DNA of 64,000 nucleotides, taken from positions 248,001-312,000 of the forward strand of contig NZ_JMIW01000003.1 in the NCBI RefSeq assembly GCF_000715015.1, read 5' to 3'. The first letter of the stretch is position 1, and the number at the start of each line of letters is the position of its first letter. Source of the stretch: Erythrobacter longus. Lineage in GTDB: Bacteria; Pseudomonadota; Alphaproteobacteria; Sphingomonadales; Sphingomonadaceae. Below the pieces are notes generated by a model that saw only the letters and a program-made list of their open reading frames with translations, did not search any database and was not told the DNA's origin. Of this stretch, positions 1-64,000 are shown one piece after another. The translations under genes were made by a program, and so were the position numbers.

Positions 1-565
1 GAAGGTTCTGAACCGTTTCCTTGCCCAGATAATGGTCGATGCGGAAAATGCGTTCCTCGGGGAATGCCGCAGCGACGGCGTCATTAATTTGGGCAGAGGA
101 AGCAAGATCAGTGCCCAATGGCTTTTCAAGGCACATGCGCACCTTTTCGCCCGTCAGCCCAGCTTTTTCGAGACCCGCAATCGTTGGCCCAAACAGGCTT
201 GGTGCAGTCGATAAGAAGATCGCCAGACCGCCCTCGGTGGTACCAGCATCTTCAATCTTGGCCGCAAGCTCGTCAAAGCCATCCAAAGTGCTGGCATCGA
301 GCGCCTGATAGCTCAAGCGGTTGAGAAAGCCCGCCATTCCGCCCCGGCGATCGGCTGGCAAGAACTCTTCTAATGCGGCGCGCGCCATGTCGCGAAAGCC
401 GGCATCATCAAGCTCGCTGCGCGCTGTACCGATAATCTTGAGCTTTTCGGGAAGCAGTCCTTCGGCATCAAGCGCGCACAATGACGGCAAGAGCTTGCGC
501 CGTGACAGATCGCCTGTCGCGCCAAATAAGAGCAATCGCTCAGCAGCAAATTGGGCTGCGGCCAT
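1..565 (-). CDS. zwf: Glucose-6-phosphate 1-dehydrogenase, N-terminal part (runs off window)
   Basis: Reading leftwards from the ATG at 565, the translation opens with a Rossmann-type glycine motif (LLLFGATGDLSRRKLLPSL). It then shows the EKPLG motif and, near the window edge, the substrate-binding motif RIDHYLGKE, which identifies NADP-dependent glucose-6-phosphate dehydrogenase, the entry step of the oxidative pentose phosphate and Entner-Doudoroff routes. About 188 of the usual 480-500 residues are present; the C-terminus lies outside the window. A purine-rich ribosome site (TTGAGGAGAAG read on the minus strand) precedes the start. The gene is divergent from a LacI-family regulator, with a CG-centred palindrome between them, so sugar-responsive repression is a reasonable inference. 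Confidence 0.93.
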   Translation of the reverse strand, partial: MAAAQFAAERLLLFGATGDLSRRKLLPSLCALDAEGLLPEKLKIIGTARSELDDAGFRDMARAALEEFLPADRRGGMAGFLNRLSYQALDASTLDGFDELAAKIEDAGTTEGGLAIFLSTAPSLFGPTIAGLEKAGLTGEKVRMCLEKPLGTDLASSAQINDAVAAAFPEERIFRIDHYLGKETVQNL

Positions 566-590
566 AAATCTTCTCCTCAAGCGCGCATGG

Positions 591-602
591 ATGTGCGCAC
601 AT
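591..602. promoter_or_regulatory. Candidate LacI-family operator between zwf and its divergent regulator
   Basis: ATGTGCGCACAT is a perfect 12-bp palindrome with a central CG, the usual form of LacI-family operators. It lies about 26 bp upstream of the zwf start and about 110 bp before the lacI-type gene. A second short palindrome, ACCATGGT, lies at 665-672. Function is inferred from position and symmetry only. Confidence 0.4.
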
Positions 603-713
603 ATTACCCCTCTAGCAGGCCGAGCTAGATGTGGACCATACATTGCATAGCTATTCAAATGCGCACCATGGTCATTTACGACGGTATTGCGACAGCAAAA
701 AGGATGCGCGTTG

Positions 714-1757
714 ATGGAAGACCTGCGCAAGAATGCACGGATCACAAGCTTTGATGTGGCTGAACGCGCAGGCGTGAGCCAGTCTACGGTGAGCCGCGCG
801 CTTTCCGGTTCTGCTGTGATCAGTGAGGCGACCCGGCAAAAGGTCATGAGCGCAGCCCAGGAAATGGGATATTACGTCGACGAACGCGCCGCCCGGTTAC
901 GGCGCGGGCATACCGGCACGCTGGCGGTTGTCGTGATCTGTAAACCGGGCGCACGCGCGCGCGATGTGAACCCGTTTTCCTATGCTCTACTGGGCGGGAT
1001 TTGCGCAGCGGCTGCGGAGCAAGGTTTAGAGGTCCTCGTCTCGCTCCAAGCGGATGAAGACAAGCTGTTTGGCCATTATGTTGAACGTGGACAGGCAGAG
1101 GGGCTGATCGTAATCGGCACCACCGCCAACCGCCCCGCGTGGGATTATTTCAGCGATATTGGAAAGGCAGCGGCACAAACGGGCGCGCCTGTGGCCTTTT
1201 GGGGGTCGCCATTGGGTGACCTTGACCGGGTCCTTTCCGACAATGAAACGGGCGCAAAGGCGGCGGCCGATCACCTGATCGATCAGGGAGCGAAGAACCT
1301 TGTTTGCATCGGTTCTTTGGGAAGCCCTCAACGCCAATTTGCGGAGCGGGCGCAAGTTTTCCTGAACCGGGCAAAGATGCGCGGTGTCACCGCCAGCCTT
1401 ATCGAAATCGAACCGGCAGATGCACGGCGCGATCAAGGGCGGCTGGCGGCGAAAAAATTGCTTGAAGAGCATGGCGAATGCGACGGCGTGTTTGCGGTGT
1501 GCGATGCGCTTGCCTTTGGTGTGATCGAGGAATTGCAAACGGCGGGTAAGGCCATCCCCGATGACCTTCGCCTGGTGGGTTTTGACGGCATTCCGGCAAG
1601 CGAGATGACATCGCCTCCGCTTACCACGGTTGAGCCTGATCTGGATTTGGCAGGCCGTATGCTGGTCGAAGCGGTCGCAGGTGCAATAGGCGAGGGGGGC
1701 GCCCATCCCAAGGTGCAGCGCGTACCGGTAAAGCTGGTCAAACGGGCGAGTTCGTAG
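714..1757 (+). CDS. LacI-family transcriptional regulator
   Basis: This is a 347-residue one-component regulator. The N-terminal helix-turn-helix (about residues 11-32, SFDVAERAGVSQSTVSRALS) is typical of LacI/GalR proteins and is followed by the hinge helix (AARLRRG) and a periplasmic-binding-protein-like effector domain ending in the usual VGFDGIPASEMTSPPLTTV stretch. The ATG at 714 is chosen because AAAAAGGA lies just upstream; a TTG at 687 would add nine residues. It is divergent from zwf, so the likely role is control of glucose or other sugar catabolism. The effector cannot be told from sequence. Confidence 0.9.
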   Translation: MEDLRKNARITSFDVAERAGVSQSTVSRALSGSAVISEATRQKVMSAAQEMGYYVDERAARLRRGHTGTLAVVVICKPGARARDVNPFSYALLGGICAAAAEQGLEVLVSLQADEDKLFGHYVERGQAEGLIVIGTTANRPAWDYFSDIGKAAAQTGAPVAFWGSPLGDLDRVLSDNETGAKAAADHLIDQGAKNLVCIGSLGSPQRQFAERAQVFLNRAKMRGVTASLIEIEPADARRDQGRLAAKKLLEEHGECDGVFAVCDALAFGVIEELQTAGKAIPDDLRLVGFDGIPASEMTSPPLTTVEPDLDLAGRMLVEAVAGAIGEGGAHPKVQRVPVKLVKRASS

Positions 1758-1877
1758 CGGGCCCATAAACGGCCCTCATAATTTCGGATTTTCCTACAGC
1801 ATCGGCAAGGCGCTAGGCGTTAACGAATGGGCCCTTTTGCACTTTCATTACCCCTGCAACAGCCATGGATTCTGACC

Positions 1878-1930
1878 CACAAACTTTTTGGCCCTTGGAC
1901 AGTGTGTCAAGTGTGTCAAACTTTTCGCCA
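1878..1930. repeat. Dispersed intergenic repeat, copy 1
   Basis: This stretch contains TTTTTGG followed by GACAGTGTGTCAAG and TGTGTCAAACTTTTC. A closely similar stretch occurs at 57118-57166 upstream of chpT, in the same orientation. Here it lies between the convergent ends of the LacI gene and rimO, so it is not obviously a promoter. The two half-motifs GTGTGTCAA at 1902-1919 are themselves repeated in tandem. Confidence 0.55.
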
Positions 1931-1938
1931 TAAATTGG

Positions 1939-3315
1939 CTATTGATCTGAAATCACGCCAAAAAGATCGTGCGCATCGGCATCTTCGATTCCAACATTCA
2001 CAATATCGCCCGGAACCAGCGTTTCAGGGACATTGCGCAAGTAAACCGCGCCGTCGATTTCCGGCGCATCGGCCTGTGATCGGCCGGTCGCGCCAATGTC
2101 GCCGTCCTCATCTGGCTCGCCCACCTCGTCGATGATGACGCTAAGCGTACGGCCCACTTTGGCGGTCAGTTTGGCGGCGCTGATCCGTTCGGTGACTTCC
2201 ATCAGCCGGGCGTATCGTTCTTCTTTGACCTCTTCGGGCACCGGATTGGGCAGAGCATTGGCACGCGCCCCTTCGACGGGCTCAAACCGGAACGCGCCCA
2301 CGCGGTCCAATTGCGCTTCTTCAAGCCATTCCAGGAGATATTGGAAATCCGCCTCAGTTTCACCTGGAAAGCCCACAACGAACGAGGATCGGATCGCAAT
2401 ATCTGGACAGATGTCGCGCCATTTCGTGAGGCGTTCCAAGACCTTGGCCTCATTTGCCGGGCGGCGCATGGATTTAAGGACGGAAGGGGCAGCGTGCTGA
2501 AACGGGATATCCAGATAGGGCGTCAAAAGCCCCTCTGCCATCAACGGGATCACATGGTCGACGTGCGGGTAGGGGTAAACGTAATGGAGGCGGACCCAAG
2601 GCGTGCGGTCATCGCTGGTGCGCAATTGGCCAAGCTCGCGGGCCAGATCGGTCATATGGGCGCGCACCTCGCGACCCTTCCATTGGCGCGGGTCATGCTT
2701 GGTATCGACGCCGTAAGCGGAGGTGTCCTGAGAGATGACAAGCAGCTCTTTCGTGCCCGCCGCGACCAGCTTCTCTGCCTCGCGCAGCACAGCATCAATC
2801 CGGCGGCTTGCCAGTTTCCCGCGAAGGTCGGGGATGATGCAGAAAGAGCAGGAGTGATTGCAGCCTTCAGAAATCTTCAGATAGCTGTAGTGGCGCGGCG
2901 TCAGCTTTATATCCGGCTGGGGGATAAGGTCGACGAACGGCCCTTGCGACGGGGGCGCATGTTCGTGCACGGCCTCAACCACTTGTTCGTACTGATGCGC
3001 GCCTGTGACGGCGAGAACCTGAGGGTGAGCGGCGCGAATGGCGTCTGCCTCTTCACCCATGCAACCGGTGACGATCACGCGGCCATTTTCGGCAATCGCC
3101 TCGCCAATCGCGGCGAGGCTTTCTTCCTTGGCGCTGTCGAGGAAGCCGCAAGTGTTGACCAGCACCACGTCAGCGCCCGCATAATCGGCAACAAACGCAT
3201 AGCCATCAGCGCGAAGCCGCGTGAGGATGCGTTCAGAATCGACCAGCGCTTTGGGACAGCCAAGCGAGACCATGCCAACTTTCTTGGCATCAGGGAGTGT
3301 GGTGGTGTTCGACAT
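1939..3315 (-). CDS. rimO: Ribosomal protein uS12 methylthiotransferase RimO
   Basis: This radical-SAM enzyme adds a methylthio group to the conserved aspartate of ribosomal protein S12. The 458 residues include the N-terminal methylthiotransferase domain with its three cluster cysteines (about C20, C56 and C85), then the radical-SAM motif CNHSCSFC (C152, C156, C159), and a C-terminal TRAM-like RNA-binding domain. The N-terminal [16 protein letters not shown] separates RimO from the related tRNA enzyme MiaB. Length and domain order are normal. It stands alone, convergent with the LacI gene. Confidence 0.96.
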
Positions 3316-3386
3316 GATTGCCGCGCCCCTACACCGGAAGCGAACATTGCGCTAGAGAGTGCAAAACAAATCGGGAGGGATCAAAC

Positions 3387-3785
3387 ATGAGTGACTTTGC
3401 ATTGTGGCCAGTTTTGGCCGGAGCAGCCGCATTCTTTGTAGTGGGCGCGATTTGGTACGGCGTGCTTTTTGGCAAGGCTTGGCAAAAGGCCGCAGGGCTT
3501 TCTGACGAGGATGTGCAAACCGGCAATATGCTGGTGATATTCGGGCTCACATTCCTGTTCGAGATGCTGATCGCGATGGTGCTGTGGCACTTGATCGCTC
3601 GCACGGGCGCTGCGCCCCATGTCGTCATGATGATGTCGATCGGCTTTGCCCACGGGATCATGGCACCGGCAATCGGGATCAACTACCTCTATCAGCGCAA
3701 ATCAGGCATGCTTTTTGCGATTGATGTGGGGCACTTTACCGTTGGCATGGCGGCAATGGGCGGGGTGTTCTTGCTCTTCCTATAG
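3387..3785 (+). CDS. DUF1761-type small membrane protein
   Basis: This is a 132-residue integral membrane protein with about four hydrophobic segments. It begins with a long N-terminal helix ending in the WYGVLFGKAWQKA motif common in DUF1761 proteins. The start at 3387 follows a very good ribosome site (GGGAGGGA at 3373-3380). No catalytic residues are evident and the function is unknown. It is divergent from rimO and ends four bases before the convergent potassium-channel gene. Confidence 0.8.
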   Translation: MSDFALWPVLAGAAAFFVVGAIWYGVLFGKAWQKAAGLSDEDVQTGNMLVIFGLTFLFEMLIAMVLWHLIARTGAAPHVVMMMSIGFAHGIMAPAIGINYLYQRKSGMLFAIDVGHFTVGMAAMGGVFLLFL

Positions 3786-3789
3786 CGGT

Positions 3790-4938
3790 TCAGCTGTCGC
3801 CGTTACTCTTGGAGTGGCCGCTGCCATTCCCGCTGCCATTCCCGTCGCCATTCTGGTTGCCATTTTCGGACGGCACGATTTCGACAATCACATCGCCGGG
3901 TTGCAGGCTCTCGCATTCCTCTTCCCAGAAACCGATCGCGCGGCCATTGCGATAGATGCGAAGGCCTCTGCCCCCGGTGCTAAGCTCAGTGATAGAGCAT
4001 CCGCATTCCTCTTCGGTAACGACCCGTTCGACCAGCTGGACCCGGCCTGAAACCGATGCCAGATCGGCGAGGTATTCCGCAATATGCGCGCCGTTTGCGC
4101 TGCCTGCCAGAAGAAGCCCGGTAAACCGCACCGGATTGATCACATTGGTCGCGCCCGCCTGACGTGCGAGGATTTCGTTGTCATCTGCACGCACGACAAC
4201 ACTGATCGGTACTTTCGGAGCCAGATGGCGAACAGTAAGCACAATCAGGATTGAGGTGTCGTCGCGCCCAGCGGACACAAGAATATTCTTCGCCGTCGAT
4301 ATGCGCGCGGCTTTCAAGGTCTCATCGCGGGTCGCATCGGCGGCAAGGACGTTGACCCCCAGCTTCTCCGCTTCGCGCAGACGATCCTCGCTTGGGTCCA
4401 CGACGACAATCTTGTCAGCAGGTGTCCCGCGTTCGATCAATTCCTCGACGCTCTGCGAACCTGAGACGCCGTAGCCAAGGACAACCACATGGTTCGAGAG
4501 CTTTTCCTGAATGCGGGCCATGCGCCATTTCTCCCAGCTGTGCTTGATGAAAAAGTTGTAAGTCGTGCCAACGAAAATGAAGAGGACAAGGAAACGGATC
4601 GGGGTGACGATCACCGCCTCTTTGAACCGGGCAGCTGCGGACACCGGGGCGATATCGCCAAAACCGGTCGTCGTGATCGAGATCATGGTGAAATACACAA
4701 CGTCGAGGAAGCTGATATGCCCATCGACATTGTCAACCAAGCCTTCGCGATCAAACCAATGGATCATCACCACCAGTAGAATAAGGGCAAAGGCGGCCCC
4801 CAAACGAATTGACACATCGGCCCAGACCGATAGACCCACTGCGCGGCGCAGTGGCCTCATGCGTTTTTGCACAGGGTGACGACCGCGCTGGCTGTCTCTG
4901 GGCCGCGAAAAGGACCGCTCGGTCTCCCGTTGTGCCAT
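3790..4938 (-). CDS. Two-TM potassium channel with TrkA-N (RCK) domain
   Basis: This is a Kch/MthK-like ion channel of 382 residues. Transmembrane helix 1 is at about 43-61, the pore with selectivity filter TTGFGD at about 90-95, and helix 2 at about 113-131. A Rossmann RCK domain (GYGVSG at about 155-160) and a TrkA-C-like region follow. The filter reads GFGD rather than GYGD, which is seen in many prokaryotic relatives. The last 20 residues are Gly/Asn/Ser-rich and are encoded by 12-bp tandem repeats. The role is probably K+ flux gated by a cytoplasmic ligand. Its start lies 13 bases from the end of surE. Confidence 0.88.
   Translation of the reverse strand: MAQRETERSFSRPRDSQRGRHPVQKRMRPLRRAVGLSVWADVSIRLGAAFALILLVVMIHWFDREGLVDNVDGHISFLDVVYFTMISITTTGFGDIAPVSAAARFKEAVIVTPIRFLVLFIFVGTTYNFFIKHSWEKWRMARIQEKLSNHVVVLGYGVSGSQSVEELIERGTPADKIVVVDPSEDRLREAEKLGVNVLAADATRDETLKAARISTAKNILVSAGRDDTSILIVLTVRHLAPKVPISVVVRADDNEILARQAGATNVINPVRFTGLLLAGSANGAHIAEYLADLASVSGRVQLVERVVTEEECGCSITELSTGGRGLRIYRNGRAIGFWEEECESLQPGDVIVEIVPSENGNQNGDGNGSGNGSGHSKSNGDS
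3819..3866. repeat. Four tandem 12-bp units inside the channel gene
   Basis: Units read CGCTGCCATTCC twice, then CGTCGCCATTCT and GGTTGCCATTTT. They encode the repeating Gly-Asn-Gly-Ser/Asp tail of the potassium channel. The length is a multiple of three, so copy-number change would keep the reading frame. Confidence 0.7.
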
Positions 4939-4950
4939 CGCTCGTCTGTT

Positions 4951-5706
4951 TTACCCCTCGAACCTGCCGGCAAGATTGTCGATTGTAGGGTAATGCGTCA
5001 AGTCGAGCTGGAGCGGTGTCACCGTCACAAATCGATCATCGATCGCTTCCAGATCAGTGCCATGGTCAAGCGTATGCTCGATCGGGTCGAGGCCAAACCA
5101 GAAATAGCGAAGCCCGCGCGGGTCGGTGCCTTCAACCACGCTGCCGCGCGAATAATCGTGAAAGCCCTGGCGAGTGATACGGATGCCCTTGGCATCTTTC
5201 GGCGGGAAATTCACATTCAGGAACGTGCGATTGCCAAAGGGCGCATCGATCAGCGGCCTTATGACTTTGGGAGCCCACTCGAGCGCCTGCGCAAACTCCG
5301 CGGCCGTGCCCCGTGTTTCAGGCGAGATCACTTGGGAAAGCGCAATCGCGCGAATGCCTGCCAGCGCCCCTTCCATCGCGGCCGATGCTGTGCCCGAATA
5401 GGTGACGTCATCGCCAAGGTTTGCGCCCCGGTTCACGCCGGAAAGGATGAGGTCAGGCGGCCTGTCGAGCACTTGGCGCAGGCCCATTGTGACCGCATCC
5501 GTCGGCGTGCCGGTGACGGCAAAACGCCTGTCACCAAACTTCTGGAGCCGCACGGGATGATTGAGGGTCAGCGAGTGGCCCGCGCCCGATTGCTCTTCCG
5601 AAGGCGCGCATACCCAGACATCGTCAGAAAACTGAGCCGCGATTGCCTCAAGCACCTCAAGGCCAGGGGCATGAATGCCATCATCATTGGTGAGGAGAAT
5701 TCTCAC
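4951..5706 (-). CDS. surE: 5'/3'-nucleotidase SurE
   Basis: SurE is a metal-dependent survival nucleotidase that dephosphorylates nucleoside monophosphates. The 251-residue protein begins with the signature MRILLTNDDGIHAPGL, whose adjacent aspartates bind metal. It contains the LILSGVNRGANLGDDVTYSGT block typical of the active site. Length is normal. In this group surE commonly sits beside serS, as here, with only a repeat element between them. Confidence 0.96.
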   Translation of the reverse strand: MRILLTNDDGIHAPGLEVLEAIAAQFSDDVWVCAPSEEQSGAGHSLTLNHPVRLQKFGDRRFAVTGTPTDAVTMGLRQVLDRPPDLILSGVNRGANLGDDVTYSGTASAAMEGALAGIRAIALSQVISPETRGTAAEFAQALEWAPKVIRPLIDAPFGNRTFLNVNFPPKDAKGIRITRQGFHDYSRGSVVEGTDPRGLRYFWFGLDPIEHTLDHGTDLEAIDDRFVTVTPLQLDLTHYPTIDNLAGRFEG

Positions 5707-5726
5707 TCTAACTTCTCTCCTAATAC

Positions 5727-5805
5727 GTCATCCTGAACTTGTTTCAGGATAACCATCGAACCTTGGTCCTGCGCTTCTGTTATCCTGAAACGAGTTCAGG
5801 ATGAC
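5727..5805. repeat. Paired REP-like inverted repeat, copy 1
   Basis: Two 27-bp arms (5727-5753 and 5779-5805) are inverted copies of each other with a single mismatch. Each arm is itself a hairpin of the form TCCTGAA ... TTCAGGA. The left arm recurs identically at 54493-54519. It lies between surE and serS and could act as an mRNA processing or stabilising structure. Confidence 0.85.
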
Positions 5806-5813
5806 AATTCTTA

Positions 5814-7370
5814 CTATTGAGGCTCAAGCTTGGTCACACCGCCCATGTAAGGGTGCAGCACCTCGGGCACGAGCACAGAGCCGTCCGCCTGTTGGTAGTT
5901 CTCGATAACCGCAACCAGCGTGCGGCCCACAGCAAGGCCGGAACCGTTGAGGGTATGGACGAATTCGTTGCGCTTTTTCTCGCCCGCCACCTTATAGCGG
6001 GTCTTCATCCGACGCGCCTGAAAGTCGCCCGTGTTGGAGCACGAGCTAATCTCACGATAGGCACCTTGGCCCGGTAACCACACTTCAAGATCGTATGTCT
6101 TGCGCGCGCCGAACCCCATGTCGCCCGTGCACAGCAGCATTTTGCGATAGGGCAGGCCCAATGCTTCGAGCACTTCTTCTGCTGCCCGCGTCATGCGCTC
6201 GTGCTCGGCTTCGCTGTCTTCGGGTTTGACGATGCTGACAAGCTCGCATTTTTCAAACTGGTGCTGGCGAATGAACCCTCGTGTGTCGCGTCCCGCAGAC
6301 CCCGCCTCAGAACGAAAGCACTGGGTGAGCGCGGTGAGGCGGATTGGGAGGGCGCTTTCTTCGAGGATTTGGCCCATGACGCTGGCCGTGAGGGAGACTT
6401 CGGATGTGGGGATGAGCCAGAGTGAAGAGTCTTGACCCCGCTTCCTCAGCTCTTTCTCTTCTTTCAGTAACTCGTCGTATTTCTCGGGGAGACCTTCCCC
6501 CTTGGCTTCAATCACTTTGCCAAGCTCGAAAACCTTATCGAAAGCTATCGAGAATTCCTTCGAAACCCGATGGGAAAGATCATTATCCAGCTTCCAAAGC
6601 ATCAAGTCTCCGACTGCTGTAAGCAAAGCATCGTATTCTTGGCTAAGTTGCTCTGTCAGTTCCTCGGCAGCATCTAACTGAATGCTTAGCGCCTTGTATC
6701 TGTTGATTACTGCAAAACTATCCTCGGCAAACTTCGGTAGCTTGTCTGTCCCATACATCGCCTCGTCTTTGACCAGCACGGGCGGCATGCATTCGGTATA
6801 GCCATACTCTCGCGTCTGGCGGTCGATCATAAACTGACCAAGGGCGCGGTGGAGCCGTGCCATATCGCCGCGAAGGAAGGTGAAACGCGCGCCGGAAAGC
6901 AGCGCGCCTGTCTCAAAATCCATTCCCAGATCGGGGGCGAAATCGGCGTGTTCCTTGGGCTCGAAATCAAAGCTGGGCTTCTCACCCCAGACCGCGATTT
7001 CGACATTCTGCTCTTCGCCTGCCCCTTGCGGCACATCGTCAAACGGCAGGTTGGGAATGCGGGCAAGCGCATCTTGCAATTTTGCACCCAGTTCCCGCTC
7101 GCTTTCTTCAAGCGCAGGCATCGTCTGCTTGAGCTCGGCAACCTCGGCCTTCAGGCTTTCGGCCTTGTCCTTGTCGCCTTGGCCCATCGCCATACCGATA
7201 GCTTTGGATGCTTCATTGCGGCGCGATTGCATCTCTTGCAGCTTGGTGGTGAGAGCGCGGCGCTCCTCGTCAAGCGCAAGGATCTGCGCCGACACAGGAT
7301 CAATTCCGCGCCGGGCTAGAATGGCATCAAACCCTTCCGGGTCATCTCTGATCAAGCGAATATCATGCAT
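5814..7370 (-). CDS. serS: Serine--tRNA ligase with a ~95-residue internal insertion
   Basis: This class II aminoacyl-tRNA synthetase charges tRNA-Ser. The N-terminal coiled-coil arm occupies about residues 25-105. The catalytic core follows, with motif 2 ([28 protein letters not shown] in two blocks) and motif 3 ([19 protein letters not shown]). At 518 residues it is about 90 longer than usual. The excess lies between LPKFAEDSF (ends at about 219) and LWLIPTSEV (starts at about 317), two blocks that are normally only a few residues apart. The insert is in frame, charged and probably helical, and looks less GC-rich than its flanks. All recognisable core motifs are intact, so the enzyme is expected to work. 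Confidence 0.95.
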
Positions 7371-7426
7371 GGGTCACGCCTATGCCCTCATCGCCCAATG
7401 ATGAAAAGGGGGATTGAAAGACCCGA

Positions 7427-8260
7427 TCAGCTTGCGGCCAGCAGAACGCCTGCCGAAGCGCCCGAGAGCGCGCCTTGTTCCGCATCAAGGGTATCTGGGC
7501 GAAGAGCGCCAGGATACGCTTTGCCAAGCAGCTTCAAGGCCGCTTCAATGCGGCTTGCCAGGTTGGCATTTTCGCCTTTGATTGCGCCTCCTGATCGCTC
7601 GTAGGTGGCCGTCGCCGCTTTGAAATAGCCATAGCCGTCAAGGTAAGGGCCGTAATTCGTGCTCTCGCGCGCCTGTGCATACATGGCGACGGCGCGCTCG
7701 ATCTGGTCGGCCACAATGCCGCCTGCGACCTTGCCCGCGCTTGCATCGCTTGCTGGTGCTTTGGTTTCGGCTTTGCGAAGCGCTGCGATGATTGCGTCTG
7801 TTTGCTCTGCGATTTTCTCAGCACTGGCGCCTTTCAGAGCCGCTTCAGATGCGCGTGTAAAAAGGGGTGAGAAATCCTCTACGCCTCGGCTCGCGAACAC
7901 CGGCTGCATCTCTAACAGAACTTCGGAAACAGGATGCGCGAACATTTCAGCGCCTGCCTCGGTTTGGCCCGCCGCATAGGCGTCGCGCGCGGCCAGGACA
8001 TGGGCTTCTGCAATACCAAGGGCAGAGCCATAGACGACCGGATCATTGCCCGCCGCCGCGATCTCTACGCCGCCTTCGCCGCCCTCTCCGCCAGTGCCTT
8101 CGCCCGCTTCGCCGCCTTCACCTTCGCCAGCGGTGCCGACCACGGCGCTCTCATCACTCTGGCCCGCGTCACCTGCCTCGCCCGAACACCCCGCAAGCGT
8201 GAGGCCCGCCAAAGCGGTCGCAACGCCAAGCTGGCTCCAGGTTTTCAATTCGACTTTCAT
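7427..8260 (-). CDS. Putative lipoprotein of unknown function
   Basis: The protein has 277 residues. A lipoprotein signal is clear: a hydrophobic stretch ending in LAGC with the lipidated cysteine at about residue 25. It is followed by a Gly/Glu-rich low-complexity linker to about residue 70, then a predicted alpha-helical domain rich in alanine. No family motif is recognised. A purine-rich GGAGC precedes the start. It is downstream of nothing obvious and upstream of serS in the same direction. Confidence 0.7.
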   Translation of the reverse strand: MKVELKTWSQLGVATALAGLTLAGCSGEAGDAGQSDESAVVGTAGEGEGGEAGEGTGGEGGEGGVEIAAAGNDPVVYGSALGIAEAHVLAARDAYAAGQTEAGAEMFAHPVSEVLLEMQPVFASRGVEDFSPLFTRASEAALKGASAEKIAEQTDAIIAALRKAETKAPASDASAGKVAGGIVADQIERAVAMYAQARESTNYGPYLDGYGYFKAATATYERSGGAIKGENANLASRIEAALKLLGKAYPGALRPDTLDAEQGALSGASAGVLLAAS

Positions 8261-8341
8261 TTAAGGCGCTCCAAATCTATTCCTTGGTCAAGCGCATAAG
8301 GGAAGCGATCCTTTTTGCAAACCATTATCAAGAGGCCTTTT

Positions 8342-9019
8342 ATGATCCTCAGTATCGCCGCCATTTCACAGGCAGGTAAGCTCGACGAAATCCGCGAGGG
8401 GCTTACCAAGCTGGAGTGGCAGGACGGGCGCGCCACGGCGGGCAAAGTGGCCTCGCGCGTTAAGGTCAACGAACAAGCCATCATGAGCAAACCGGCGGGG
8501 CGCGCGCTTCAGCAAATGCTCACGCCATTGATCCTTGATCACCCGGTTGTAACAGCGGCCGTGCGCCCGCGTCATATGTCATCGCTTATGATAAGCAGGA
8601 CGATGGATGGCGGGCATTACGGCGCGCATGTCGACAATGCGCTTATGGGCAAAGGGGCCGCGCAGCTTCGAACCGATATGTCCTTCACTCTCTTTTTGAG
8701 CGATCCCGAAAGCTATGAGGGCGGCGAATTGGTGGTGCAATCAGCGGGCCTGACGCAGACGGTCAAAGCGCCGGCTGGCAATCTTGTTCTGTACCCCTCG
8801 ACCAGCATTCACGAGGTGAAACCCGTTACCAGCGGCACACGCATTGTCGCAGTGGGATGGATTGAAAGCCAGATCCGCGATGCAGCTCAGCGCGAGCTTT
8901 TGTTCGACTTGCAAAACACGCGCAGTTCATTGGCTGAAAAACTGCCTGTAGATGCGCCCGAGCTTTTGATGATCGACAAGTCGATCGCCAACCTTATGCG
9001 GATGTGGGCCGGGCGTTAG
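8342..9019 (+). CDS. PKHD-type Fe(II)/2-oxoglutarate hydroxylase (PiuC/YbiX family)
   Basis: The 225-residue protein is a prolyl-4-hydroxylase-fold dioxygenase. Iron ligands are visible as H96-x-D98 (GAHVDNA) and H157 (SIHEV), with R167 ten residues later as the expected 2-oxoglutarate ligand. Length matches the family, whose members are often linked to iron-uptake genes, but no TonB receptor lies nearby here. The ATG at 8342 has AAGAGG upstream and is preferred to an earlier start at 8315. Its 3' end overlaps the convergent next gene by 26 bp. Confidence 0.9.
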   Translation: MILSIAAISQAGKLDEIREGLTKLEWQDGRATAGKVASRVKVNEQAIMSKPAGRALQQMLTPLILDHPVVTAAVRPRHMSSLMISRTMDGGHYGAHVDNALMGKGAAQLRTDMSFTLFLSDPESYEGGELVVQSAGLTQTVKAPAGNLVLYPSTSIHEVKPVTSGTRIVAVGWIESQIRDAAQRELLFDLQNTRSSLAEKLPVDAPELLMIDKSIANLMRMWAGR

Positions 9020-9737
9020 CCTGCGCGCGCGGTTTGGCCACCCGCTTCGCCTGAAGCGTGAAGCCGATGATGAGCGACACGCCAACCGCGCTCGGCAAAG
9101 CCCAGACCAGCGGGTTGAACACATGTTCCGGGATATAGCGGATAAGGCCCACCGACATGAAAGCGGTGTAGGCGGAAATGCCCATGCCGATCAGCGCGCG
9201 GAAGTGTTCGCCAACGTATGAACGCGGGGCAGGCGCTGCCTTGCGCCAGATGTAGAGCTGCTGGATGCTCATCGCCACAATGCCCAGCACCGCGACCGCC
9301 ATCATCAAGGCCTCGCCAATGGTGAAACCGTAATAAAAACAATAGGCAGCCGATGCGAGCACGGCGGCAATAACGAGCTGATAACGCGCGCTTCGCAGCG
9401 CCTTGCGCTCGCGCGAATGCTTGACCACCGCAAGCCCATAATCGGCAAAACCAATGGTGAGCAGGCCCAGATACAGCATCATCCAGCCAAACAGCCCATC
9501 GAACAACACGCGGTCTGTGACAGAGGGAATGCGCTCCTCAGGCCCGTACAATGACAAAAGCGCCATCGCGATCGCGAGCGCTCCTGCGCCCATAAAGCCA
9601 TAACAACAAATGCGGCCCCAGCGCCGGTGGTTCTTTGCGCCTTTCTTGGAGACTATCGGCACCCAGAACGCGATCAGGCCGGTGAGCCCGGTGATCACAT
9701 GAAAGACAACGAGAATCTCGAACAGGTGCATGGCCAA
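8994..9737 (-). CDS. Multi-pass membrane protein of unknown function
   Basis: The 247-residue protein has about seven hydrophobic helices separated by short loops, with positively charged cytoplasmic stretches (SKKGAKNHRRWGR, KHSRERKALRSARY). The N-terminal HVITGLTGLIAFW followed by a basic loop resembles predicted heme- or quinone-linked membrane proteins, but I cannot name a family. Its C-terminus overlaps the convergent hydroxylase gene. Likely inner membrane. Confidence 0.6.
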   Translation of the reverse strand: MAMHLFEILVVFHVITGLTGLIAFWVPIVSKKGAKNHRRWGRICCYGFMGAGALAIAMALLSLYGPEERIPSVTDRVLFDGLFGWMMLYLGLLTIGFADYGLAVVKHSRERKALRSARYQLVIAAVLASAAYCFYYGFTIGEALMMAVAVLGIVAMSIQQLYIWRKAAPAPRSYVGEHFRALIGMGISAYTAFMSVGLIRYIPEHVFNPLVWALPSAVGVSLIIGFTLQAKRVAKPRAQANARPTSA

Positions 9738-9784
9738 GGGTGTACAGAAATCTGGACTATTTGAAAATCCAGCTTGATTGACGC

Positions 9785-11263
9785 CTAGGCTGCGGCCCTT
9801 GTGAACCCTTCACTGTGGTCAGCATTTTGCGGCTGGGTCAGCAGGCTCACCGCGATCAAAACCGGGATATGGACCATAAGTCCCAGCATCCCTTCGTGCA
9901 GGTCAAAAGGCCTGAGATCATTGCCTAAATATCCGCTGAGGAAGAAGAAGGCGGCGGTCAGGGAGCCGCTGGCAAAACCTGCGATCACGCCCGCTGTGGT
10001 CGCACGGCCCCAATACATCGCGGCGACAATGGGCGGGGCAAGCTGGCAGATGATCCCGTATGCAGTGAGTAGCAGCACGACGAGCGACACACCCTCGACC
10101 ACGGCAAAGGCATAGGCGAGCGCGCCGACAACAACCACAAGCACCTGGATCAATCGCCGCCGTGCTTCGTCTGACATCTCCTTGAAGGGTTTGATCCCAT
10201 CTTCAACCGTGACGGATGCGGCGGCGTGCATCAATGAATCGCCCGTGGACATGCTGGCGGACAATGCGCCAGCGCAAAACAGGCCAACGACGATTGCCGG
10301 AAGTTCCGCGTTGAGGATCATGAACGGCAGGATGAAATCGGATGAAGGCGGAGCTTTGGGATAAAGCACCCCTGCAAACCCGATCAGGAAGACCGGGATC
10401 AGAAACAGCTGAAACGTCGGGAACAGGACCACTGTGCGTCGCAAAGTGTTGTCCGAGCGCGCGGTAAAGGCCTTCATAAACAGATGCGGCCACATCATCA
10501 GGCCAACAGCGGAGACGATGATCGCGCTGGAATAGCCGCCCCAGCTCCAAGGCTCGCCGCTCGCGGTCAGCCCTGGCATAGTCAAAAGCTCGGGTCGCTC
10601 TGCCATGATCTGCGTGAACATGTCGCCGACCCCGCCATAGAGCGAAATCGGCAGGTAGAGGCCGAGTGTCCACGCGATGGTGAGCATGAAAATGCCCTGA
10701 AAAGTGTTGGTCCACCCCACCGCAGCAACGCCTGAAAACAGGACATAGATGAGCACAATTCCGTAAGCGACGAGCGAGCCTACCCACAGCGGAATGTTCC
10801 CCTCGGTCACCGCCTCGATCACAATGCCGGCCCCGCGCATCTGCAAGGTGATGTAAGGGATGAACGCCAGCACAGTGAGGACGGCTATCATCAACGACAG
10901 GCTGCGCGACGGGAACCGCCCGCAGATCAATTGCGCCTGCGTCACATATCCGAATTTGCGCCCCAGTGCGGCGGCTTTGGGGCCGAGGAAGAAATAGGGC
11001 GCGATGCCCAATACGCCGTAACAAAGGATGTAAAAGGCAGCCGCGCCCCGGCTATACGCCCAACCAGGCCCACCCAGAAATGCGAAAGCGCTGAAGATCG
11101 AGGCGCCAAGCACGAAATACATGACCAGAAGGCCGAAATCGCGGTCGCCTGCAACATAGCCAGCCACGCTCTTCGAAGCGCGCCTTCCCGACAGCAATCC
11201 GATGGCCAACGTGATGCCAAGATACGCCGCGATAACGGCTGCAATGATGTGCCAGCGTTCCAT
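9785..11263 (-). CDS. Sodium:solute symporter (SSS family)
   Basis: The 492-residue permease has about 13 transmembrane segments and the SSS-family features GDRDFGLLVMYFVLGAS near the N-terminus and FSGVAAVGWTNTFQGI in the middle. The FCAGALSASMSTGDSLMHAAAS block lines the sodium site. Substrate cannot be deduced; relatives carry monocarboxylates, pantothenate or proline. It is preceded by a DUF3311 gene 20 bp upstream, a pairing typical of this subgroup, so the two are probably one transport unit. Confidence 0.88.
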   Translation of the reverse strand: MERWHIIAAVIAAYLGITLAIGLLSGRRASKSVAGYVAGDRDFGLLVMYFVLGASIFSAFAFLGGPGWAYSRGAAAFYILCYGVLGIAPYFFLGPKAAALGRKFGYVTQAQLICGRFPSRSLSLMIAVLTVLAFIPYITLQMRGAGIVIEAVTEGNIPLWVGSLVAYGIVLIYVLFSGVAAVGWTNTFQGIFMLTIAWTLGLYLPISLYGGVGDMFTQIMAERPELLTMPGLTASGEPWSWGGYSSAIIVSAVGLMMWPHLFMKAFTARSDNTLRRTVVLFPTFQLFLIPVFLIGFAGVLYPKAPPSSDFILPFMILNAELPAIVVGLFCAGALSASMSTGDSLMHAAASVTVEDGIKPFKEMSDEARRRLIQVLVVVVGALAYAFAVVEGVSLVVLLLTAYGIICQLAPPIVAAMYWGRATTAGVIAGFASGSLTAAFFFLSGYLGNDLRPFDLHEGMLGLMVHIPVLIAVSLLTQPQNADHSEGFTRAAA

Positions 11264-11283
11264 CGCGACCTAGCTCCCGGTTA

Positions 11284-11514
11284 TCATTCTTCAGGTCGCG
11301 TTTCGCTAACGTACAATGCTGCCAACATGACCAACGCTACCGAGATCAGCATCGCCAAGACAAACAGGTTGAACGGCAAGCCCAGAACAAGCGGTGTGGC
11401 GGTGTTGAAAAGTGTTGCACCCGGCCATGTCGTGGCAAGCAAGAACAGCAGCATGTAAGCTGTGACCAGTCCTCGCACCATACTCTTGCTCAACAACAAA
11501 CGCTCCCATTTCAT
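11284..11514 (-). CDS. DUF3311 small membrane partner of the SSS symporter
   Basis: The protein has 76 residues and two transmembrane helices, with the conserved WPGATLFN ... LGLPFNLFVLAML pattern of DUF3311. It lies directly upstream of the symporter in the same direction. By family knowledge such proteins accompany SSS transporters, but their exact task is not established. Confidence 0.8.
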   Translation of the reverse strand: MKWERLLLSKSMVRGLVTAYMLLFLLATTWPGATLFNTATPLVLGLPFNLFVLAMLISVALVMLAALYVSETRPEE

Positions 11515-11755
11515 ACAGCTGCAAATTCACACTGCTGCCAGTTCACAAAGGCTGATCGTGTAGCCAAAGCCGCCGTTCCATCAAGCGCAATATCAAATGT
11601 GAAATGTGCAATCGAATTCGGAAATCTACCTCTCAGTACATCTGGCTTGGTCCATGAATGCGCTCTAATCTGTTCTTTTTCGCACCTTTTTTACCAACAC
11701 CAATGGTCTTTGAAATGTGAATTCGCTACATTCTTCAACAGATGTTGGTGCAAAC

Positions 11756-12955
11756 ATGAATATTGAAGCAGCCTTGGCTTGGCCCGCCCTTGCACTTGTA
11801 TTTGCGGGTGTATTTGCTGGCCTTTGGAATGCGAACCGAAAAAGGATGCACCTTCTGGGCTTCGGGGTCGGTTTTTTTGCGCTCTTTTTGGCCATGACGG
11901 TCGTGATCGCGGCCCCTTGCGCGAACCAGCCAGTGATTACGACCGGGCTCCACCTATTGGCTTGCATAAGCGTGATGGCGATTGTTTGGGGGAGCTTACA
12001 ACGCCTCAATCAAAGAACACCGATTTTCGCGATGTGCACTTTGTCGGTTTTCTCCAGCGCGCTTCTTTATCTTGCACTAGAGAATGCCGAACAAGAAGTG
12101 GCTTTGCTCGTCCATAATGAAGCAAGCGGGCTGCTGTTTGCGATTGGCGCTGTCTTACTGTGGACAGCCCGCACGACCAACATGCTGGATCGCATATTGG
12201 TGTGGACCATGAGCTTGCTTGCGATTTTCAGCCTCCTGCGCCCGATTGTTCTGTTTTATCTTCAAACCGGGCCGGCCTCTCTGGTTCAGCACAAGATTGA
12301 AGCCAGTGCCGCAAGCTTTGTCCTCTTCATGGTTCTGACTGCGATGCTGGGGGGTGTTCATGTTGCGATTGCCATCCACGAAGCGATAGACATTCGCCAT
12401 GGTTCCAAACGCACTGATCCGGTGTCCGGCTTTCTCGATCAGCGCACTTTTGAACTGACTGGCGAGCGCGCACTGGCTTAGGCGCACCGCCTGAAAGCTC
12501 CGGTTGCACTTGCGGTGCTTCAATTTGATTGGTTCCATTCCATTACAGAGAAATGGGGCCAAGTGACCAGTGATATGGTGGTCCGGGAAATCTCGGATGT
12601 TGTACGAAAATGGAAGCGCGACAGCGATGTTTTCGGCCGGGTGGGTGAGGACCGTTTTGCGATCATTTTTGTGGGCGTTAAAGCCGTTTCAGCGCAAGCA
12701 ATCGTAAACACGCTTCGCGATGAAATCGATGAGGCCTGTAACGAGCGCATGAGCGGCCTTCTTAAATTCACTATCAGCTCGTCAATCTTGGATGCGCAAT
12801 CTGGAACGCTTTTGGGAACGTTGATGCGCAAGGCGCTCATCCCCCTTGGCCGGGCGGGAAAACTGGGAGCCAATATCAGCTTTGTGAATGGAGTTTACGA
12901 ACAGCATTTGGGTCTTGGCGCTGCTAATGACGCAACCTTCATGGCCCACGGATAG
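11756..12955 (+). pseudogene. Membrane diguanylate cyclase interrupted by an in-frame TAG
   Basis: The first part (from ATG 11756) encodes about six transmembrane helices. It is followed by the start of a GGDEF domain (DPVSGFLDQRTFELTGERALA) that ends at TAG 12479-12481. The same frame continues to 12955 with the rest of the domain (VALAVLQFDWFHSITEKWG, then RVGEDRFAIIF). The signature motif reads GEDRF rather than GGDEF, so cyclase activity is doubtful even without the stop. A GTG at 12515 could in theory restart translation, but I see no ribosome site there. A pseudogene or a very recently interrupted gene is most likely. Confidence 0.7.
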
Positions 12956-13003
12956 TATTCTCACCCAATACTTCTCGAAACTGGCTGGCGAGTAAGCAGA
13001 AAC

Positions 13004-13426
13004 ATGGCAAACGGGAGTTCTCAAGCGTCAAGACAGTTCAAACGCTTTGGCGAAACGCTTTCAGAGACTGCAATGAGGGCTCCTGAGGAGCGACGGATGC
13101 GCTCGGAGCATCTGGTTATTCCAGAGCTGTTCGGTGAACCGGCATGGGATATCCTCTTGCACATTTTCTATGGGCAGTCAGAAGGGCGAGAAATCAAAAT
13201 CCAGAGCATAGCAATGAGTTGTCGCCTGCAGATCACTAGCGTGCTGCGATGGCTTGAGGTGTTGGAGCGCAGGCGCCTGATTTTCGCATATCGCAAGGAA
13301 GACAGCGAGACACTCAAACCAGGGCAGGTCTGCTTGCGCCTTTCGTCCCAGGGGTATGAGGCGATGGCACAATATCTGGAGCGCTTCGCATGGCGCGATC
13401 CGTTCTGCGATCGTTACAGAGTATAA
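13004..13426 (+). CDS. MarR-like winged-helix transcriptional regulator
   Basis: The 140-residue protein has the block FGEPAWDILLHIFYGQ, then a recognition-helix region (QSIAMSCRLQITSVLRWLEV) and a wing (LERRRLIFAYRKEDSETLKPGQVCLRLSSQGYEAM). Together they form a MarR-type winged helix. Similar small regulators accompany GGDEF/EAL genes in this bacterial group (family recollection, not checked). It lies between the interrupted cyclase and the H-NOX gene, all on the same strand, and probably belongs to that signalling locus. Confidence 0.7.
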   Translation: MANGSSQASRQFKRFGETLSETAMRAPEERRMRSEHLVIPELFGEPAWDILLHIFYGQSEGREIKIQSIAMSCRLQITSVLRWLEVLERRRLIFAYRKEDSETLKPGQVCLRLSSQGYEAMAQYLERFAWRDPFCDRYRV

Positions 13427-13533
13427 GGTGCCTTAGAGGAGAATACTCAGGCGCTGTGTCTCGCCGCCTTAATATATTCACAGCGTATCCCAACATCTTA
13501 CTCAAATCTACGAGTGAGGCGCGCATATATGGG

Positions 13534-14073
13534 ATGGTCAACGAAGGTGTCCGCACATTCGTAATCAAGAAATTCGGCAAAGATGCTTGGGAAACCATTC
13601 GTTTGGATGCGGGTATTGATACCTCGCAGTTTGATCGGATGCACGCCTATGACGACGCCATAACCTGCGATCTTGTAGCTGCAGTGGCTAAGCATAGGGA
13701 TATGGCTCAAGGCGAGGTTCTCAGCGTTTTTGGCGAATACTGGGTTGGCTATGCTGGCAATTCGGGTCTTGGCAATCTGCTCTCTTTATCTGGCCGCAAC
13801 TTTGTCGAGCGCGTTCAGAACCTCGACGATATGCATGATCGCAAGATGATGGCCATGCCAGGTCTAAAACCGCCTTCCTTTGAGATTGTTGAGCTTGATC
13901 AGAGCATTTTTGAACTGAGTTACTATTCGGTTCGCCCTGGCCTTACTCCGATGGTTATCGGCTTGCTGCATGGCCTGGCAGCTCAGACAAATGAGAAGAT
14001 ATCGGTTGAGCTTACATCTGCTCGCTCTTCGGCGAACGCGCCTGATCTATTTCGGATTGAGCTGCTTGCTTAA
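13534..14073 (+). CDS. H-NOX haem nitric-oxide-binding sensor (conserved start codon reads ATA)
   Basis: This is a haem-based NO/O2 sensor domain protein. The proximal histidine is visible in LDDMHDRKMM and the YxSxR haem-propionate motif in SYYSVRPGL. The overall pattern (YGMVNEGVRTFV, FGEYWVGYAG, MVIGLLHGLA) matches stand-alone H-NOX proteins. These normally begin MYG, but here the matching residue is isoleucine (ATA at 13525-13527), with a good GAGTGAGG site at 13512-13519 correctly spaced for it. The ATG at 13534 used here loses three residues. It probably controls the HNOBA-GGDEF-EAL enzyme 17 bp downstream. Confidence 0.85.
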   Translation: MVNEGVRTFVIKKFGKDAWETIRLDAGIDTSQFDRMHAYDDAITCDLVAAVAKHRDMAQGEVLSVFGEYWVGYAGNSGLGNLLSLSGRNFVERVQNLDDMHDRKMMAMPGLKPPSFEIVELDQSIFELSYYSVRPGLTPMVIGLLHGLAAQTNEKISVELTSARSSANAPDLFRIELLA

Positions 14074-14090
14074 AGAGTGCCCTGAGACCA

Positions 14091-15907
14091 ATGCTCTCCT
14101 CACCTGATCTTGCGTACTGCCTCACTGCCGGAGCATTGAACACGCTGTTTCCGATGCACTGCATCCTTGATGATGAGGGGCGTATCGTTCAGGCCGGATC
14201 AACTTTGTCCAAAGTCATGCGGCGCGCGGTCGTTGGAGAGGCGCTGTTCGACCTTTTTGAGATCAAACGCCCACGTTCATTGCACTCCTTAGCAGACCTG
14301 CAATCGTATACCGGCCCAAAATTCGTCCTTCGTGCAGTCTTCGAAGCCGAGCACCCTCTGGAATTTCGATGTGTGGCTACTGCAATGGAGGCAGGCGGGA
14401 AAACCCTGCTCATCGATTTCGCCTTTAGCGCAGACTTCCTCGATCTGTTTTCTTTGCTTCAATTGAACGCCTCGGACTTTAAGCCCAATGACCCTTCCCT
14501 GGATTTGATCTACACGATTGAAACCCAAAGAACGCTGGTCGAAGACAGCCAAAAACTCACGCTTGCGCTGGAACGCTCAAGAAAAGAGGCAGAGCACGCG
14601 GCCAATATTGATCTGCTCACCGGCATCGCCAATCGCCGCTTTCTGTCGAGTTATCTTCGTCAAGAGCCTGCACCGATCATTTCTCGGTGTGGCGGTTTTT
14701 TGCTCCATCTGGACCTCAATAAGTTCAAATCCATCAACGATACGAGCGGCCATTCAGCCGGGGACGCAGTGCTGCAACATACGGCGCGCATTCTTGATGA
14801 GGCGGCGGGCGAAACGGGCTTTGCGGCTCGCCTTGGCGGGGATGAATTCGTCTTGCTGGTGCGCGGCTACACATCGCGCGCGGCCATCGAAAGCCTCTCT
14901 ATAGGCATTTGTCAGCGCATATCAGAGCCGATTGCTCATGGTGGACATGTGCTTCAGGTATCGACCTTGCTGAGCATGGCGGTGTTGCTCCTGATCAATT
15001 GCTCAGCTTCTCTGACATCGCACTCTACGAAGCAAAACGCAGCCGGGAAGACATCGTCTTCTTGGATCAAGAGATGCTTCACAACCATCACGAGCGCCAA
15101 GCGCTCATCCAACAGATCGAAGACGGGTTGCAGCTGGGCCAATTCGTTCCGTTCTTTCAACCAAAGATTGATACGCGGACAAACCGCATATCCGGCGTGG
15201 AAGTCTTAGTGCGATGGCAGCATCCACAGCGCGGTCTATTGCCGCCATCACAGTTTATTGATGAGGCGGAAGCCGCCAATCTTATGGGGAGGATTGATCG
15301 CTGCATTATCGCGCAAGCGGTCAAGGCTTACGGAGACTGGCTCAACGCTGGTTTCATCATTGGCAAACTGTCGATCAATCTGACCGCCTACAATTTGCAG
15401 TCCGGGACTTTCGTCGAATATCTGGCTGATGAGCTGCGCAACTCCGGTCTGACTGCGCGGCACGTTGAGCTTGAGTTGCTGGAGTCGATACTTTTCGATT
15501 GCGATGATTCGTCGTTGTTTGAGAGGTGCCGCGAGCTAAGTCAGGCTGGTTTTCACTTGGCGCTCGATGATTTTGGGACTGGCTACGCTTCGATCTCAAC
15601 CTTGATCGACAATTCGATCACGACAATCAAGATTGACCGCTCCTTCATCTCCGGGATCGACAAACAACCTCGATTGCAGCGCATCACCCGGTCAATTCTG
15701 GCTTTGTCACAGCAACTTTATCTTGATGTTGTGGCAGAAGGGGTGGAGACCGCTGCCGAACTGGAAGTGTTGACGGCGTTTGGATGCCATCTGGTTCAGG
15801 GATACCATTTCAGCCGGCCGCTCGATGCCAACCGGATGACTGGCTGGCTGCGCGCTCGGGACGAGTGTGCTGAAGAGCAAAGCCGAACCCAGCAGTCCAT
15901 GAGATAG
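14091..15907 (+). pseudogene. HNOBA-GGDEF-EAL c-di-GMP enzyme with a frameshift
   Basis: The first part (14091 to about 14960) encodes an N-terminal HNOBA/PAS-like domain (FPMHCILDDEGRIVQAG ... LFDLFEIKRP) and then a coiled linker. A GGDEF domain with an intact LGGDEFVLL motif follows. At about 14957-14968 the frame breaks. The rest of the GGDEF domain (SFSDIALYEAKRSRE) and a full EAL domain (EVLVRW, LDDFGTGYASIS, KIDRSFI, EGVET, QGYHFSRP) continue to 15907 in another frame. Intact, it would be an H-NOX partner that makes and/or degrades c-di-GMP. A small deletion or a sequencing error could explain the break. Confidence 0.8.
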
Positions 15908-15916
15908 CGTGGACTC

Positions 15917-15959
15917 ACCCCGCAGGCACCCCGCAGGCACCCCGCAGGCCCCCCGCAGC
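15917..15959. repeat. Tandem 11-bp repeat
   Basis: ACCCCGCAGGC occurs three times exactly, followed by a degenerate fourth unit, ten bases after the EAL stop codon and just before the att site. It is too short and lacks spacers for a CRISPR. Function unknown. Confidence 0.8.
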
Positions 15960-15994
15960 ATAGCGGAAGGTAAAGCGCCAAGGAATTCAATAAT

Positions 15995-16044
15995 TGGTGG
16001 GCGCGGCAAGGATTGAACTTGCGACCCCACCCGTGTGAAGGGTG
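15995..16044. repeat. Left attachment-site repeat (displaced tRNA-Val 3' end)
   Basis: This 50-bp stretch is identical to 24975-25024, the 3' part of the tRNA-Val gene including CCA, the T arm and the anticodon arm. It is followed by unrelated sequence, so it is not a tRNA. It marks the left end of an element integrated by site-specific recombination in the tRNA gene. Confidence 0.92.
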
Positions 16045-16125
16045 GGAAACTGGGCGATTGCGGCTATACACGGACGATAAAATCCAATAAAAACAATCAC
16101 AGGCGTTCAAGTGTGTCCGCCCATG

Positions 16126-16147
16126 TTTTTCATGTTTTTTTCATGGA
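16126..16147. repeat. Left subterminal 22-bp direct repeat
   Basis: A 22-bp stretch of the form T5-CATG-T7-CATGGA is found identically at 24919-24940 near the other end. It lies between the left att site and the integrase start. It could be an integrase arm-binding site or a trace of an older insertion. Confidence 0.8.
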
Positions 16148-16165
16148 TTTTGAAAGAGCCGTTGG

Positions 16166-17335
16166 ATGCCTGATTTAAGCCGGATCAAAGAACGCGAAAA
16201 ATTGAAGCCTAAAGCTGGAGACGAACCGCACTGGCAGCGCTTGCGCCAAGGCTGCTATTTGGGCTTCCGGCCTTCCAAGAAAGGTAAGCGGGGCACTTGG
16301 TTTGCGCGCGCTTACGATCCCGATGGCAACAAGTATCGCCGTAAGTCTCTTGGAGATTATGGCGCGCTATCTGGCCATGATGTTTTTTCGCAAGCGAAGG
16401 TGGATGCCGAAGGCTGGACCGAAACGGTCGAGAGTGGCGGCGAACGCGCCCGCGATATGGTGACGGTCAAGGATGCGTGTGAAGCCTATCTTGCCGAAAA
16501 GCCGGGAGCGATTGCCGAAGGCGTATTCCGGCGGCACGTCTATTCTGACCCCATTGCCAGAGTGAAGCTCGATAAGCTGCGTCGGCACCATCTTCGAAGC
16601 TGGCGCAAGCGGCTGGAAGAGGCACCGGCTTTGCTCACCCGCTCCAAGAAAGGCGAGAAGCGCTGGAAGGAGCGCGCCAAGTCGACTGTCAATCGCGACA
16701 TGGTGCCGCTGCGTGCCGCATTAGGGCAGGTGCTAAAGCCCGGTGCGCCAAACACAGATGCGGCATGGCAAGAGGCTCTGAGGCCATTCAAAGGTGCGGA
16801 TAAGCGCCGAGAGCTCTATCTTGACCGTGATGAGCGCAAGAGGATGATTGAAGCCTTTGACGGGGAAGCCTTGCCCTTTGTTAAAGCGCTTTGCCTTTTG
16901 CCTTTGCGACCCGGTGCGCTGGCTAGTTTGACGGTACGCGACTTCGACAAGCGCACGCGAAGTCTCACAATCGGCAAAGACAAGAACGACAACCCCCGCC
17001 AGATTTCCTTGCCGCAAGTCATTGCCGATTTCTTCACCGAGCAGGTTAAAGGGAAAATGCCAGCCGCGCCGATCTTCACGCGCGGCGGTGGCGAGGCATG
17101 GAACAAAGACGCATGGAAATACCCAATCAAGGAAGCGGTGAAGGTGGCTGGTTTGCCCCTTGCTGCATCCGCCTACACACTGCGCCATAGCGTCATAACG
17201 GACCTGATCCGCGCTCGCTTGCCAATCCTCACGGTTGCGCAGCTATCGGGAACAAGTGTGGCGATGATTGAAAAGCATTACGGCCACCTTGTGCGCGATG
17301 ATGCGGAAGAGGCATTGGCGAGTATTGCGTTTTAG
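16166..17335 (+). CDS. Tyrosine-type site-specific integrase
   Basis: The 389-residue phage/P4-type integrase has an N-terminal arm-binding region, a SAM-like core-binding domain and a C-terminal catalytic domain. The catalytic domain shows the first arginine (LLPLRPGALASL), the TLRHSVIT box and the tyrosine nucleophile (MIEKHYGHL). In the second box the usual first histidine is replaced by tyrosine (AYTLRH), a variation seen in many integrases. It lies 120 bp from the left attachment repeat and is expected to integrate the element in the tRNA-Val gene. Confidence 0.93.
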   Translation: MPDLSRIKEREKLKPKAGDEPHWQRLRQGCYLGFRPSKKGKRGTWFARAYDPDGNKYRRKSLGDYGALSGHDVFSQAKVDAEGWTETVESGGERARDMVTVKDACEAYLAEKPGAIAEGVFRRHVYSDPIARVKLDKLRRHHLRSWRKRLEEAPALLTRSKKGEKRWKERAKSTVNRDMVPLRAALGQVLKPGAPNTDAAWQEALRPFKGADKRRELYLDRDERKRMIEAFDGEALPFVKALCLLPLRPGALASLTVRDFDKRTRSLTIGKDKNDNPRQISLPQVIADFFTEQVKGKMPAAPIFTRGGGEAWNKDAWKYPIKEAVKVAGLPLAASAYTLRHSVITDLIRARLPILTVAQLSGTSVAMIEKHYGHLVRDDAEEALASIAF

Positions 17336-17625
17336 GTCTTACTTAGAAAACCTCTTATGGCCTTTTAGTCTAGAAGAGCAGCGCGACTGAGATAGGGTCG
17401 TAAGAAACTAAGGGGCAATTCTGGAAGGGAGGGGTGGCCAAATCTCCAAGCCTTTTTTGCCGGACACCGCTGCCTTGTCCGCTACACAATCGCTAAGATA
17501 GTTTTTTGCCCTTGCGATTGGGCGGCTCGACACATCACAAAAATCAGGTTTTCCCTATTGATTTAGGAAAACAATTGGCGGCTGGGGCAATGGCCATTAG
17601 CAAAGGCATGAATAGGAGAGCATTT

Positions 17626-20600
17626 ATGGAAATTGCTGAGTATCTGGCCGAAATAAAAAAGCTTTATGATAGCGGCCAGACAACTGAGCACAGTTTCCGG
17701 CCAGCGCTTGAGCGGCTTTTCAAGTCGATTGATCCAGACTTGACCGTAATCAATGAACCCCGGCGCACAGTGGATGTTGGCGCGCCTGATTTCGTGTTCC
17801 AGCGGGGCGACGTTTCGATTGGCTGGTGCGAGGCCAAGGACATCGGCAAGGACATCCGCAAGTTTGCCAAGGGCGATTACAGCAAAGAGCAAAAGGGCCG
17901 CTACGCAAAAGGCCTGCCCAATCTGATCTACACAAACGGGCTCGACTTTGAGTTTATTCGCGATGGTGAGGCGGTGGACTTCATCACCATTGCGGACCTG
18001 ATCCCGACAATGCCCGCGCGAACAGAGGCGTTCCCGCTTCTCGAAGCGCGGCTGGCAGAATTCGCACAAGTCACCCCGCTTAGCGTTACCTCGTCAAAGC
18101 GCCTTGCCGAGCTGATGGCGGGTAAGGCTGCGCTCATCAAAGAGATCATGGGTAATGCTCTGGTGAGCGACCTCAAGGCGCAAGGCGACGGCGGCCAGCC
18201 GACCGACCTTATCGGCCAGTACGAAGCGTTCAAAGAAAGCCTGATCCACGACATCACAGTTGCAGAATTTGCGGACATCTATGCCGAAACCATAGCTTAC
18301 GGCCTGTTTGCAGCGCGCCTGCATGATGAGACGTTAGAGACGTTCAGCCGGACCGAGGCGCTGGAGCTTTTGCCCAAGTCTAACCCGTTTTTGCGGGCGC
18401 TGTTTGTCTATATCGCAGGCCCCAATCTGGACGAACGTCTGCGCCGCGTGGTTGATGATCTGTGCGAAGTTTTCCGTGCGACCGATATGGAGAAGGTGCT
18501 GCGCCATTTTGGCAAGGTCACAAAGCGTCAAGACCCCTTCCTGCACTTTTACGAAGACTTCCTCGCCGAATATAACCCCAAGAAGCGCAAAGCACGCGGG
18601 GTCTGGTACACACCGGAACCCGTGGTCAATTTCATTGTGCGGGCCGTGGATGAGGTGCTCAAGACCGAATTTGGGTTAAGCGATGGCCTTGCGGACACAA
18701 GCAAGATTTCGATTGATTGGGACACAGGGCAAACGGACAAGCACGGCAAGCCTGCGACCATCAAGAAAGAGGTACACCGCGTCCAGATTTTGGACCCTGC
18801 AACCGGAACGGGCACATTCCTGGCGGAAGCAATCAAGCTGATTGCGGGACGCGTACAGAACATCGCGCCCAGCCAATGGTCCGGCTATGTCGAGAATGAT
18901 CTGATCCCGCGCATTCACGGCTTTGAGTTGCTGATGGCAAGCTATGCCATGTGCCATATGAAGCTGGATATGATCCTTACCGGATTGGGGTACAAACCCA
19001 GCGACAAAGCGCCCCGGCTGGGGGTTTATCTCACCAACTCGCTGGAGGAAGGCGAGCGGGTGGAGCAAACACTGTTTGGTCTATCGCGCGCCATTGCTGA
19101 GGAAGCGAAAGCAGCGAGTGACATTAAGCGGCAGACACCCATCATGTGCGTGATTGGGAATCCGCCTTATGCTGTGAGCAGCAGCAATAAGTCGCCGTTC
19201 ATCGACCGCCTTCTGGCCGACTATAAGAAGGACTTGAACGAGCGTAATATTCAGCCTTTGTCAGACGATTATATCAAATTCATCCGATATTCTCAGCATC
19301 TGATTGAGCAAAATGGAGAGGGCGTCTTAGGGTTCATCACAAACAACAGCTACTTGGATGGCCTCATTCACCGGCAAATGCGGCAATCACTCCTTGATAC
19401 CTTCGACCAAATCTACGTGATTGACCTGCATGGCAGCAGCAAAAAGAAAGAGGTTTCACCGGACGGTTCACCCGATCAGAATGTTTTTGACATCATGCAG
19501 GGCGTCGCGATCATCGTAGCGGCGAAGCTTAATCGCGAAAAACAAATGCCCGCAACGGTTAGGCACCTCGATGTTTGGGGAAGCAGAAAGGCAAAGAACT
19601 CGTCTTTGTTTGAGCTCGAGATCGACGCGACGGATTTTGCAGAGATCGATACTACGGCACCCAATCGCTATCTTGTGCCAAAGGATTTTGAATCGGCAAC
19701 TAGTTACAGCAACGGTGTTTCGCTCAAGGGCCTGTTCTCAAAAATTACCTCTGGAATAAAAACCCACAAAGATCACCTTGTGATCGACTTTGAACGGTCG
19801 GCCTTAGTTGCTCGTATGCAATCCTACTTCGATCCCGCAATTGGTGAGAGTGAAATCCGCGAACGGCTGAGATTGAAAGACAACAAGTCTTGGAGCGTGG
19901 AGGCATCCCGAAAAGATAACAATTTTAAAGATAGCAACGTCAAAAACGTGTTCTATCGGCCATTCGATTCACGCTCTCTTTACTATGATTCTAGGATCGT
20001 CGAGCGTGACCGAACAGCCGTAATGAAGCATATGATGTTTGGCGGTAATCTTGGGTTTGGTTTGAACCGACAAATCGAAGTGAAACGAGGGTTTCATGAC
20101 ATTGTCGTTTCAGACGAGGTTTTTGACCTCCATGCCTTGAGCCTCAAAGAAGGTAACCACTTCGCCCCCCTCTACCTTTACCCAGACGAGCAAGACCTAG
20201 ACCAATCCATCCGCGTCAATTTCGACCACAAGTTATACGCTAGAATCCGTGAGGCCGCTGGGCTCACTGGCCCAATCAAAGCGCCAGACACGCAGGCCGT
20301 CGAAAGCGGCGCTTTCCGCACAGCCACTGGTGACAGCCGCCCTGATGAGGTCAAGGTCTTCGATTACATCTACGGCGTGCTCCATTGCCCTCAATACCGC
20401 GAAACCTACGCGGAGTTTCTCAAAATCGACTTCCCCCGCGTTCCCTTCCCGCCATCACCCGAAGTCTTCCGCACAATCAGTGGGCAAGGCGAGGCCCTGC
20501 GCCGTCTACACCTGATGGAAGACGCAAGCATTGGCGACACCGCCTACCGCTTCGATGGCGAAGCGCCAGAGGGGCAGGACAACGAGGTCGAAAAACCCCG

Positions 20601-20862
20601 CTTTGAGCTCCAGCCGGACGGCACAGGCCGCGTCTACATCAACGGCAAAGGCACTGAGGGGCAGTATTTCGAAGGCGTCCCAGAAGTCTCATGGGGCTTC
20701 CCCATCGGTGGCTATCAGCCTGCGCAAAAATGGCTCAAAGACCGCAAAGGCCGGAAGCTGAGCTTCGACGACATCCGCCACTATCAAAAGATAATCAAAA
20801 TCTTGGCGGAAACTGATGGAATTATGAAAGGCATTCAGATGCCAAGTATTGGTGATGGCTGA
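17626..20862 (+). CDS. Fused restriction endonuclease-methyltransferase (type IIG / ISP-like)
   Basis: The 1078-residue polypeptide appears to hold cleavage, modification and specificity functions. An N-terminal PD-(D/E)xK nuclease site is visible at about D55 and E69-A-K71 (APDF ... CEAKD). A helical linker follows. The N6-adenine methyltransferase core has motif I DPATGTGTFL at about 390 and motif IV NPPY at about 512. The C-terminal region (YRPFDSRSLYYDSR ... PLYLYPDE) resembles the specificity domain of type ISP enzymes. I see no helicase motifs, unlike classical type ISP proteins of about 1600 residues. The start at 17626 follows AGGAGA. It is likely anti-phage cargo. Confidence 0.88.
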   Translation: MEIAEYLAEIKKLYDSGQTTEHSFRPALERLFKSIDPDLTVINEPRRTVDVGAPDFVFQRGDVSIGWCEAKDIGKDIRKFAKGDYSKEQKGRYAKGLPNLIYTNGLDFEFIRDGEAVDFITIADLIPTMPARTEAFPLLEARLAEFAQVTPLSVTSSKRLAELMAGKAALIKEIMGNALVSDLKAQGDGGQPTDLIGQYEAFKESLIHDITVAEFADIYAETIAYGLFAARLHDETLETFSRTEALELLPKSNPFLRALFVYIAGPNLDERLRRVVDDLCEVFRATDMEKVLRHFGKVTKRQDPFLHFYEDFLAEYNPKKRKARGVWYTPEPVVNFIVRAVDEVLKTEFGLSDGLADTSKISIDWDTGQTDKHGKPATIKKEVHRVQILDPATGTGTFLAEAIKLIAGRVQNIAPSQWSGYVENDLIPRIHGFELLMASYAMCHMKLDMILTGLGYKPSDKAPRLGVYLTNSLEEGERVEQTLFGLSRAIAEEAKAASDIKRQTPIMCVIGNPPYAVSSSNKSPFIDRLLADYKKDLNERNIQPLSDDYIKFIRYSQHLIEQNGEGVLGFITNNSYLDGLIHRQMRQSLLDTFDQIYVIDLHGSSKKKEVSPDGSPDQNVFDIMQGVAIIVAAKLNREKQMPATVRHLDVWGSRKAKNSSLFELEIDATDFAEIDTTAPNRYLVPKDFESATSYSNGVSLKGLFSKITSGIKTHKDHLVIDFERSALVARMQSYFDPAIGESEIRERLRLKDNKSWSVEASRKDNNFKDSNVKNVFYRPFDSRSLYYDSRIVERDRTAVMKHMMFGGNLGFGLNRQIEVKRGFHDIVVSDEVFDLHALSLKEGNHFAPLYLYPDEQDLDQSIRVNFDHKLYARIREAAGLTGPIKAPDTQAVESGAFRTATGDSRPDEVKVFDYIYGVLHCPQYRETYAEFLKIDFPRVPFPPSPEVFRTISGQGEALRRLHLMEDASIGDTAYRFDGEAPEGQDNEVEKPRFELQPDGTGRVYINGKGTEGQYFEGVPEVSWGFPIGGYQPAQKWLKDRKGRKLSFDDIRHYQKIIKILAETDGIMKGIQMPSIGDG

Positions 20863-21226
20863 TTCTCTACCCTGACTGCGCTTTAGGGGCCATTGGTCCT
20901 ATTCGGCATTGATCTGTCCACAGCGAATCAAAAGTCGCACGGCTTATCCCCACCGAATCATACACCCTTGTCTTCGGTTGCCTCGCTTGCTTCTCTATAA
21001 TGGGGACGCAAACGCACGTGTTTGCGTTCACTAACCACTAGGAGAACAGCCATTTTTGACACCACATAAACGAAACCCCCGCCGAGATGGCAGGGGCTCC
21101 GTGCGAAAGATTGGCGTCTCATCGCACTGCAGTTTCTACCCATTCCGGCGGTCTTCGACAACCGCAAATATGTGCGCGGGCGAACAACAAGGTTCGCTGG
21201 CGGACGCTACGAATGGATTGACTACA
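20863..21226. other. Regulatory intergenic region of the island
   Basis: This 364-bp stretch without a convincing gene separates the restriction-modification gene from the replication module. It contains a TATAAT box at 20996-21001, an inverted repeat directly after it (21006-21027), and a purine-rich AGGAGA at about 21043 with no ATG behind it. It is probably the promoter and control region of the downstream operon. Confidence 0.5.
20973..21027 (+). promoter_or_regulatory. Promoter with overlapping inverted-repeat operator
   Basis: The -10 box TATAAT is perfect. A weak -35 (TTCGGT) lies 17 bp before it. Starting five bases after the box are the arms ACGCAAAC (21006-21013) and GTTTGCGT (21020-21027), separated by six bases. 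A repressor bound there would block initiation. The AlpA-like protein downstream is one candidate ligand. Confidence 0.5.
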
Positions 21227-21415
21227 ATGACAAACACCTCTCCAAATCTTGAACCTCTGGCCTACAGCGTCGCAGATGCCTGCCGCGTCTCCAGCATAGG
21301 CCGCACCCGCCTTTATCAGCTTATCGGTGAAGGCCGACTCGAAGCCAAAAAGATTGGCAAACGCACCCTTATTCCAGCCGCCAGCCTTCGCGCCCTTATC
21401 GAAGGGGAGGCTTGA
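21227..21415 (+). CDS. AlpA/excisionase-like helix-turn-helix protein
   Basis: The 62-residue MerR-like winged helix shows AYSVADACRVSSIGRTRLYQLI followed by GRLEAKKIGKRTLIPAASL, the pattern of DNA-binding excisionase-family (helix-turn-helix_17) proteins. Such proteins regulate integrase excision or early genes in P4-like islands. The ATG at 21227 is chosen because the homology begins shortly after it; the frame is open further upstream. Three bases separate its stop from the next gene. Confidence 0.8.
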   Translation: MTNTSPNLEPLAYSVADACRVSSIGRTRLYQLIGEGRLEAKKIGKRTLIPAASLRALIEGEA

Positions 21416-21418
21416 ACC

Positions 21419-21610
21419 ATGCACCCTTGCAACAAAGAAACCCCGCTGGCGGCAACCGGCGGGGCTCTAAGCGATGGTTTGGAAGGCCTCTCGCTTAACC
21501 CTTCTAGCCTTGCGTTCCAACGGGCGCAATTCCTGATGAGCGCCCATGCGATCCGGCCAGATTTGGCTTTGATGCTTGGCGGATTGATCTTTGAAGGGGG
21601 CGCACAATGA
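21419..21610 (+). CDS. Small hypothetical island protein
   Basis: The 63-residue protein is of unknown function. The N-terminus is encoded by a GC-rich near-palindrome (GAAACCCCGCTGG ... CGGCGGGGCT at about 21437-21470) that may form a hairpin in the mRNA. Its stop codon overlaps the start of the primase gene (ATGA at 21607), which suggests translational coupling and supports a real gene. Confidence 0.55.
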   Translation: MHPCNKETPLAATGGALSDGLEGLSLNPSSLAFQRAQFLMSAHAIRPDLALMLGGLIFEGGAQ

Positions 21611-22491
21611 CTGATGCACGCGAAGTGACGCTGGCGCTCGGCGGGCGCTGGCATGGCCGCTATGGAACTGCGCCTTGCCCGGTTTGCCAAATGGATCGGC
21701 GGCGCGACCAGAACGCGCTAACCTTGGCCGATGGCGAGGCGGGATTGCTTGCCCATTGCAAACGGTCTGGCTGCGACTTTCTCGACATTCTGAGCGCGGC
21801 TGGTCTGCGCTCCGGTGATTATCGCGCCCCCGATGCGGTCACGGCTGCCAAACGTGAAGCCAAGGCAAAGGCGGACACGATCCGCAAGCAAAATGCTGCA
21901 AGGCGGCTTTGGGAGCAATCCCAGCCAATAGGGGACACTCTGGCAGAAACCTATCTGCGTGGGCGCGGTATAGGCTGCGCTTTGCCCGACACGCTGCGCT
22001 TTCATCCAAATTGCTGGCACGGGCCAAGCGAAAGCCGGTGCCCTGCAATGATGGCGCTTGTCGAAGGGGGCGATGGCTTTGCGGTGCATCGCACCTATTT
22101 GCGCGCCGATGGCAGCGGGAAGGCGGGTGTAGCTGGTGGCGACAAGCTTATGCTGGGCGCGACCGCTGGGGGCGCTGTAAGGCTCTCGAAGGGCGCTTCG
22201 CGGCTTGCGGTGGCGGAAGGCATTGAAAGCGCCTTGTCGCTGTTGTGTGGGCTTATGGTTGAGCCTGCGACTGTCTGGGCAGCGCTCTCGACAAGCGGGA
22301 TGCGCTCGCTTCGATTGCCTGAGAAACCCGCGCGGTTGGTGATTGCTGGCGATGGCGACAAACCGGGCCGTGCTGCATCGCACGCGCTCGCGACAAGGGC
22401 GCATGCGCTGGGCTGGCAAGTCTCGATGCTCGACCCCGGCAATGGTGCAGACTTTAACGATGTCCTCACCGGAAAGGCGGTGGCAGCATGA
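21607..22491 (+). CDS. Toprim-domain primase-like protein
   Basis: The 294-residue protein begins with a zinc-binding region (CPVCQMDRRRDQNALT ... HCKRSGCDFLDIL), as in phage primases. It continues with a linker and a C-terminal Toprim domain containing AVAEGIESALS (catalytic glutamate) and VIAGDGDKPGRAAS (DxD). It should synthesise primers for replication of the island together with the downstream DUF3987 protein. The stop overlaps the next start by four bases (ATGA). Confidence 0.85.
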   Translation: MTDAREVTLALGGRWHGRYGTAPCPVCQMDRRRDQNALTLADGEAGLLAHCKRSGCDFLDILSAAGLRSGDYRAPDAVTAAKREAKAKADTIRKQNAARRLWEQSQPIGDTLAETYLRGRGIGCALPDTLRFHPNCWHGPSESRCPAMMALVEGGDGFAVHRTYLRADGSGKAGVAGGDKLMLGATAGGAVRLSKGASRLAVAEGIESALSLLCGLMVEPATVWAALSTSGMRSLRLPEKPARLVIAGDGDKPGRAASHALATRAHALGWQVSMLDPGNGADFNDVLTGKAVAA

Positions 22492-23987
22492 GCGCGCAAG
22501 CCAAACAAGTCGAAACCCCTTTCAAGCCCGAAGCGCCGCAACCGCTCTTACGAGAAATCCCACCGGGTGCGCCCTATCCCATTCATGCGCTCGGGCCGCT
22601 TAAAGGTGCGGTGGAAGCGGTGCAGGGTATGACACAAGCTCCAATGGCGATCCCGGCACAATCCGCGCTCGCGGTTGCATCGCTTGCGGTGCAAGGCTTT
22701 GCCGATGTGGAGACACTTGGGGGCAAGAGGCCAACGTCTCTTTACGCTCTGACTATTGCGCAATCTGGCGAGCGGAAATCCGCCTGCGATGCGCCTCTAA
22801 TGGCGGCTGTTAGAGAACACGAGCAAGAGCAGGCGAGATTGCATCGCAAGGCTATGCAAGCATGGCAGCGAAGGCACGACGTATGGAAAGCAAAACGCGA
22901 GCGGATTTTGGCCGATGTGAAGAAGGCAAAAGGCGGAGATAGTGCAGCATCTGAAGCTGAGTTGCAGGCACTGGGGCCTGCACCAGAGCAGCCACCTTCG
23001 ACCGACCGACTTGTCACCGAACCGACCTTTGAAGGGCTCACTAAGCTATTCGCGAATGGAGAGCCTAGCCTTGGCCTGTTTTCAGATGAAGGCGGGCAAT
23101 TCCTGGGCGGTCATGCAATGAACAGCGACAACCGGCAAAAAACTCTAGCCGCTTTCAATGACCTTTGGCAGGGCAACCCCATACGGCGGACACGCGCTGG
23201 CGATGGCCATGCAACGCTTTACGGGCGGCGATTGGCTGTTCACTTGATGGCCCAACCAACTGTTGCGCGGGCTTTCATGGCGGACCCGCTGGCGGCTGAT
23301 ACGGGCTTCCTGCCTCGCTTTCTCATCTGCGAACCGCCCAGCACAATCGGCACACGCTTACACGAAACCGCGCGCAATGATGATCGTGCAATCCTTAGCT
23401 TCAATGACCAACTGCGGTTCATTCTTGAAAGCGAAATGCCGATGCATGCGGAAACCCGCGAACTCCAGCCGCGATGTTTGCAGCTAAGCCATGGTGCGCG
23501 GGAAGCACTGGTGCGGTTCTCGGACAGTGTGGAACGGGCACAAAACCCCGGCGGCGATATGGCGCACCTTACTGGCACGGCTTCAAAGGCGGCGGAACAA
23601 GCGGCACGAATTGCCGGTGTGCTGACACTCTGGCGGGACTTAAAGGCGGAGCAAATTGAACCCGCTGATATGGCCAACGGAATTGAGCTTGCTAAGTTCT
23701 ATTTGCTCGAAGCCGTACGGCTTGCCGATGCGGCGCAAGTATCGGCAGAGATTGGGCAAGCCGAAAAACTTAGGCGGTGGCTTCTCGAAGGCTTTGATGA
23801 AGCCGAAGTGACGGTGCGCGATGTGGTACGTCTTGGCCCTAATTCGCTTCGCGAAAGCCCGAAGGCACGGGCCGCGCTCGCGATTCTCGAAAAGCATGGA
23901 TGGCTTTCACCGCTTGACGCGGGAACCGTAGTGCGAGGCTCTGCGCGCAAGGAGGCTTGGCGAGTTATGAGGCCCAGCGTGGAATGA
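22488..23987 (+). CDS. DUF3987 (YfjI-type) replication protein
   Basis: The 499-residue protein has a P-loop-like AQSGERKSA near residue 90, a charged coiled stretch at about 105-150, then the blocks GLFSDEGGQFLGGHAMN and GRRLAVHLMAQPTVA that mark DUF3987 proteins. These accompany primases in phages and islands and are thought to act as helicase-like replication factors. The P-loop lacks the canonical GxGKS glycine (GERKS), which is usual in this family. Coupled to the primase by a 4-bp overlap. Confidence 0.82.
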   Translation: MSAQAKQVETPFKPEAPQPLLREIPPGAPYPIHALGPLKGAVEAVQGMTQAPMAIPAQSALAVASLAVQGFADVETLGGKRPTSLYALTIAQSGERKSACDAPLMAAVREHEQEQARLHRKAMQAWQRRHDVWKAKRERILADVKKAKGGDSAASEAELQALGPAPEQPPSTDRLVTEPTFEGLTKLFANGEPSLGLFSDEGGQFLGGHAMNSDNRQKTLAAFNDLWQGNPIRRTRAGDGHATLYGRRLAVHLMAQPTVARAFMADPLAADTGFLPRFLICEPPSTIGTRLHETARNDDRAILSFNDQLRFILESEMPMHAETRELQPRCLQLSHGAREALVRFSDSVERAQNPGGDMAHLTGTASKAAEQAARIAGVLTLWRDLKAEQIEPADMANGIELAKFYLLEAVRLADAAQVSAEIGQAEKLRRWLLEGFDEAEVTVRDVVRLGPNSLRESPKARAALAILEKHGWLSPLDAGTVVRGSARKEAWRVMRPSVE

Positions 23988-24004
23988 GACGTGAAGCCAT
24001 ACCC

Positions 24005-24078
24005 CTGCGACATTCGCGACTGCTGCGACAATGGCCAAGCGCGGCTGGATTTTGTCGCAATTGTCGCGGTTGTCGCAA
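24005..24078. repeat. Iteron-like TTGCGACAA repeats in inverted orientation
   Basis: The left side holds CTGCGACATTCGCGAC and CTGCGACAA; the right side holds TTGTCGCAATTGTCGC and GGTTGTCGCAA. Together they make five or six copies of a GCGACA core pointing inwards. It lies directly after the replication genes, a usual place for an origin, but it could also be an operator or terminator. Confidence 0.5.
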
Positions 24079-24121
24079 GGGGGAAGTGATTGCCCAAAAT
24101 TGAGCAAAGGACGAAAACCAG

Positions 24122-24781
24122 ATGACTGCAAAATCGAAGAAAAGCAAAGCAGGTTCGGCGCGAAGCAAGGCTCGCCTTGATATTGAGGGAGAACCCGAAA
24201 AGAGCAAAGAACGCAACCTTGCTAATGTCTCGCTTGATCCAGCGGCGAGCGGGATGGCAGCAACCCGCATGTTCAACGCGGGGAGCTTTGGTGAGCAAGA
24301 TTCCACTGAGCTCTATCTATCTCTCAGTGACAAGGGAAAGGCTGCGACCTCTGGCGACCTAACTCATTACAAGGCCATGCTGGCTGCGCAGGCGGATACT
24401 CTCAATTCAATCTTTACTGAACTGGCACGGCGGGCCGCTCTCAACATGGGCGAATATATCAGTGCAACCGAAATATACATGCGCTTGGCCCTAAAGGCAC
24501 AGGCACAGTGCAAGGCAAACATAGAAGCGCTCGACCGGCTCTCGAATGGGCGGGTGCAAACTGTGCGGCACGTGCACGTCAACGAGGGCGGGCAGGCTGT
24601 TATCGCGGACGAGTTTCACCATCACACAGGGGGATGCAAAAATGGAAAATCAGACAAACAACCCCATACAACCGGAACGGCTGGCAAAAGCCCCGCGCTG
24701 CTTAGCCAAGACGCGCAAGGGGACGGCGTGCCAATCTCCAGCGGTAAAGGGAAGCAAGAGGTGCCGGATGCACGGCGGTAA
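24122..24781 (+). CDS. Phage-island hypothetical protein
   Basis: The 219-residue protein has a basic N-terminus and a central helical block (FTELARRAALNMGEYISATE, then RLALKAQAQCKANIEALDRL). This block recurs in alphaproteobacterial prophages and islands next to small HGG-motif proteins (family recollection). The last 50 residues are low-complexity and overlap the next gene out of frame, so they may be an extension past a lost stop. Function unknown. Confidence 0.65.
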   Translation: MTAKSKKSKAGSARSKARLDIEGEPEKSKERNLANVSLDPAASGMAATRMFNAGSFGEQDSTELYLSLSDKGKAATSGDLTHYKAMLAAQADTLNSIFTELARRAALNMGEYISATEIYMRLALKAQAQCKANIEALDRLSNGRVQTVRHVHVNEGGQAVIADEFHHHTGGCKNGKSDKQPHTTGTAGKSPALLSQDAQGDGVPISSGKGKQEVPDARR

Positions 24782-24890
24782 AGGCAGCGGAGCGCCAAAG
24801 GGCAATAGCAACGCTCTTATGCACGGCGCACGATCTGCAAACGCTAGAGAAGTACTAGACCTGATCCGGCGATTGGGCCTGCCAGATTAG
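24642..24890 (+). CDS. Small HGG-motif phage-type protein
   Basis: The 82-residue protein has a zinc-like N-terminal pattern (CLAKTRKGTACQSPAVKGSKRC) followed by MHGGKGSGAPKGNSNALMHG, a motif very common in small prophage and island proteins. It overlaps the previous gene by 140 bp in a different frame. The ribosome site AGGGGGA at about 24628 supports an independent start. Function unknown. Confidence 0.7.
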   Translation: MENQTNNPIQPERLAKAPRCLAKTRKGTACQSPAVKGSKRCRMHGGKGSGAPKGNSNALMHGARSANAREVLDLIRRLGLPD

Positions 24891-24918
24891 AATGAAACAC
24901 AGCTATTCTCGCACGCTC

Positions 24919-24940
24919 TTTTTCATGTTTTTTTCATGGA
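24919..24940. repeat. Right subterminal 22-bp direct repeat
   Basis: This stretch is identical to 16126-16147 and in the same orientation, 34 bp inside the right attachment repeat. See the left copy. Confidence 0.8.
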
Positions 24941-24974
24941 AATGTGGCCCATCTCTTCTAAGTCATTGAAAAGA

Positions 24975-25049
24975 TGGTGGGCGCGGCAAGGATTGAACTT
25001 GCGACCCCACCCGTGTGAAGGGTGTGCTCTACCACTGAGCTACGCGCCC
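24975..25049 (-). tRNA. tRNA-Val (CAC)
   Basis: Read on the minus strand, the 75-nt gene begins GGGCGCGTAGCTCAG and ends GCGCCCACCA with encoded CCA. The anticodon loop TTCACAC gives anticodon CAC (valine, GUG codons). D arm, T arm (GTTCAATCC) and acceptor pairing are complete. Its 3' 50 bp are the right attachment repeat, so this copy has a 3' half supplied by the integrated element. Confidence 0.95.
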
Positions 25050-25173
25050 GCCCGAGCTTCATATCCATGTCTGGACGGATTGAGGGCAGGGCCGGTCAAA
25101 TACTGCCGACGCTGCCGTGATGCAAGATGACTTTTGGCAAGGTACCTGTGGCCAAGTCATCCGCTAGCGTGCC

Positions 25174-27072
25174 TTAATCAACGAGCCATGAGCCGATGAG
25201 CTTGGCGAAACCTGCAGCCTCATTGGCTTGCAAGGGACGCGCATCAGCCGGGCATTCGAGGCAATAGGCCTGCACCCCTTGAGTGCCGGTGAGCATCTTA
25301 GCATCGCTCGCCAATTGTCCGATCAAGACTTCGCGTTGACGCGCGGTCATTGCGAAAAGATCAGCGCGGCGTGAAACCGTCGCAGGGGCAACCGCATTGG
25401 TGACGAGCTGACGGATGAGAGAATCGTAATTGCCCGGCGTATCGCCAAGGAACATCGCGCTCCAATCGTCTTCGGAAAGGCCAGCTTCGCCAGCCACCCA
25501 TTGCATTGCATCCGAAAGTCCGCCGAATTGATCGACAAGACCAAGCTGGCGCGCCGTACCGCCGTCCCACACGCGTCCTTGCGCGATCTGGTCGACCTTG
25601 TCATTCGTCATCCCGCGCGCCTCGGCAACGATGGTGAGAAAGTCGGAATAGGTGTCTTCAACCCCTGCTTGCAGGATAGAATCGAGTTCCGGCGACAATC
25701 CGCTCACAAGGTCAGGTTGGCCCGACAATGGCGTGGTGCGGTATCCGCCTGCACTAACGCCAAGCTCATCCGCGGTTCCTTCAAAGGTCGGGATGACCGC
25801 AAACACACCAATGGAACCTGTAATCGTTTCAGGTTGGGCAAAGATCCGGTCGGCTTTGGTCGCGACCCAATACCCGCCGCTGGCAGCAACATTGGCGAAG
25901 GACACTGCGACCGGCACATCCTTGTCGGCGCGGTAGCGTTCGATCGCCTGGCGAATGTCTTCTGATGCCAGAGCGGAACCACCCGGCGAATCCACGCGCA
26001 CCACCAACCCTTTGATGTTGTCATCGCTAAGCGCTGTGTCGAGCAAGTCGACAATCCGCTCACCGCCTGCAATACCGGGTCCTGCTTCGCCGTCGACTAT
26101 AGTGCCCGCGATGGTCACAATCGCGATTTTGTTGCTGGATGATCCTGTGCCGGGGCCGACATCGGCAAGATACGGCGCAAATTCGCTTTTGGCATATGCG
26201 CCCGGTTTTTTGTCGAAGGCATCTTCGCCAGCGATTTCAGCAACGCGTTCGCCAAATTTTACGCGGGTTCCGATTGTGTCGACAAGCCCCGCATCAAGCG
26301 CCGCTTTGGCAAGATCACCCGATGATGCCTCAACCCATGCAACCGTATCGCCGGTTACCCGGTCGAGATCGAGCGAGGGGCGCGCTTTCTTGACGTTGGC
26401 CTGCCATTCTTCCCACAGCGAACCATAAAGTGCGGCCAGATTTTCGCGGCTCGCCTCTGATGGGCCATCAAGCAGATAGGGTTCAACCGCCGATTTGAAG
26501 GTCCCGACGCGGTAAACGCGCACATTGACTTTGAGCTTTTCCAGAAGGCCAGCGTAATACAACCGCGCGCCGCCGGGCCCTGCGATTGTTGCGCCGCCCA
26601 TCGGATTGACCCAAACTTCGCTTGCGTGAGAGGCCAAGTGCATATGGTCATCGCCATAGCCAAGCGCGTAGGTGAGTACCGGTTTTTCCGCCTTGCGCAC
26701 CCGGTCCATGGCGTCTGCGATTTCTTGCATATGCACCTGACCGCCGCCGATAAAAGTGGTCATATCCATGACAACAGCTTTCACGCGGTCATCGGTGGCT
26801 GCTGCATCAAGAGCGCGCACAAGATCACGGGCGCGCAATTCAACCGGCGGGGCCGTGCCGCTCAAAAGCGTTGCAAGCGGGTCAACCTTGCTGTTCTCTT
26901 CAACCACATATCCGGTCATGTCGATGTAAAGAGCGCCTTCGCGCACTTGCCCCGGATTGGGGGCAGCGGAAAGAATGCTGAACAATGCGACGAAGAAAAG
27001 CAGCATGAAAACGAGGACCAAGCCATCCTTGATCCCGACGATAATTTTCCATGCCTTACCCAAAAAGCTCAT
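25174..27072 (-). CDS. sppA: Signal peptide peptidase SppA, 67K type
   Basis: This membrane-bound serine protease degrades cleaved signal peptides. The 632-residue protein has an N-terminal anchor (about 13-35) and two tandem S49 domains. The general-base lysine is in the first (GTFKSAVEP) and the nucleophilic serine in the second (VAASGGYWVAT). The start at 27072 follows AAGGA at the proper distance; an upstream ATG would add 18 residues without family support. It stands next to tRNA-Val and divergent from pyrB. Confidence 0.95.
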   Translation of the reverse strand: MSFLGKAWKIIVGIKDGLVLVFMLLFFVALFSILSAAPNPGQVREGALYIDMTGYVVEENSKVDPLATLLSGTAPPVELRARDLVRALDAAATDDRVKAVVMDMTTFIGGGQVHMQEIADAMDRVRKAEKPVLTYALGYGDDHMHLASHASEVWVNPMGGATIAGPGGARLYYAGLLEKLKVNVRVYRVGTFKSAVEPYLLDGPSEASRENLAALYGSLWEEWQANVKKARPSLDLDRVTGDTVAWVEASSGDLAKAALDAGLVDTIGTRVKFGERVAEIAGEDAFDKKPGAYAKSEFAPYLADVGPGTGSSSNKIAIVTIAGTIVDGEAGPGIAGGERIVDLLDTALSDDNIKGLVVRVDSPGGSALASEDIRQAIERYRADKDVPVAVSFANVAASGGYWVATKADRIFAQPETITGSIGVFAVIPTFEGTADELGVSAGGYRTTPLSGQPDLVSGLSPELDSILQAGVEDTYSDFLTIVAEARGMTNDKVDQIAQGRVWDGGTARQLGLVDQFGGLSDAMQWVAGEAGLSEDDWSAMFLGDTPGNYDSLIRQLVTNAVAPATVSRRADLFAMTARQREVLIGQLASDAKMLTGTQGVQAYCLECPADARPLQANEAAGFAKLIGSWLVD

Positions 27073-27233
27073 TATTTTTCCTTGTTTCTCTCGCAAATCA
27101 GCCTTGACCGAACAACGACCCGACAACCTTTGCGGTTCCCTTGGAACATAACCACGTATTCGTAAACTTCTAGGGGAGGGGAGAGGCTCATGGGTTGAGC
27201 GCCCGACACGTCTCGACTAAGGGCTTGGGTTTA

Positions 27234-28280
27234 ATGAACCAGACACCGCAATCCAGCGAGCCGCCAAGTGCAGGCAACACACTTGGTTCGGGACGCTTTC
27301 CCGAAGGCCGCCTCGCTTTTCCGCACCGCGATCTAACCGGTATCAGCCAGCTTGAGAGGCACGAAATCCTCTATCTCCTTGCGTCAGCTGAGGAGTGGGT
27401 GGAGCACAATAGAGGCCGTAACAAGCGTGCCGATCTTTTAAGCGGGCTCACCATCATCAATGCCTTTTTCGAAAACTCAACGCGCACGCTTTTGAGTTTT
27501 GAAATCGCGGGCAAACGCCTTGGCGCAGATGTTGTGAACATGCACGCTGCGCAATCAAGCGTTAAGAAGGGTGAGACGCTGATCGATACAGCGATCACGC
27601 TGAACGCGATGCGGGCCGATGCAATTGTCATACGCCACGGGTCAAGCGGCGCGACACAGCTGATCGCGGATAAAGTTGATTGCCCGGTTTTGAACGCGGG
27701 CGATGGCCAACACGAACATCCTACACAGGCGCTGCTCGATGCGCTTGCCTTGCGTCAGGCATTGGCGGCGCGTGGTGAGGGCGCAGAGGACTTTACCGGG
27801 CGCACCGTCCTGATTTGCGGAGACATCCTGCACAGCCGCGTCGCGCGCTCAAACATCTTGTGCCTTCAGGCAATGGGCGCAAAAGTGCGCCTGTGTTCCC
27901 CGCCAGCCCTTATGCCGCAAGGGGTGGAGATGATGGGCGCAGAAGCGTTCCACGATTTTGATGTCGCTCTCGAAGGCAGCGATGTGGTGATGATGCTGCG
28001 ATTGCAAACCGAACGTATGTCCGGCCAGTTTATCCCGTCGGCTCGCGAGTATCATCACCTTTACGGCCTTACGAAAGCGCGGCTTGAACGCGCTTCACCA
28101 GATGCGCTCGTGATGCACCCTGGGCCGATGAACAGGGGCGTTGAGATCGATAGCGATGTTGCCGATATGCTCGACCGGTCGATTATCACCAGCCAGGTCG
28201 AGATGGGGGTCGCCATTCGCATGGCGTGCCTTGAAATTCTGACGCGTTCCGGGCGCGGTGTTGAGGGGTGGGCGGCATGA
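27234..28280 (+). CDS. pyrB: Aspartate carbamoyltransferase catalytic subunit
   Basis: This enzyme catalyses the first committed step of pyrimidine synthesis, carbamoyl phosphate plus aspartate. The carbamoyl-phosphate signature [13 protein letters not shown] is intact, as are the [12 protein letters not shown] and [11 protein letters not shown] blocks. At 348 residues with an N-terminal extension of about 30, it resembles the pyrB proteins that work with a PyrC-like partner. That partner overlaps its stop codon (ATGA), so the two are cotranslated. Confidence 0.95.
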
Positions 28281-29512
28281 AGCAGATCAAACCCCTGACA
28301 ATCACACATGGGAAGCTCGTCACCAGCGAAGGCATCGTCGAAGGCGCTGTGCGCTGTGTTGGCGGTCTGATCGAAACGGTTGGCCGCGATGTCACTGCGC
28401 AAGACGGCGATGAAGTCCTGTCAGCCAAAGGCAAGCTTATTACGCCGGGCATTGTCGATTTTGGCGTCTTTGCCATCGACAAGCCTGCTTTTCATTTTGG
28501 CGGGATTACGCGGGCGGCCTTGATGCCGGATCAATCCCCTCCGCTCGATTACCCGAGCCGCGTCAATTACATCGCCAAAAGCGGCAAGCCGGACCTGTGG
28601 GTGCACCCCCTTGCGGCGGCAACGCGCTCGCTTAAAGGCGAAGAACTTGCTGAGATTGGCCTTATGCGCGAGGCAGGCGCAAGGGGCGTTGCAACGGGCC
28701 GCAAGTGGATAGGTGACAGCGGTGTTATGCTCCGCCTTTTGCAATATGCCGCCATGCTTGATCTGGTAGTGGTGACCCATGCCGAAGATGCAGCTTTAGT
28801 GGGCAGCGCGGCAGCAACAGCTGGCGAATATGCAACGCGTCTGGGTTTGCCAAGCGCGCCTGCTGAGGCGGAGGCGCTGGCTGTGGCCCGCGATATCGCC
28901 TTGGCAGAGCTAAGCGGCGCGCAGCTCCATTTGCGCCAAGTGACAACCGCTGCCGGGTTCGATCTGGTGCGCGCTGCCAAAGGGCGGGGCGTGCGTGTGA
29001 CTTGCGGGATTACGCCTGCCCATTTCATGCTATCTGATCTTGCCACAGCTGATTTCAGGACTTTCACCAAGCTGTCGCCCCCCTTGCGCAGCGAAGCGGA
29101 CCGTCAGGCAGCGCTTGCCGCGATCGCAGATGGGACGATTGATGTCATTTCAAGCGGGCATGACCCGCGCGGGGCAGAGGACAAGCGCCTGCCTTTTTCC
29201 GATGCAGAGCCCGGTATGGCAGGCGCTGAAACACTGCTCGCGATGGTCTTGGGCCTTGTCCGGGACGACGTGATCGACTTGGTCAGGGCGTTTGACGTGC
29301 TGGCCGCGAACCCAGCAAAGCTCCTCGATGTACCAGCGGGCGCGCTCGCAAGCGGATTTGAGGCTGACCTTGCGATTGTCGATCCCGAAGCGCCCTGGGT
29401 CATCGACCGCCGCAAGATGACAGCAACGGGTGATAACACCCCTTTCGATATGCAGGGCGTCCAAGGCCGGGTGAAAGCCCTCATCAAAGGCGGCGTGCCG
29501 GTCGAGGGATAA
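28277..29512 (+). CDS. pyrC': Dihydroorotase-like protein, probably non-catalytic (PyrC')
   Basis: The 411-residue protein has the amidohydrolase fold of dihydroorotase. The essential HxH metal motif that normally follows PGLVD (as DxHxHxR) is absent: the sequence reads [14 protein letters not shown]. The late active-site block, usually TDHAP, reads SSGHDPRG. It is therefore likely an inactive structural subunit that holds aspartate carbamoyltransferase together, as known for Pseudomonas pyrB-pyrC'. It starts within the pyrB stop codon. A true dihydroorotase must exist elsewhere in the genome. Confidence 0.88.
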
Positions 29513-29539
29513 GCTAGAGCCAGTTTGCCAAACAAAAAA

Positions 29540-29581
29540 TACCCTCGGAGGCCAGGCTTTTGGGCCGGGGCTCTGAGGGTA
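29540..29581. terminator. Bidirectional terminator between pyrC' and the SPOR gene
   Basis: The outer stem TACCCTC / GAGGGTA and inner GGCC pairs form a hairpin, with an A-run on the left and TTTT on the right. It lies between two convergent genes and can stop both. Confidence 0.75.
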
Positions 29582-29623
29582 ATTTTGCTAAAAGCTGTTT
29601 GAGCTTTCAAGCGGGGGGAAGGG

Positions 29624-31003
29624 TTATCTTGAGCGTGAGGCGACGCGGATGTCGCGCTCGACCGCTCCAGCAGGTGGGCTGGATTTCGCATAAGCAAAGC
29701 AACCAATACCCGATGCTTTGACCGAGCCGCACATTGAGCGAGCAGAACGTGCGCCAAAGCCAGCGGCGGCAACACGGAAGAACGTGCGACCATTCACGCG
29801 CGCTTCGGTGATGACAGCGTCATGACCTTTAAGCGCAGGGAAGCGGCGTTGGAATTCGCCCCATTTTTGTTCGGCGACCTGACGGCTGTCGAACGACCCA
29901 AGCTGGATGCGGTGCGTGTCAGCTGAACCGGATGCCGGAGTGCTGATTGAAGGAGTGCTGGCACGGCTGGGTGCTGAACGCGCTGCCACGCTGGGTGCAG
30001 AACGCGTTGCCACACTGGGGGCGGGAGCCGATGCAGGAACTTTCTGCACAACCGCGTTTGAAACAAAGCGCGGTGCTGGCGGCGCTGCTGGGCGCGGTTT
30101 TGCCGCCGCAGGTTGAGCAATGGGAGGGGCAATCGAGGGCGCTGGTGCCGATGACGCCAATGCGACCGGCTGTGCGACTGGAGCAGCGACGACTTCTGGG
30201 GCCGGTTGAGGCTCTGCCATTGCCAGTTGCGCGGCTTCATCTGCCATCTGTTGCTGGGTCGGGAAGTTTGCAAGCGCAAGGTGGCGCGGCTGTCCGCCAT
30301 CGCTCACGGGTTTAAGGCCAAGCAGATTGGATACGCGAAGCAGATGATCTTCTGGACGTGCGCTTGATGCCCAATTCGACAGACGTGTGTCGAGCTGGTC
30401 AGCTGGCACATCTTCTGCGGCCATCACGCGTGCAGCGCGCCAGTTGCCGGCAAGTGAATAGGCATATGCAAGGTTTTGACGCGCTTTGGGCGACGTGTTG
30501 CCTTCGCGGATCGCATCGACAAGCAGTTTGACACCGCGATCGGCTTCGCCAGCAAGAGCGAGCGCAAGACCAAGATCAGCGCGCGGGATACTGTTTTGAC
30601 GCTCTTGAAGAACGCGCACCGCATCGCGGTTGTTGCCATTGGCAGCTTGCGTAAGGGCATAGCTTAGCGCGGTGCGTCCGCGATTATCGCCAAGGTCAAT
30701 CGCATCGCCAAACGCGGTTGCGGCAGATTGGAAGCGACCCGCTTCGAGATAGGCTGTGCCAAGGGTGGCGCGGTATTCTGGATCGCGGGGGGACGCAAGA
30801 ACGGCAGCCTCAGCGTAAGCGATTGCCTTGTCGACTTTGCCGTCTTCCAAAGCGGTTTGCGCCTTGTTGAAAGATACCTGAGCAGGAGGCGCGGAAGACG
30901 CGCAACTTGCAAGGGCAAGACTAGCCAAAGCTGTCCCAAGGATAAGGCCAACTTTCTGGCCGCTGGATTGTGCAGGCGATGCACCAAAATTGCTGCGAGC
31001 CAT
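29624..31003 (-). CDS. TPR and SPOR-domain lipoprotein
   Basis: The 459-residue protein has a lipobox ASLALASC (cysteine about 34). TPR-like helical repeats (about 45-220) and a long Pro/Ala/Ser linker with repeated APSVA-SAPS units follow. The C-terminal SPOR domain (about 370-445, THRIQLGSFDSRQVAEQKW) binds denuded septal peptidoglycan in this family. The start at 31003 follows AGGGGAAAC. It closes an operon with an RHH protein and a ParA, suggesting a link between cell division or envelope and partition-type positioning. Confidence 0.85.
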   Translation of the reverse strand: MARSNFGASPAQSSGQKVGLILGTALASLALASCASSAPPAQVSFNKAQTALEDGKVDKAIAYAEAAVLASPRDPEYRATLGTAYLEAGRFQSAATAFGDAIDLGDNRGRTALSYALTQAANGNNRDAVRVLQERQNSIPRADLGLALALAGEADRGVKLLVDAIREGNTSPKARQNLAYAYSLAGNWRAARVMAAEDVPADQLDTRLSNWASSARPEDHLLRVSNLLGLKPVSDGGQPRHLALANFPTQQQMADEAAQLAMAEPQPAPEVVAAPVAQPVALASSAPAPSIAPPIAQPAAAKPRPAAPPAPRFVSNAVVQKVPASAPAPSVATRSAPSVAARSAPSRASTPSISTPASGSADTHRIQLGSFDSRQVAEQKWGEFQRRFPALKGHDAVITEARVNGRTFFRVAAAGFGARSARSMCGSVKASGIGCFAYAKSSPPAGAVERDIRVASRSR

Positions 31004-31063
31004 TTTTGTTTCCCCTAATTTAATCATGTTCTTGTCTGTCTTATTGACGGCAAGGGTTAATAT

Positions 31064-31558
31064 TCAGTTGCGTTTCATGCGCTTGGCGAGTGCGTCGAGG
31101 TCTTCGATCTCGTTGAACATCGCATCAATCGCTTCAGTCACCAGAGCTTGTGCACTCATGCCGTGCATGGTTGCGGCCAGGCGCAGTTTGAGGTGGCGGT
31201 CAGCGTCAAGACGCAATGTGAAAGCTGCGCGCTTCACGGGTTTGGAGCCGGACTTTTCGGCAGCTTTGAAAGCAAGCTCGGATTTCTTCGAAGCTGCGGC
31301 CTTCTTTGCCTTTTTGGCAGACCGTTTTTCGGACGACGTACGCCTTGCGCCGCCGTATTCCCTTGCTTCGCCCATATCGTTCCAGCCAAGATCTTCGAGC
31401 ATCTCGGGATCAACCAGAGCGATATCTGGAAGAGCTGCGATCTGTGGGCGCATCGCGGGCTTAGCGCCGCCCTTGCGAGCGAGCAAAGTCGGTCCCAGCG
31501 AGGCGAATTCGATCTCTGGGCTCGATTTCGCCTCAGAGTCAGAGTGGGCGCGGGCCAC
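31064..31558 (-). CDS. Ribbon-helix-helix-like protein cotranscribed with ParA
   Basis: The 164-residue protein has a Lys/Ala-rich middle (RRTSSEKRSAKKAKKAAASKK). Its C-terminal segment (KRAAFTLRLDADRHLKLRLAATMHGMSAQ in two blocks) matches a ribbon-helix-helix DNA-binding fold. It starts five bases after the ParA stop. It may be the DNA-binding partner of the ATPase, in place of ParB, but that is inference. Confidence 0.7.
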   Translation of the reverse strand: MARAHSDSEAKSSPEIEFASLGPTLLARKGGAKPAMRPQIAALPDIALVDPEMLEDLGWNDMGEAREYGGARRTSSEKRSAKKAKKAAASKKSELAFKAAEKSGSKPVKRAAFTLRLDADRHLKLRLAATMHGMSAQALVTEAIDAMFNEIEDLDALAKRMKRN

Positions 31559-31563
31559 TGTTC

Positions 31564-32286
31564 TTACTGCGCCACGCGGCGGCCAAAGCCACCGGCTGGA
31601 CGTTGTACGCCATTGGACTGAACCTGCTGGCCAGTACCGGGAGCTGCGAAAACGGTGCGACGGAAATTCTTTTCAAGCCGGTCAGAGATGTACTTCCACA
31701 GCGCTGTGATTTCAGCGCAGCTGCGGCCTTCAGGATCGACTTCCATCACAGTGCGGCCATCGATCATCGAGGCGGCAAAGTCGGTGCGGTGGTGAAGGGT
31801 GATCGGTGCAACGGTTCCGTGCTGTGACAATGCAACAGCTGCTTCCGAAGTGATCTTGGCCTTGGGCGTTGCAGCGTTCACTACAAAGACAAGCGGCTTT
31901 CCGGCGCGTTCACACAGGTCCACGGTCGCTCCAACAGCGCGCAGGTCGTGCGGGCTTGGGCGGGTTGGCACCACAATCAGCTCCGCCACCGAAATGACCG
32001 ATTGGATCGCCATCGTAATGGCTGGCGGCGTATCGATAACCGCCAGTTTGAATCCCTGCTGGCGCAGAACGGCCAGATCGTTCGCAAGACGCGAAACCGT
32101 GGTTTGAGCAAAGGCAGGATATTCCGCCTCACGTTCATTCCACCAATCGGCGAGCGAACCTTGCGGGTCGATATCGATAAGAACGACCGGGCCAGCGCCA
32201 GCGCGCTGTGCCTGAACGGCCAGATGCCCGGAAAGGGTTGTCTTACCTGATCCGCCTTTCTGCGATGCCAAAGCTAGTACGCGCAA
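31564..32286 (-). CDS. ParA-family ATPase (orphan)
   Basis: The 240-residue deviant Walker ATPase has KGGSGKTT at residues 10-17, the Walker A' region IDIDPQGSLADW and the Walker B region VIDTPPA. It resembles chromosomal orphan ParA/MinD-like proteins that position cargo rather than plasmid ParA, since no ParB or parS is near. It leads an operon with the RHH and SPOR genes. It has an unusual Gly/Arg/Gln-rich C-terminal tail. Confidence 0.88.
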   Translation of the reverse strand: MRVLALASQKGGSGKTTLSGHLAVQAQRAGAGPVVLIDIDPQGSLADWWNEREAEYPAFAQTTVSRLANDLAVLRQQGFKLAVIDTPPAITMAIQSVISVAELIVVPTRPSPHDLRAVGATVDLCERAGKPLVFVVNAATPKAKITSEAAVALSQHGTVAPITLHHRTDFAASMIDGRTVMEVDPEGRSCAEITALWKYISDRLEKNFRRTVFAAPGTGQQVQSNGVQRPAGGFGRRVAQ

Positions 32287-32605
32287 AACCGGTCCCCCTG
32301 AAATGTGACCATAATAAATGCCGCCTGATTGCAGCTGTTGGACCAGTGGGATCGCAGACTACCCCTAATTTAGAGTTAACAGCGACCCGCTTTAGGTTGA
32401 TCGGGTCCTGGCTCCAGCGCGGTCATTAGGAGCTTAAAACTCGAAACTCGTGGCAGGATGCGAAGCAAGATTTGCCCCATCACGAAGCTTACCCCCTTTA
32501 CCCGTCAACCAAATGCTAACCATTATGACGCTAGGAAACCTGCGTCTGATTAAGCGGACCCCAGCGCGATTTGACCCGCGCAAACAACACAGGAACCCAG
32601 ACGCC
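32287..32605. other. Divergent intergenic region between ParA and SEL1-SPOR genes
   Basis: No gene is visible in these 319 bp. A CTAA-N7-TTAA element at 32365-32379 is one mismatch from the CtrA consensus TTAA-N7-TTAA. The remaining sequence shows no strong hairpin. Promoters for both flanking genes must lie here. Confidence 0.5.
32365..32379. promoter_or_regulatory. CtrA-like half-consensus site
   Basis: CTAATTTAGAGTTAA fits TTAA-N7-TTAA with one mismatch. The ChpT phosphotransferase encoded at 57180 shows that the CtrA pathway exists in this organism. A single imperfect site is weak evidence. Confidence 0.25.
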
Positions 32606-33673
32606 ATGGCACAAGGCACCGACTTTAAACCGAGCATTCTTCGTTTCTTAGGCGGCATGGGCACAGCAGCAGCTGTTCTTGGTGCAGCGCCTGTTTTCGC
32701 CAACGTAAAACAGGGCGTCGATGCGTGGAGCTCGGGCAATTACACTGCGGCAGTGGCTGAATGGCAGCAGCCTGCAAGCAATGGGGACGCCGATGCGCTG
32801 TTCAATCTGGCGCAGGCCTACAGGCTTGGCCGGGGGGTTCCAGCCGACATTAACCGGGCGCGCGAACTGTACGCAGAAGCCGCGCAAAAAGGGCATGTAA
32901 AGGCGGCCGATAACTACGGCCTTCTCTTGTTCCAGCAAGGCGAACAAGCCAGTGCCATGCCGCTTATCAAAGATGCGGCCGAACGCGGCGATCCGCGCGC
33001 GCAATATGTTTTGGGGCTCGCCCACTTCAATGCTGACTATGCGCAAAAGGATTGGGTTCGTGCCTATGCTCTTTTGACGCTCGCCAATGGCGCTGGTCTG
33101 CCGCAAGCGGCCAATGCATTGGCACAGATGGACGCCTATGTCCCGATCGAACAACGCCAGGTGGCGCAGTCGGTCGCGCGCGAATTGGAAGCCAATGCTG
33201 CGCAGCGCCGGACCGCAGAACTCGCAGCGCTTGATCTGGGCAGCACTGGTGGCACTTTTCCCGCTCCTGCCACCTCTCCATCGCCGCAGCCTCGTCCTGC
33301 TTTTGTAGAGCGCGCACCGCGCGGTGGCTCTGTTGAGGCCGCACAAGTTTCGGCAACACCGGCAGTTGTGTCCGCTCCAGCGCCTCAGCCCGTTCGCGTG
33401 GCACAACCTGTCGCATCGTCGCCGGCTCCGTCCACAGCGCGTAATGGCAACTGGCGCGTCCAGCTTGGCGCGTTTGGTGTGAAGGCCAATGCGGACCGCC
33501 TGTGGTCGACGCTTCAATCAAACCCGGCATTGTCCGGGACGAGCAAGGCACTTGTTCCTGGAGGCAATGTTACCCGCCTTCAGGCGGTTGGTTTCTACAG
33601 CCGCGCAGAAGCCCAGCGTGCCTGCGACAGCCTGAAGCGCGAAGGGCAAGGCTGCCTCGTTAAACAGCCCTGA
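32606..33673 (+). CDS. SEL1-repeat and SPOR-domain exported protein
   Basis: The 355-residue protein has a signal-like N-terminus (cleavage near PVFANV) and SEL1/TPR-type repeats at about 35-170 (DALFNLAQAYRLGRGVPADI, then AQYVLGLAHF). A Pro/Ala-rich linker and a C-terminal SPOR domain (NWRVQLGAFGVKANADRLW) follow. It is divergent from the ParA-RHH-SPOR operon and shares its SPOR logic. The start at 32606 has ACAGGAA upstream. Confidence 0.85.
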   Translation: MAQGTDFKPSILRFLGGMGTAAAVLGAAPVFANVKQGVDAWSSGNYTAAVAEWQQPASNGDADALFNLAQAYRLGRGVPADINRARELYAEAAQKGHVKAADNYGLLLFQQGEQASAMPLIKDAAERGDPRAQYVLGLAHFNADYAQKDWVRAYALLTLANGAGLPQAANALAQMDAYVPIEQRQVAQSVARELEANAAQRRTAELAALDLGSTGGTFPAPATSPSPQPRPAFVERAPRGGSVEAAQVSATPAVVSAPAPQPVRVAQPVASSPAPSTARNGNWRVQLGAFGVKANADRLWSTLQSNPALSGTSKALVPGGNVTRLQAVGFYSRAEAQRACDSLKREGQGCLVKQP

Positions 33674-33753
33674 GCCGGATCGCGCTCGTTCCCCCTTCCC
33701 CTGAGCCACCGCGATGCTAAGCTTCGCGATGACTTGGGATCAGGGGAATATGC

Positions 33754-35067
33754 ATGACCACTTCTGAAAGTGCTGCTCAGGCCGGTATTGGCTTGGACGC
33801 TGACGCTGCTGGTGAGAGCGCGAGGGCAAAAGTTGCAGCCCCTGTTGCCACCAAGGACCGCATCGAAACGCTCGATTTTATTCGCGGACTGGCGGTGATG
33901 GGCATTCTGGCGGCAAACATTGTTGCCTTTGGTCAACCCTTCAACGCCTACACCTATCCCGGTGCTTGGATCGGGCCCACGGGTGATCCCGATGGTTGGT
34001 TGTGGATCGCGCAATTTGTGACGGTCGATGGCAAGATGCGGGGGCTTTTCACCCTGTTGTTTGGCGCTGGGATGTACTTGTTCATGGAGCGGGCATGGGC
34101 GCGCGGGGACACAGCAAAACTCCAGGCGTGGCGATTGATGATATTGTTCGCCTTTGGATACGCGCATTTCCTCTTCCTTTGGGTAGGGGACATTTTGGCG
34201 ATGTATGCCCTTATCGGCCTTCTTGCCCTTACCTGTGTGGGATGGAAGGCAAAGACACAGCTTGTCGTGGGGCTTGCCGCATATGGCTTTGGCGCTGCGG
34301 TCAGTCTCCTTTTTTCATTCCCCTATTTGGTCACCAATACAAAATTGGGCGAAGCTGAAGGCATGGGAGAATTGAAGTCTGAATTCCTTAAGGCGACAGA
34401 GCAGGCCTTGGCTGACGACAAAGTCATCACTGCCTTCAAAACTTCAGGCGATTATCTCGGGCTCGTACAGCACCGTTTGAGCGATGAATGGTACATTCCG
34501 TTCGCCAATTCCGCGATGTTCTTCCTTGAGACGTTTCCGCTGATGCTGCTTGGCATGGCGCTATACCGGCTTGGCTTTTTCAGCGGCGCATTAAACCGCG
34601 GCAAGATGATTGCGTGGGGATGGATTGGCCTATTTGTTGGCGCAGGCGTGACCTTGATGATCGGCCTGATCGCAAAAGGCTCAGGGTTCGATTATTGGGC
34701 GAGCAATTCGGCCTTCCTTGCATGGAGCCCGCTTCCACGCCTCGCGATGGTTCTGGGGCTGGCTGCGCTTCTGGTCGCCTATTCGCCCGCTTGGACGGGT
34801 TGGTTTGCGACACGGGTGAGGGCTGCGGGAAGGGCGGCATTCACCAATTACCTCGGCACTTCTGTCGTGATGCTGTTTGTGATGCACGGTTGGGCGTTTG
34901 GCCTGTTCGGTGAGCTTACCCGGCCTCAGCTTTATCTGGTTACGCTGCTGACCTGCGCTCTGATGCTGGCATGGTCCAAGCCGTGGCTGGATCGCTATCG
35001 CTATGGCCCGCTTGAGTGGTTGTGGCGCTGTCTAACCTATCGGCGGGTCTTCCCAAACAAGCGATAA
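33754..35067 (+). CDS. DUF418 membrane protein
   Basis: The 437-residue protein has about ten transmembrane helices. The N-terminal signature RIETLDFIRGLAVMGILAANI and the C-terminal GRAAFTNYLGTSVVM are hallmarks of DUF418 proteins, relatives of acyltransferase-like membrane proteins of unknown function. A good GGGGA ribosome site precedes the ATG. No partner gene is apparent. Confidence 0.88.
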   Translation: MTTSESAAQAGIGLDADAAGESARAKVAAPVATKDRIETLDFIRGLAVMGILAANIVAFGQPFNAYTYPGAWIGPTGDPDGWLWIAQFVTVDGKMRGLFTLLFGAGMYLFMERAWARGDTAKLQAWRLMILFAFGYAHFLFLWVGDILAMYALIGLLALTCVGWKAKTQLVVGLAAYGFGAAVSLLFSFPYLVTNTKLGEAEGMGELKSEFLKATEQALADDKVITAFKTSGDYLGLVQHRLSDEWYIPFANSAMFFLETFPLMLLGMALYRLGFFSGALNRGKMIAWGWIGLFVGAGVTLMIGLIAKGSGFDYWASNSAFLAWSPLPRLAMVLGLAALLVAYSPAWTGWFATRVRAAGRAAFTNYLGTSVVMLFVMHGWAFGLFGELTRPQLYLVTLLTCALMLAWSKPWLDRYRYGPLEWLWRCLTYRRVFPNKR

Positions 35068-35131
35068 GTCACGCGCGCATGCCGGCGCGGGTGTGGGAAA
35101 AGGCGTTCGGCGGCTACGATTTGGCTTGCTA

Positions 35132-35148
35132 TTGCGATTAATTCGCAT
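35132..35148. promoter_or_regulatory. Candidate iron-responsive (Fur-type) box upstream of bfd
   Basis: TTGCGA-TTAAT-TCGCAT is an inverted repeat with a 5-bp AT spacer, 44 bp before the bfd start. The same TTGCGA-N5-TCGCAA form recurs upstream of bfr. Confidence 0.5.
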
Positions 35149-35191
35149 ATCTAGGTGTTGCAAACGCCTCGCAGGAGAGATTCGGAAGCTT

Positions 35192-35407
35192 ATGTACACT
35201 TGCATTTGCAACGCTATTCGCGAAACAGACTTACGTGCAGCTGCGCTGAAGTCAGATGGCTGTGCCGAAACGGTCTATGCGAGCCTCGGAAAAAAACCGA
35301 ATTGCGGGCAGTGCCTTGAGAAAGCTCAGAAAACTATCGAGGAAGAGCGCGCTTTGATCGCAAGCCTCGATCCGCGCCGGAAGTTTTGCAAAGAAGTCGC
35401 ATTATAA
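35192..35407 (+). CDS. bfd: Bacterioferritin-associated ferredoxin
   Basis: The 71-residue [2Fe-2S] protein has ligand cysteines at C4, C6, C38 and C41 (MYTCICN ... NCGQC). It reduces bacterioferritin cores so that stored iron can be released. The adjacent bfr gene downstream makes the functional pair. The ATG at 35192 starts exactly at the conserved MYTCICN; the open frame upstream has no homology. Confidence 0.93.
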   Translation: MYTCICNAIRETDLRAAALKSDGCAETVYASLGKKPNCGQCLEKAQKTIEEERALIASLDPRRKFCKEVAL

Positions 35408-35422
35408 GCCGCTAACGCGCAA

Positions 35423-35439
35423 TTGCGAATAGGTCGCAA
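35423..35439. promoter_or_regulatory. Candidate iron-responsive (Fur-type) box upstream of bfr
   Basis: TTGCGA-ATAGG-TCGCAA is a perfect 6-bp inverted repeat with a 5-bp spacer, between bfd and bfr. It matches the site before bfd. Confidence 0.5.
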
Positions 35440-35579
35440 GCACCTGATTTATAACGAAAAATGTTACGCTAGCCCTTGCGCATACAGGGGTGCAGCCTCT
35501 ATATAAGTGTTCAACAAGGGCCGGCATTGATCTGGCTCAAAGGTATTTAACCCCGCACACCAATAGAGGACTTCCACCC

Positions 35580-36068
35580 ATGAAGGGCGATCCCAAAGTA
35601 ATCGAATTTTTGAACAAGGCGCTCACCAACGAGCTGACCGCGATCAACCAATACTGGCTCCACTACCGTGTGCTCGATGATTGGGGCGTGACGAAGCTCG
35701 CCGAATATGAGCGCAAAGAATCCATCGAGGAGATGGAGCATGCCGACAAGCTGGCGGCGCGTGTTCTGTTCCTGAATGGCCTCCCCAACTTTCAGGCGAT
35801 CCACAACCTTCGCGTGGGCGAGAACGTACTTGAGATCCTCAAGGCCGATATGGCCCTGGAAGAAGACGCGATCCCACTGCTGCGCGATGCGGTCGAATAT
35901 TGCGAAAGCGTGCGCGACTATGTCAGCCGCGATCTGTTCGCTTACATCCTCGACAACGAGGAAGAGCACGTTGATTTTCTTGAGACACAGTTCGATATGA
36001 TCGAGCGGATGGGCCTTGAAAACTACGTTCAGTTGAACAGCCGGGCTGCCGGTGACAAAAGCGAATAA
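35580..36068 (+). CDS. bfr: Bacterioferritin
   Basis: This is a haem-containing iron-storage protein of 162 residues. The ferroxidase ligands E18, E51 and H54 (TNELTAINQYW; IEEMEHADKL) and the haem ligand M52 are present. Twenty-four subunits normally form the shell. AGAGGA precedes the ATG at 35580. It follows bfd with its own upstream site and ends at a strong terminator. Confidence 0.96.
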   Translation: MKGDPKVIEFLNKALTNELTAINQYWLHYRVLDDWGVTKLAEYERKESIEEMEHADKLAARVLFLNGLPNFQAIHNLRVGENVLEILKADMALEEDAIPLLRDAVEYCESVRDYVSRDLFAYILDNEEEHVDFLETQFDMIERMGLENYVQLNSRAAGDKSE

Positions 36069-36090
36069 GCCGTTTTGACAATGTGAATCG

Positions 36091-36124
36091 AAAAAGGGCG
36101 GAGCAGTGGTGCTCCGCCCTTTTT
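36091..36124 (+). terminator. Rho-independent terminator after bfr
   Basis: GGGCGGAGCA and TGCTCCGCCC pair perfectly around a four-base loop, flanked by AAAAA and TTTTT. It can serve both bfr and the convergent DUF2721/der operon. Confidence 0.92.
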
Positions 36125-36135
36125 CTTATGCCCAA

Positions 36136-36612
36136 TTAGGGGCGCTGATCGTTCTTAGGCCCGTCAGCGGCAAGAAGCGTCTCGCGCAGGAAATAGACAA
36201 GGGCTGTTATCAAAAGAACGACAGTTGTGACCCACAAAATCGCCACAAGGGTCCCGATCTTAGGGTCGATATAAGCTGACACGAACAGGATCGCGATGAC
36301 CACGCTTATTACAACAGCAGCGGCGGTCGAAAACTTGATCGCCACGCGCACAAGACTGCGGCGTTTGCGGAGCCATTCGATCTCGCTTGCATGCGCCACA
36401 TCGCACGACACGTTGTCGCTTTCGGCCAAGCGCTCAATCCGACCCGCGACCCAAATGATCCGCGCCATCATCACATTCATAATGCTGCCAATGCCAACCA
36501 ACAGGAAGGCTGGTGCAAGGCTGAGTTCAACCGCCCGCAGCACACGCGGTGTGTCAGCCGTCCGCTCAAGGAATTCGCTGGCAACGCCCGCCGATAAAAA
36601 CTCAAAAATCAT
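36136..36612 (-). CDS. DUF2721 membrane protein
   Basis: The 158-residue protein has three transmembrane helices (LAPAFLLVGIGSIMNVMMAR, then KFSTAAAVVISVVIAILFV, then the final TLVAILWVTTVVLLITALVY). The conserved RIxRLxE linker marks DUF2721. Function unknown. Its start overlaps the stop of der by four bases, so it is translated with der. Confidence 0.85.
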   Translation of the reverse strand: MIFEFLSAGVASEFLERTADTPRVLRAVELSLAPAFLLVGIGSIMNVMMARIIWVAGRIERLAESDNVSCDVAHASEIEWLRKRRSLVRVAIKFSTAAAVVISVVIAILFVSAYIDPKIGTLVAILWVTTVVLLITALVYFLRETLLAADGPKNDQRP

Positions 36613-38060
36613 GATTTCTTTGTGCCGCTTGAATAGTTCCCCCCGCCGCCGCGATTGGCGTTATAGGGGTTTTTGGCGCTCTTCAATGTGACACGCACGG
36701 GCACTGCGTCAAACCCAAGTTTGGAACGGATGCCGTTGATCAAATAGCGCTCATAACTCTTGGGTAAATCATCCAGCCGTGATCCGAAGATAACGAAGCG
36801 AGGGGGCCGGGTGCCTGCCTGTGTAATATAACGCAGCTTGATCCGGCGGCCTCCCGGCGCTGGCGGCGGGTTTGCGGCCAATGCATCGTCAAACCAGCGG
36901 TTAAGAGCGGCGGTTGGTACGCGCTTTGACCAGCTATCGCGCAAGGTGAAGGCTGCGCCCAGCATAGTGTCCAAACCTTTGCCGGTTTTGGCGCTGACAG
37001 AGAACACGGGGAGGCCCCGGACCTGCGCCAAACCATCGTACAATGCCGCCTTGATCCCGTTGAAAAGCGAGGACGCGTCTTCTGCAATGTCCCATTTGTT
37101 GATCGCGACCATTAAAGCGCGACCCTCTTCAAGAGCAAGGGCAGCGATTTTGAGGTCTTGGTGTTCCAGACCTTGAGTTGCATCCAATAGCAGGACGACG
37201 ACTTCGGCAAAATCAACCGCGCGCCGTGCATCGGCAACCGAGAGCTTCTCCAGCTTCTCGGTCACATTGCGTTTCTTGCGCATCCCGGCGGTGTCGATCA
37301 GGCGGATTTCGCGGGTCGTGCCCGAACGTTTGTCCTCCCACTCCCAATCAATCGCAATCGAATCGCGGGTGATCCCTGCCTCTGGCCCGGTGAGCAGGCG
37401 GTCTTCGCCAAGCAAGCGGTTGATGAGCGTTGATTTGCCCGCATTTGGCCTGCCAACAATCGCAAGCTTTAGCGGGCCAAGCGGTGCCTCTTCGCCTTCT
37501 TCGAGAGGCGCGTTGGCTGCAGCTTCTGCTGCGTCGGCCTGCTCTCCGATGATCGGCCAGAGCCCGCCAAACAGGTCGGCAATGCCTTCGCCATGCTCCG
37601 CGGATACAGCGACCGGTTCACCAAAGCCGAGCGAGTAGGCTTCAAGAACGCCGCTTTCGCCCGATTTGCCTTCCGCCTTATTGGCGACCAGCACAATCGG
37701 CACGTCATGCTCGCGCAGGTAACGGGCAATCTCATTGTCGAGCGGGGTCAGCCCAGCGCGTGCATCGACCACGAACATGGCCGCATCTGCGCCCTCAAGG
37801 CTGGCTTCGGTTTGTTTGCGCATCCGGCCGGGCAAAGTGAGTTCGTCCTCATCCTCCCACCCGGCGGTGTCGACTACGGTGAATTGGAGGCCAGCAATTT
37901 CTGCATCGCCCAAACGCCGGTCGCGCGTGACGCCGGGTTGATCATCGACCAGCGCAAGCTTCTTGCCCACGAGCCGGTTGAACAGCGTGCTCTTGCCCAC
38001 ATTTGGGCGTCCGATGATGATGACAGTTGGTTTTGCCGGATTGTTTTTTGGCGAATTCAT
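36609..38060 (-). CDS. der: Ribosome-assembly GTPase Der (EngA)
   Basis: This double-domain GTPase acts in 50S subunit assembly. The first G1 motif GRPNVGKSTLFNRL is at about 17-30 and the second GRPNAGKSTLINRL at about 207-220. The NKxD (NKAE in the first, NKWD in the second) motifs are present. A C-terminal KH-like domain ends in a Gly/Asn-rich tail. The 483 residues are typical. Cotranscribed with the DUF2721 gene. Confidence 0.96.
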   Translation of the reverse strand: MNSPKNNPAKPTVIIIGRPNVGKSTLFNRLVGKKLALVDDQPGVTRDRRLGDAEIAGLQFTVVDTAGWEDEDELTLPGRMRKQTEASLEGADAAMFVVDARAGLTPLDNEIARYLREHDVPIVLVANKAEGKSGESGVLEAYSLGFGEPVAVSAEHGEGIADLFGGLWPIIGEQADAAEAAANAPLEEGEEAPLGPLKLAIVGRPNAGKSTLINRLLGEDRLLTGPEAGITRDSIAIDWEWEDKRSGTTREIRLIDTAGMRKKRNVTEKLEKLSVADARRAVDFAEVVVLLLDATQGLEHQDLKIAALALEEGRALMVAINKWDIAEDASSLFNGIKAALYDGLAQVRGLPVFSVSAKTGKGLDTMLGAAFTLRDSWSKRVPTAALNRWFDDALAANPPPAPGGRRIKLRYITQAGTRPPRFVIFGSRLDDLPKSYERYLINGIRSKLGFDAVPVRVTLKSAKNPYNANRGGGGNYSSGTKKS

Positions 38061-38219
38061 GAGTGTGTGCCTGCTTATTTAGGCGCCAAGTGGGCGCTTA
38101 GCCGCAAATACGCAAGGCTAAGGGGATGTGAGAGTTTGTAAAAGGCCAAACGGTGTAAACCCGCAATTAACCCTCCTGCAAAGGCTCATATCAAGATTAC
38201 CGCGCCATTAGGGGTAATT

Positions 38220-38846
38220 ATGAAATGCCACCTCAAATCTCTTTTTGCAGCCAGACTTGCCCTTGCAAGCGCCTCGCTCGCCATGGTTCCTGCGCCTGCA
38301 GTCGCGCAAACCTCGGACTATTTGCAATGCGTTCCTTATGCGCGCGAAATGTCTGGAATTCAGATTTATGGCGATGCCCGCACCTGGTGGGATCAGGCAA
38401 ATGGCGAGTATGCGCGCGGGCAACGTCCGCAAAAAGGCGCGGTGATGGTGTTCAAACCCCATCGCAATATGCACCTTGGCCACGTTGCCTATGTCAGCGA
38501 AGTCGTCGATTCGCGAACCGTGCGCCTGACCCATGCCAACTGGTCAGAGATCAACGGACAGCGCGGTCAGGTGGAGCGCGATGTGCCAGCAATTGATGTG
38601 TCGCCCAATAACGATTGGAGCGAGGTGCGCGTTTGGTACCATTCGATCGGAGCGCCGGGCGGCACGCATTGGCCACTGCATGGCTTCATCTACGCCGACG
38701 GCCAGATTTCTTCGGGCAGCCGGCCACAGATGCAGCGTGCCACCCCCCGTGAGCGTGGCCCTATCCGCGCGAAAAGCTCAAGCGAGTTTGAAAACGCGTT
38801 TGCGAAACTCGAGTTCGAAGACGCTTTTGCCAAATTCAGCCGCTAG
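38220..38846 (+). CDS. Exported CHAP-domain protein
   Basis: The 208-residue protein has a signal peptide (cleavage near AVAQT, residue 30). The CHAP amidase/peptidase domain contains the catalytic cysteine C37 (LQCVPYAREMSG) and histidine H88 (HLGHVAYV). The family cleaves peptidoglycan cross-links or glycine bonds. The C-terminal tail carries a small tandem repeat, EFENAFAKL and EFEDAFAKF. AGGGG precedes the ATG. It is divergent from der. Confidence 0.86.
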   Translation: MKCHLKSLFAARLALASASLAMVPAPAVAQTSDYLQCVPYAREMSGIQIYGDARTWWDQANGEYARGQRPQKGAVMVFKPHRNMHLGHVAYVSEVVDSRTVRLTHANWSEINGQRGQVERDVPAIDVSPNNDWSEVRVWYHSIGAPGGTHWPLHGFIYADGQISSGSRPQMQRATPRERGPIRAKSSSEFENAFAKLEFEDAFAKFSR

Positions 38847-38857
38847 CAGCGGCCAAA

Positions 38858-39145
38858 TCAGCCCTTTTTGGCGACGGGTGGGTTTTCGCCCAGATCTTCA
38901 AACCAGGCTTCAACAGGTCCGTTGAGTTTAATCGTCAGCGGTTGGCCCTTGCGGTCGACCGTCTTTCCAGCCTGCACCCGGACCCAGCCTCCGGAAATCG
39001 AATACTCTTCGATATCCGTGCGCACGCGGTCTTTGAACTTGATCCCTACACCGCGCTGAAGCACCTCGGCATCGAACGCAGCACTGCGTGGATTGACCGA
39101 AAGGTGGTCGGGCGGAACGTCATTTGAATTTGTTTTGTCGCTCAT
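38858..39145 (-). CDS. DUF3297 protein
   Basis: The 95-residue protein has the conserved DHLSVNPRSAAFD and RGVGIKFKDRVRTDIEEYSI blocks of DUF3297, a glutathione-peroxidase-linked name in some annotations but of unknown function. Length is normal. It lies between a CHAP gene and tRNA-Leu. Confidence 0.85.
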   Translation of the reverse strand: MSDKTNSNDVPPDHLSVNPRSAAFDAEVLQRGVGIKFKDRVRTDIEEYSISGGWVRVQAGKTVDRKGQPLTIKLNGPVEAWFEDLGENPPVAKKG

Positions 39146-39281
39146 GCTTTTCGCCCTTAGTCACGTGTGAGACATGAAACAAGCATCCTTACGCTTGCCC
39201 TTTTGGCAAGAGCGATATAGAGGCCCCCTCTGACGCGCGCGGGGAACCTATCTGGTTTGCCGCGCGGCTTCGTCTGGGCAT

Positions 39282-39366
39282 GCGGGCGTGGCGAAATTGG
39301 TAGACGCGCCAGATTTAGGTTCTGGTATCGCAAGATGTGGGGGTTCGAGTCCCTTCGCCCGCACCA
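39282..39366 (+). tRNA. tRNA-Leu (TAG)
   Basis: The 85-nt gene begins GCGGGCGTGGCGAAATTGG and ends CGCCCGCACCA with encoded CCA. The anticodon loop TTTAGGT gives TAG (leucine, CUA). A long variable arm (TATCGCAAGATG) marks it as a class II tRNA. Confidence 0.96.
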
Positions 39367-39437
39367 CCTTCGCCGTTCTGCAGACGCCCTTTCGAACCAC
39401 GAAATTCTTGCTCGCAAAGGCTAAAAGTAACAATCTC

Positions 39438-41045
39438 ATGGCTATCAAGCAGACCACAAACGAAGGCCTCAAACGCGCCTATCTGATCACCATCACTGCC
39501 GCAGAAATTGCGTCCAAGATCGAAGCTGAGATCAAAAAGATCGCGCCGCAGGTCAAAATGCCGGGTTTCCGTCCGGGCAAGGTTCCTGCGAACCTCGTCA
39601 AGAAGATGCACGGTGAACAGATCCACGGCCAGACGGTGAACGATATGATTCGCGATTCGGTCGATGGCCTGATCCGCGATGAAGACCTGCGCCCTGCAAT
39701 GCAGCCATCGGTTTCGCTTGGCGAAAGCTATGAAGAAGGCAAGGACGCGGAAATCACTGTTGAGCTCGAAGTGCTCCCAGTGGTCGAAGCGCCTAGCGCC
39801 GATGGCCTGAAGCTTGAAAAGCTCACGGTCCCGGTCACCGATGAGCAACTCGAAGAAGCCATTGCGAACATCGCAGGCTCCAACAAGAGCTATAAGGATG
39901 CAGCCAAATCCAAGAAGGCAGCCGAAGGCAACCAGCTGATCATCGATTTCGTTGGTAAGCTCGACGGGGAAGAGTTCGAAGGCGGCAAAGCCGAAGACGC
40001 AGCGCTCGTTATCGGTTCAGGCGCATTCATTCCCGGCTTTGAAGAGCAGCTTGTGGGCGTAAAGACCGGTGATGAGAAGACCATCACCGTCACTTTCCCT
40101 GAAGAGTATCAGGCGGAAAACCTCGCTGGCAAAGAAGCGACTTTCGACATTACTGTTAAGGCCGTGAAGGTTGAAACCGAGACCAAGATCGACGACGAGT
40201 TTGCCAAGAACCTTGGCCTCGACAGCCTTGAGAAGCTGCAGGAGATCATGAAAGGTCAGCTTGAACAGCAGACCGCTGGCCTCACCCGCACACAGATGAA
40301 GCGTCAGTTGCTCGATCAACTGGCTGCTGGTCACGATTTCGAGGTGCCTTCGCAAATGGTCGAAGCTGAATTTGAGCAAATCTGGGCTCAACTGCAGCAG
40401 GAAGCCGCTAAGGAAGAAGACCCAGAAGCAGCGATCAAAGAGATTGAAGCTGAGAAGGACGACTATAAGACCATCGCTGAACGCCGCGTGCGTTTGGGCC
40501 TTTTGCTTTCCGAAATCGGTCAGGCAAACGGCGTCGAAGTCACCCAGCAAGAGATGCAAATGCTGGTCCAGCAAGCAGCGCAACAATATCGCGAAGAAGA
40601 TCGCGAGCGCTTCATGCAGTACATTCAGCAAGAGCCAATGGCAGCAGCTCAACTGCGCGCACCGCTTTATGAAGACAAGGTTGTCGACTTCCTGTTCGAC
40701 AAAGCCGAAGTCACGGAACGTGAAGTGACCTTGGAAGAACTCCAAGCGGCTATTGAAGCGGACGAAGAGGCCGAGGCTGAAAAGGCCAAGGCTGCTCCGA
40801 AGAAGAAAGCCGCAGCGAAAAAGCCTGCTGCGAAAAAGGCACCTGCGAAAAAGGCTCCGGCCAAGAAAGCAGCGGCTAAGGACGCGGACGAAAAGCCAGC
40901 AGCCAAGAAAGCGCCTGCCAAGAAGTCTCCAGCAAAGGAGCCTGCTGCTAAAACGGCTGAAAAGAAGCCAGCGGCGAAAAAAGCTCCTGCCAAAAAGGCA
41001 CCAGCGAAAAAGGCTCCGGCTAAGAAGCCAGCTGCCAAGAAGTAA
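39438..41045 (+). CDS. tig: Trigger factor with a lysine/alanine-rich C-terminal tail
   Basis: This is a ribosome-bound chaperone and peptidyl-prolyl isomerase. The ribosome-binding signature PGFRPGKVPANLV is intact near residue 40. The FKBP-like domain (DFVGKLDGEEFEGGKAED) and the helical chaperone domain follow. Residues from about 440 to 535 form an unusual tail built of KKAPAK / KKPAAK units, like histone H1 or bacterial H1-like proteins, and absent from E. coli trigger factor. The ATG at 39438 fits the family start; the frame upstream enters tRNA-Leu. It lies upstream of clpP-clpX, as in many bacteria. Confidence 0.95.
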   Translation: MAIKQTTNEGLKRAYLITITAAEIASKIEAEIKKIAPQVKMPGFRPGKVPANLVKKMHGEQIHGQTVNDMIRDSVDGLIRDEDLRPAMQPSVSLGESYEEGKDAEITVELEVLPVVEAPSADGLKLEKLTVPVTDEQLEEAIANIAGSNKSYKDAAKSKKAAEGNQLIIDFVGKLDGEEFEGGKAEDAALVIGSGAFIPGFEEQLVGVKTGDEKTITVTFPEEYQAENLAGKEATFDITVKAVKVETETKIDDEFAKNLGLDSLEKLQEIMKGQLEQQTAGLTRTQMKRQLLDQLAAGHDFEVPSQMVEAEFEQIWAQLQQEAAKEEDPEAAIKEIEAEKDDYKTIAERRVRLGLLLSEIGQANGVEVTQQEMQMLVQQAAQQYREEDRERFMQYIQQEPMAAAQLRAPLYEDKVVDFLFDKAEVTEREVTLEELQAAIEADEEAEAEKAKAAPKKKAAAKKPAAKKAPAKKAPAKKAAAKDADEKPAAKKAPAKKSPAKEPAAKTAEKKPAAKKAPAKKAPAKKAPAKKPAAKK

Positions 41046-41074
41046 TCATTCGGGACCAGTGCCCAGAAATTCAA

Positions 41075-41105
41075 AGCCCCGCTTGGATTCAGGCGGGGCT
41101 TTTTC
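41075..41105 (+). terminator. Rho-independent terminator after tig
   Basis: AGCCCCGC and GCGGGGCT pair around a ten-base loop and are followed by TTTTT. It ends the tig transcript before the convergent amidase gene. Confidence 0.9.
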
Positions 41106-41108
41106 GTT

Positions 41109-42638
41109 TTAGCCTTCGGGTGACCAGCGCTTAAAGCTTGGTGTCGGCAACTCAGCGGTGCGAGCCCGTTCGTAAGCCGCGCCTACTTTTAAAACGTCAT
41201 GGTCCGCCCATTTCGCGCCGAAAAAGCTGATGCCAACGGGTAGGCGCTCCACCGCGCCCATTGGTACGGTGAGATGCGGATAGCCCGCAATCGCTGCCGG
41301 TGAACCAAACCCGATGGAGCCGTTGAACTGGTCGCCAAGCACAAGGTCGCTCATCCACGCAGGTCCGCGCGTCGGAGCAACAAGGAAGGCGACGTCATGC
41401 TCTTCCATGAGGGCATCGAGCGTTTCTTCGCCCGCGATCCGCACCGCTGTCTCGCGCGCTTTTTCGTAAGCTTCGCGGTCGGTGGTGCTTTCGGCTAGTT
41501 CAAACAAGCTTTGATCAAACCACCGCATTTCGGTCGTGGCATTTTCCTTGTTGAACGCAATCAAATCGGCAAGCGAGCGCGGCGCGACGTCGCTATCGGT
41601 TTCGCCTCGGCCTCCTGCAATCGCTGGAATGCCTTCCAGATATTTGCCCATTTCTTCGCGCAGCTCGTACATCAGCACAGTAAAGCTGTTGCCGTACATC
41701 TCGTCGTTCACTTCGTGCTCGATATCGACAATGACCGCGCCAGCCGCCTCAAGGTCAGCAAGTGCGGTTTCGAAAACTTCGGCAACCTGCGCATTGTCCC
41801 CGATCTGCCCTCGCATAACGCCAATGCGCACGCCTTGGAGCGAATAGTCAGAAAGCCCTGCGGTGTAATCGTTCACCCGAATTGCATCCAATGTGGCGCT
41901 ATCGGCGGGGTCTTCGCCAGCGATGGCTGTAAGCAGCAAAGCGGTGTCATAGACTGTCTTTGTCATTGGCCCCGCGGTATCCTGCGTGCTTGAGATCGGC
42001 ACGACATGGGTACGGCTGACAATGCCGACGCTGGGCTTAAAACCTACAACGCCGTTGATCGCGGCAGGGCAGGTGATCGAGCCATTGGTCTCTGTCCCGA
42101 TCGCGCCCCATGCAAAGCCAGCGGCGACCGCTGATCCGCTGCCCGAGGATGAGCCGCAAGAATTGCGGTCAATTGCATGAGGGTTGCGGGTAAGGCCGCC
42201 AATCGCGCTCCACCCGCTGGTAGAGTTGTTACTGCGGATGTTTGCCCATTCCGACAGATTCGCTTTACCCAGAACCACGCCGCCGTTTCTACGCATATTG
42301 GCGACCAAGGGCGCATCGCGGCGGGTAAAATTGTTTTTGAGGGCAAGGCTTCCCGCAGTGGTCGCAAATTCCTCTGTTTCGATATTGTCCTTCACCAACA
42401 CTGTACGCCCTCGCAAAATGCCGATGTCGGACATTTCGCGCGCCTTGAAACCGGCAGTGTGGGAATAGGTAATGACCGCATTCAGGCCGTCTTCTCCATC
42501 ATTGTACCGTTTGATGCGCTCAACCTGCTCACCGGCCGCATCGACCGCTTCGTAATCCTCAGGGGTTTCCTCAGCGCTGAGCGTCACAGGTCCAAGCGCA
42601 AGCGAAAACGCAAATAGCGAAACAAGTGATTTTTTCAT
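41109..42638 (-). CDS. Exported amidase (amidase-signature family)
   Basis: The 509-residue protein has an N-terminal signal (KKSLVSLFAFSLALGPVTLSA). The amidase-signature Ser-Ser-Lys triad is supported by VLVKDNIET (lysine) and CGSSSGSGSAVAAG (serines). The likely location is periplasmic; substrate unknown. The ATG at 42638 is chosen because it gives a clean signal peptide, while the frame is open further upstream into the clpP promoter. Its position between tig and clpP breaks the usual tig-clpP-clpX order. Confidence 0.88.
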   Translation of the reverse strand: MKKSLVSLFAFSLALGPVTLSAEETPEDYEAVDAAGEQVERIKRYNDGEDGLNAVITYSHTAGFKAREMSDIGILRGRTVLVKDNIETEEFATTAGSLALKNNFTRRDAPLVANMRRNGGVVLGKANLSEWANIRSNNSTSGWSAIGGLTRNPHAIDRNSCGSSSGSGSAVAAGFAWGAIGTETNGSITCPAAINGVVGFKPSVGIVSRTHVVPISSTQDTAGPMTKTVYDTALLLTAIAGEDPADSATLDAIRVNDYTAGLSDYSLQGVRIGVMRGQIGDNAQVAEVFETALADLEAAGAVIVDIEHEVNDEMYGNSFTVLMYELREEMGKYLEGIPAIAGGRGETDSDVAPRSLADLIAFNKENATTEMRWFDQSLFELAESTTDREAYEKARETAVRIAGEETLDALMEEHDVAFLVAPTRGPAWMSDLVLGDQFNGSIGFGSPAAIAGYPHLTVPMGAVERLPVGISFFGAKWADHDVLKVGAAYERARTAELPTPSFKRWSPEG

Positions 42639-42690
42639 GGGAGAGAACCTCGCACTTTTCGCCCTTTTGCCCAAGAGCAAAGTTAACGCC

Positions 42691-42719
42691 CTTGAACATT
42701 GCGAACATCCGCCCGACAT
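42691..42719 (+). promoter_or_regulatory. Possible sigma-32 promoter of clpP
   Basis: CTTGAAC at 42691-42697 and CCCGACAT at 42712-42719 resemble the heat-shock -35 and -10 boxes (CTTGAAA, CCCCAT) with 14 bases between, 50 bp before clpP. A gene for RpoH is present in this window (54648-55547). Confidence 0.35.
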
Positions 42720-42768
42720 AGGACGCCGCCCCTTGGGGTATTGGTATTCTGAATGAGGAAATAACTCG

Positions 42769-43485
42769 ATGATCGATCTGTTCGGCAATTCTGGCGAAAC
42801 CTATGGCGCTCAAGGGCAGTTTGGGCACGACCCCGTAACCGGCGCTCTGGTTCCAACCGTGGTCGAGCAATCGAGCCGGGGTGAGCGCGCTTTTGACATC
42901 TTCTCTCGCCTTTTGCGCGAACGGATTGTGTTCGTGACGGGTCAGGTTGAGGACAATATGGCCTCTCTGATTGTGGCTCAGCTATTGTTCCTTGAGAGCG
43001 AAAACCCGTCCAAGCCGATTTCAATGTATATCAACTCGCCCGGCGGTGTTGTGACCGCTGGCATGGCGATCCATGACACGATGCAGTACATCAAACCGCG
43101 CGTTTCAACCGTGTGTATTGGTCAGGCCGCTTCCATGGGCTCGTTCCTGCTCGCAGCCGGTGAGCCGGGCATGCGCGTCGCGCTTCCAAACGCGCGGATC
43201 ATGGTGCACCAGCCATCAGGCGGCGCGCGCGGTATGGCATCGGACATCGAAATCCAGGCCCGCGAAATCCTGCGCATTCGCACCCGTTTGAACGACCTTT
43301 ATGTGAAATACACCGGCCAAAGCCTCGACGATATCGAAACGGCGATGGACCGTGACACTTTCCTTGAAGCAGAAGAAGCCAGGAAGTTTGGCCTCGTCGA
43401 CAAGGTCTTTGAAACCCGCCCAGAGGCAGGTGATGAAGCGAGCGAAGGCTCAGATGAAAAGGGATCAGGCGGCGCGCCTGAATAA
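42769..43485 (+). CDS. clpP: ATP-dependent Clp protease proteolytic subunit
   Basis: The 238-residue serine protease has catalytic S122 (QAASMGSF) and H147 (MVHQPSGG), followed by the [10 protein letters not shown] region. It forms the degradation chamber for ClpX-bound substrates, and in alphaproteobacteria it also drives CtrA turnover. The N-terminus and the C-terminal acidic Gly-rich tail are somewhat longer than in E. coli. clpX follows after 208 bp. Confidence 0.96.
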
Positions 43486-43692
43486 GAAGTAAGGTGAACG
43501 CGTCCCTTCGCCCCATTGCGGGACGAGGGGGCTCGTCGCTTAAGGCCATGTCCACTATTTGCCCGGTATTATCGGCATAGCGGACCAAAAATGCACGTCC
43601 ATGAGTTGATTCATATGGGCAGCTAGATACACTCTGCGAATCCGCTGGCGTCTTTTCAGAGATGATTGCCCCGGATTCGAGGAACTTTAGGA

Positions 43693-44958
43693 ATGACCAA
43701 ATTGAGCGGATCTGACAGCAAAAGCACCCTCTACTGCAGCTTCTGCGGTAAGTCGCAGCATGAGGTGCGCAAGCTTATCGCTGGGCCCACTGTGTTCATT
43801 TGCGATGAATGTGTTGAACTTTGCAACGACATCATTCGCGAAGAAACCAAGGCTGGAATTGCCGGTAAGAAAGAGGGCGAGGTTCCAACCCCGTCTGAAA
43901 TCTTTGCAACGCTCAACGATTATGTGATCGGTCAAACCAGTGCCAAGCGCAATCTCTCGGTCGCTGTGCACAATCACTACAAGCGTTTGAAGCACTCCGG
44001 GAAAGCTGGCGAGGTTGAGCTTGCCAAGTCCAACATCCTGCTCGTAGGCCCAACCGGCACGGGTAAGACCTTGCTTGCGCAAACTCTGGCGCGCACTTTC
44101 GATGTGCCGTTCACAATGGCGGATGCAACGACCCTGACCGAAGCGGGTTATGTGGGCGAAGATGTCGAGAACATCATCCTCAAACTGCTTCAGGCATCCG
44201 ATTACAATGTGGAGAAAGCTCAGCACGGCATCGTTTACATCGATGAGATCGACAAGATCACCCGTAAGGCCGAAAACCCTTCTATCACCCGCGACGTGTC
44301 GGGTGAGGGCGTACAGCAGGCTCTGCTCAAGCTGATGGAAGGCACCACAGCCTCTGTGCCTCCACAAGGTGGCCGTAAGCACCCACAACAGGAATTCCTG
44401 CAGGTGGACACGACCAACATCCTGTTCATCTGCGGCGGCGCGTTTGCGGGTCTTGATAAGATCATCGCTGACCGTTTGGAAAAACGCTCCATCGGGTTTG
44501 GCGCGCATGTTGCCGACCCTGAAAAGCGCCGGATTGGTGAGCTCCTTGAAAAGAGTGAGCCTGAAGATCTGCTCAAGTTTGGTCTGATCCCGGAATTCGT
44601 GGGCCGTTTGCCAGTGATTGCGACCTTGCACGACCTTGATGTCGATGCGCTGGTGACGATCCTTGGGGAACCAAAGAACGCTTTGGCGAAGCAGTATAAG
44701 AAGCTCTTCGAACTCGAAGACGTGGAACTGACCTTTACCGACGAAGCTCTGAGAGCCATCGCCGAACGCGCGATCAAGCGTAAGACGGGTGCTCGCGGTC
44801 TTCGCTCAATCGTGGAAGGCATCTTGCTCGATACGATGTTCGACCTTCCCGATATGGAAGGCGTGACCGAAATCGTGATCGATGAAGACGTTGTTGGCGG
44901 CAAGAAAGACCCCGTCCGCGTCCACGGCAGCGATGAGGCGAAGGAAGAGGCGGCCTGA
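43693..44958 (+). CDS. clpX: Clp protease ATP-binding subunit ClpX
   Basis: The 421-residue AAA+ unfoldase has zinc-finger cysteines at C15, C18, C37 and C40, Walker A GPTGTGKT and Walker [11 protein letters not shown]. The GAR (GARGLRS) sensor region is also present. It selects substrates and threads them into ClpP. TTTAGGA precedes the ATG at 43693, which matches the family start; an earlier start would add nine residues. Confidence 0.97.
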
Positions 44959-45292
44959 TACGGCGAGCCGCGCAGCTTTGGCTGAGCAGCAATTCTTTGC
45001 AGCGGCGGTTTTTGCCATCCTCGGCTGGTTGGCGACTTGCGCGCTTGCTATAATTCGGTCCAAAACCCTCGTCTCAGACAGCTCGAAAACACTGTGCTGG
45101 TTTGTCCCAGCTATCGGCCTGCCCTTCATTATCTATCTAGTTTATGAAGGCCTCTACGGTCCGGCTGGCGGCTTCCGGTATTTTGCGATGAGTGTAGTTG
45201 GCATCGCCTTTTATGCCCTTTGCATTCTTCTGCCATTCCTCCAGCTTCTGGTCGGGCTTATTGCAAAGGCGATTGACCAAAGCGGCGAGTGA
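44933..45292 (+). CDS. Small hypothetical membrane protein
   Basis: The protein has about 119 residues and three hydrophobic helices ([58 protein letters not shown]). The start is uncertain. The ATG at 44933 overlaps the end of clpX and gives a basic N-terminus, while a TTG at 44978 would start nearer the first helix; neither has a clear ribosome site. The hydrophobic pattern supports a real gene. Confidence 0.5.
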
Positions 45293-45331
45293 GTCTCCCA
45301 CTCGTGGGACGCTCGTGAGGGAAGCGAAGCG

Positions 45332-46024
45332 ATGAAAACCATCGGCATTATCGGCGGAATGAGCTGGGAAAGCTCGGCGCAATATTACGCATTGATCAAT
45401 CGCGGGGTGAGGGATCAGTTGGGGCCGGCTCATTCGGCACAGATCCTCATGCATAGTCTCGACTTTGGGCCCATCGCTGATGCGCAAAGCGCAGGGGACT
45501 GGGATCAGCTTGCAGAGGTGCTGGCAGAGAGCGCACGTTCGCTTGAGGTGGGCGGGGCGGACTGCGTGCTCCTTGCCACCAACACGATGCACAAGCTTGC
45601 AGACGTGGTGGAAGAGGCAACAGACCTCCCGTTCCTTCATATCGCCGATTGTGCAGCGGACGCGGTGTGCGACGCTGGGATCACTCGGGTCGCCCTGCTT
45701 GGCACGGCTTTCACCATGGAAGGACCATTCTACCGCGAGCGATTGGACGAGCACCACGGCCTTGATGTCATTGTGCCAGAGGCCGAGGACCGTGCCGAAG
45801 TGCACCGGATCATCTATGAGGAACTCATCGCGGGGCAAATAATCGAAGAATCGCGCGAAGCTTACCGAGACATCATTGCGAAGCTTGTGGGTGAGGGTGC
45901 AAAGGGGATCATCCTGGGCTGCACCGAAATCGGCCTGCTCATCGACCAGTCCGACAGCACGGTGCCCCTGTTCGACACCACACAATTGCACGCGCAGGCA
46001 GCTGTCGACTTTGCTTTGAGCTAG
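45332..46024 (+). CDS. Aspartate/glutamate racemase family protein (YgeA-like)
   Basis: The 230-residue protein begins KTIGIIGGMSWESSAQYY, the YgeA hallmark. The first catalytic position reads ATNTMHK with threonine instead of the usual cysteine, while the second keeps cysteine (GIILGCTEIGLL). The E. coli homologue, which also has this Thr/Cys pair, racemises amino acids with broad L-to-D preference. Preceded by AGGGAAG. Confidence 0.9.
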   Translation: MKTIGIIGGMSWESSAQYYALINRGVRDQLGPAHSAQILMHSLDFGPIADAQSAGDWDQLAEVLAESARSLEVGGADCVLLATNTMHKLADVVEEATDLPFLHIADCAADAVCDAGITRVALLGTAFTMEGPFYRERLDEHHGLDVIVPEAEDRAEVHRIIYEELIAGQIIEESREAYRDIIAKLVGEGAKGIILGCTEIGLLIDQSDSTVPLFDTTQLHAQAAVDFALS

Positions 46025-46054
46025 CGCGCTTTTGCACAACTCTCAAAAAGAAAA

Positions 46055-46087
46055 CCCCGCCTGGCTCGGGGGGAGAGCCAGGCGGGG
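46055..46087 (-). terminator. Strong terminator (for the fasciclin gene)
   Basis: The 13-bp arms CCCCGCCTGGCTC and GAGCCAGGCGGGG pair perfectly. On the minus strand they are followed by TTTTCTTTTT. It also separates the convergent racemase gene. Confidence 0.9.
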
Positions 46088-46156
46088 CAGATGCCAGCGC
46101 CTCTTCGATTTTGGGAGGGGGAACGGTGAAGAGCCGCTTGCAGGTGTTGATGGCTT

Positions 46157-46720
46157 TTACGCGGGCAGGAACACGCCGTCCGTCACGTGGATGACGCCGT
46201 TCGAGGTTTGCACGTCCGCAGTCGTTACGGCTGTCGCACGGCCTTTGGCATCGGTGATGATGATATTGTCGCCTGAAAGGCGTGCAGTAAGGTTTTGGCC
46301 TGCGAGTGTTTCAATGGTCGCTTCGCCGCCATGTTTGTTGATGAGCTTAATCAGATCAGCCGAGGTGACCGAGCCTGATACGGCGTGATAGACGAGGACG
46401 TTGGTAAGCGTGCCCTTGTTTTCCGGGCGAAGCAGTGTGCTCACCGTGCCTTCGGGAAGCTTGGCGAATGCGGTGTCGGTTGGGGCGAACACGGTGAAGG
46501 GGCCTGGGTTAGACAATGTACTTGCCAGATCAGCCGCCGTAACCGCTGCGACAAGTGTGTTGTGAACGCCGGTGCTTTGGGCGGTCTCGACGATGTTGGG
46601 GGCTGCGGCCTCCTTGTGCTCGTGCGCGGCCAGCGGTGTTGCGCCAACTGCAATAATACCAGTCGTGGCAGCGACAGCGGCGAGGATTACAGTACGGAAG
46701 GTCTTGAAATTCTTGGACAT
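46157..46720 (-). CDS. Exported fasciclin-domain protein
   Basis: The 187-residue protein has a signal peptide (cleavage near PLAAHEH, residue 30) and one fasciclin (FAS1) domain. The diagnostic blocks are FTVFAPTDTAFAKLPEGTV and NGVIHVTDGVFLP. FAS1 domains mediate adhesion or bind peptidoglycan and cell-surface polymers. It lies behind the anti-sigma and sigma genes on the same strand, with GGAGA before its ATG at 46720. The arrangement parallels the SigK-RskA-MPT70 set of mycobacteria. Confidence 0.92.
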   Translation of the reverse strand: MSKNFKTFRTVILAAVAATTGIIAVGATPLAAHEHKEAAAPNIVETAQSTGVHNTLVAAVTAADLASTLSNPGPFTVFAPTDTAFAKLPEGTVSTLLRPENKGTLTNVLVYHAVSGSVTSADLIKLINKHGGEATIETLAGQNLTARLSGDNIIITDAKGRATAVTTADVQTSNGVIHVTDGVFLPA

Positions 46721-46872
46721 AGGGGGTCTCCAGTTGATGCAAGTTCTCCCGGACTTGCATTGAAAATTACGCAAGGCTTTTGCTAGCGGATGCGCTGGGG
46801 ACCAAACTTTTTTCACAAATTTCACCAAAGACACTATTTTTGGAAGGTTTTTCGTCGTCCAGCCGCGATGGG

Positions 46873-47652
46873 TTAAACCTGCGAGAACGTACCTTGAGCC
46901 ACTACAGGGCCCGCATCTTGGCCCTCAGGCTTACCGCCAATCGGTTCGCGAGTAAGCACAAGGGTTACCCCGTCGCCCATATTGGCAGTGATTTCTCGCG
47001 AAAGCTCTTGGCTCAAAACCTCGCCGGGTACCACAACGCCCAAGGATTGCAGCGCACTCCCATCTTCCGGGACAAGCCACAATTCATGGTCGTGCACACC
47101 GTCGGCAGTAAGGCCAATCGCACCGACCAAAAGCTTTTCGCTTTCAGGAATATAGGTCACGTCCAAACGCAGACCCGTGTTACCAATCGGGACTTGCGCT
47201 ACCAGCGGATCGGCGGCTGCAAAGACGGGGCTATCAGGCGCAGGCGCAATCGAACCGGGCTCAGTCCCGGGGCTAAACACCATAACCGCAAGCACTATGG
47301 CAGCGGCCGCTGATGTGATCGCGGCAGTCCACTGCCAACGCTTAAGTCGCGCCGTTAGGTCAATGACATTGCTGTTGTCCACGTTAGCGGCAGAGCTGAC
47401 GTTTGACGCATTGATCTGAGCGCTGATGCGCGCCCACACGGCATCGCTTGGCTGAGCGCCAGCGACTTCGTCACTCCACGGAACGAACCAATTGTCCCAC
47501 CATTCCTTGCGCGCAGCATAGTCTGGATCGCTTGCAAGTTTCCCGCGTGAAGCAAGCAATTCCTCGCCTTCAAGAAGGCCAAGAGCGTGTTCGGCAGCCT
47601 TCATCGCATCGTCACGCTCGCCATCGTCGAAGGGTGTTTTTTCACTGCTCAT
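46873..47652 (-). CDS. Anti-sigma factor, RskA type
   Basis: The 259-residue single-pass membrane protein has a cytoplasmic N-terminal zinc-less anti-sigma region (HALGLLEGEEL), a transmembrane helix (about 112-130) and a periplasmic RskA domain ending GGKPEGQDAGPVVAQGTF. Its ATG at 47652 overlaps the stop of the sigma gene (ATGA), ensuring equal synthesis. It should hold the ECF sigma factor inactive until proteolysed. Confidence 0.87.
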   Translation of the reverse strand: MSSEKTPFDDGERDDAMKAAEHALGLLEGEELLASRGKLASDPDYAARKEWWDNWFVPWSDEVAGAQPSDAVWARISAQINASNVSSAANVDNSNVIDLTARLKRWQWTAAITSAAAAIVLAVMVFSPGTEPGSIAPAPDSPVFAAADPLVAQVPIGNTGLRLDVTYIPESEKLLVGAIGLTADGVHDHELWLVPEDGSALQSLGVVVPGEVLSQELSREITANMGDGVTLVLTREPIGGKPEGQDAGPVVAQGTFSQV

Positions 47653-48239
47653 GAGGCCTCGCTCGCCTCCAAACACACGCGCAGTTTTTGCAAACCACGT
47701 CGGATCCAGCTTTTCATCGTACCAAGTGGAACATCAGCGCGCGCTGCCAGCTCGGCATAGGTGAAGCCGTCGAAAAAGGCGCTGCGGATATGTTCGCGGG
47801 TGCGTTCATCAAGCCCCTGAATACAAATGTGTATCTGTGCGGAACGTTCTGCATCCACCATAAGCGCATCAGCCAGAGGGGTGTTGTCGGGAAGAGGCAA
47901 GGCTTCTTCGACAGGAACAGCGCCGCCGCGCACTTTCCCGGTACGCAGACGGTCGATCGCCCGATTGCGCGCAAAGGTCGCAAGCCACGAAATGGGGCTC
48001 GCTCGTTCCGGATCGTACCGGTCGGCTTTTTGCCAAAGGTTGATGTAAACGTCTTGCAATGCGTCTTCTGCTTCTTTTGTATCACCCAAGATACGCAGAC
48101 AAATTCCAAAAAGCTTCACCCTCGTTGATTGGTATATTTCCTCTAGCGCTGCGCTATCGCCATCAGCCAAGCGTATCATCGCCTGTTTCAAACGTTCGCG
48201 CGCGGCATTTGCCGCAAGATCAGAGCGACTATCGGCCAT
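47649..48239 (-). CDS. ECF sigma factor (SigK-like)
   Basis: The 196-residue sigma-70 group IV protein has region 2 (DALQDVYINLWQKADRYDPER, then WLATFARNRAIDRLR) and region 4 (AFFDGFTYAELAARADVPLGTMKSWIRRGLQKL). It directs RNA polymerase to a small regulon, probably including its own operon and the fasciclin gene. Translationally coupled to its anti-sigma gene. Confidence 0.92.
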   Translation of the reverse strand: MADSRSDLAANAARERLKQAMIRLADGDSAALEEIYQSTRVKLFGICLRILGDTKEAEDALQDVYINLWQKADRYDPERASPISWLATFARNRAIDRLRTGKVRGGAVPVEEALPLPDNTPLADALMVDAERSAQIHICIQGLDERTREHIRSAFFDGFTYAELAARADVPLGTMKSWIRRGLQKLRVCLEASEAS

Positions 48240-48359
48240 CAGAGCGAGCGCCTCGCACCCGCTTGAAAGGCGGCACAGCGAAGATTGGCTTCTGACAAAA
48301 TCGGCTTATATCGCACGGTGTAACTGTTCCTCACTGCGCGCCCCTTTGAGCGCTAGGAT

Positions 48360-48383
48360 GCTCGAGCAAGGAAATGCTTGAGC
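48360..48383. other. Hairpin between mtgA and the sigma gene
   Basis: GCTCGAGCA and TGCTTGAGC form a nine-base stem with one G-T pair and a six-base loop. It lies in the 212-bp intergenic region and could be a weak terminator or operator. No T-run follows. Confidence 0.35.
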
Positions 48384-48450
48384 ACCGGGACAAGGCTAGG
48401 TCAATCCTTGCATCAATTGCAATGGGGACGCGCAGCAAAACAAAAGGTTC

Positions 48451-49143
48451 CTAGTCAAAGACACAGGCGGCAAGACCGCCTTGTTTTACGTCCGCAATGC
48501 TACGTTCGATCCGGTTGCCATGGCGCAGGAGCCAGCCGCCGGGGTTCACGACAGCGCGCTTTTTAGGCTGCGGGAGGGCAACGGCGATCCGGCTCGCCTC
48601 ATCGGGTGAAAGCCGCGCGGCTGAATGACCAAAATACCGCTGTGCACCAGCCTCTGCACCGTAAGTGCCAATGCCGGTTTCTGCGACATTAAGGTACACT
48701 TCCATGATGCGTTCCTTGCCCCAAACCGCCTCGATCCAGAAGGTAAACCACGCCTCTAGGCCTTTGCGAAAATAACCTCCGCCTTGCCACAGGAACACGT
48801 TCTTTGCCGTTTGCTGGCTGATGGTTGAACCGCCTTTGATCCGCCCGCCTTTGGCATTGTCTAGTGCAGCTTTTTCGATGGCCTGAGCGTCAAACCCCCA
48901 GTGTTCACAGAACTTTGCATCTTCTGCCGCGATCACGGCATAGGCAAGGTTGGGGTCGATATTCTCAAGCGCCTCCCAATCCTTTGTGACGGAGTTTTCA
49001 TCCATGATCATGGTGGCGGTGATGGGCACCGGGACCCATTTGAATGCAATCACCAACAGGAGGCTCACCCCCACGAACCAGAGGATGATCTGTGCCAAAA
49101 TACGTAAGGTGAAAATACCAATGCGCTTCATCGTTCGGTGCAT
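48451..49143 (-). CDS. mtgA: Monofunctional peptidoglycan glycosyltransferase
   Basis: The 230-residue GT51 enzyme polymerises glycan strands from lipid II. An N-terminal membrane anchor is at about 10-32. The catalytic glutamate sits in AAEDAKFCEHWGFD, and the KGGSTISQQTAKN and KERIMEVYLNVAE blocks follow. Length is normal. The ATG at 49131 is an alternative start four residues in. Confidence 0.95.
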   Translation of the reverse strand: MHRTMKRIGIFTLRILAQIILWFVGVSLLLVIAFKWVPVPITATMIMDENSVTKDWEALENIDPNLAYAVIAAEDAKFCEHWGFDAQAIEKAALDNAKGGRIKGGSTISQQTAKNVFLWQGGGYFRKGLEAWFTFWIEAVWGKERIMEVYLNVAETGIGTYGAEAGAQRYFGHSAARLSPDEASRIAVALPQPKKRAVVNPGGWLLRHGNRIERSIADVKQGGLAACVFD

Positions 49144-49240
49144 TTAGTGCGCGCGCGGTCAAGGTGCAATTGCGCTTGGAGCTTGCGCACAGATGATGGG
49201 CATGCTTTTTGGCAAAAAAATGATCGCAGGAGACGCTTCC

Positions 49241-50590
49241 ATGAATATTTTCCGCACTGCCGCTGCAACGATTGCCCTGACGCTCGCGACATCGCCAGCG
49301 ATTATTCTGGCAGACAATCACGCGGTTGATCATGATGCGATCAAAGCGGCGGTTGAGGCCGACTACGATAGCTATCTTGCGCCGCTATTCGTGCATTTCC
49401 ACGAAAATCCCGAGCTGTCCTTCCTTGAGAATGAAACCGCTGCGCGCATGGCTGAAGAACTTCGCCAGGCTGGCGTCACGGTGACGCAAGGCGTGGGCGG
49501 CACTGGCGTTGTCGGGATGCTCGAGAATGGCGAAGGGCCACTGATCCTTGTCCGTGCGGATATGGACGGGCTTCCCGTGGTTGAAAAATCGGGCCTCGAA
49601 TACGCTTCTACGGCCACGCAGGTGGGTCAAGACGGCAAGGAATATCCCGTCATGCACGCGTGCGGACACGATGTGCACATCACCTCGCTTGTGGGAACAG
49701 CGCGTAAGCTGGTTGAGATGAAGGACAAGTGGTCGGGCACGATCATGTTCATCGTCCAGCCCGCCGAAGAGCGCGTTGGCGGAGCAAAAGCGATGCTCGC
49801 CGATGGCCTTTACGAACGCTTTGGCAAGCCCGACTATGCGCTTGCCTTCCACGTTGCCTCGGTCCTGCCCACGGGCAAGGTGTCCGCGGCAGAAGGCATC
49901 CAATATTCCAGCGCGGACAGCGTTGACATCAAAGTGCCCGGCATCGGCGCACACGGTGCAAGCCCTCACGCAGGACGTGATCCCGTTTATATCGCGTCAC
50001 AGATTGTAACCGGACTTCAATCCATTATCAGCCGCGAGGTTCAACCCTTGCAGCCTGCGGTCATCACTGTGGGTTCATTCCATTCCGGCTCCAAGCACAA
50101 TATCATTTCAGATCTGGCTGAACTCCAACTCACCGTCCGGGCCAATGATGAAAAAGTGCGAGCGCAATTGCTGGATGCGATCAAGCGGATCGCCGTCAAC
50201 ACAGGCAAAGCGCATGGGCTTCCCGATGATATGCCGGTCGAAGTGGTTGTCAGCGAGGGCACTCCTGTGACCTACAACAACGTGGCGTTGGCCAAGCGTT
50301 TGAACGGTGTGATGAAGCGCGACCTTGGTGAAGAGAGCTTCCTCGAATTTCGTCAACAGGGCATGGGCGCCGAAGATTTCTCATACTTCGTGGCGGAAGA
50401 TATGGGCGTCCCCGGATATTATTTTGCAGTGGGTGGAACCCCGCAGGAAGCGTTTGACGCGGCAGAAAATGGCGGGCCTGCTGTGCCAAGCCACCATTCG
50501 CCATTGTTCAAAGTTGCTCCGCGGCCCAGCGTGACACTGGGCACGCGCGCGATGATTGCAGCGGTGCTTGATCTGGCACCTGCGGACTAG
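49241..50590 (+). CDS. Exported M20-family amidohydrolase
   Basis: The 449-residue protein has a signal peptide (cleavage near ILADNHA, residue 25). The M20 metal-site motifs are ADMDGLP, HACGHDVH and AEERVGG, and a lid domain (GAHGASPHAGRDP) is present. Relatives hydrolyse N-acyl amino acids or hippurate-like amides. The ATG at 49241 follows AGGAGACG. It is transcribed on its own, convergent with the sortase gene. Confidence 0.92.
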   Translation: MNIFRTAAATIALTLATSPAIILADNHAVDHDAIKAAVEADYDSYLAPLFVHFHENPELSFLENETAARMAEELRQAGVTVTQGVGGTGVVGMLENGEGPLILVRADMDGLPVVEKSGLEYASTATQVGQDGKEYPVMHACGHDVHITSLVGTARKLVEMKDKWSGTIMFIVQPAEERVGGAKAMLADGLYERFGKPDYALAFHVASVLPTGKVSAAEGIQYSSADSVDIKVPGIGAHGASPHAGRDPVYIASQIVTGLQSIISREVQPLQPAVITVGSFHSGSKHNIISDLAELQLTVRANDEKVRAQLLDAIKRIAVNTGKAHGLPDDMPVEVVVSEGTPVTYNNVALAKRLNGVMKRDLGEESFLEFRQQGMGAEDFSYFVAEDMGVPGYYFAVGGTPQEAFDAAENGGPAVPSHHSPLFKVAPRPSVTLGTRAMIAAVLDLAPAD

Positions 50591-51162
50591 GGATTAGCTG
50601 CCAATTGTGCCCAGGCCACCCGGCGTAAGGGTCCGGGTGTGCTTGAGCCGAAGGGGTAGCATGTGGTGAGCGCCAAGAGGCCACCATCACCGATGCTGCG
50701 TCCATCATGCGGATGGGTAAATTCGTCCCAGCGCACCGTCTCCAGATGGGTGATGCGATAGGCGGTACGCGTGCCGTCCAGCCGCTCCATCTTCACCAGA
50801 TCGCCGGGCACCAAATCCTGGACGAACTCAAAATGCGTATCCCTGTGCGCTGCCAGGATCGTGAGCGCGCGCGCCGGATCATCGACCAGAGCGGTCGGCC
50901 CAAATGCCATCGCCTCGCCTGACCCGCCTGAAAGTACCACTTCGCTTTTGCCAAGTCGTGGAACCGTGATGCGGGCAATGGGCGCGGTGTCGGCCCAGCT
51001 CCACGGCTTGACCGGACGGCCGCTTTCGACACTGACGTTAAAAGCGCGGGTTAGCATGACCTGTGCCACTTGGGCCTTGACCGGGATGTAAAGCGCCTTT
51101 GCGGTCACCGCAGCGCCGCTCAAAAGGAGCCCTACGATGACCAACAAGGGAAGAGCGCGCAT
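50587..51162 (-). CDS. Class GN (proteobacterial) sortase
   Basis: The 191-residue transpeptidase has an N-terminal membrane helix (about 3-22) and catalytic H106 (LAAHRDTHF), C168 (LTTCYPF) and R180/R181. It cleaves the LPxT-like motif of the neighbouring protein and joins it to the envelope. AGGAG five bases before the ATG at 51162 decides the start; an ATG at 51228 overlaps the upstream stop and would add 22 residues. Ends inside the last codons of the convergent M20 gene. Confidence 0.9.
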   Translation of the reverse strand: MRALPLLVIVGLLLSGAAVTAKALYIPVKAQVAQVMLTRAFNVSVESGRPVKPWSWADTAPIARITVPRLGKSEVVLSGGSGEAMAFGPTALVDDPARALTILAAHRDTHFEFVQDLVPGDLVKMERLDGTRTAYRITHLETVRWDEFTHPHDGRSIGDGGLLALTTCYPFGSSTPGPLRRVAWAQLAANP

Positions 51163-51227
51163 GAATGCTCCTTTCCGATGCGCGCGCTCTTCACGGGTGA
51201 CCGGATATCGGGCGAAAACGGTCTGCA

Positions 51228-53510
51228 TCAGTGGGCCGCCAGCTGGAGGCCGTGGCCGCCCGTCCGATTGCTACCTGTCCGATAGGCAAACCTTTCCCGC
51301 CGCCACCACACCGCGCCAGCCATCCCTGAGAGTAGCAAGGTCAGGCCAATCGCGAGGGTGAGTTGATATCCGGTGAAGGTGTTGGGCAGTTGCAACTGTT
51401 GGCGTTCTTCAGAGTCGCGTGTGGGCACATCGCGGGCGGCTCCTGAAAGTTGCGCACCGAACAGTTGGTCAAAGTCCCAACCCGCAGGCAAGAGCAGCGG
51501 CAGCTCTTCGCGAACCAAGCGCGCACCGTCCGGACGGCTGGGCGTTTCATCAACCGCGATCAGGCTGGTGCGGCTGGTGACAAGGTGAAAGTCCATCCCC
51601 AGCTCCTCGATCGAGGCATCGGCGCGTTCGTATGATGTTTCGCCCGAATATCGTTCCGCCTCAACCTCGGCGATCCGGCGACGCGCCCAAAGCTTGGCAA
51701 CAGCATCACTTTGGCTTGCCTCGGAAAGGTCGACTTGCTGGCTCCAGGGCTTGCCCGCAATCGTGCCGCTGACGGTGAGAGTGCCTGCAAGGTTCTTTGT
51801 CCGGCCAAGCAGGACGAGCGGCTCGCCAGCATAAAGGTCAGGCAGATCGCGCGGGGCAAGATCAAGATTGCCGCCTGACACACTTGCGGTCAGATTGGTC
51901 GCAATCGGCTTGCTCAAGCGGTCGAGGAGGCGCTGCATTTGCGGCTCTGCCTCATCGCCATACCCCACGTTGGTGAAGGTCCCGCGCCCTGCCTCTGCCA
52001 TACGCCGCATCAGGTAGTTGTTGGGAGCCGACCCAATGCCAACCATGAACACACGGCTGCGACCGCGGCTTTGGGTGATCTCGCGCATCATATCGGCCTC
52101 GTTTGAGAGAGAGCCATCGGTGAGGAAGATGATCTGGCGAAGGTGCGTCTCGCTTGCGCGCGCGCTCAAAGCGGCTTGCAAAGCGGGGAGCATCTCGGTG
52201 CCGCCATCGGCTTCTAACCCGTGGGTGAAGCTCTTGCCGATTGCGATGTTTTCATCCGTGGCCGGAACCGCGCCAACGAACAACTCGTCCATGGTGTGGT
52301 CGAACCGAATGATGTTGAACCTGTCCTGCGGGCGCAGTGTTTCAAGCGCGTAGAGCAGGCTGCGGCGGGCAGCTGGCATGGAGTCCCCTGCCATGGAACC
52401 CGAATTGTCGATCACAAAGATCATTTCGCGCGGGGGCACCACGGGATCCGAAGGCTCGGTGCTTGGCGGGGTAATGGTGGCCATCACATATTCGAGCGTC
52501 CCGTGGGCCTGTTTGAACAATCCCAATTGAGGTGCCGCATCGCCTGCGCTCCAACGCAGTTCAAAATCGCGGTTGGCAGGCACCGCCCCGTCTTTAAGCG
52601 TGATCGTGCGCTTCTCCCCTTTGCCGGCAACATTGACCGCGTGATAGGGGCTGGAGATATCTTGGGCCGTAAAACCTGGGTCAAGGTTCACCGTGATCGA
52701 GACAGGGTTAAGGCCGCTGCCAGCCTTCGCCACCATGTCGGGTTCAGCGGTGGGCGCAAGGATATCGCTGGAACCTGCAAGGAGCGCTGCTCTGGTGAGC
52801 GAGCCGCCTGCATTGGCGGTGCCAGCCACATAGCGCGGGCCCACGACCAGCGGCATTCTCAATGAATAATCGCCCTGGATCTGCTGGATCGGCGCCTGAA
52901 ATTCTATCTGGACGAGAACAGTCTCGCCCGGTCCGACATTGGCAATCGAATTGCGGAACATATTGGGGCGGTGCTGCTCGACAAGGCCTGCTTTCTGGCC
53001 GTTGGCCTTTGCTTCCTCGTAAATCTGCTTTGCCTCTTCCTTTGGCTTGATCTTGCCAGAGAAGATCCGGTCACCGACCACCATTTGCAGGGTATCGACC
53101 GCGCCATTTTCTGGGAGGGGATAGAGATATGTCGCCTCCATCCATTCATCCGACGTATTGCGGAACGCCTGCGTCACCGTAACCCGCGCAGTCTGACCCG
53201 ACACATCAGCGACAATATCGGTGCCGAGGCGCACGGCTGGCACGCTGGCCGCGACGCCTTTGCCGTCCGATGAGCGCAGCATCAGCCCGCCATCTGACGA
53301 AGTCTGAGTGAAGTTTGCGCGTTCAGCTTGCGGAGTTGTCGGGGCCGGCATCGTGCTTGCATTGTATTGGGCAGCAGAGGAGTTGGCAGCCGGACCTGCC
53401 ACCGCGCGTGAGCTCAACGATATTACAGTCAGCGAAAAAAGGGCGAGCACCCCTAAAACGCCCATAAGGATCAGTACCTCTCGGTTCGAGTGTGCTGCAA
53501 TTCGTCGCAT
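51228..53510 (-). CDS. VIT/vWA-domain sortase target protein
   Basis: The 760-residue surface protein has an N-terminal membrane helix, a VIT domain (about 65-200) and a von Willebrand A domain with MIDAS motif VIDNSGSMAG at about 370. It ends in a sorting signal: LPNTFTG, a hydrophobic helix and a basic tail. It is the expected substrate of the class GN sortase next to it. GGAGG before the ATG at 53510 decides the start. Confidence 0.9.
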   Translation of the reverse strand: MRRIAAHSNREVLILMGVLGVLALFSLTVISLSSRAVAGPAANSSAAQYNASTMPAPTTPQAERANFTQTSSDGGLMLRSSDGKGVAASVPAVRLGTDIVADVSGQTARVTVTQAFRNTSDEWMEATYLYPLPENGAVDTLQMVVGDRIFSGKIKPKEEAKQIYEEAKANGQKAGLVEQHRPNMFRNSIANVGPGETVLVQIEFQAPIQQIQGDYSLRMPLVVGPRYVAGTANAGGSLTRAALLAGSSDILAPTAEPDMVAKAGSGLNPVSITVNLDPGFTAQDISSPYHAVNVAGKGEKRTITLKDGAVPANRDFELRWSAGDAAPQLGLFKQAHGTLEYVMATITPPSTEPSDPVVPPREMIFVIDNSGSMAGDSMPAARRSLLYALETLRPQDRFNIIRFDHTMDELFVGAVPATDENIAIGKSFTHGLEADGGTEMLPALQAALSARASETHLRQIIFLTDGSLSNEADMMREITQSRGRSRVFMVGIGSAPNNYLMRRMAEAGRGTFTNVGYGDEAEPQMQRLLDRLSKPIATNLTASVSGGNLDLAPRDLPDLYAGEPLVLLGRTKNLAGTLTVSGTIAGKPWSQQVDLSEASQSDAVAKLWARRRIAEVEAERYSGETSYERADASIEELGMDFHLVTSRTSLIAVDETPSRPDGARLVREELPLLLPAGWDFDQLFGAQLSGAARDVPTRDSEERQQLQLPNTFTGYQLTLAIGLTLLLSGMAGAVWWRRERFAYRTGSNRTGGHGLQLAAH

Positions 53511-53734
53511 GTAAGCCTCCATTCATCGGTGAACTGTACCTCAGTAGCGACGAATTGAGCCGTGCCACCACAGCCAATTCCAGCCAATTTCTGCCGGTTT
53601 GGCGCACAGCCATCTGGCAAACGGCAAAAATGTGAGGGTTTGTGCGGATATGTCCGGCAAAAACGCGACGAGAGCGAGACAAGGTCAAGACATGGGAGGA
53701 TGTGATGGGGTATGAGTTTGGAATTGGAGGGGTG

Positions 53735-54475
53735 ATGAGCGATTTTGACGATGCGAGTGTGGCGGCGCGCCTGCGTGAAGAGATCGCGCGGCAAAGGCTG
53801 TCGCGCGCCGGTTTGGCGCAGTCCGCGCGGCTCTCTGTGTCGACGCTGGAAAAGGCATTGTCTGGTCGCAGACGCTTTACTCTTGCGACGATTGTGCGGC
53901 TTGAAGAAGCTCTGGGCGCGTCTCTGCGGGGGAGTTTGGCCGCAGAACCTGCCGTTTCGCCGCCTGCGTCCATGCACGCGCCGGAGCACATGGGTTCTTA
54001 CTCGCGTCCCGCTGTCCGCTGGATCGAAGGCGAATACCTTACCTTGCGCGCAAGCTTTGGCGAGGACGGCGCGGTCTATGCGTACCGCACGGTCATTGTC
54101 TGGGATGATGCGAAGGGTCACCTTGTCTTCTCGGAAAGCGACCGTCTGGATGCAGAGTTCGAGCAGGGCGGCTTTGTCTCCATGCCGCATTTGTCGGGTC
54201 ACACCTATCTGATGACGAGCGAGGAGGGCCAGTACCGCATGATTATGCTGGGAAGAGCCACCCGCGAGGCGCGAATGTTTGGCCTGCTCTCGACCCTGCA
54301 AGTGGGGCAGGGCTCACAATTGGTGCCGGTGTCATGTCCCGTCGCTTTTGTGCCATTGGAACAGATCGCAGAGCCGGTTTTCGGCTTTGTGGGAGAGGAT
54401 GCGGTGAGGTTCGCAGAATACCGCACAGTGCTCAACACCGCTATGGGCGATGACTTTTGCCGATTGAGGCAGTGA
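53735..54475 (+). CDS. XRE-family transcriptional regulator with a C-terminal sensor-like domain
   Basis: The 246-residue protein has an N-terminal helix-turn-helix (about 10-60, RLSRAGLAQSARLSVSTLEK, then LSGRRRFTLATIVRLEEALG). A 170-residue domain with a conserved EGEYLTLRASF block follows, its ligand unknown. The start at 53735 follows GGAGGGG; an ATG at 53705 also has a ribosome site. Divergent from the sortase-target gene. Confidence 0.75.
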   Translation: MSDFDDASVAARLREEIARQRLSRAGLAQSARLSVSTLEKALSGRRRFTLATIVRLEEALGASLRGSLAAEPAVSPPASMHAPEHMGSYSRPAVRWIEGEYLTLRASFGEDGAVYAYRTVIVWDDAKGHLVFSESDRLDAEFEQGGFVSMPHLSGHTYLMTSEEGQYRMIMLGRATREARMFGLLSTLQVGQGSQLVPVSCPVAFVPLEQIAEPVFGFVGEDAVRFAEYRTVLNTAMGDDFCRLRQ

Positions 54476-54492
54476 AGACAAGCAGAGCAGCC

Positions 54493-54575
54493 GTCATCCT
54501 GAACTTGTTTCAGGATAACTGCCGCAAGCGCTTACCTAGGTCGATAGGTTTATCCCGGATCAAGTCGGGGATGAC
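54493..54575. repeat. Paired REP-like inverted repeat, copy 2
   Basis: The left arm 54493-54519 is identical to 5727-5753. The right arm (54548-54575) is a diverged inverted partner (GTTTATCCCGGATCAAGTCG...). It lies between the XRE gene and rpoH. Confidence 0.82.
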
Positions 54576-54595
54576 GTGTGGGGTTAGGCAGAACG

Positions 54596-54623
54596 AAAAA
54601 AGGGCGACCACTCGGGCCGCCCT
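54596..54623 (-). terminator. Terminator of rpoH
   Basis: On the minus strand AGGGCGGCC and GGTCGCCCT form a nine-pair stem (one G-U) followed by TTTTTTT. It lies 25 bp after the rpoH stop. Confidence 0.88.
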
Positions 54624-54647
54624 CTTCAATCTCGTGTTCGTTAAGCC

Positions 54648-55547
54648 TTACGCCACCCCAGGCAGCAGCCGCTCGCCAGCAATCCGCTGCATCGCTTTCT
54701 GCAGCTTCTCAAAAGCGCGCACTTCGATCTGGCGGATACGCTCACGGCTTACGTCGTAAACCTGTGAGAGCTCTTCCAATGTCTGTGGGCTTTCCGTCAG
54801 GCGGCGCTCGGTCAGGATGTGCTGCTCACGCTCGTTCAGGCTATCCATCGCCTCGACCAGCATTTCGTGGCGCACGTTGGCTTCTTCAGCATCGGCAACC
54901 GTCTCGTCCTGAAGCGGACGATCATCGGTCAGCCAATCCTGCCATTCACCGGCACCCTCTTCACCATTGCGCATCGGAGTGTTGAGCGAGCCATCGCCGC
55001 CCATCATCATCCGGCGGTTCATATTGACGACTTCCTGTTCTGGCACGCCCAGATCGGTCGCGATTTTCGCAACGTCATCAGGGTGCAGATCGGAATCGTC
55101 GTAGGCTTCGAGTTGCTTTTTCATCCGACGAAGGTTGAAGAACAGCTTTTTCTGAGCCGCGGTGGTGCCCATTTTGACAAGGCTCCACGAACGCAGGATG
55201 TATTCCTGAATGCTCGCCTTGATCCACCACATCGCGTAAGTCGCGAGGCGGAAGCCGCGGTCGGGTTCGAATTTCTTGACGCCCTGCATCAGGCCCACGT
55301 TCCCTTCGGAAATCAGGTCCGAGACGGGCAGGCCATAACCGCGATAGCCCATAGCGATTTTCGCCACGAGACGAAGGTGCGAGGAAACCAGCTGCGAGGC
55401 GGCCTCAGGATCTTCGTGTTCGGCGTAACGCTTGGCGAGCATATATTCCTGCTCGGCGGTCAATACGGGGTATTTCTTGATTTCCGACAGATAGCGGTTG
55501 AGGCTTTGCTCGCCGCTGAGTGCCGGAACTTTTGCTTTAGTGCTCAC
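54648..55547 (-). CDS. rpoH: RNA polymerase sigma factor RpoH (sigma-32)
   Basis: This is the heat-shock sigma factor. The 299-residue form begins STKAKVPALSGEQSLNRYL after a GTG at 55547, matching the usual RpoH N-terminus; the longer ATG form would add 24 unrelated residues. Region 2 (GFRLATYAMWWIKASIQEYI), the RpoH box region (QKKLFFNLRR) and region 4 (TLEELSQVYDVSRERIRQIE) are intact. Expected targets include clpP in this window. Confidence 0.94.
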   Translation of the reverse strand: MSTKAKVPALSGEQSLNRYLSEIKKYPVLTAEQEYMLAKRYAEHEDPEAASQLVSSHLRLVAKIAMGYRGYGLPVSDLISEGNVGLMQGVKKFEPDRGFRLATYAMWWIKASIQEYILRSWSLVKMGTTAAQKKLFFNLRRMKKQLEAYDDSDLHPDDVAKIATDLGVPEQEVVNMNRRMMMGGDGSLNTPMRNGEEGAGEWQDWLTDDRPLQDETVADAEEANVRHEMLVEAMDSLNEREQHILTERRLTESPQTLEELSQVYDVSRERIRQIEVRAFEKLQKAMQRIAGERLLPGVA

Positions 55548-55661
55548 GTAATTTCCAACCTTTCTTGCGTCGACCTCGACTTTTCGGACCCCTGATGGGC
55601 ATCCGGAGTTACGGGCCACATGGTTACATATATGCGAGTTTCTCTCGTTTTGCAGTGCATT

Positions 55662-56615
55662 TCATCGATTAGAACGGCCAAGTTCGTCGATTAGTTCCCT
55701 CATATCGGGCGGTAAATCCGCAGAAAACCTTAGTTCTTGCCCCAAAACGGGATGGTGGAAACCCAATTCAGCCGCATGAAGCGCCTGCCGTGCGAATCCA
55801 AGCTCTGTAAGGAGCGGCTTAAGGGCTTTCGGCGTTTTACCGTAGAGTTGGTCTCCTAATAACGCATGGCCGATTGATGCACAGTGAACGCGCACCTGAT
55901 GCGTTCGGCCAGTTTCCAAACGGCACTCGATCAATGAACTCGATGAGAGCCTCTGAAGCGTATTATAATGGGTAATGGCGTGTTTTCCGCGTGAGGAATT
56001 CTTGTCCAGCACAGCCATTTTCTTTCGGTTGTGGTCCGAGCGGCCCAATCTCTCATCAATCGTACCCGATGAAGGGGTAGGGTGCCCGGCGCAGACTGCC
56101 AAATAGCGGCGGTGAACCGAATGTTCGGCAAATTGCGCGGCAAGGCCTTCGTGTGCGGCATCTGACTTGGCGACCACCAGCAGACCCGAGGTGTCTTTAT
56201 CGATCCGGTGGACGATACCAGGGCGTGCGACACCGCCAATGCCAGAAAGGCTGCCGTCACAGTGATGGAGAAGCGCGTTCACCAAAGTCCCATCCGGATT
56301 GCCGGCAGCCGGATGCACCACCATGCCAGCAGGTTTGTTGACGATGATGAGGTGTTCGTCCTCAAACGCGACATCAAGGGGGATATCCTGCGGGCGCGCC
56401 TTTGCCTCGGTCGCGGCTGGCACGGCAATACGAAACGCGGCCCCTTGCGCGACCTTGGCGTTGGTAGAGGAGGCGGGCTTGCCGTCTACTTCGACACAGC
56501 CTTCGCTGATGAGTGCTTGCACCCGCGCCCGCGACAAATCGGTCGCCTCTGCCAAAGCCTTGTCGAGCCGGGCAGATATTGTGATGGTGCCTTTGATGAC
56601 TTCTTTGTCGGACAT
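55662..56615 (-). CDS. rluD: RluD-family 23S rRNA pseudouridine synthase
   Basis: The 317-residue enzyme has an N-terminal S4 RNA-binding domain (ISARLDKALAEATDLSRARV) and the RluA/RluD catalytic domain with the aspartate in HRIDKDTSGLLVVAK. It should form pseudouridines in helix 69 of 23S rRNA. Choice between RluD and RluC is based on general resemblance. The ATG at 56615 is preferred; an ATG four codons earlier is possible. Confidence 0.88.
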   Translation of the reverse strand: MSDKEVIKGTITISARLDKALAEATDLSRARVQALISEGCVEVDGKPASSTNAKVAQGAAFRIAVPAATEAKARPQDIPLDVAFEDEHLIIVNKPAGMVVHPAAGNPDGTLVNALLHHCDGSLSGIGGVARPGIVHRIDKDTSGLLVVAKSDAAHEGLAAQFAEHSVHRRYLAVCAGHPTPSSGTIDERLGRSDHNRKKMAVLDKNSSRGKHAITHYNTLQRLSSSSLIECRLETGRTHQVRVHCASIGHALLGDQLYGKTPKALKPLLTELGFARQALHAAELGFHHPVLGQELRFSADLPPDMRELIDELGRSNR

Positions 56616-56632
56616 GAGTAAACCCATGGGCT

Positions 56633-57040
56633 ATGACTATTGAGGTGACAAGAGAAGTGCTTGATGCGTTGGGCAAAGCCTCATTGCGCGCTTATCCCAG
56701 GGAAGCCTGCGGCATATTGCTGGGCGAGGGGGCGCGGATCATGCGGTTCGTGGAGGCCGCCAATGTGCACCAGGCACCAGAAACGCACTTTGAAGTGGAC
56801 CCGCAAACTCTTATCGACGCGCACCGATCCGCACGCAAGGGCGACCTGCGAGTGCTAGGCTATTTCCACTCTCACCCCAAGGGGCCAGCAAAGCCTTCAA
56901 AAACCGATCAGCGATCAGCGGCAGGAGATGGCAAAATCTGGGCCATTGCAGGCGAGGGAGAAGAAGGAGGCAGGGTTACGTTCTGGCGTGATCAGGCGGG
57001 CGGGTTCGAGCCGCTTTCCCACGCCCCGATTGATGGGTAA
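56633..57040 (+). CDS. JAMM (Mov34/MPN, M67) metalloprotease-like protein
   Basis: The 135-residue stand-alone JAB domain shows E24 (REACGILLG) and the zinc motif H79-x-H81 ... D92 (FHSHPKGPAKPSKTD). Prokaryotic JAMM proteins cleave ubiquitin-like tails or process sulfur-carrier proteins such as CysO. No ubiquitin-like gene is nearby. Divergent from rluD, with starts only 17 bp apart. Confidence 0.87.
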   Translation: MTIEVTREVLDALGKASLRAYPREACGILLGEGARIMRFVEAANVHQAPETHFEVDPQTLIDAHRSARKGDLRVLGYFHSHPKGPAKPSKTDQRSAAGDGKIWAIAGEGEEGGRVTFWRDQAGGFEPLSHAPIDG

Positions 57041-57117
57041 TAAAAGCCACACACAGCGCGCACCCGTTCATTTTTTGAGCCGCTTTGGTGGAACTTTCGA
57101 ACCCGCCTGTGGCCTGA

Positions 57118-57166
57118 TACATTTTTTGGCTTTAGACAGTGTGCCAAACGTGCCAAACTTTCCACG
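57118..57166. repeat. Dispersed intergenic repeat, copy 2
   Basis: The sequence TTTTTTGGC...GACAGTGTGCCAAACG...TGCCAAACTTTCC aligns with 1878-1926. This copy lies 14 bp before chpT, where it could overlap its promoter. Confidence 0.55.
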
Positions 57167-57179
57167 GACAAGGGCCTAA

Positions 57180-57833
57180 ATGACTTCACAAACCGATCTC
57201 GCCGCGCTTTTGTGTTCGCGCCTGTGCCATGATTTATTGTCGCCAGTAGGAGCGCTTTCCAACGGGATTGAACTTCTGGCAGATGAAACCGATCCGGAAA
57301 TGCAAAAACGCTGTATGGAATTGCTTGAACAAAGCGCCAAGACCAGCACGGACAAGCTCAAATTCTTCCGCCTCGCCTTTGGCGCCGCTGGCGGATTTGG
57401 CGAATATGTCCCTGTCGAAGAAGCGCAGGAAGTGATCGGATCATTGGCTGCCGATGCAAAACGGGTTGAGCTCAATTGGGCGATCTCCGATGCGAAACTG
57501 CCCAAGGCCGCGATCAAGGTCATGCTCAACCTTGCCCAGATCGCGCTGGACGCTTTGGTGCGGGGCGGCACATTGGACATCGGGGCAGAGCGGACCGGCG
57601 GCAATGTTGAAATCGTCGCGCGGGCAACGGCTGAAAAACTCGCCTTTGATGAAACCATCGGACAGGCCTTGCAGGGCGAACTCCCCGATGCCGACATCTC
57701 GAGCCGCACTGCGGCCGCTCACATGATTGCCTTGCTGGCCAAAGAAATGGGTGGCGGGCTGCAATTCGCAATGGCGGACGGCGCGCTTGTTCTGGGCGCG
57801 GTTCTGCCGGAGCCCGAGGGGATGATTGGGTGA
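57180..57833 (+). CDS. chpT: Histidine phosphotransferase ChpT
   Basis: The 217-residue phosphotransfer protein carries phosphate from the CckA hybrid kinase to CtrA and CpdR, controlling the alphaproteobacterial cell cycle and motility. The phosphorylated histidine is H17 in LCSRLCHDLLSPVGAL. The C-terminal degenerate ATPase-like domain is as in Caulobacter ChpT. Its TGA overlaps the GTG start of the amidase gene (GTGA), so the two are coupled. Confidence 0.93.
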   Translation: MTSQTDLAALLCSRLCHDLLSPVGALSNGIELLADETDPEMQKRCMELLEQSAKTSTDKLKFFRLAFGAAGGFGEYVPVEEAQEVIGSLAADAKRVELNWAISDAKLPKAAIKVMLNLAQIALDALVRGGTLDIGAERTGGNVEIVARATAEKLAFDETIGQALQGELPDADISSRTAAAHMIALLAKEMGGGLQFAMADGALVLGAVLPEPEGMIG

Positions 57834-58612
57834 GCGATAGGCTCCCTGCTGTCCCGCCACTGGGCAAGAAACCCAAGGGCGAATGGCGCGATATGGAGGT
57901 GAGCGAACTTGTTCACCGGGTTCAGCCATCGCCCAATTTCGGTGAGCGCGGGTTGCCGATCACCATGTTGGTGATCCATTACACCGAGATGAAGCCGGTC
58001 GAAACCGCGCTTAACCGGTTGACTGATCCCGAAGCGGGCGTTTCTGCGCATTACCTCATCACCGAAGAGGGCGAGGTTATCCAATTGGTGAGTGAGGCAA
58101 AGCGCGCCTGGCATGCTGGCGCGTCGTACTGGCGGGGCATCAAGGATGTAAATTCGGCCAGCATCGGGATTGAGCTTGACCATCCCGGCCATGACCCGGC
58201 GAACGGCGGCTATCGCGGCTTTGCGGAAAGCCAGTTCGAAGCGCTCCTGCCTCTAGTCGCGCGGATCATCAAAGACCACGATATCGCACGCGCCAATGTG
58301 GTGGGGCACTCAGACGTTGCCCCCATGCGCAAATTGGACCCCGGCGAGCTCTTCCCGTGGGAGCGATTGTCAGAATACGGCCTGTGCCTGCCGACACCCG
58401 CGAGATTTGAGAAAGGCGATCCCTTCGATAATGATGGGGCCTTCCTTCTCGCGTTGGAGCGTTTTGGATACGATATCACTGAAGGGATCAAGGCGATTGA
58501 GGCGTTTGAGCGGCGTTGGCGCCCGGAACGCATTGAGGGCAAGCCTGATGCGCAATTGGGCGCGATTCTTTGGCAATTGCTGCTTGAGCGGGATCAGGGG
58601 CTGACGCGATAG
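57830..58612 (+). CDS. N-acetylmuramoyl-L-alanine amidase (Amidase_2)
   Basis: The 260-residue zinc amidase shows metal ligands in VIHYTEM, WHAGAS and GHSDVAPMRKLDPG. The ERGLPITMLVIHYT start is typical of the AmiD/AmpD-like group. It cleaves peptide stems from peptidoglycan, in recycling or remodelling. No signal peptide is apparent, suggesting a cytoplasmic location. Starts at a GTG that overlaps the chpT stop. Confidence 0.9.
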   Translation: MSDRLPAVPPLGKKPKGEWRDMEVSELVHRVQPSPNFGERGLPITMLVIHYTEMKPVETALNRLTDPEAGVSAHYLITEEGEVIQLVSEAKRAWHAGASYWRGIKDVNSASIGIELDHPGHDPANGGYRGFAESQFEALLPLVARIIKDHDIARANVVGHSDVAPMRKLDPGELFPWERLSEYGLCLPTPARFEKGDPFDNDGAFLLALERFGYDITEGIKAIEAFERRWRPERIEGKPDAQLGAILWQLLLERDQGLTR

Positions 58613-58655
58613 TCCGAAAAAGGACGGGTGTCAGACCGATTTGGGGGAGGATAAA

Positions 58656-60620
58656 ATGAGATCGATTTCTGCATTGCTTGGCGCGTGTGCATTGTTGTCC
58701 TTGGTGGGCAACGCTCCTCCACCTCAAGGTGTCGCAAGTGAGCAAACTGCCTCTCACAATTCAAGCGTTGCGCAACGCTTGCCGCTGACCAGTGATGAGG
58801 ATTTCAAGAACGCTCGCCGTGGTCTTTTGGCTCAGCTTGAGGGGGACATCCTCAATGACGATGGTACCACTGCCTGGGCCATCCCTGATTTCGACTTCCT
58901 GAATTCTGAGTCCCCCTCAACAGTCAATCCATCGCTTTGGCGGCAAAGCCAGCTGACCGCGATCCACGGCCTGTTTGAAGTAGTGCCCGGCATCTATCAG
59001 ATACGCGGCTATGACCTCTCGGTAATGACCTTGATCGCAGGGGAAAGCGGCTGGATCGTGATTGACCCGCTGCTTACCCCGGCACCCGCAAAGGCAGGGC
59101 TTGCTCTTGCAAATGCAACCTTGGGGGAGCGTCCCGTTGTTGCCGTGCTTTACACCCACAGCCATGCTGACCATTTCGGCGGCGTTTTGGGCGTAACTTC
59201 GCGCGAAGCTCTTGCTGCTGGCGAGGTTGAGATCATCGCGCCCGCCGGCTTTACAGCCGAGACCGTCGGCGAAAGCGTCCTTGCAGGCGCTGCGATGGGA
59301 CGCCGCGCGCAATATCAATTTGGCGCAAACATTCCGGTGGGTGCGCAAGGTGTTGTTGGCGTGGGGCTTGGCCCAAAGCTTTCAACCGGTCCGATCGGCC
59401 TGCTCCCTCCCACGCGCGAGCTTGGTACCCAAAATGAGCGGCTTGAGCTTGACGGCGTTGTGTTCGAATTCCTCGATGCTGGCGGGACCGAGGCGCCATC
59501 TGAGTTCGTGTTCTACCTCCCGCAATATGGCGCGCTTCATGTTGCCGAAGTTGCCACCCGCAATTTTCACAATATCCTGACACCGCGCGGCGCTCTGGTG
59601 CGAGACAGCCTTAAATGGAGCCGCACGCTCGATGATATCCTGATGCAGTTTGGCACGGGATCGAAAGTCATGCTTGCCTCGCACCACTGGCCCATATGGG
59701 GCAGCGAACAGGTGCGCGAGGCGTTGCGCAATCAGCGCGATATGTATCGCTTTACCCACGACCAGACGCTGCGCCTTGCAAACCAAGGGGCAACGATGGA
59801 CGAGATCGCCGATGCTATTGGCGAACCGGATTTTGCCCGCAATGACTTTGGCACGCGCGGCTATTACGGCACCTACGAACACAATTCTCGAGCTGTTTAT
59901 CAACGGTATTTTGGTTGGTGGAACGCGGTTCCTGCTGATTACAACCCGCTGCCAAAGGCTGAAGAGGCGAGCAAATGGGTCGAGGCCATTGGCGGGAGTG
60001 ATGCGGCTCTTGCAAAAGGGCAGGAAGCGTTTGAGGCGGGCGATTACCGCTGGGGCGCGCGCCTGTTGCAAAACTTGGTCTTTGCCGATCCTGAAAATGA
60101 AGCGGCCCGTTTGTGGCTTGCGGCGACTTACGAGCAGCTTGGTTTCCAATCCGAAGGCGGGACGTGGCGCAATATCTATCTGTCAGCTGCGGATGAACTG
60201 CGAAAGCCAAGAGCCAATGCCGACATCACAACGGCGGGCGTAGGCGTGCTGGCTTCTGTGCCCACAATCGATCTGTTTGATGCGCTTGCCACACGGTTCA
60301 ATCCGGCAAAGATGCGCGGGGAACCTGCTCTTCTGCAATTCAGCTTCTCCGATACGCAGGAGACCATAACTGTCGATATGCGCCGCAGCGTAATGTATCC
60401 GCGTAAGGGCGAGGCTCTGGATGAGGGCCAAGGTCAGGGCGCAGCCGCTGTGCTCACCATTGCGCGTAGCGATTTCAATCGCCTGCTTGCACAAGAGGTG
60501 GATGTCCAGTCGCTTCTTGCAAGCGGTGCTGCGACGATTGAGGGCAATCCGATGGCCCTGTTGACCTTGTTCCAAGCGTTCGACCGGCCTGATCCCCAGT
60601 TTGATATCGTCATTCCCTAG
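58656..60620 (+). CDS. Exported SdsA1-like alkyl sulfatase (metallo-beta-lactamase fold)
   Basis: The 654-residue protein has a signal peptide (about residues 1-20). The binuclear zinc motif THSHADHFGG is followed by further ligands (DAGGTEAPSEF, ASHHWP). The alkyl-sulfatase dimerisation domain (YFGWWNAVPADYNPLP) and a C-terminal SCP-2-like lipid-binding domain follow. Relatives remove sulfate from alkyl sulfates such as SDS. GGGGGAGGA precedes the ATG at 58656. Confidence 0.9.
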   Translation: MRSISALLGACALLSLVGNAPPPQGVASEQTASHNSSVAQRLPLTSDEDFKNARRGLLAQLEGDILNDDGTTAWAIPDFDFLNSESPSTVNPSLWRQSQLTAIHGLFEVVPGIYQIRGYDLSVMTLIAGESGWIVIDPLLTPAPAKAGLALANATLGERPVVAVLYTHSHADHFGGVLGVTSREALAAGEVEIIAPAGFTAETVGESVLAGAAMGRRAQYQFGANIPVGAQGVVGVGLGPKLSTGPIGLLPPTRELGTQNERLELDGVVFEFLDAGGTEAPSEFVFYLPQYGALHVAEVATRNFHNILTPRGALVRDSLKWSRTLDDILMQFGTGSKVMLASHHWPIWGSEQVREALRNQRDMYRFTHDQTLRLANQGATMDEIADAIGEPDFARNDFGTRGYYGTYEHNSRAVYQRYFGWWNAVPADYNPLPKAEEASKWVEAIGGSDAALAKGQEAFEAGDYRWGARLLQNLVFADPENEAARLWLAATYEQLGFQSEGGTWRNIYLSAADELRKPRANADITTAGVGVLASVPTIDLFDALATRFNPAKMRGEPALLQFSFSDTQETITVDMRRSVMYPRKGEALDEGQGQGAAAVLTIARSDFNRLLAQEVDVQSLLASGAATIEGNPMALLTLFQAFDRPDPQFDIVIP

Positions 60621-60670
60621 AGCGGCTTTTGACTTTCATACCCTTGCGCGATCCTGTATGGCGCATCGCA

Positions 60671-61105
60671 TCAGGGGGCTGAGGCAGCCGCGTGTGCTTT
60701 AGGGTGCGCGAGGAAAGTCCGGGCTCCACGAAACATGGGTGGCGGGTAACGCCCGCCGAGTGGTGGCCTTCGGGTCAGCGCCTAGGGAAAGTGCCACAGA
60801 AAGCATACCGCCGATGGCTCCATTGGAGAACAGGCAAGGATGAAAGGGTGCGGTAAGAGCGCACCGGGGTTCTGGTAACAGCGCCCGCATGGCAAACCCC
60901 ACCCGGAGCAAGGCCAAATAGGGGTCTCGCGCTCACCGCAAGGTAGGGCAGGGGTGTTTCGCCCTGAGGAGACCCGGGTTGGCTGCTTGAGCGCACTTGG
61001 CAACAGGTCGCCCAGATGAATGGTTGCCGCCGCGGAAGCTGGTCACCGAGGAAACGAGGTCGATACCGTCCGTGGATACAGAACCCGGCTTATGACGCCC
61101 CCTGA
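60671..61105 (+). ncRNA. rnpB: RNase P RNA, bacterial class A
   Basis: The conserved core GAGGAAAGTCCGGGCTCCAC is at about 60710 and the 3' block ACAGAACCCGGCTTATGA ends near 61095. The ends pair as P1, TCAGGGGGC (60671-60679) with GCCCCCTGA (61097-61105), which fixes the limits. It is the catalytic RNA that trims the 5' leaders of pre-tRNAs. Confidence 0.96.
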
Positions 61106-61161
61106 TATTTTTAGCGCACCGGTGACGGATGACCGGTCCATTCCCGAAACCCAAAGCAAAA

Positions 61162-61193
61162 CGCCGGGCCTTACCAAGTGGCAAGGCCCGGCG
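61162..61193 (-). terminator. Terminator of the autotransporter gene
   Basis: CGCCGGGCCTT and AAGGCCCGGCG pair over 11 bases with a ten-base loop. On the minus strand GTTTTG follows. It lies between the convergent rnpB and autotransporter genes. Confidence 0.85.
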
Positions 61194-61225
61194 CTTGTTA
61201 GAGCGGGAAAAGCTCTAGTGTAGGC

Positions 61226-64000
61226 TTAGAAGCGCCAGCTCAGCGAAGCCTGCGCCTGGTCGTTCGAGAGAACGCCGCGGCCCATGTCTGAGGTGACAGA
61301 GACAGATGCTGAGAAGTTGTTGCCCAGCAGCATCTCGGCGCCAGCATTGACGCTCACCCATTGTGGGTCGAGCGCGTTTGAGATCTCAAACGGCGTGTCT
61401 GAAGCGCCGAAGAAGTGTGCAACCACTGTGTCCTCGGTATCGGCCAGTTCGCGGGCATAAGCCACCGAACCAAAGGCACGAAGCGAGCTCTTCTCGGTTG
61501 CCATGATGTCCACGCTAGCCATCGCACCAACCTTTGCCCCTACCGAGGTGAAGGTACGGTCAGCAACGGAGAGACCAAAAGCACCAGCACCGGTCTCATC
61601 AAAGCCACCGATACGGTTGCTGAGATAATCCATGCTGACCACTGGACCCACTTCGAGACCTTGCGCAAGATCGAAAGCGTAGCCAAGGCGAACGCCGCCG
61701 AAGACTTGATCACCATCAGATTGACCCACAGATGAGTCAAACGCATTCAGGAACTCGCCAGATGACTGACGGGTAGAGCCCAGACGTTGATCCGCGGTAC
61801 CGGCATAACCATCAGCGAAGAGGCCACCGTCGCTGTAAGTCGCGTAAATTGCGACCGAGCGGCTGATGTCTTCTTGCGGTTGGTTACCGGCAAGCGCCAG
61901 CTGGCTGTTGCGGATGTTGGACACCGCGACGCCGAAGCTGAAGTCTTCTGACAGACGAAGGTCTGCACCAACGGTGATCTCACCGGCTTGGTTCAAAGAT
62001 GCCTGTTCAAAGGCATTTGCGCCAATCTCGCCAGTGCTCAGACCGTTGACACCAAAAGCGCCAAAGCCAGAGGTGCCATTGCCAGAAACGCTCTGCTGGA
62101 GCTGGCCACCGTTACGGTAGATGCCAGATGCGGTACCGAAGACGCCGACCTTACCGATTTCAGCAGGTGCACCGCCAGCAATCGCATAGCTCGCATTGCC
62201 AGCAGCGGTGAAGCCGCCTGCAGCCCGCGATCCGTCACGCAGAGCCAGAGTGCGCTGAGCAATCTGACCTGTGAAACGGTGCGAGAACGAGTTCGCCGTG
62301 AAGGTCTGGTTGAACGCGCTCACTGGCGTGATGGCGGTCAACGTGCTGCCAAGCGTGTCGAAGCTTGCGCTATCGACAAAGTCGAACAGACCGGCAAATT
62401 CAGTGAAGCGTGATGCACGAAGGTTATCAAGCGCTCCGCCCAGCGATTCCATCTGGCTGCCACGGCTCAGTGTGCGAAGGCTGCGAGCGGTGATCTCTAC
62501 GATCACTTCGCCGCCTTCTACCCGGCTTTCAGCCTGCAGTGTTGCAGAGTTGCTGAGAAGAACGGTGCTGTCGAAGGTACCATCAATCGCGCCAGCGGTA
62601 AGAGCGGTATATTCTGTACCAAAGCGAGGACGACGATCTTCAGTGCTTACCAACAGTGTACCACCAAGGAAGGCTGTGCCGGTAATGTCGTACACGTCCG
62701 AGCTGACTGCCCCGCGACGACCACGGCTGAATTCCGAAAGGATGAAGCCGGCAGACGTTTGGAGGAAATCACCATTGACGGTCATGTCGCCAAACGCCCC
62801 AAAACCACCAGCATTCAGCAGGCCGTTGCCATTCAGAAGGGCATTGGTGTTGATTGTACCACCGTTACCGGCAAGCTCACCGCTAACGAGAAGGTAGAAC
62901 GGCGTGTTCACCGTGCCGTCAACTTCGACCAAGCCACCGAATTGTTCGATGTCCTGAATAATGGTCAACGCAAATGGCGAGTCCACGAAGAGTTCAGCGT
63001 CTGATGCGTTAACGACCAGCTTGTCGATCTCAACGTCGAGATCAACGGTGGTGCGTCCTGCATTGTTCATATGAACTTCGAAGTACTGTGCCGGGTTTGC
63101 GAATGCGACGCCAATAGTACCGTCGGTGTTCTGAGGAACAAAGCCGGTCGAACCTGGGCCAAGCAGAACCGAGCTTTCAGGAACGGTGGTATCAATGCCT
63201 TCGAAGCCAGGAGTGATATCGGTTGGGAAGCCGGAGATATCCTGACCCAAGATCGAACCGAAGTTCCCGCCGGATGCAGTAATGCCTGGCTCGGGCCCCG
63301 TTGGAATACCGTTGACGATATTGCCATTTGCGTCCTGGATAAAGAAGCCCGGATCGAGATCCTGCGTCCAGTGTGTTGCATCTGACCAGTTGCCGTCACC
63401 AGCATTGGCAGAAACATACTTATAAGGCGTGTTCTCGGTGATGAACTCAAAGAACGGATAGAGCGGGTTGTAGAAGCTTACATCTGAGTAAGTGCCGCCG
63501 AGGCCGAAGAAGTCAAACCCGCCCGAAAGAACGCCGATTGCAAGCGGGAAGCCCGCAAGCTGGTCAGCAACCAGTGGAGAGCCCGAATCGCCCGGACCCG
63601 TGCCTGCTTCACCAGGAAGAGCATCGCCATCGAAGAAGTCTATGCCAAGCACGTTGTCAATCGTGCCACAGCTGATGTTGGAGCCGGTGAAGTCACAACC
63701 AGCTACTTCTTCAGGTGTACGATCAGGGTTGTCGAAATCGGTCCAGTAGTAGTTCTGGCTCTCGAACCCGAGCGTCTGCGTTGCAGGAGCGAAGTCCGGG
63801 AATACCCCATCAATAAAGTCACTGGTGCTGCCCAGAAGGCCGAGCATGTTTTCACCGACACGGCGAAGGAAGCGGCTGCCCGCGTTCGTACCGCCGGTAA
63901 GGCCGGTGCCGTTGGTGCCGTAACCGACTTGAAGAACGTGAGTCACTTCGGAGAGCGGTGTGAGCAAGATCGACAAAGACGGCACGTCCGTGATCGGCGC
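61226..64000 (-). CDS. Trypsin-like serine protease autotransporter, C-terminal part
   Basis: At least 924 residues are present and the N-terminus lies beyond the window. Near the visible start is a chymotrypsin-type active-site serine (GDSGSPLVAD). A passenger region with repeated strand-turn units (DVEIDKLVVNASDAELFVDS, GTLLVSTEDRRPR) follows. The last 280 residues form an autotransporter beta-barrel ending SLSWRF with terminal phenylalanine. It is likely a secreted or surface-exposed protease. The open frame continues to the window edge. Confidence 0.9.
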   Translation of the reverse strand, partial: APITDVPSLSILLTPLSEVTHVLQVGYGTNGTGLTGGTNAGSRFLRRVGENMLGLLGSTSDFIDGVFPDFAPATQTLGFESQNYYWTDFDNPDRTPEEVAGCDFTGSNISCGTIDNVLGIDFFDGDALPGEAGTGPGDSGSPLVADQLAGFPLAIGVLSGGFDFFGLGGTYSDVSFYNPLYPFFEFITENTPYKYVSANAGDGNWSDATHWTQDLDPGFFIQDANGNIVNGIPTGPEPGITASGGNFGSILGQDISGFPTDITPGFEGIDTTVPESSVLLGPGSTGFVPQNTDGTIGVAFANPAQYFEVHMNNAGRTTVDLDVEIDKLVVNASDAELFVDSPFALTIIQDIEQFGGLVEVDGTVNTPFYLLVSGELAGNGGTINTNALLNGNGLLNAGGFGAFGDMTVNGDFLQTSAGFILSEFSRGRRGAVSSDVYDITGTAFLGGTLLVSTEDRRPRFGTEYTALTAGAIDGTFDSTVLLSNSATLQAESRVEGGEVIVEITARSLRTLSRGSQMESLGGALDNLRASRFTEFAGLFDFVDSASFDTLGSTLTAITPVSAFNQTFTANSFSHRFTGQIAQRTLALRDGSRAAGGFTAAGNASYAIAGGAPAEIGKVGVFGTASGIYRNGGQLQQSVSGNGTSGFGAFGVNGLSTGEIGANAFEQASLNQAGEITVGADLRLSEDFSFGVAVSNIRNSQLALAGNQPQEDISRSVAIYATYSDGGLFADGYAGTADQRLGSTRQSSGEFLNAFDSSVGQSDGDQVFGGVRLGYAFDLAQGLEVGPVVSMDYLSNRIGGFDETGAGAFGLSVADRTFTSVGAKVGAMASVDIMATEKSSLRAFGSVAYARELADTEDTVVAHFFGASDTPFEISNALDPQWVSVNAGAEMLLGNNFSASVSVTSDMGRGVLSNDQAQASLSWRF

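What the first reader, a model, noticed from the sequence alone, without database searches (positions are those of the whole stretch)
11756..15907. NO-sensing c-di-GMP locus with lesions in three of four genes
A membrane diguanylate cyclase, a winged-helix regulator, an H-NOX haem sensor and an HNOBA-GGDEF-EAL enzyme follow one another on the same strand, a plausible NO-to-c-di-GMP circuit. The cyclase has an in-frame stop, the H-NOX start codon reads ATA, and the HNOBA enzyme is frameshifted. Independent decay in one locus suggests loss of selection, or an unusual expression mode, or local sequence error. H-NOX proteins paired with c-di-GMP enzymes are established knowledge; the shared decay is the observation.
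Basis: partly seen in the sequence, partly recalled or inferred. Interest (0 to 1): 0.65.

Follow-up and report, generated by a model that had tools for sequence, protein, structure and literature searches.

The report
Recently broken nitric-oxide sensing operon
An unnamed bacterium carries a four-gene nitric-oxide/c-di-GMP signalling locus, partly acquired from distant bacteria, in which three genes have been damaged, probably recently, while the DNA-binding regulator is intact: an ordinary but clean case of a sensor pathway being lost.

Summary
On the + strand lie a GGDEF-like membrane protein (in-frame TAG at 12479-12481), an intact winged-helix regulator, an H-NOX haem protein whose start position reads ATA (13525-13527), and an HNOBA-GGDEF-EAL protein frameshifted between about 14943 and 15010. 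No relative that I read carries any of them: 49 of 49 H-NOX homologues start with ATG or GTG; two intact enzyme relatives are 13 to 19 nt longer across the break; two relatives of the membrane protein have sense codons at the TAG. So this is not a one-base homopolymer error, and a survey of 122 orthologue-like regions in the surrounding 352 kb found no other clear internal lesion. Protein change is not accelerated, so the damage looks recent. Best reading: recent pseudogenisation of a horizontally acquired NO-to-c-di-GMP circuit. Side finding: wHTH relatives lie within 3.4 kb of H-NOX in 9 of 10 tested genomes of this family with that H-NOX type.

The parts
11756..12955 (+). Membrane GGDEF-like protein, 399 codons, interrupted; GGDEF motif degenerate (GEDRF)
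   Evidence: GGDEF E=2.6e-13 after the stop; GEDRF here, GEHRL in G373, ADDRL in G031
12479..12481 (+). In-frame TAG; G373 and G031 have sense codons there (Asn, Thr)
13004..13426 (+). Intact winged-helix regulator, 140 aa, the only undamaged gene
   Evidence: no Pfam or NCBIfam hit of its own; relatives in L031 and L008 match MarR_2 and (below cut-off) HTH_27
13514..13519 (+). Shine-Dalgarno-like GTGAGG, 5 nt before the ATA
   Evidence: duplex -7.9 kcal/mol, best of the starts tested
13525..14073 (+). H-NOX haem protein with ATA at the homologous start position; next in-frame ATG three codons later (13534)
   Evidence: (HNOB E=8.7e-41)
14091..15907 (+). HNOBA-GGDEF-EAL protein, frameshifted; first frame stops at 15207-15209
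   Evidence: (HNOBA, GGDEF, EAL)
14943..15010 (+). Stretch holding the frameshifting deletion: 68 nt here, 87 in both L037 and G634; the SxG strand of the GGDEF domain is not readable in either frame; longest base run near the break is 2
15980..16044 (.). Copy of part of tRNA-Val with flank (putative att repeat), edge of a neighbouring integrated element
   Evidence: second copy 24960-25024, intact tRNA-Val 24975-25049
16166..17335 (+). Tyrosine recombinase of the neighbouring element, not part of the circuit

Best explanation
The locus is a recently pseudogenised NO-sensing signalling locus of two units. Unit 1, a membrane GGDEF-like protein plus a winged-helix regulator, is found intact in another genus member (G373). 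Unit 2, an H-NOX plus an HNOBA-GGDEF-EAL c-di-GMP enzyme, was acquired horizontally and is shared with a Henriciella MAG and with G634. When intact, unit 2 would work as in known H-NOX/c-di-GMP pairs: NO binds the haem of H-NOX, which docks on the HNOBA region and shifts the balance of GGDEF synthesis and EAL hydrolysis of c-di-GMP. In this genome the enzyme has lost 13-19 nt within the GGDEF domain and with them the downstream EAL frame; the H-NOX start codon is ATA, so at best little or N-terminally shortened H-NOX is made; and the membrane protein is cut off at the start of its GGDEF part. Shown: the genes, the lesions, intact relatives without them, the clean surroundings, no acceleration of protein change. 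Inferred: loss of function, order of events, relaxed selection as the cause, the mechanism of the intact circuit.
For: Intact relatives: L037 H-NOX 60% identical with ATG start and a 611-aa HNOBA-GGDEF-EAL; G634 H-NOX 53%, enzyme 616 aa; G373 membrane protein 399 aa followed by a wHTH, in a genome without a match to this H-NOX. 49 of 49 starts ATG/GTG. 13-19 nt missing. Three-way tests show no excess of window-only changes: before TAG 24 v 24, after TAG 18 v 14, H-NOX 19 v 18, HNOBA-GGDEF 25 v 21, after the lesion 17 v 25, all p>0.25, so decay is recent if it is decay. Horizontal origin of unit 2: H-NOX groups with L037 and G634 (support 0.93) apart from the nine own-family sequences in a 29-sequence tree; genus best 33%. 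GC 0.495-0.541 over the genes against 0.574 for the contig stretch. Clean background.
Against: H-NOX and EAL signature residues remain (by eye) and protein change is not accelerated (small counts, low power), so residual function of the H-NOX or of an EAL fragment cannot be excluded. The ATA has a good Shine-Dalgarno site and an in-frame ATG three codons later. No reads, no second strain and no expression data. The nearest relative of unit 2 is only 60% identical. Low GC is shared by unit 1 (0.530, 0.537), so it does not separate the two units. The wHTH is next to the membrane protein in G373 only; in G031 the nearest wHTH match is 53 kb away. The background survey covers conserved genes, which decay less than accessory ones.
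Confidence: 0.8

Rival explanations
1. Sequencing or assembly error at the locus; the real genes are intact.
For: No read data were available; three lesions within about 2.5 kb could in principle be a poor patch.
Against: Three different lesion types; the deletion is 13-19 nt at a site with no base run over 2; no other clear lesion among 122 regions in 352 kb around it; the genome is estimated 99.98% complete in 14 contigs.
Confidence: 0.07
2. The H-NOX is still made and used, from the AUA or from the AUG three codons on, so only the output enzyme and the membrane protein are lost; the ATA tunes H-NOX down.
For: Strong Shine-Dalgarno match 5 nt before the ATA, duplex -7.9 kcal/mol, against -2.7 to -3.0 for the ATG starts of the other three genes; proximal His and the YxSxR stretch retained (motif names recalled); 19 v 18 lineage-specific changes in H-NOX.
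Against: 49 of 49 relatives read use ATG or GTG; its partner enzyme is broken; the internal AUG lies 14 nt from that Shine-Dalgarno site.
Confidence: 0.2
3. Programmed recoding: TAG readthrough and a -1 frameshift are used to express full proteins.
For: Homology continues after both sites.
Against: TAG also ends the membrane-protein frame and the EAL frame here; relatives use plain sense codons and an uninterrupted frame; no slippery X_XXY_YYZ heptamer in the needed phase anywhere in the overlap of the open frames; a frame change alone would not supply the missing codons.
Confidence: 0.02
4. Decay was triggered by insertion of the neighbouring tRNA-Val element (about 16.0-25.0 kb), which changed the surroundings of the locus.
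For: The element's edge repeat (15980) lies 72 nt after the enzyme's stop codon; recombinase and att-like repeat present; synteny with the fetched G373 stretch begins at 25183.
Against: The element lies downstream, not upstream, of the genes; no timing information.
Confidence: 0.1

Closest known systems
H-NOX/c-di-GMP enzyme operons (H-NOX with a GGDEF-EAL partner, 'HaCE' type in Shewanella woodyi and Legionella; names recalled)
   Same: H-NOX gene directly followed by a GGDEF-EAL protein; the review PMC8738867 (passages seen) names HK/RR systems and DGC/PDE enzymes as the usual H-NOX partners
   Different: Partner starts with an HNOBA region; here both genes are damaged
Henriciella sp. MAG DT_47 operon (L037)
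   Same: H-NOX 60% identical, HNOBA-GGDEF-EAL 51-59% identical by part, same order, short gap
   Different: Intact; no GGDEF-like/wHTH pair in the 568 bases held upstream, where a transposase-like fragment (by eye, not searched) lies
Own-family H-NOX + hybrid histidine kinase loci (e.g. G012, G154, G205)
   Same: YG-type H-NOX followed by a signalling enzyme, a wHTH relative nearby
   Different: Hybrid kinase instead of GGDEF-EAL (HATPase and receiver domains, no HNOBA match at 0.001; the G012 kinase has weak similarity to the HNOBA region, 24%, E=2e-7); in G012, G205 and G355 the wHTH follows a receiver domain; H-NOX 29-34% identical

Membership tests
H-NOX (HNOB, PF07700) | Full-length match to the family model over the cut-off | tested here: met
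   140 bits v cut-off 25.5, positions 1-162 of 163
H-NOX (HNOB, PF07700) | Proximal haem histidine and YxSxR motif | tested here: met
   His at query 103 aligned with His at 105 of the Alr2278 chain; YYSVR opposite YQSTR (motif names recalled)
H-NOX (HNOB, PF07700) | Usable start codon | tested here: not met
   ATA where 49 of 49 relatives read have ATG/GTG
H-NOX (HNOB, PF07700) | Haem and NO binding | not testable with these tools
   needs protein
HNOBA-GGDEF-EAL c-di-GMP enzyme | HNOBA, GGDEF and EAL domains over cut-off | tested here: met
   34.6, 91.9 and 227.9 bits, the EAL in the other frame
HNOBA-GGDEF-EAL c-di-GMP enzyme | One uninterrupted frame | tested here: not met
   frame changes within the GGDEF domain, 13-19 nt missing
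Diguanylate cyclase (first gene) | GGDEF/GGEEF active-site motif | tested here: not met
   GEDRF here, GEHRL in G373, ADDRL in G031
Diguanylate cyclase (first gene) | GGDEF domain match | tested here: met
   PF00990 E=2.6e-13 here, 4e-17 in G373
Pseudogene | Lesions absent from relatives | tested here: met
Pseudogene | Relaxed constraint (faster protein change) | tested here: not met
   no excess of window-only changes in five segments; expected if decay is recent, but also if function persists

The most novel reading that the evidence does not exclude
The winged-helix protein, the one intact gene, belongs to a regulator family that is the transcriptional output of H-NOX signalling in this bacterial family (alone or fused to a receiver domain), and here an NO circuit is being rewired: the c-di-GMP arm is discarded while wHTH and a faintly translated AUA-started H-NOX remain.
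Probability: 0.15. Interest if true: 0.55.

Novelty: new member of a known kind. Interest (0 to 1): 0.3.

Why it matters
It shows a horizontally acquired NO/c-di-GMP sensor operon apparently at the start of its loss, with intact relatives for comparison, and warns that a family search alone counts this genome as H-NOX-positive with an open frame. The side result, a wHTH regulator close to most tested YG-type H-NOX genes of this family, offers a testable candidate for a transcription factor downstream of H-NOX, which a Caulobacter proteomics study suggests exists but does not identify (PMC10746521, passages seen).

Tried and rejected
Considered and rejected: chance adjacency of unrelated ORFs (domain hits and relatives); TAG recoding and programmed -1 frameshifting (one search scanned only 14909-15207, another the whole overlap); single-base homopolymer error; conservation of the lesions across species. 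No closer relative of the H-NOX was found in the genus (114 genomes), in samples of the order (296), class (385), the family of G634 (248) or the phylum (200); a genome-contig scan gave one relative. A deletion between short direct repeats is a tempting mechanism for the frameshift, but only one copy could remain, so it cannot be tested without a closer relative.

Led nowhere: first tblastn of the locus against the early H-NOX loci matched few because those H-NOX are distant (in one search minus-strand loci were read on the wrong strand and those rows are void; the genus ones were read again); Pfam/NCBIfam naming of the window wHTH; a search of genomes around the Henriciella contig (handle type not accepted); the AUA-start measurement paper was not held, so no AUA efficiency figure is used.
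Full report
What is there. The window lies on contig C3 of a 3.60 Mb, 14-contig genome. Between 11756 and 15907 the + strand carries a membrane GGDEF-like protein, a 140-aa winged-helix regulator, an H-NOX protein and an HNOBA-GGDEF-EAL protein ('membrane' is by eye). The TAG (12479-12481), the ATA (13525-13527) and the frameshift (between about 14943 and 15010) are all features of the given sequence.

Are they lesions? For the membrane protein, a search of 114 genus genomes found 58% (G373) and 45% (G031) relatives with open frames. At the TAG they have Asn and Thr. For H-NOX, all 48 fetched homologues whose alignment begins at residue 1 start with ATG (41) or GTG (7) at the ATA position (46, two re-registered). 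L034, L042, L043 and L047 were left out because their alignments begin later, and matches without fetched loci were not examined. L037 also has ATG. For the enzyme, L037 (611 aa) and G634 (616 aa) are intact. From GGDEF to ALYxAK the window has 161 nt, L037 180 and G634 174; from the conserved Gly before the break it has 68 nt and both relatives 87. In 12 of 14 distinct GGDEF domains in held sequence the first distance is 58-63 codons, in the other two 70 and 94; here it is 53.67. The missing part falls on the strand bearing the SxG motif. The longest base run near the break is 2.

Is the neighbourhood sound? Of 503 reference ORFs from 649 kb of G373, 122 gave orthologue-like matches in C3:100001-452000. 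Twelve carried a stop between 6% and 94% of the length or more than one frame. One is the membrane protein of this locus. All eleven others were re-examined: seven reference ORFs are antisense to a gene that matches well in both genomes, and four differ only near the N-terminus (three of them first). A G373 frame beside one of them matches two separate pieces here (c3 238450-239400) and is unresolved. The survey is biased to conserved genes.

How old is the damage? In three-way comparisons, window-only and sister-only changes were 24 v 24 (before the TAG), 18 v 14 (after it), 19 v 18 (H-NOX), 25 v 21 (HNOBA-GGDEF before the lesion) and 17 v 25 (after it); the smallest p was 0.28. The broken parts have not drifted measurably faster than intact relatives, so the lesions look recent. 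Counts are small, and the same data are compatible with residual function.

Where does it come from? The H-NOX is 60% identical to Henriciella MAG DT_47 and 53% to G634 but at most 33% in the genus and 34% in the sampled order. In a FastTree of 29 sequences (the window, L037, L039 and 26 of the other homologues, picked by hand) it groups with L037 and G634 (support 0.93; 0.70 for L037 alone), while the nine own-family sequences form their own group (0.87). The EAL part has 37% as its best listed non-self match in the genus (capped list) against 59% in L037. The five gene parts have GC 0.495-0.541 against 0.574 for the 352 kb stretch; this includes unit 1, so low GC does not separate the units. 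The membrane-protein/wHTH pair is found intact in G373 (52% and 43%), which is not among the genomes that match this H-NOX (the Pfam family was not searched there). The locus is thus composite. Downstream lies an integrated element with a tyrosine recombinase and a 65-nt repeat that covers part of the tRNA-Val.

How it works or worked. Following established H-NOX signalling (review PMC8738867, passages seen: partners are HK/RR systems and DGC/PDE enzymes), NO binding to H-NOX would control the HNOBA-GGDEF-EAL enzyme and c-di-GMP. The first gene's GGDEF motif is degenerate here and in both relatives compared, so it is better seen as a membrane signalling partner than as a cyclase. In this genome the c-di-GMP enzyme cannot be made as a whole protein, and H-NOX can be made only from a near-cognate AUA or from the AUG three codons on. 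The Shine-Dalgarno match before the ATA is the best of the starts tested.

The regulator. Relatives of the wHTH lie near H-NOX in other genomes of the family. With a profile of nine rows searched in 36 chosen genomes, 115 matches were listed, about 3 a genome. The nearest is within 3.4 kb of H-NOX (start to start) in 9 of 10 genomes with a YG-type H-NOX, this one included (8 of 9 without it; G248 is the miss at 17 kb), but within 1 kb in only 1 of 8 genus genomes with a KG-type H-NOX, and in another at 5.3 kb (types checked). G339, a weak family match, and G157 of another family were not included. Seven of the nine profile rows came from YG-type H-NOX loci or this locus, one from a KG-type locus and one from G373; this favours detection of such genes but does not fix where the copies lie. 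In a 1.02 Mb control (this contig stretch plus G373 and G031 stretches) single-sequence searches found only the window gene and the G373 pair, whose stretch had been chosen for it. In G012, G205 and G355 the wHTH follows a receiver domain in a gene divergent from H-NOX, and in G012, G154 and G205 the gene after H-NOX is a hybrid histidine kinase. A full-text search for 'H-NOX' with 'winged helix' listed one review that holds each term once, not read. Since the window's H-NOX is of foreign origin, its closeness to this wHTH may be a separate event, so a functional link here is only a suggestion.

In print. Searches for H-NOX with Erythrobacter (none), with pseudogene (four listed, none by title about this) and with horizontal gene transfer and Alphaproteobacteria (one listed) showed no report of this case.

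Verdict. Confirmed observation; recent pseudogenisation of a partly acquired NO/c-di-GMP locus is the best reading. Ordinary in kind, with one side lead worth following.

Noticed in passing
window 13004-13426; L004, L008, L028, L029, L030, L031, L036: The wHTH regulator family is found within 3.4 kb of H-NOX in 9 of 10 tested family genomes with a YG-type H-NOX, in three of them fused to a receiver domain in a gene divergent from H-NOX.
   Followed up: partly
window 15980-25049: Integrated element between a 65-nt tRNA-Val repeat and the intact tRNA-Val, with a tyrosine recombinase at 16166-17335 and a 1118-aa Type ISP restriction-modification protein at 17506-20862.
   Followed up: partly
G000:C2:66665-73065; G373:C1:1672804-1678121: Further membrane GGDEF-like genes of the same kind lie within 0.6-5.1 kb of weaker wHTH matches, so the GGDEF-like/wHTH pairing may recur.
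   Followed up: partly
L037:1-350: A transposase-like fragment (by eye, not searched) lies directly upstream of the Henriciella H-NOX operon, a possible vehicle for its spread.
   Followed up: no
window genome C3 about 338450-339400: A 337-aa G373 frame matches two separate same-frame pieces here (c3 238450-239400); possibly another broken gene or an antisense frame.
   Followed up: no
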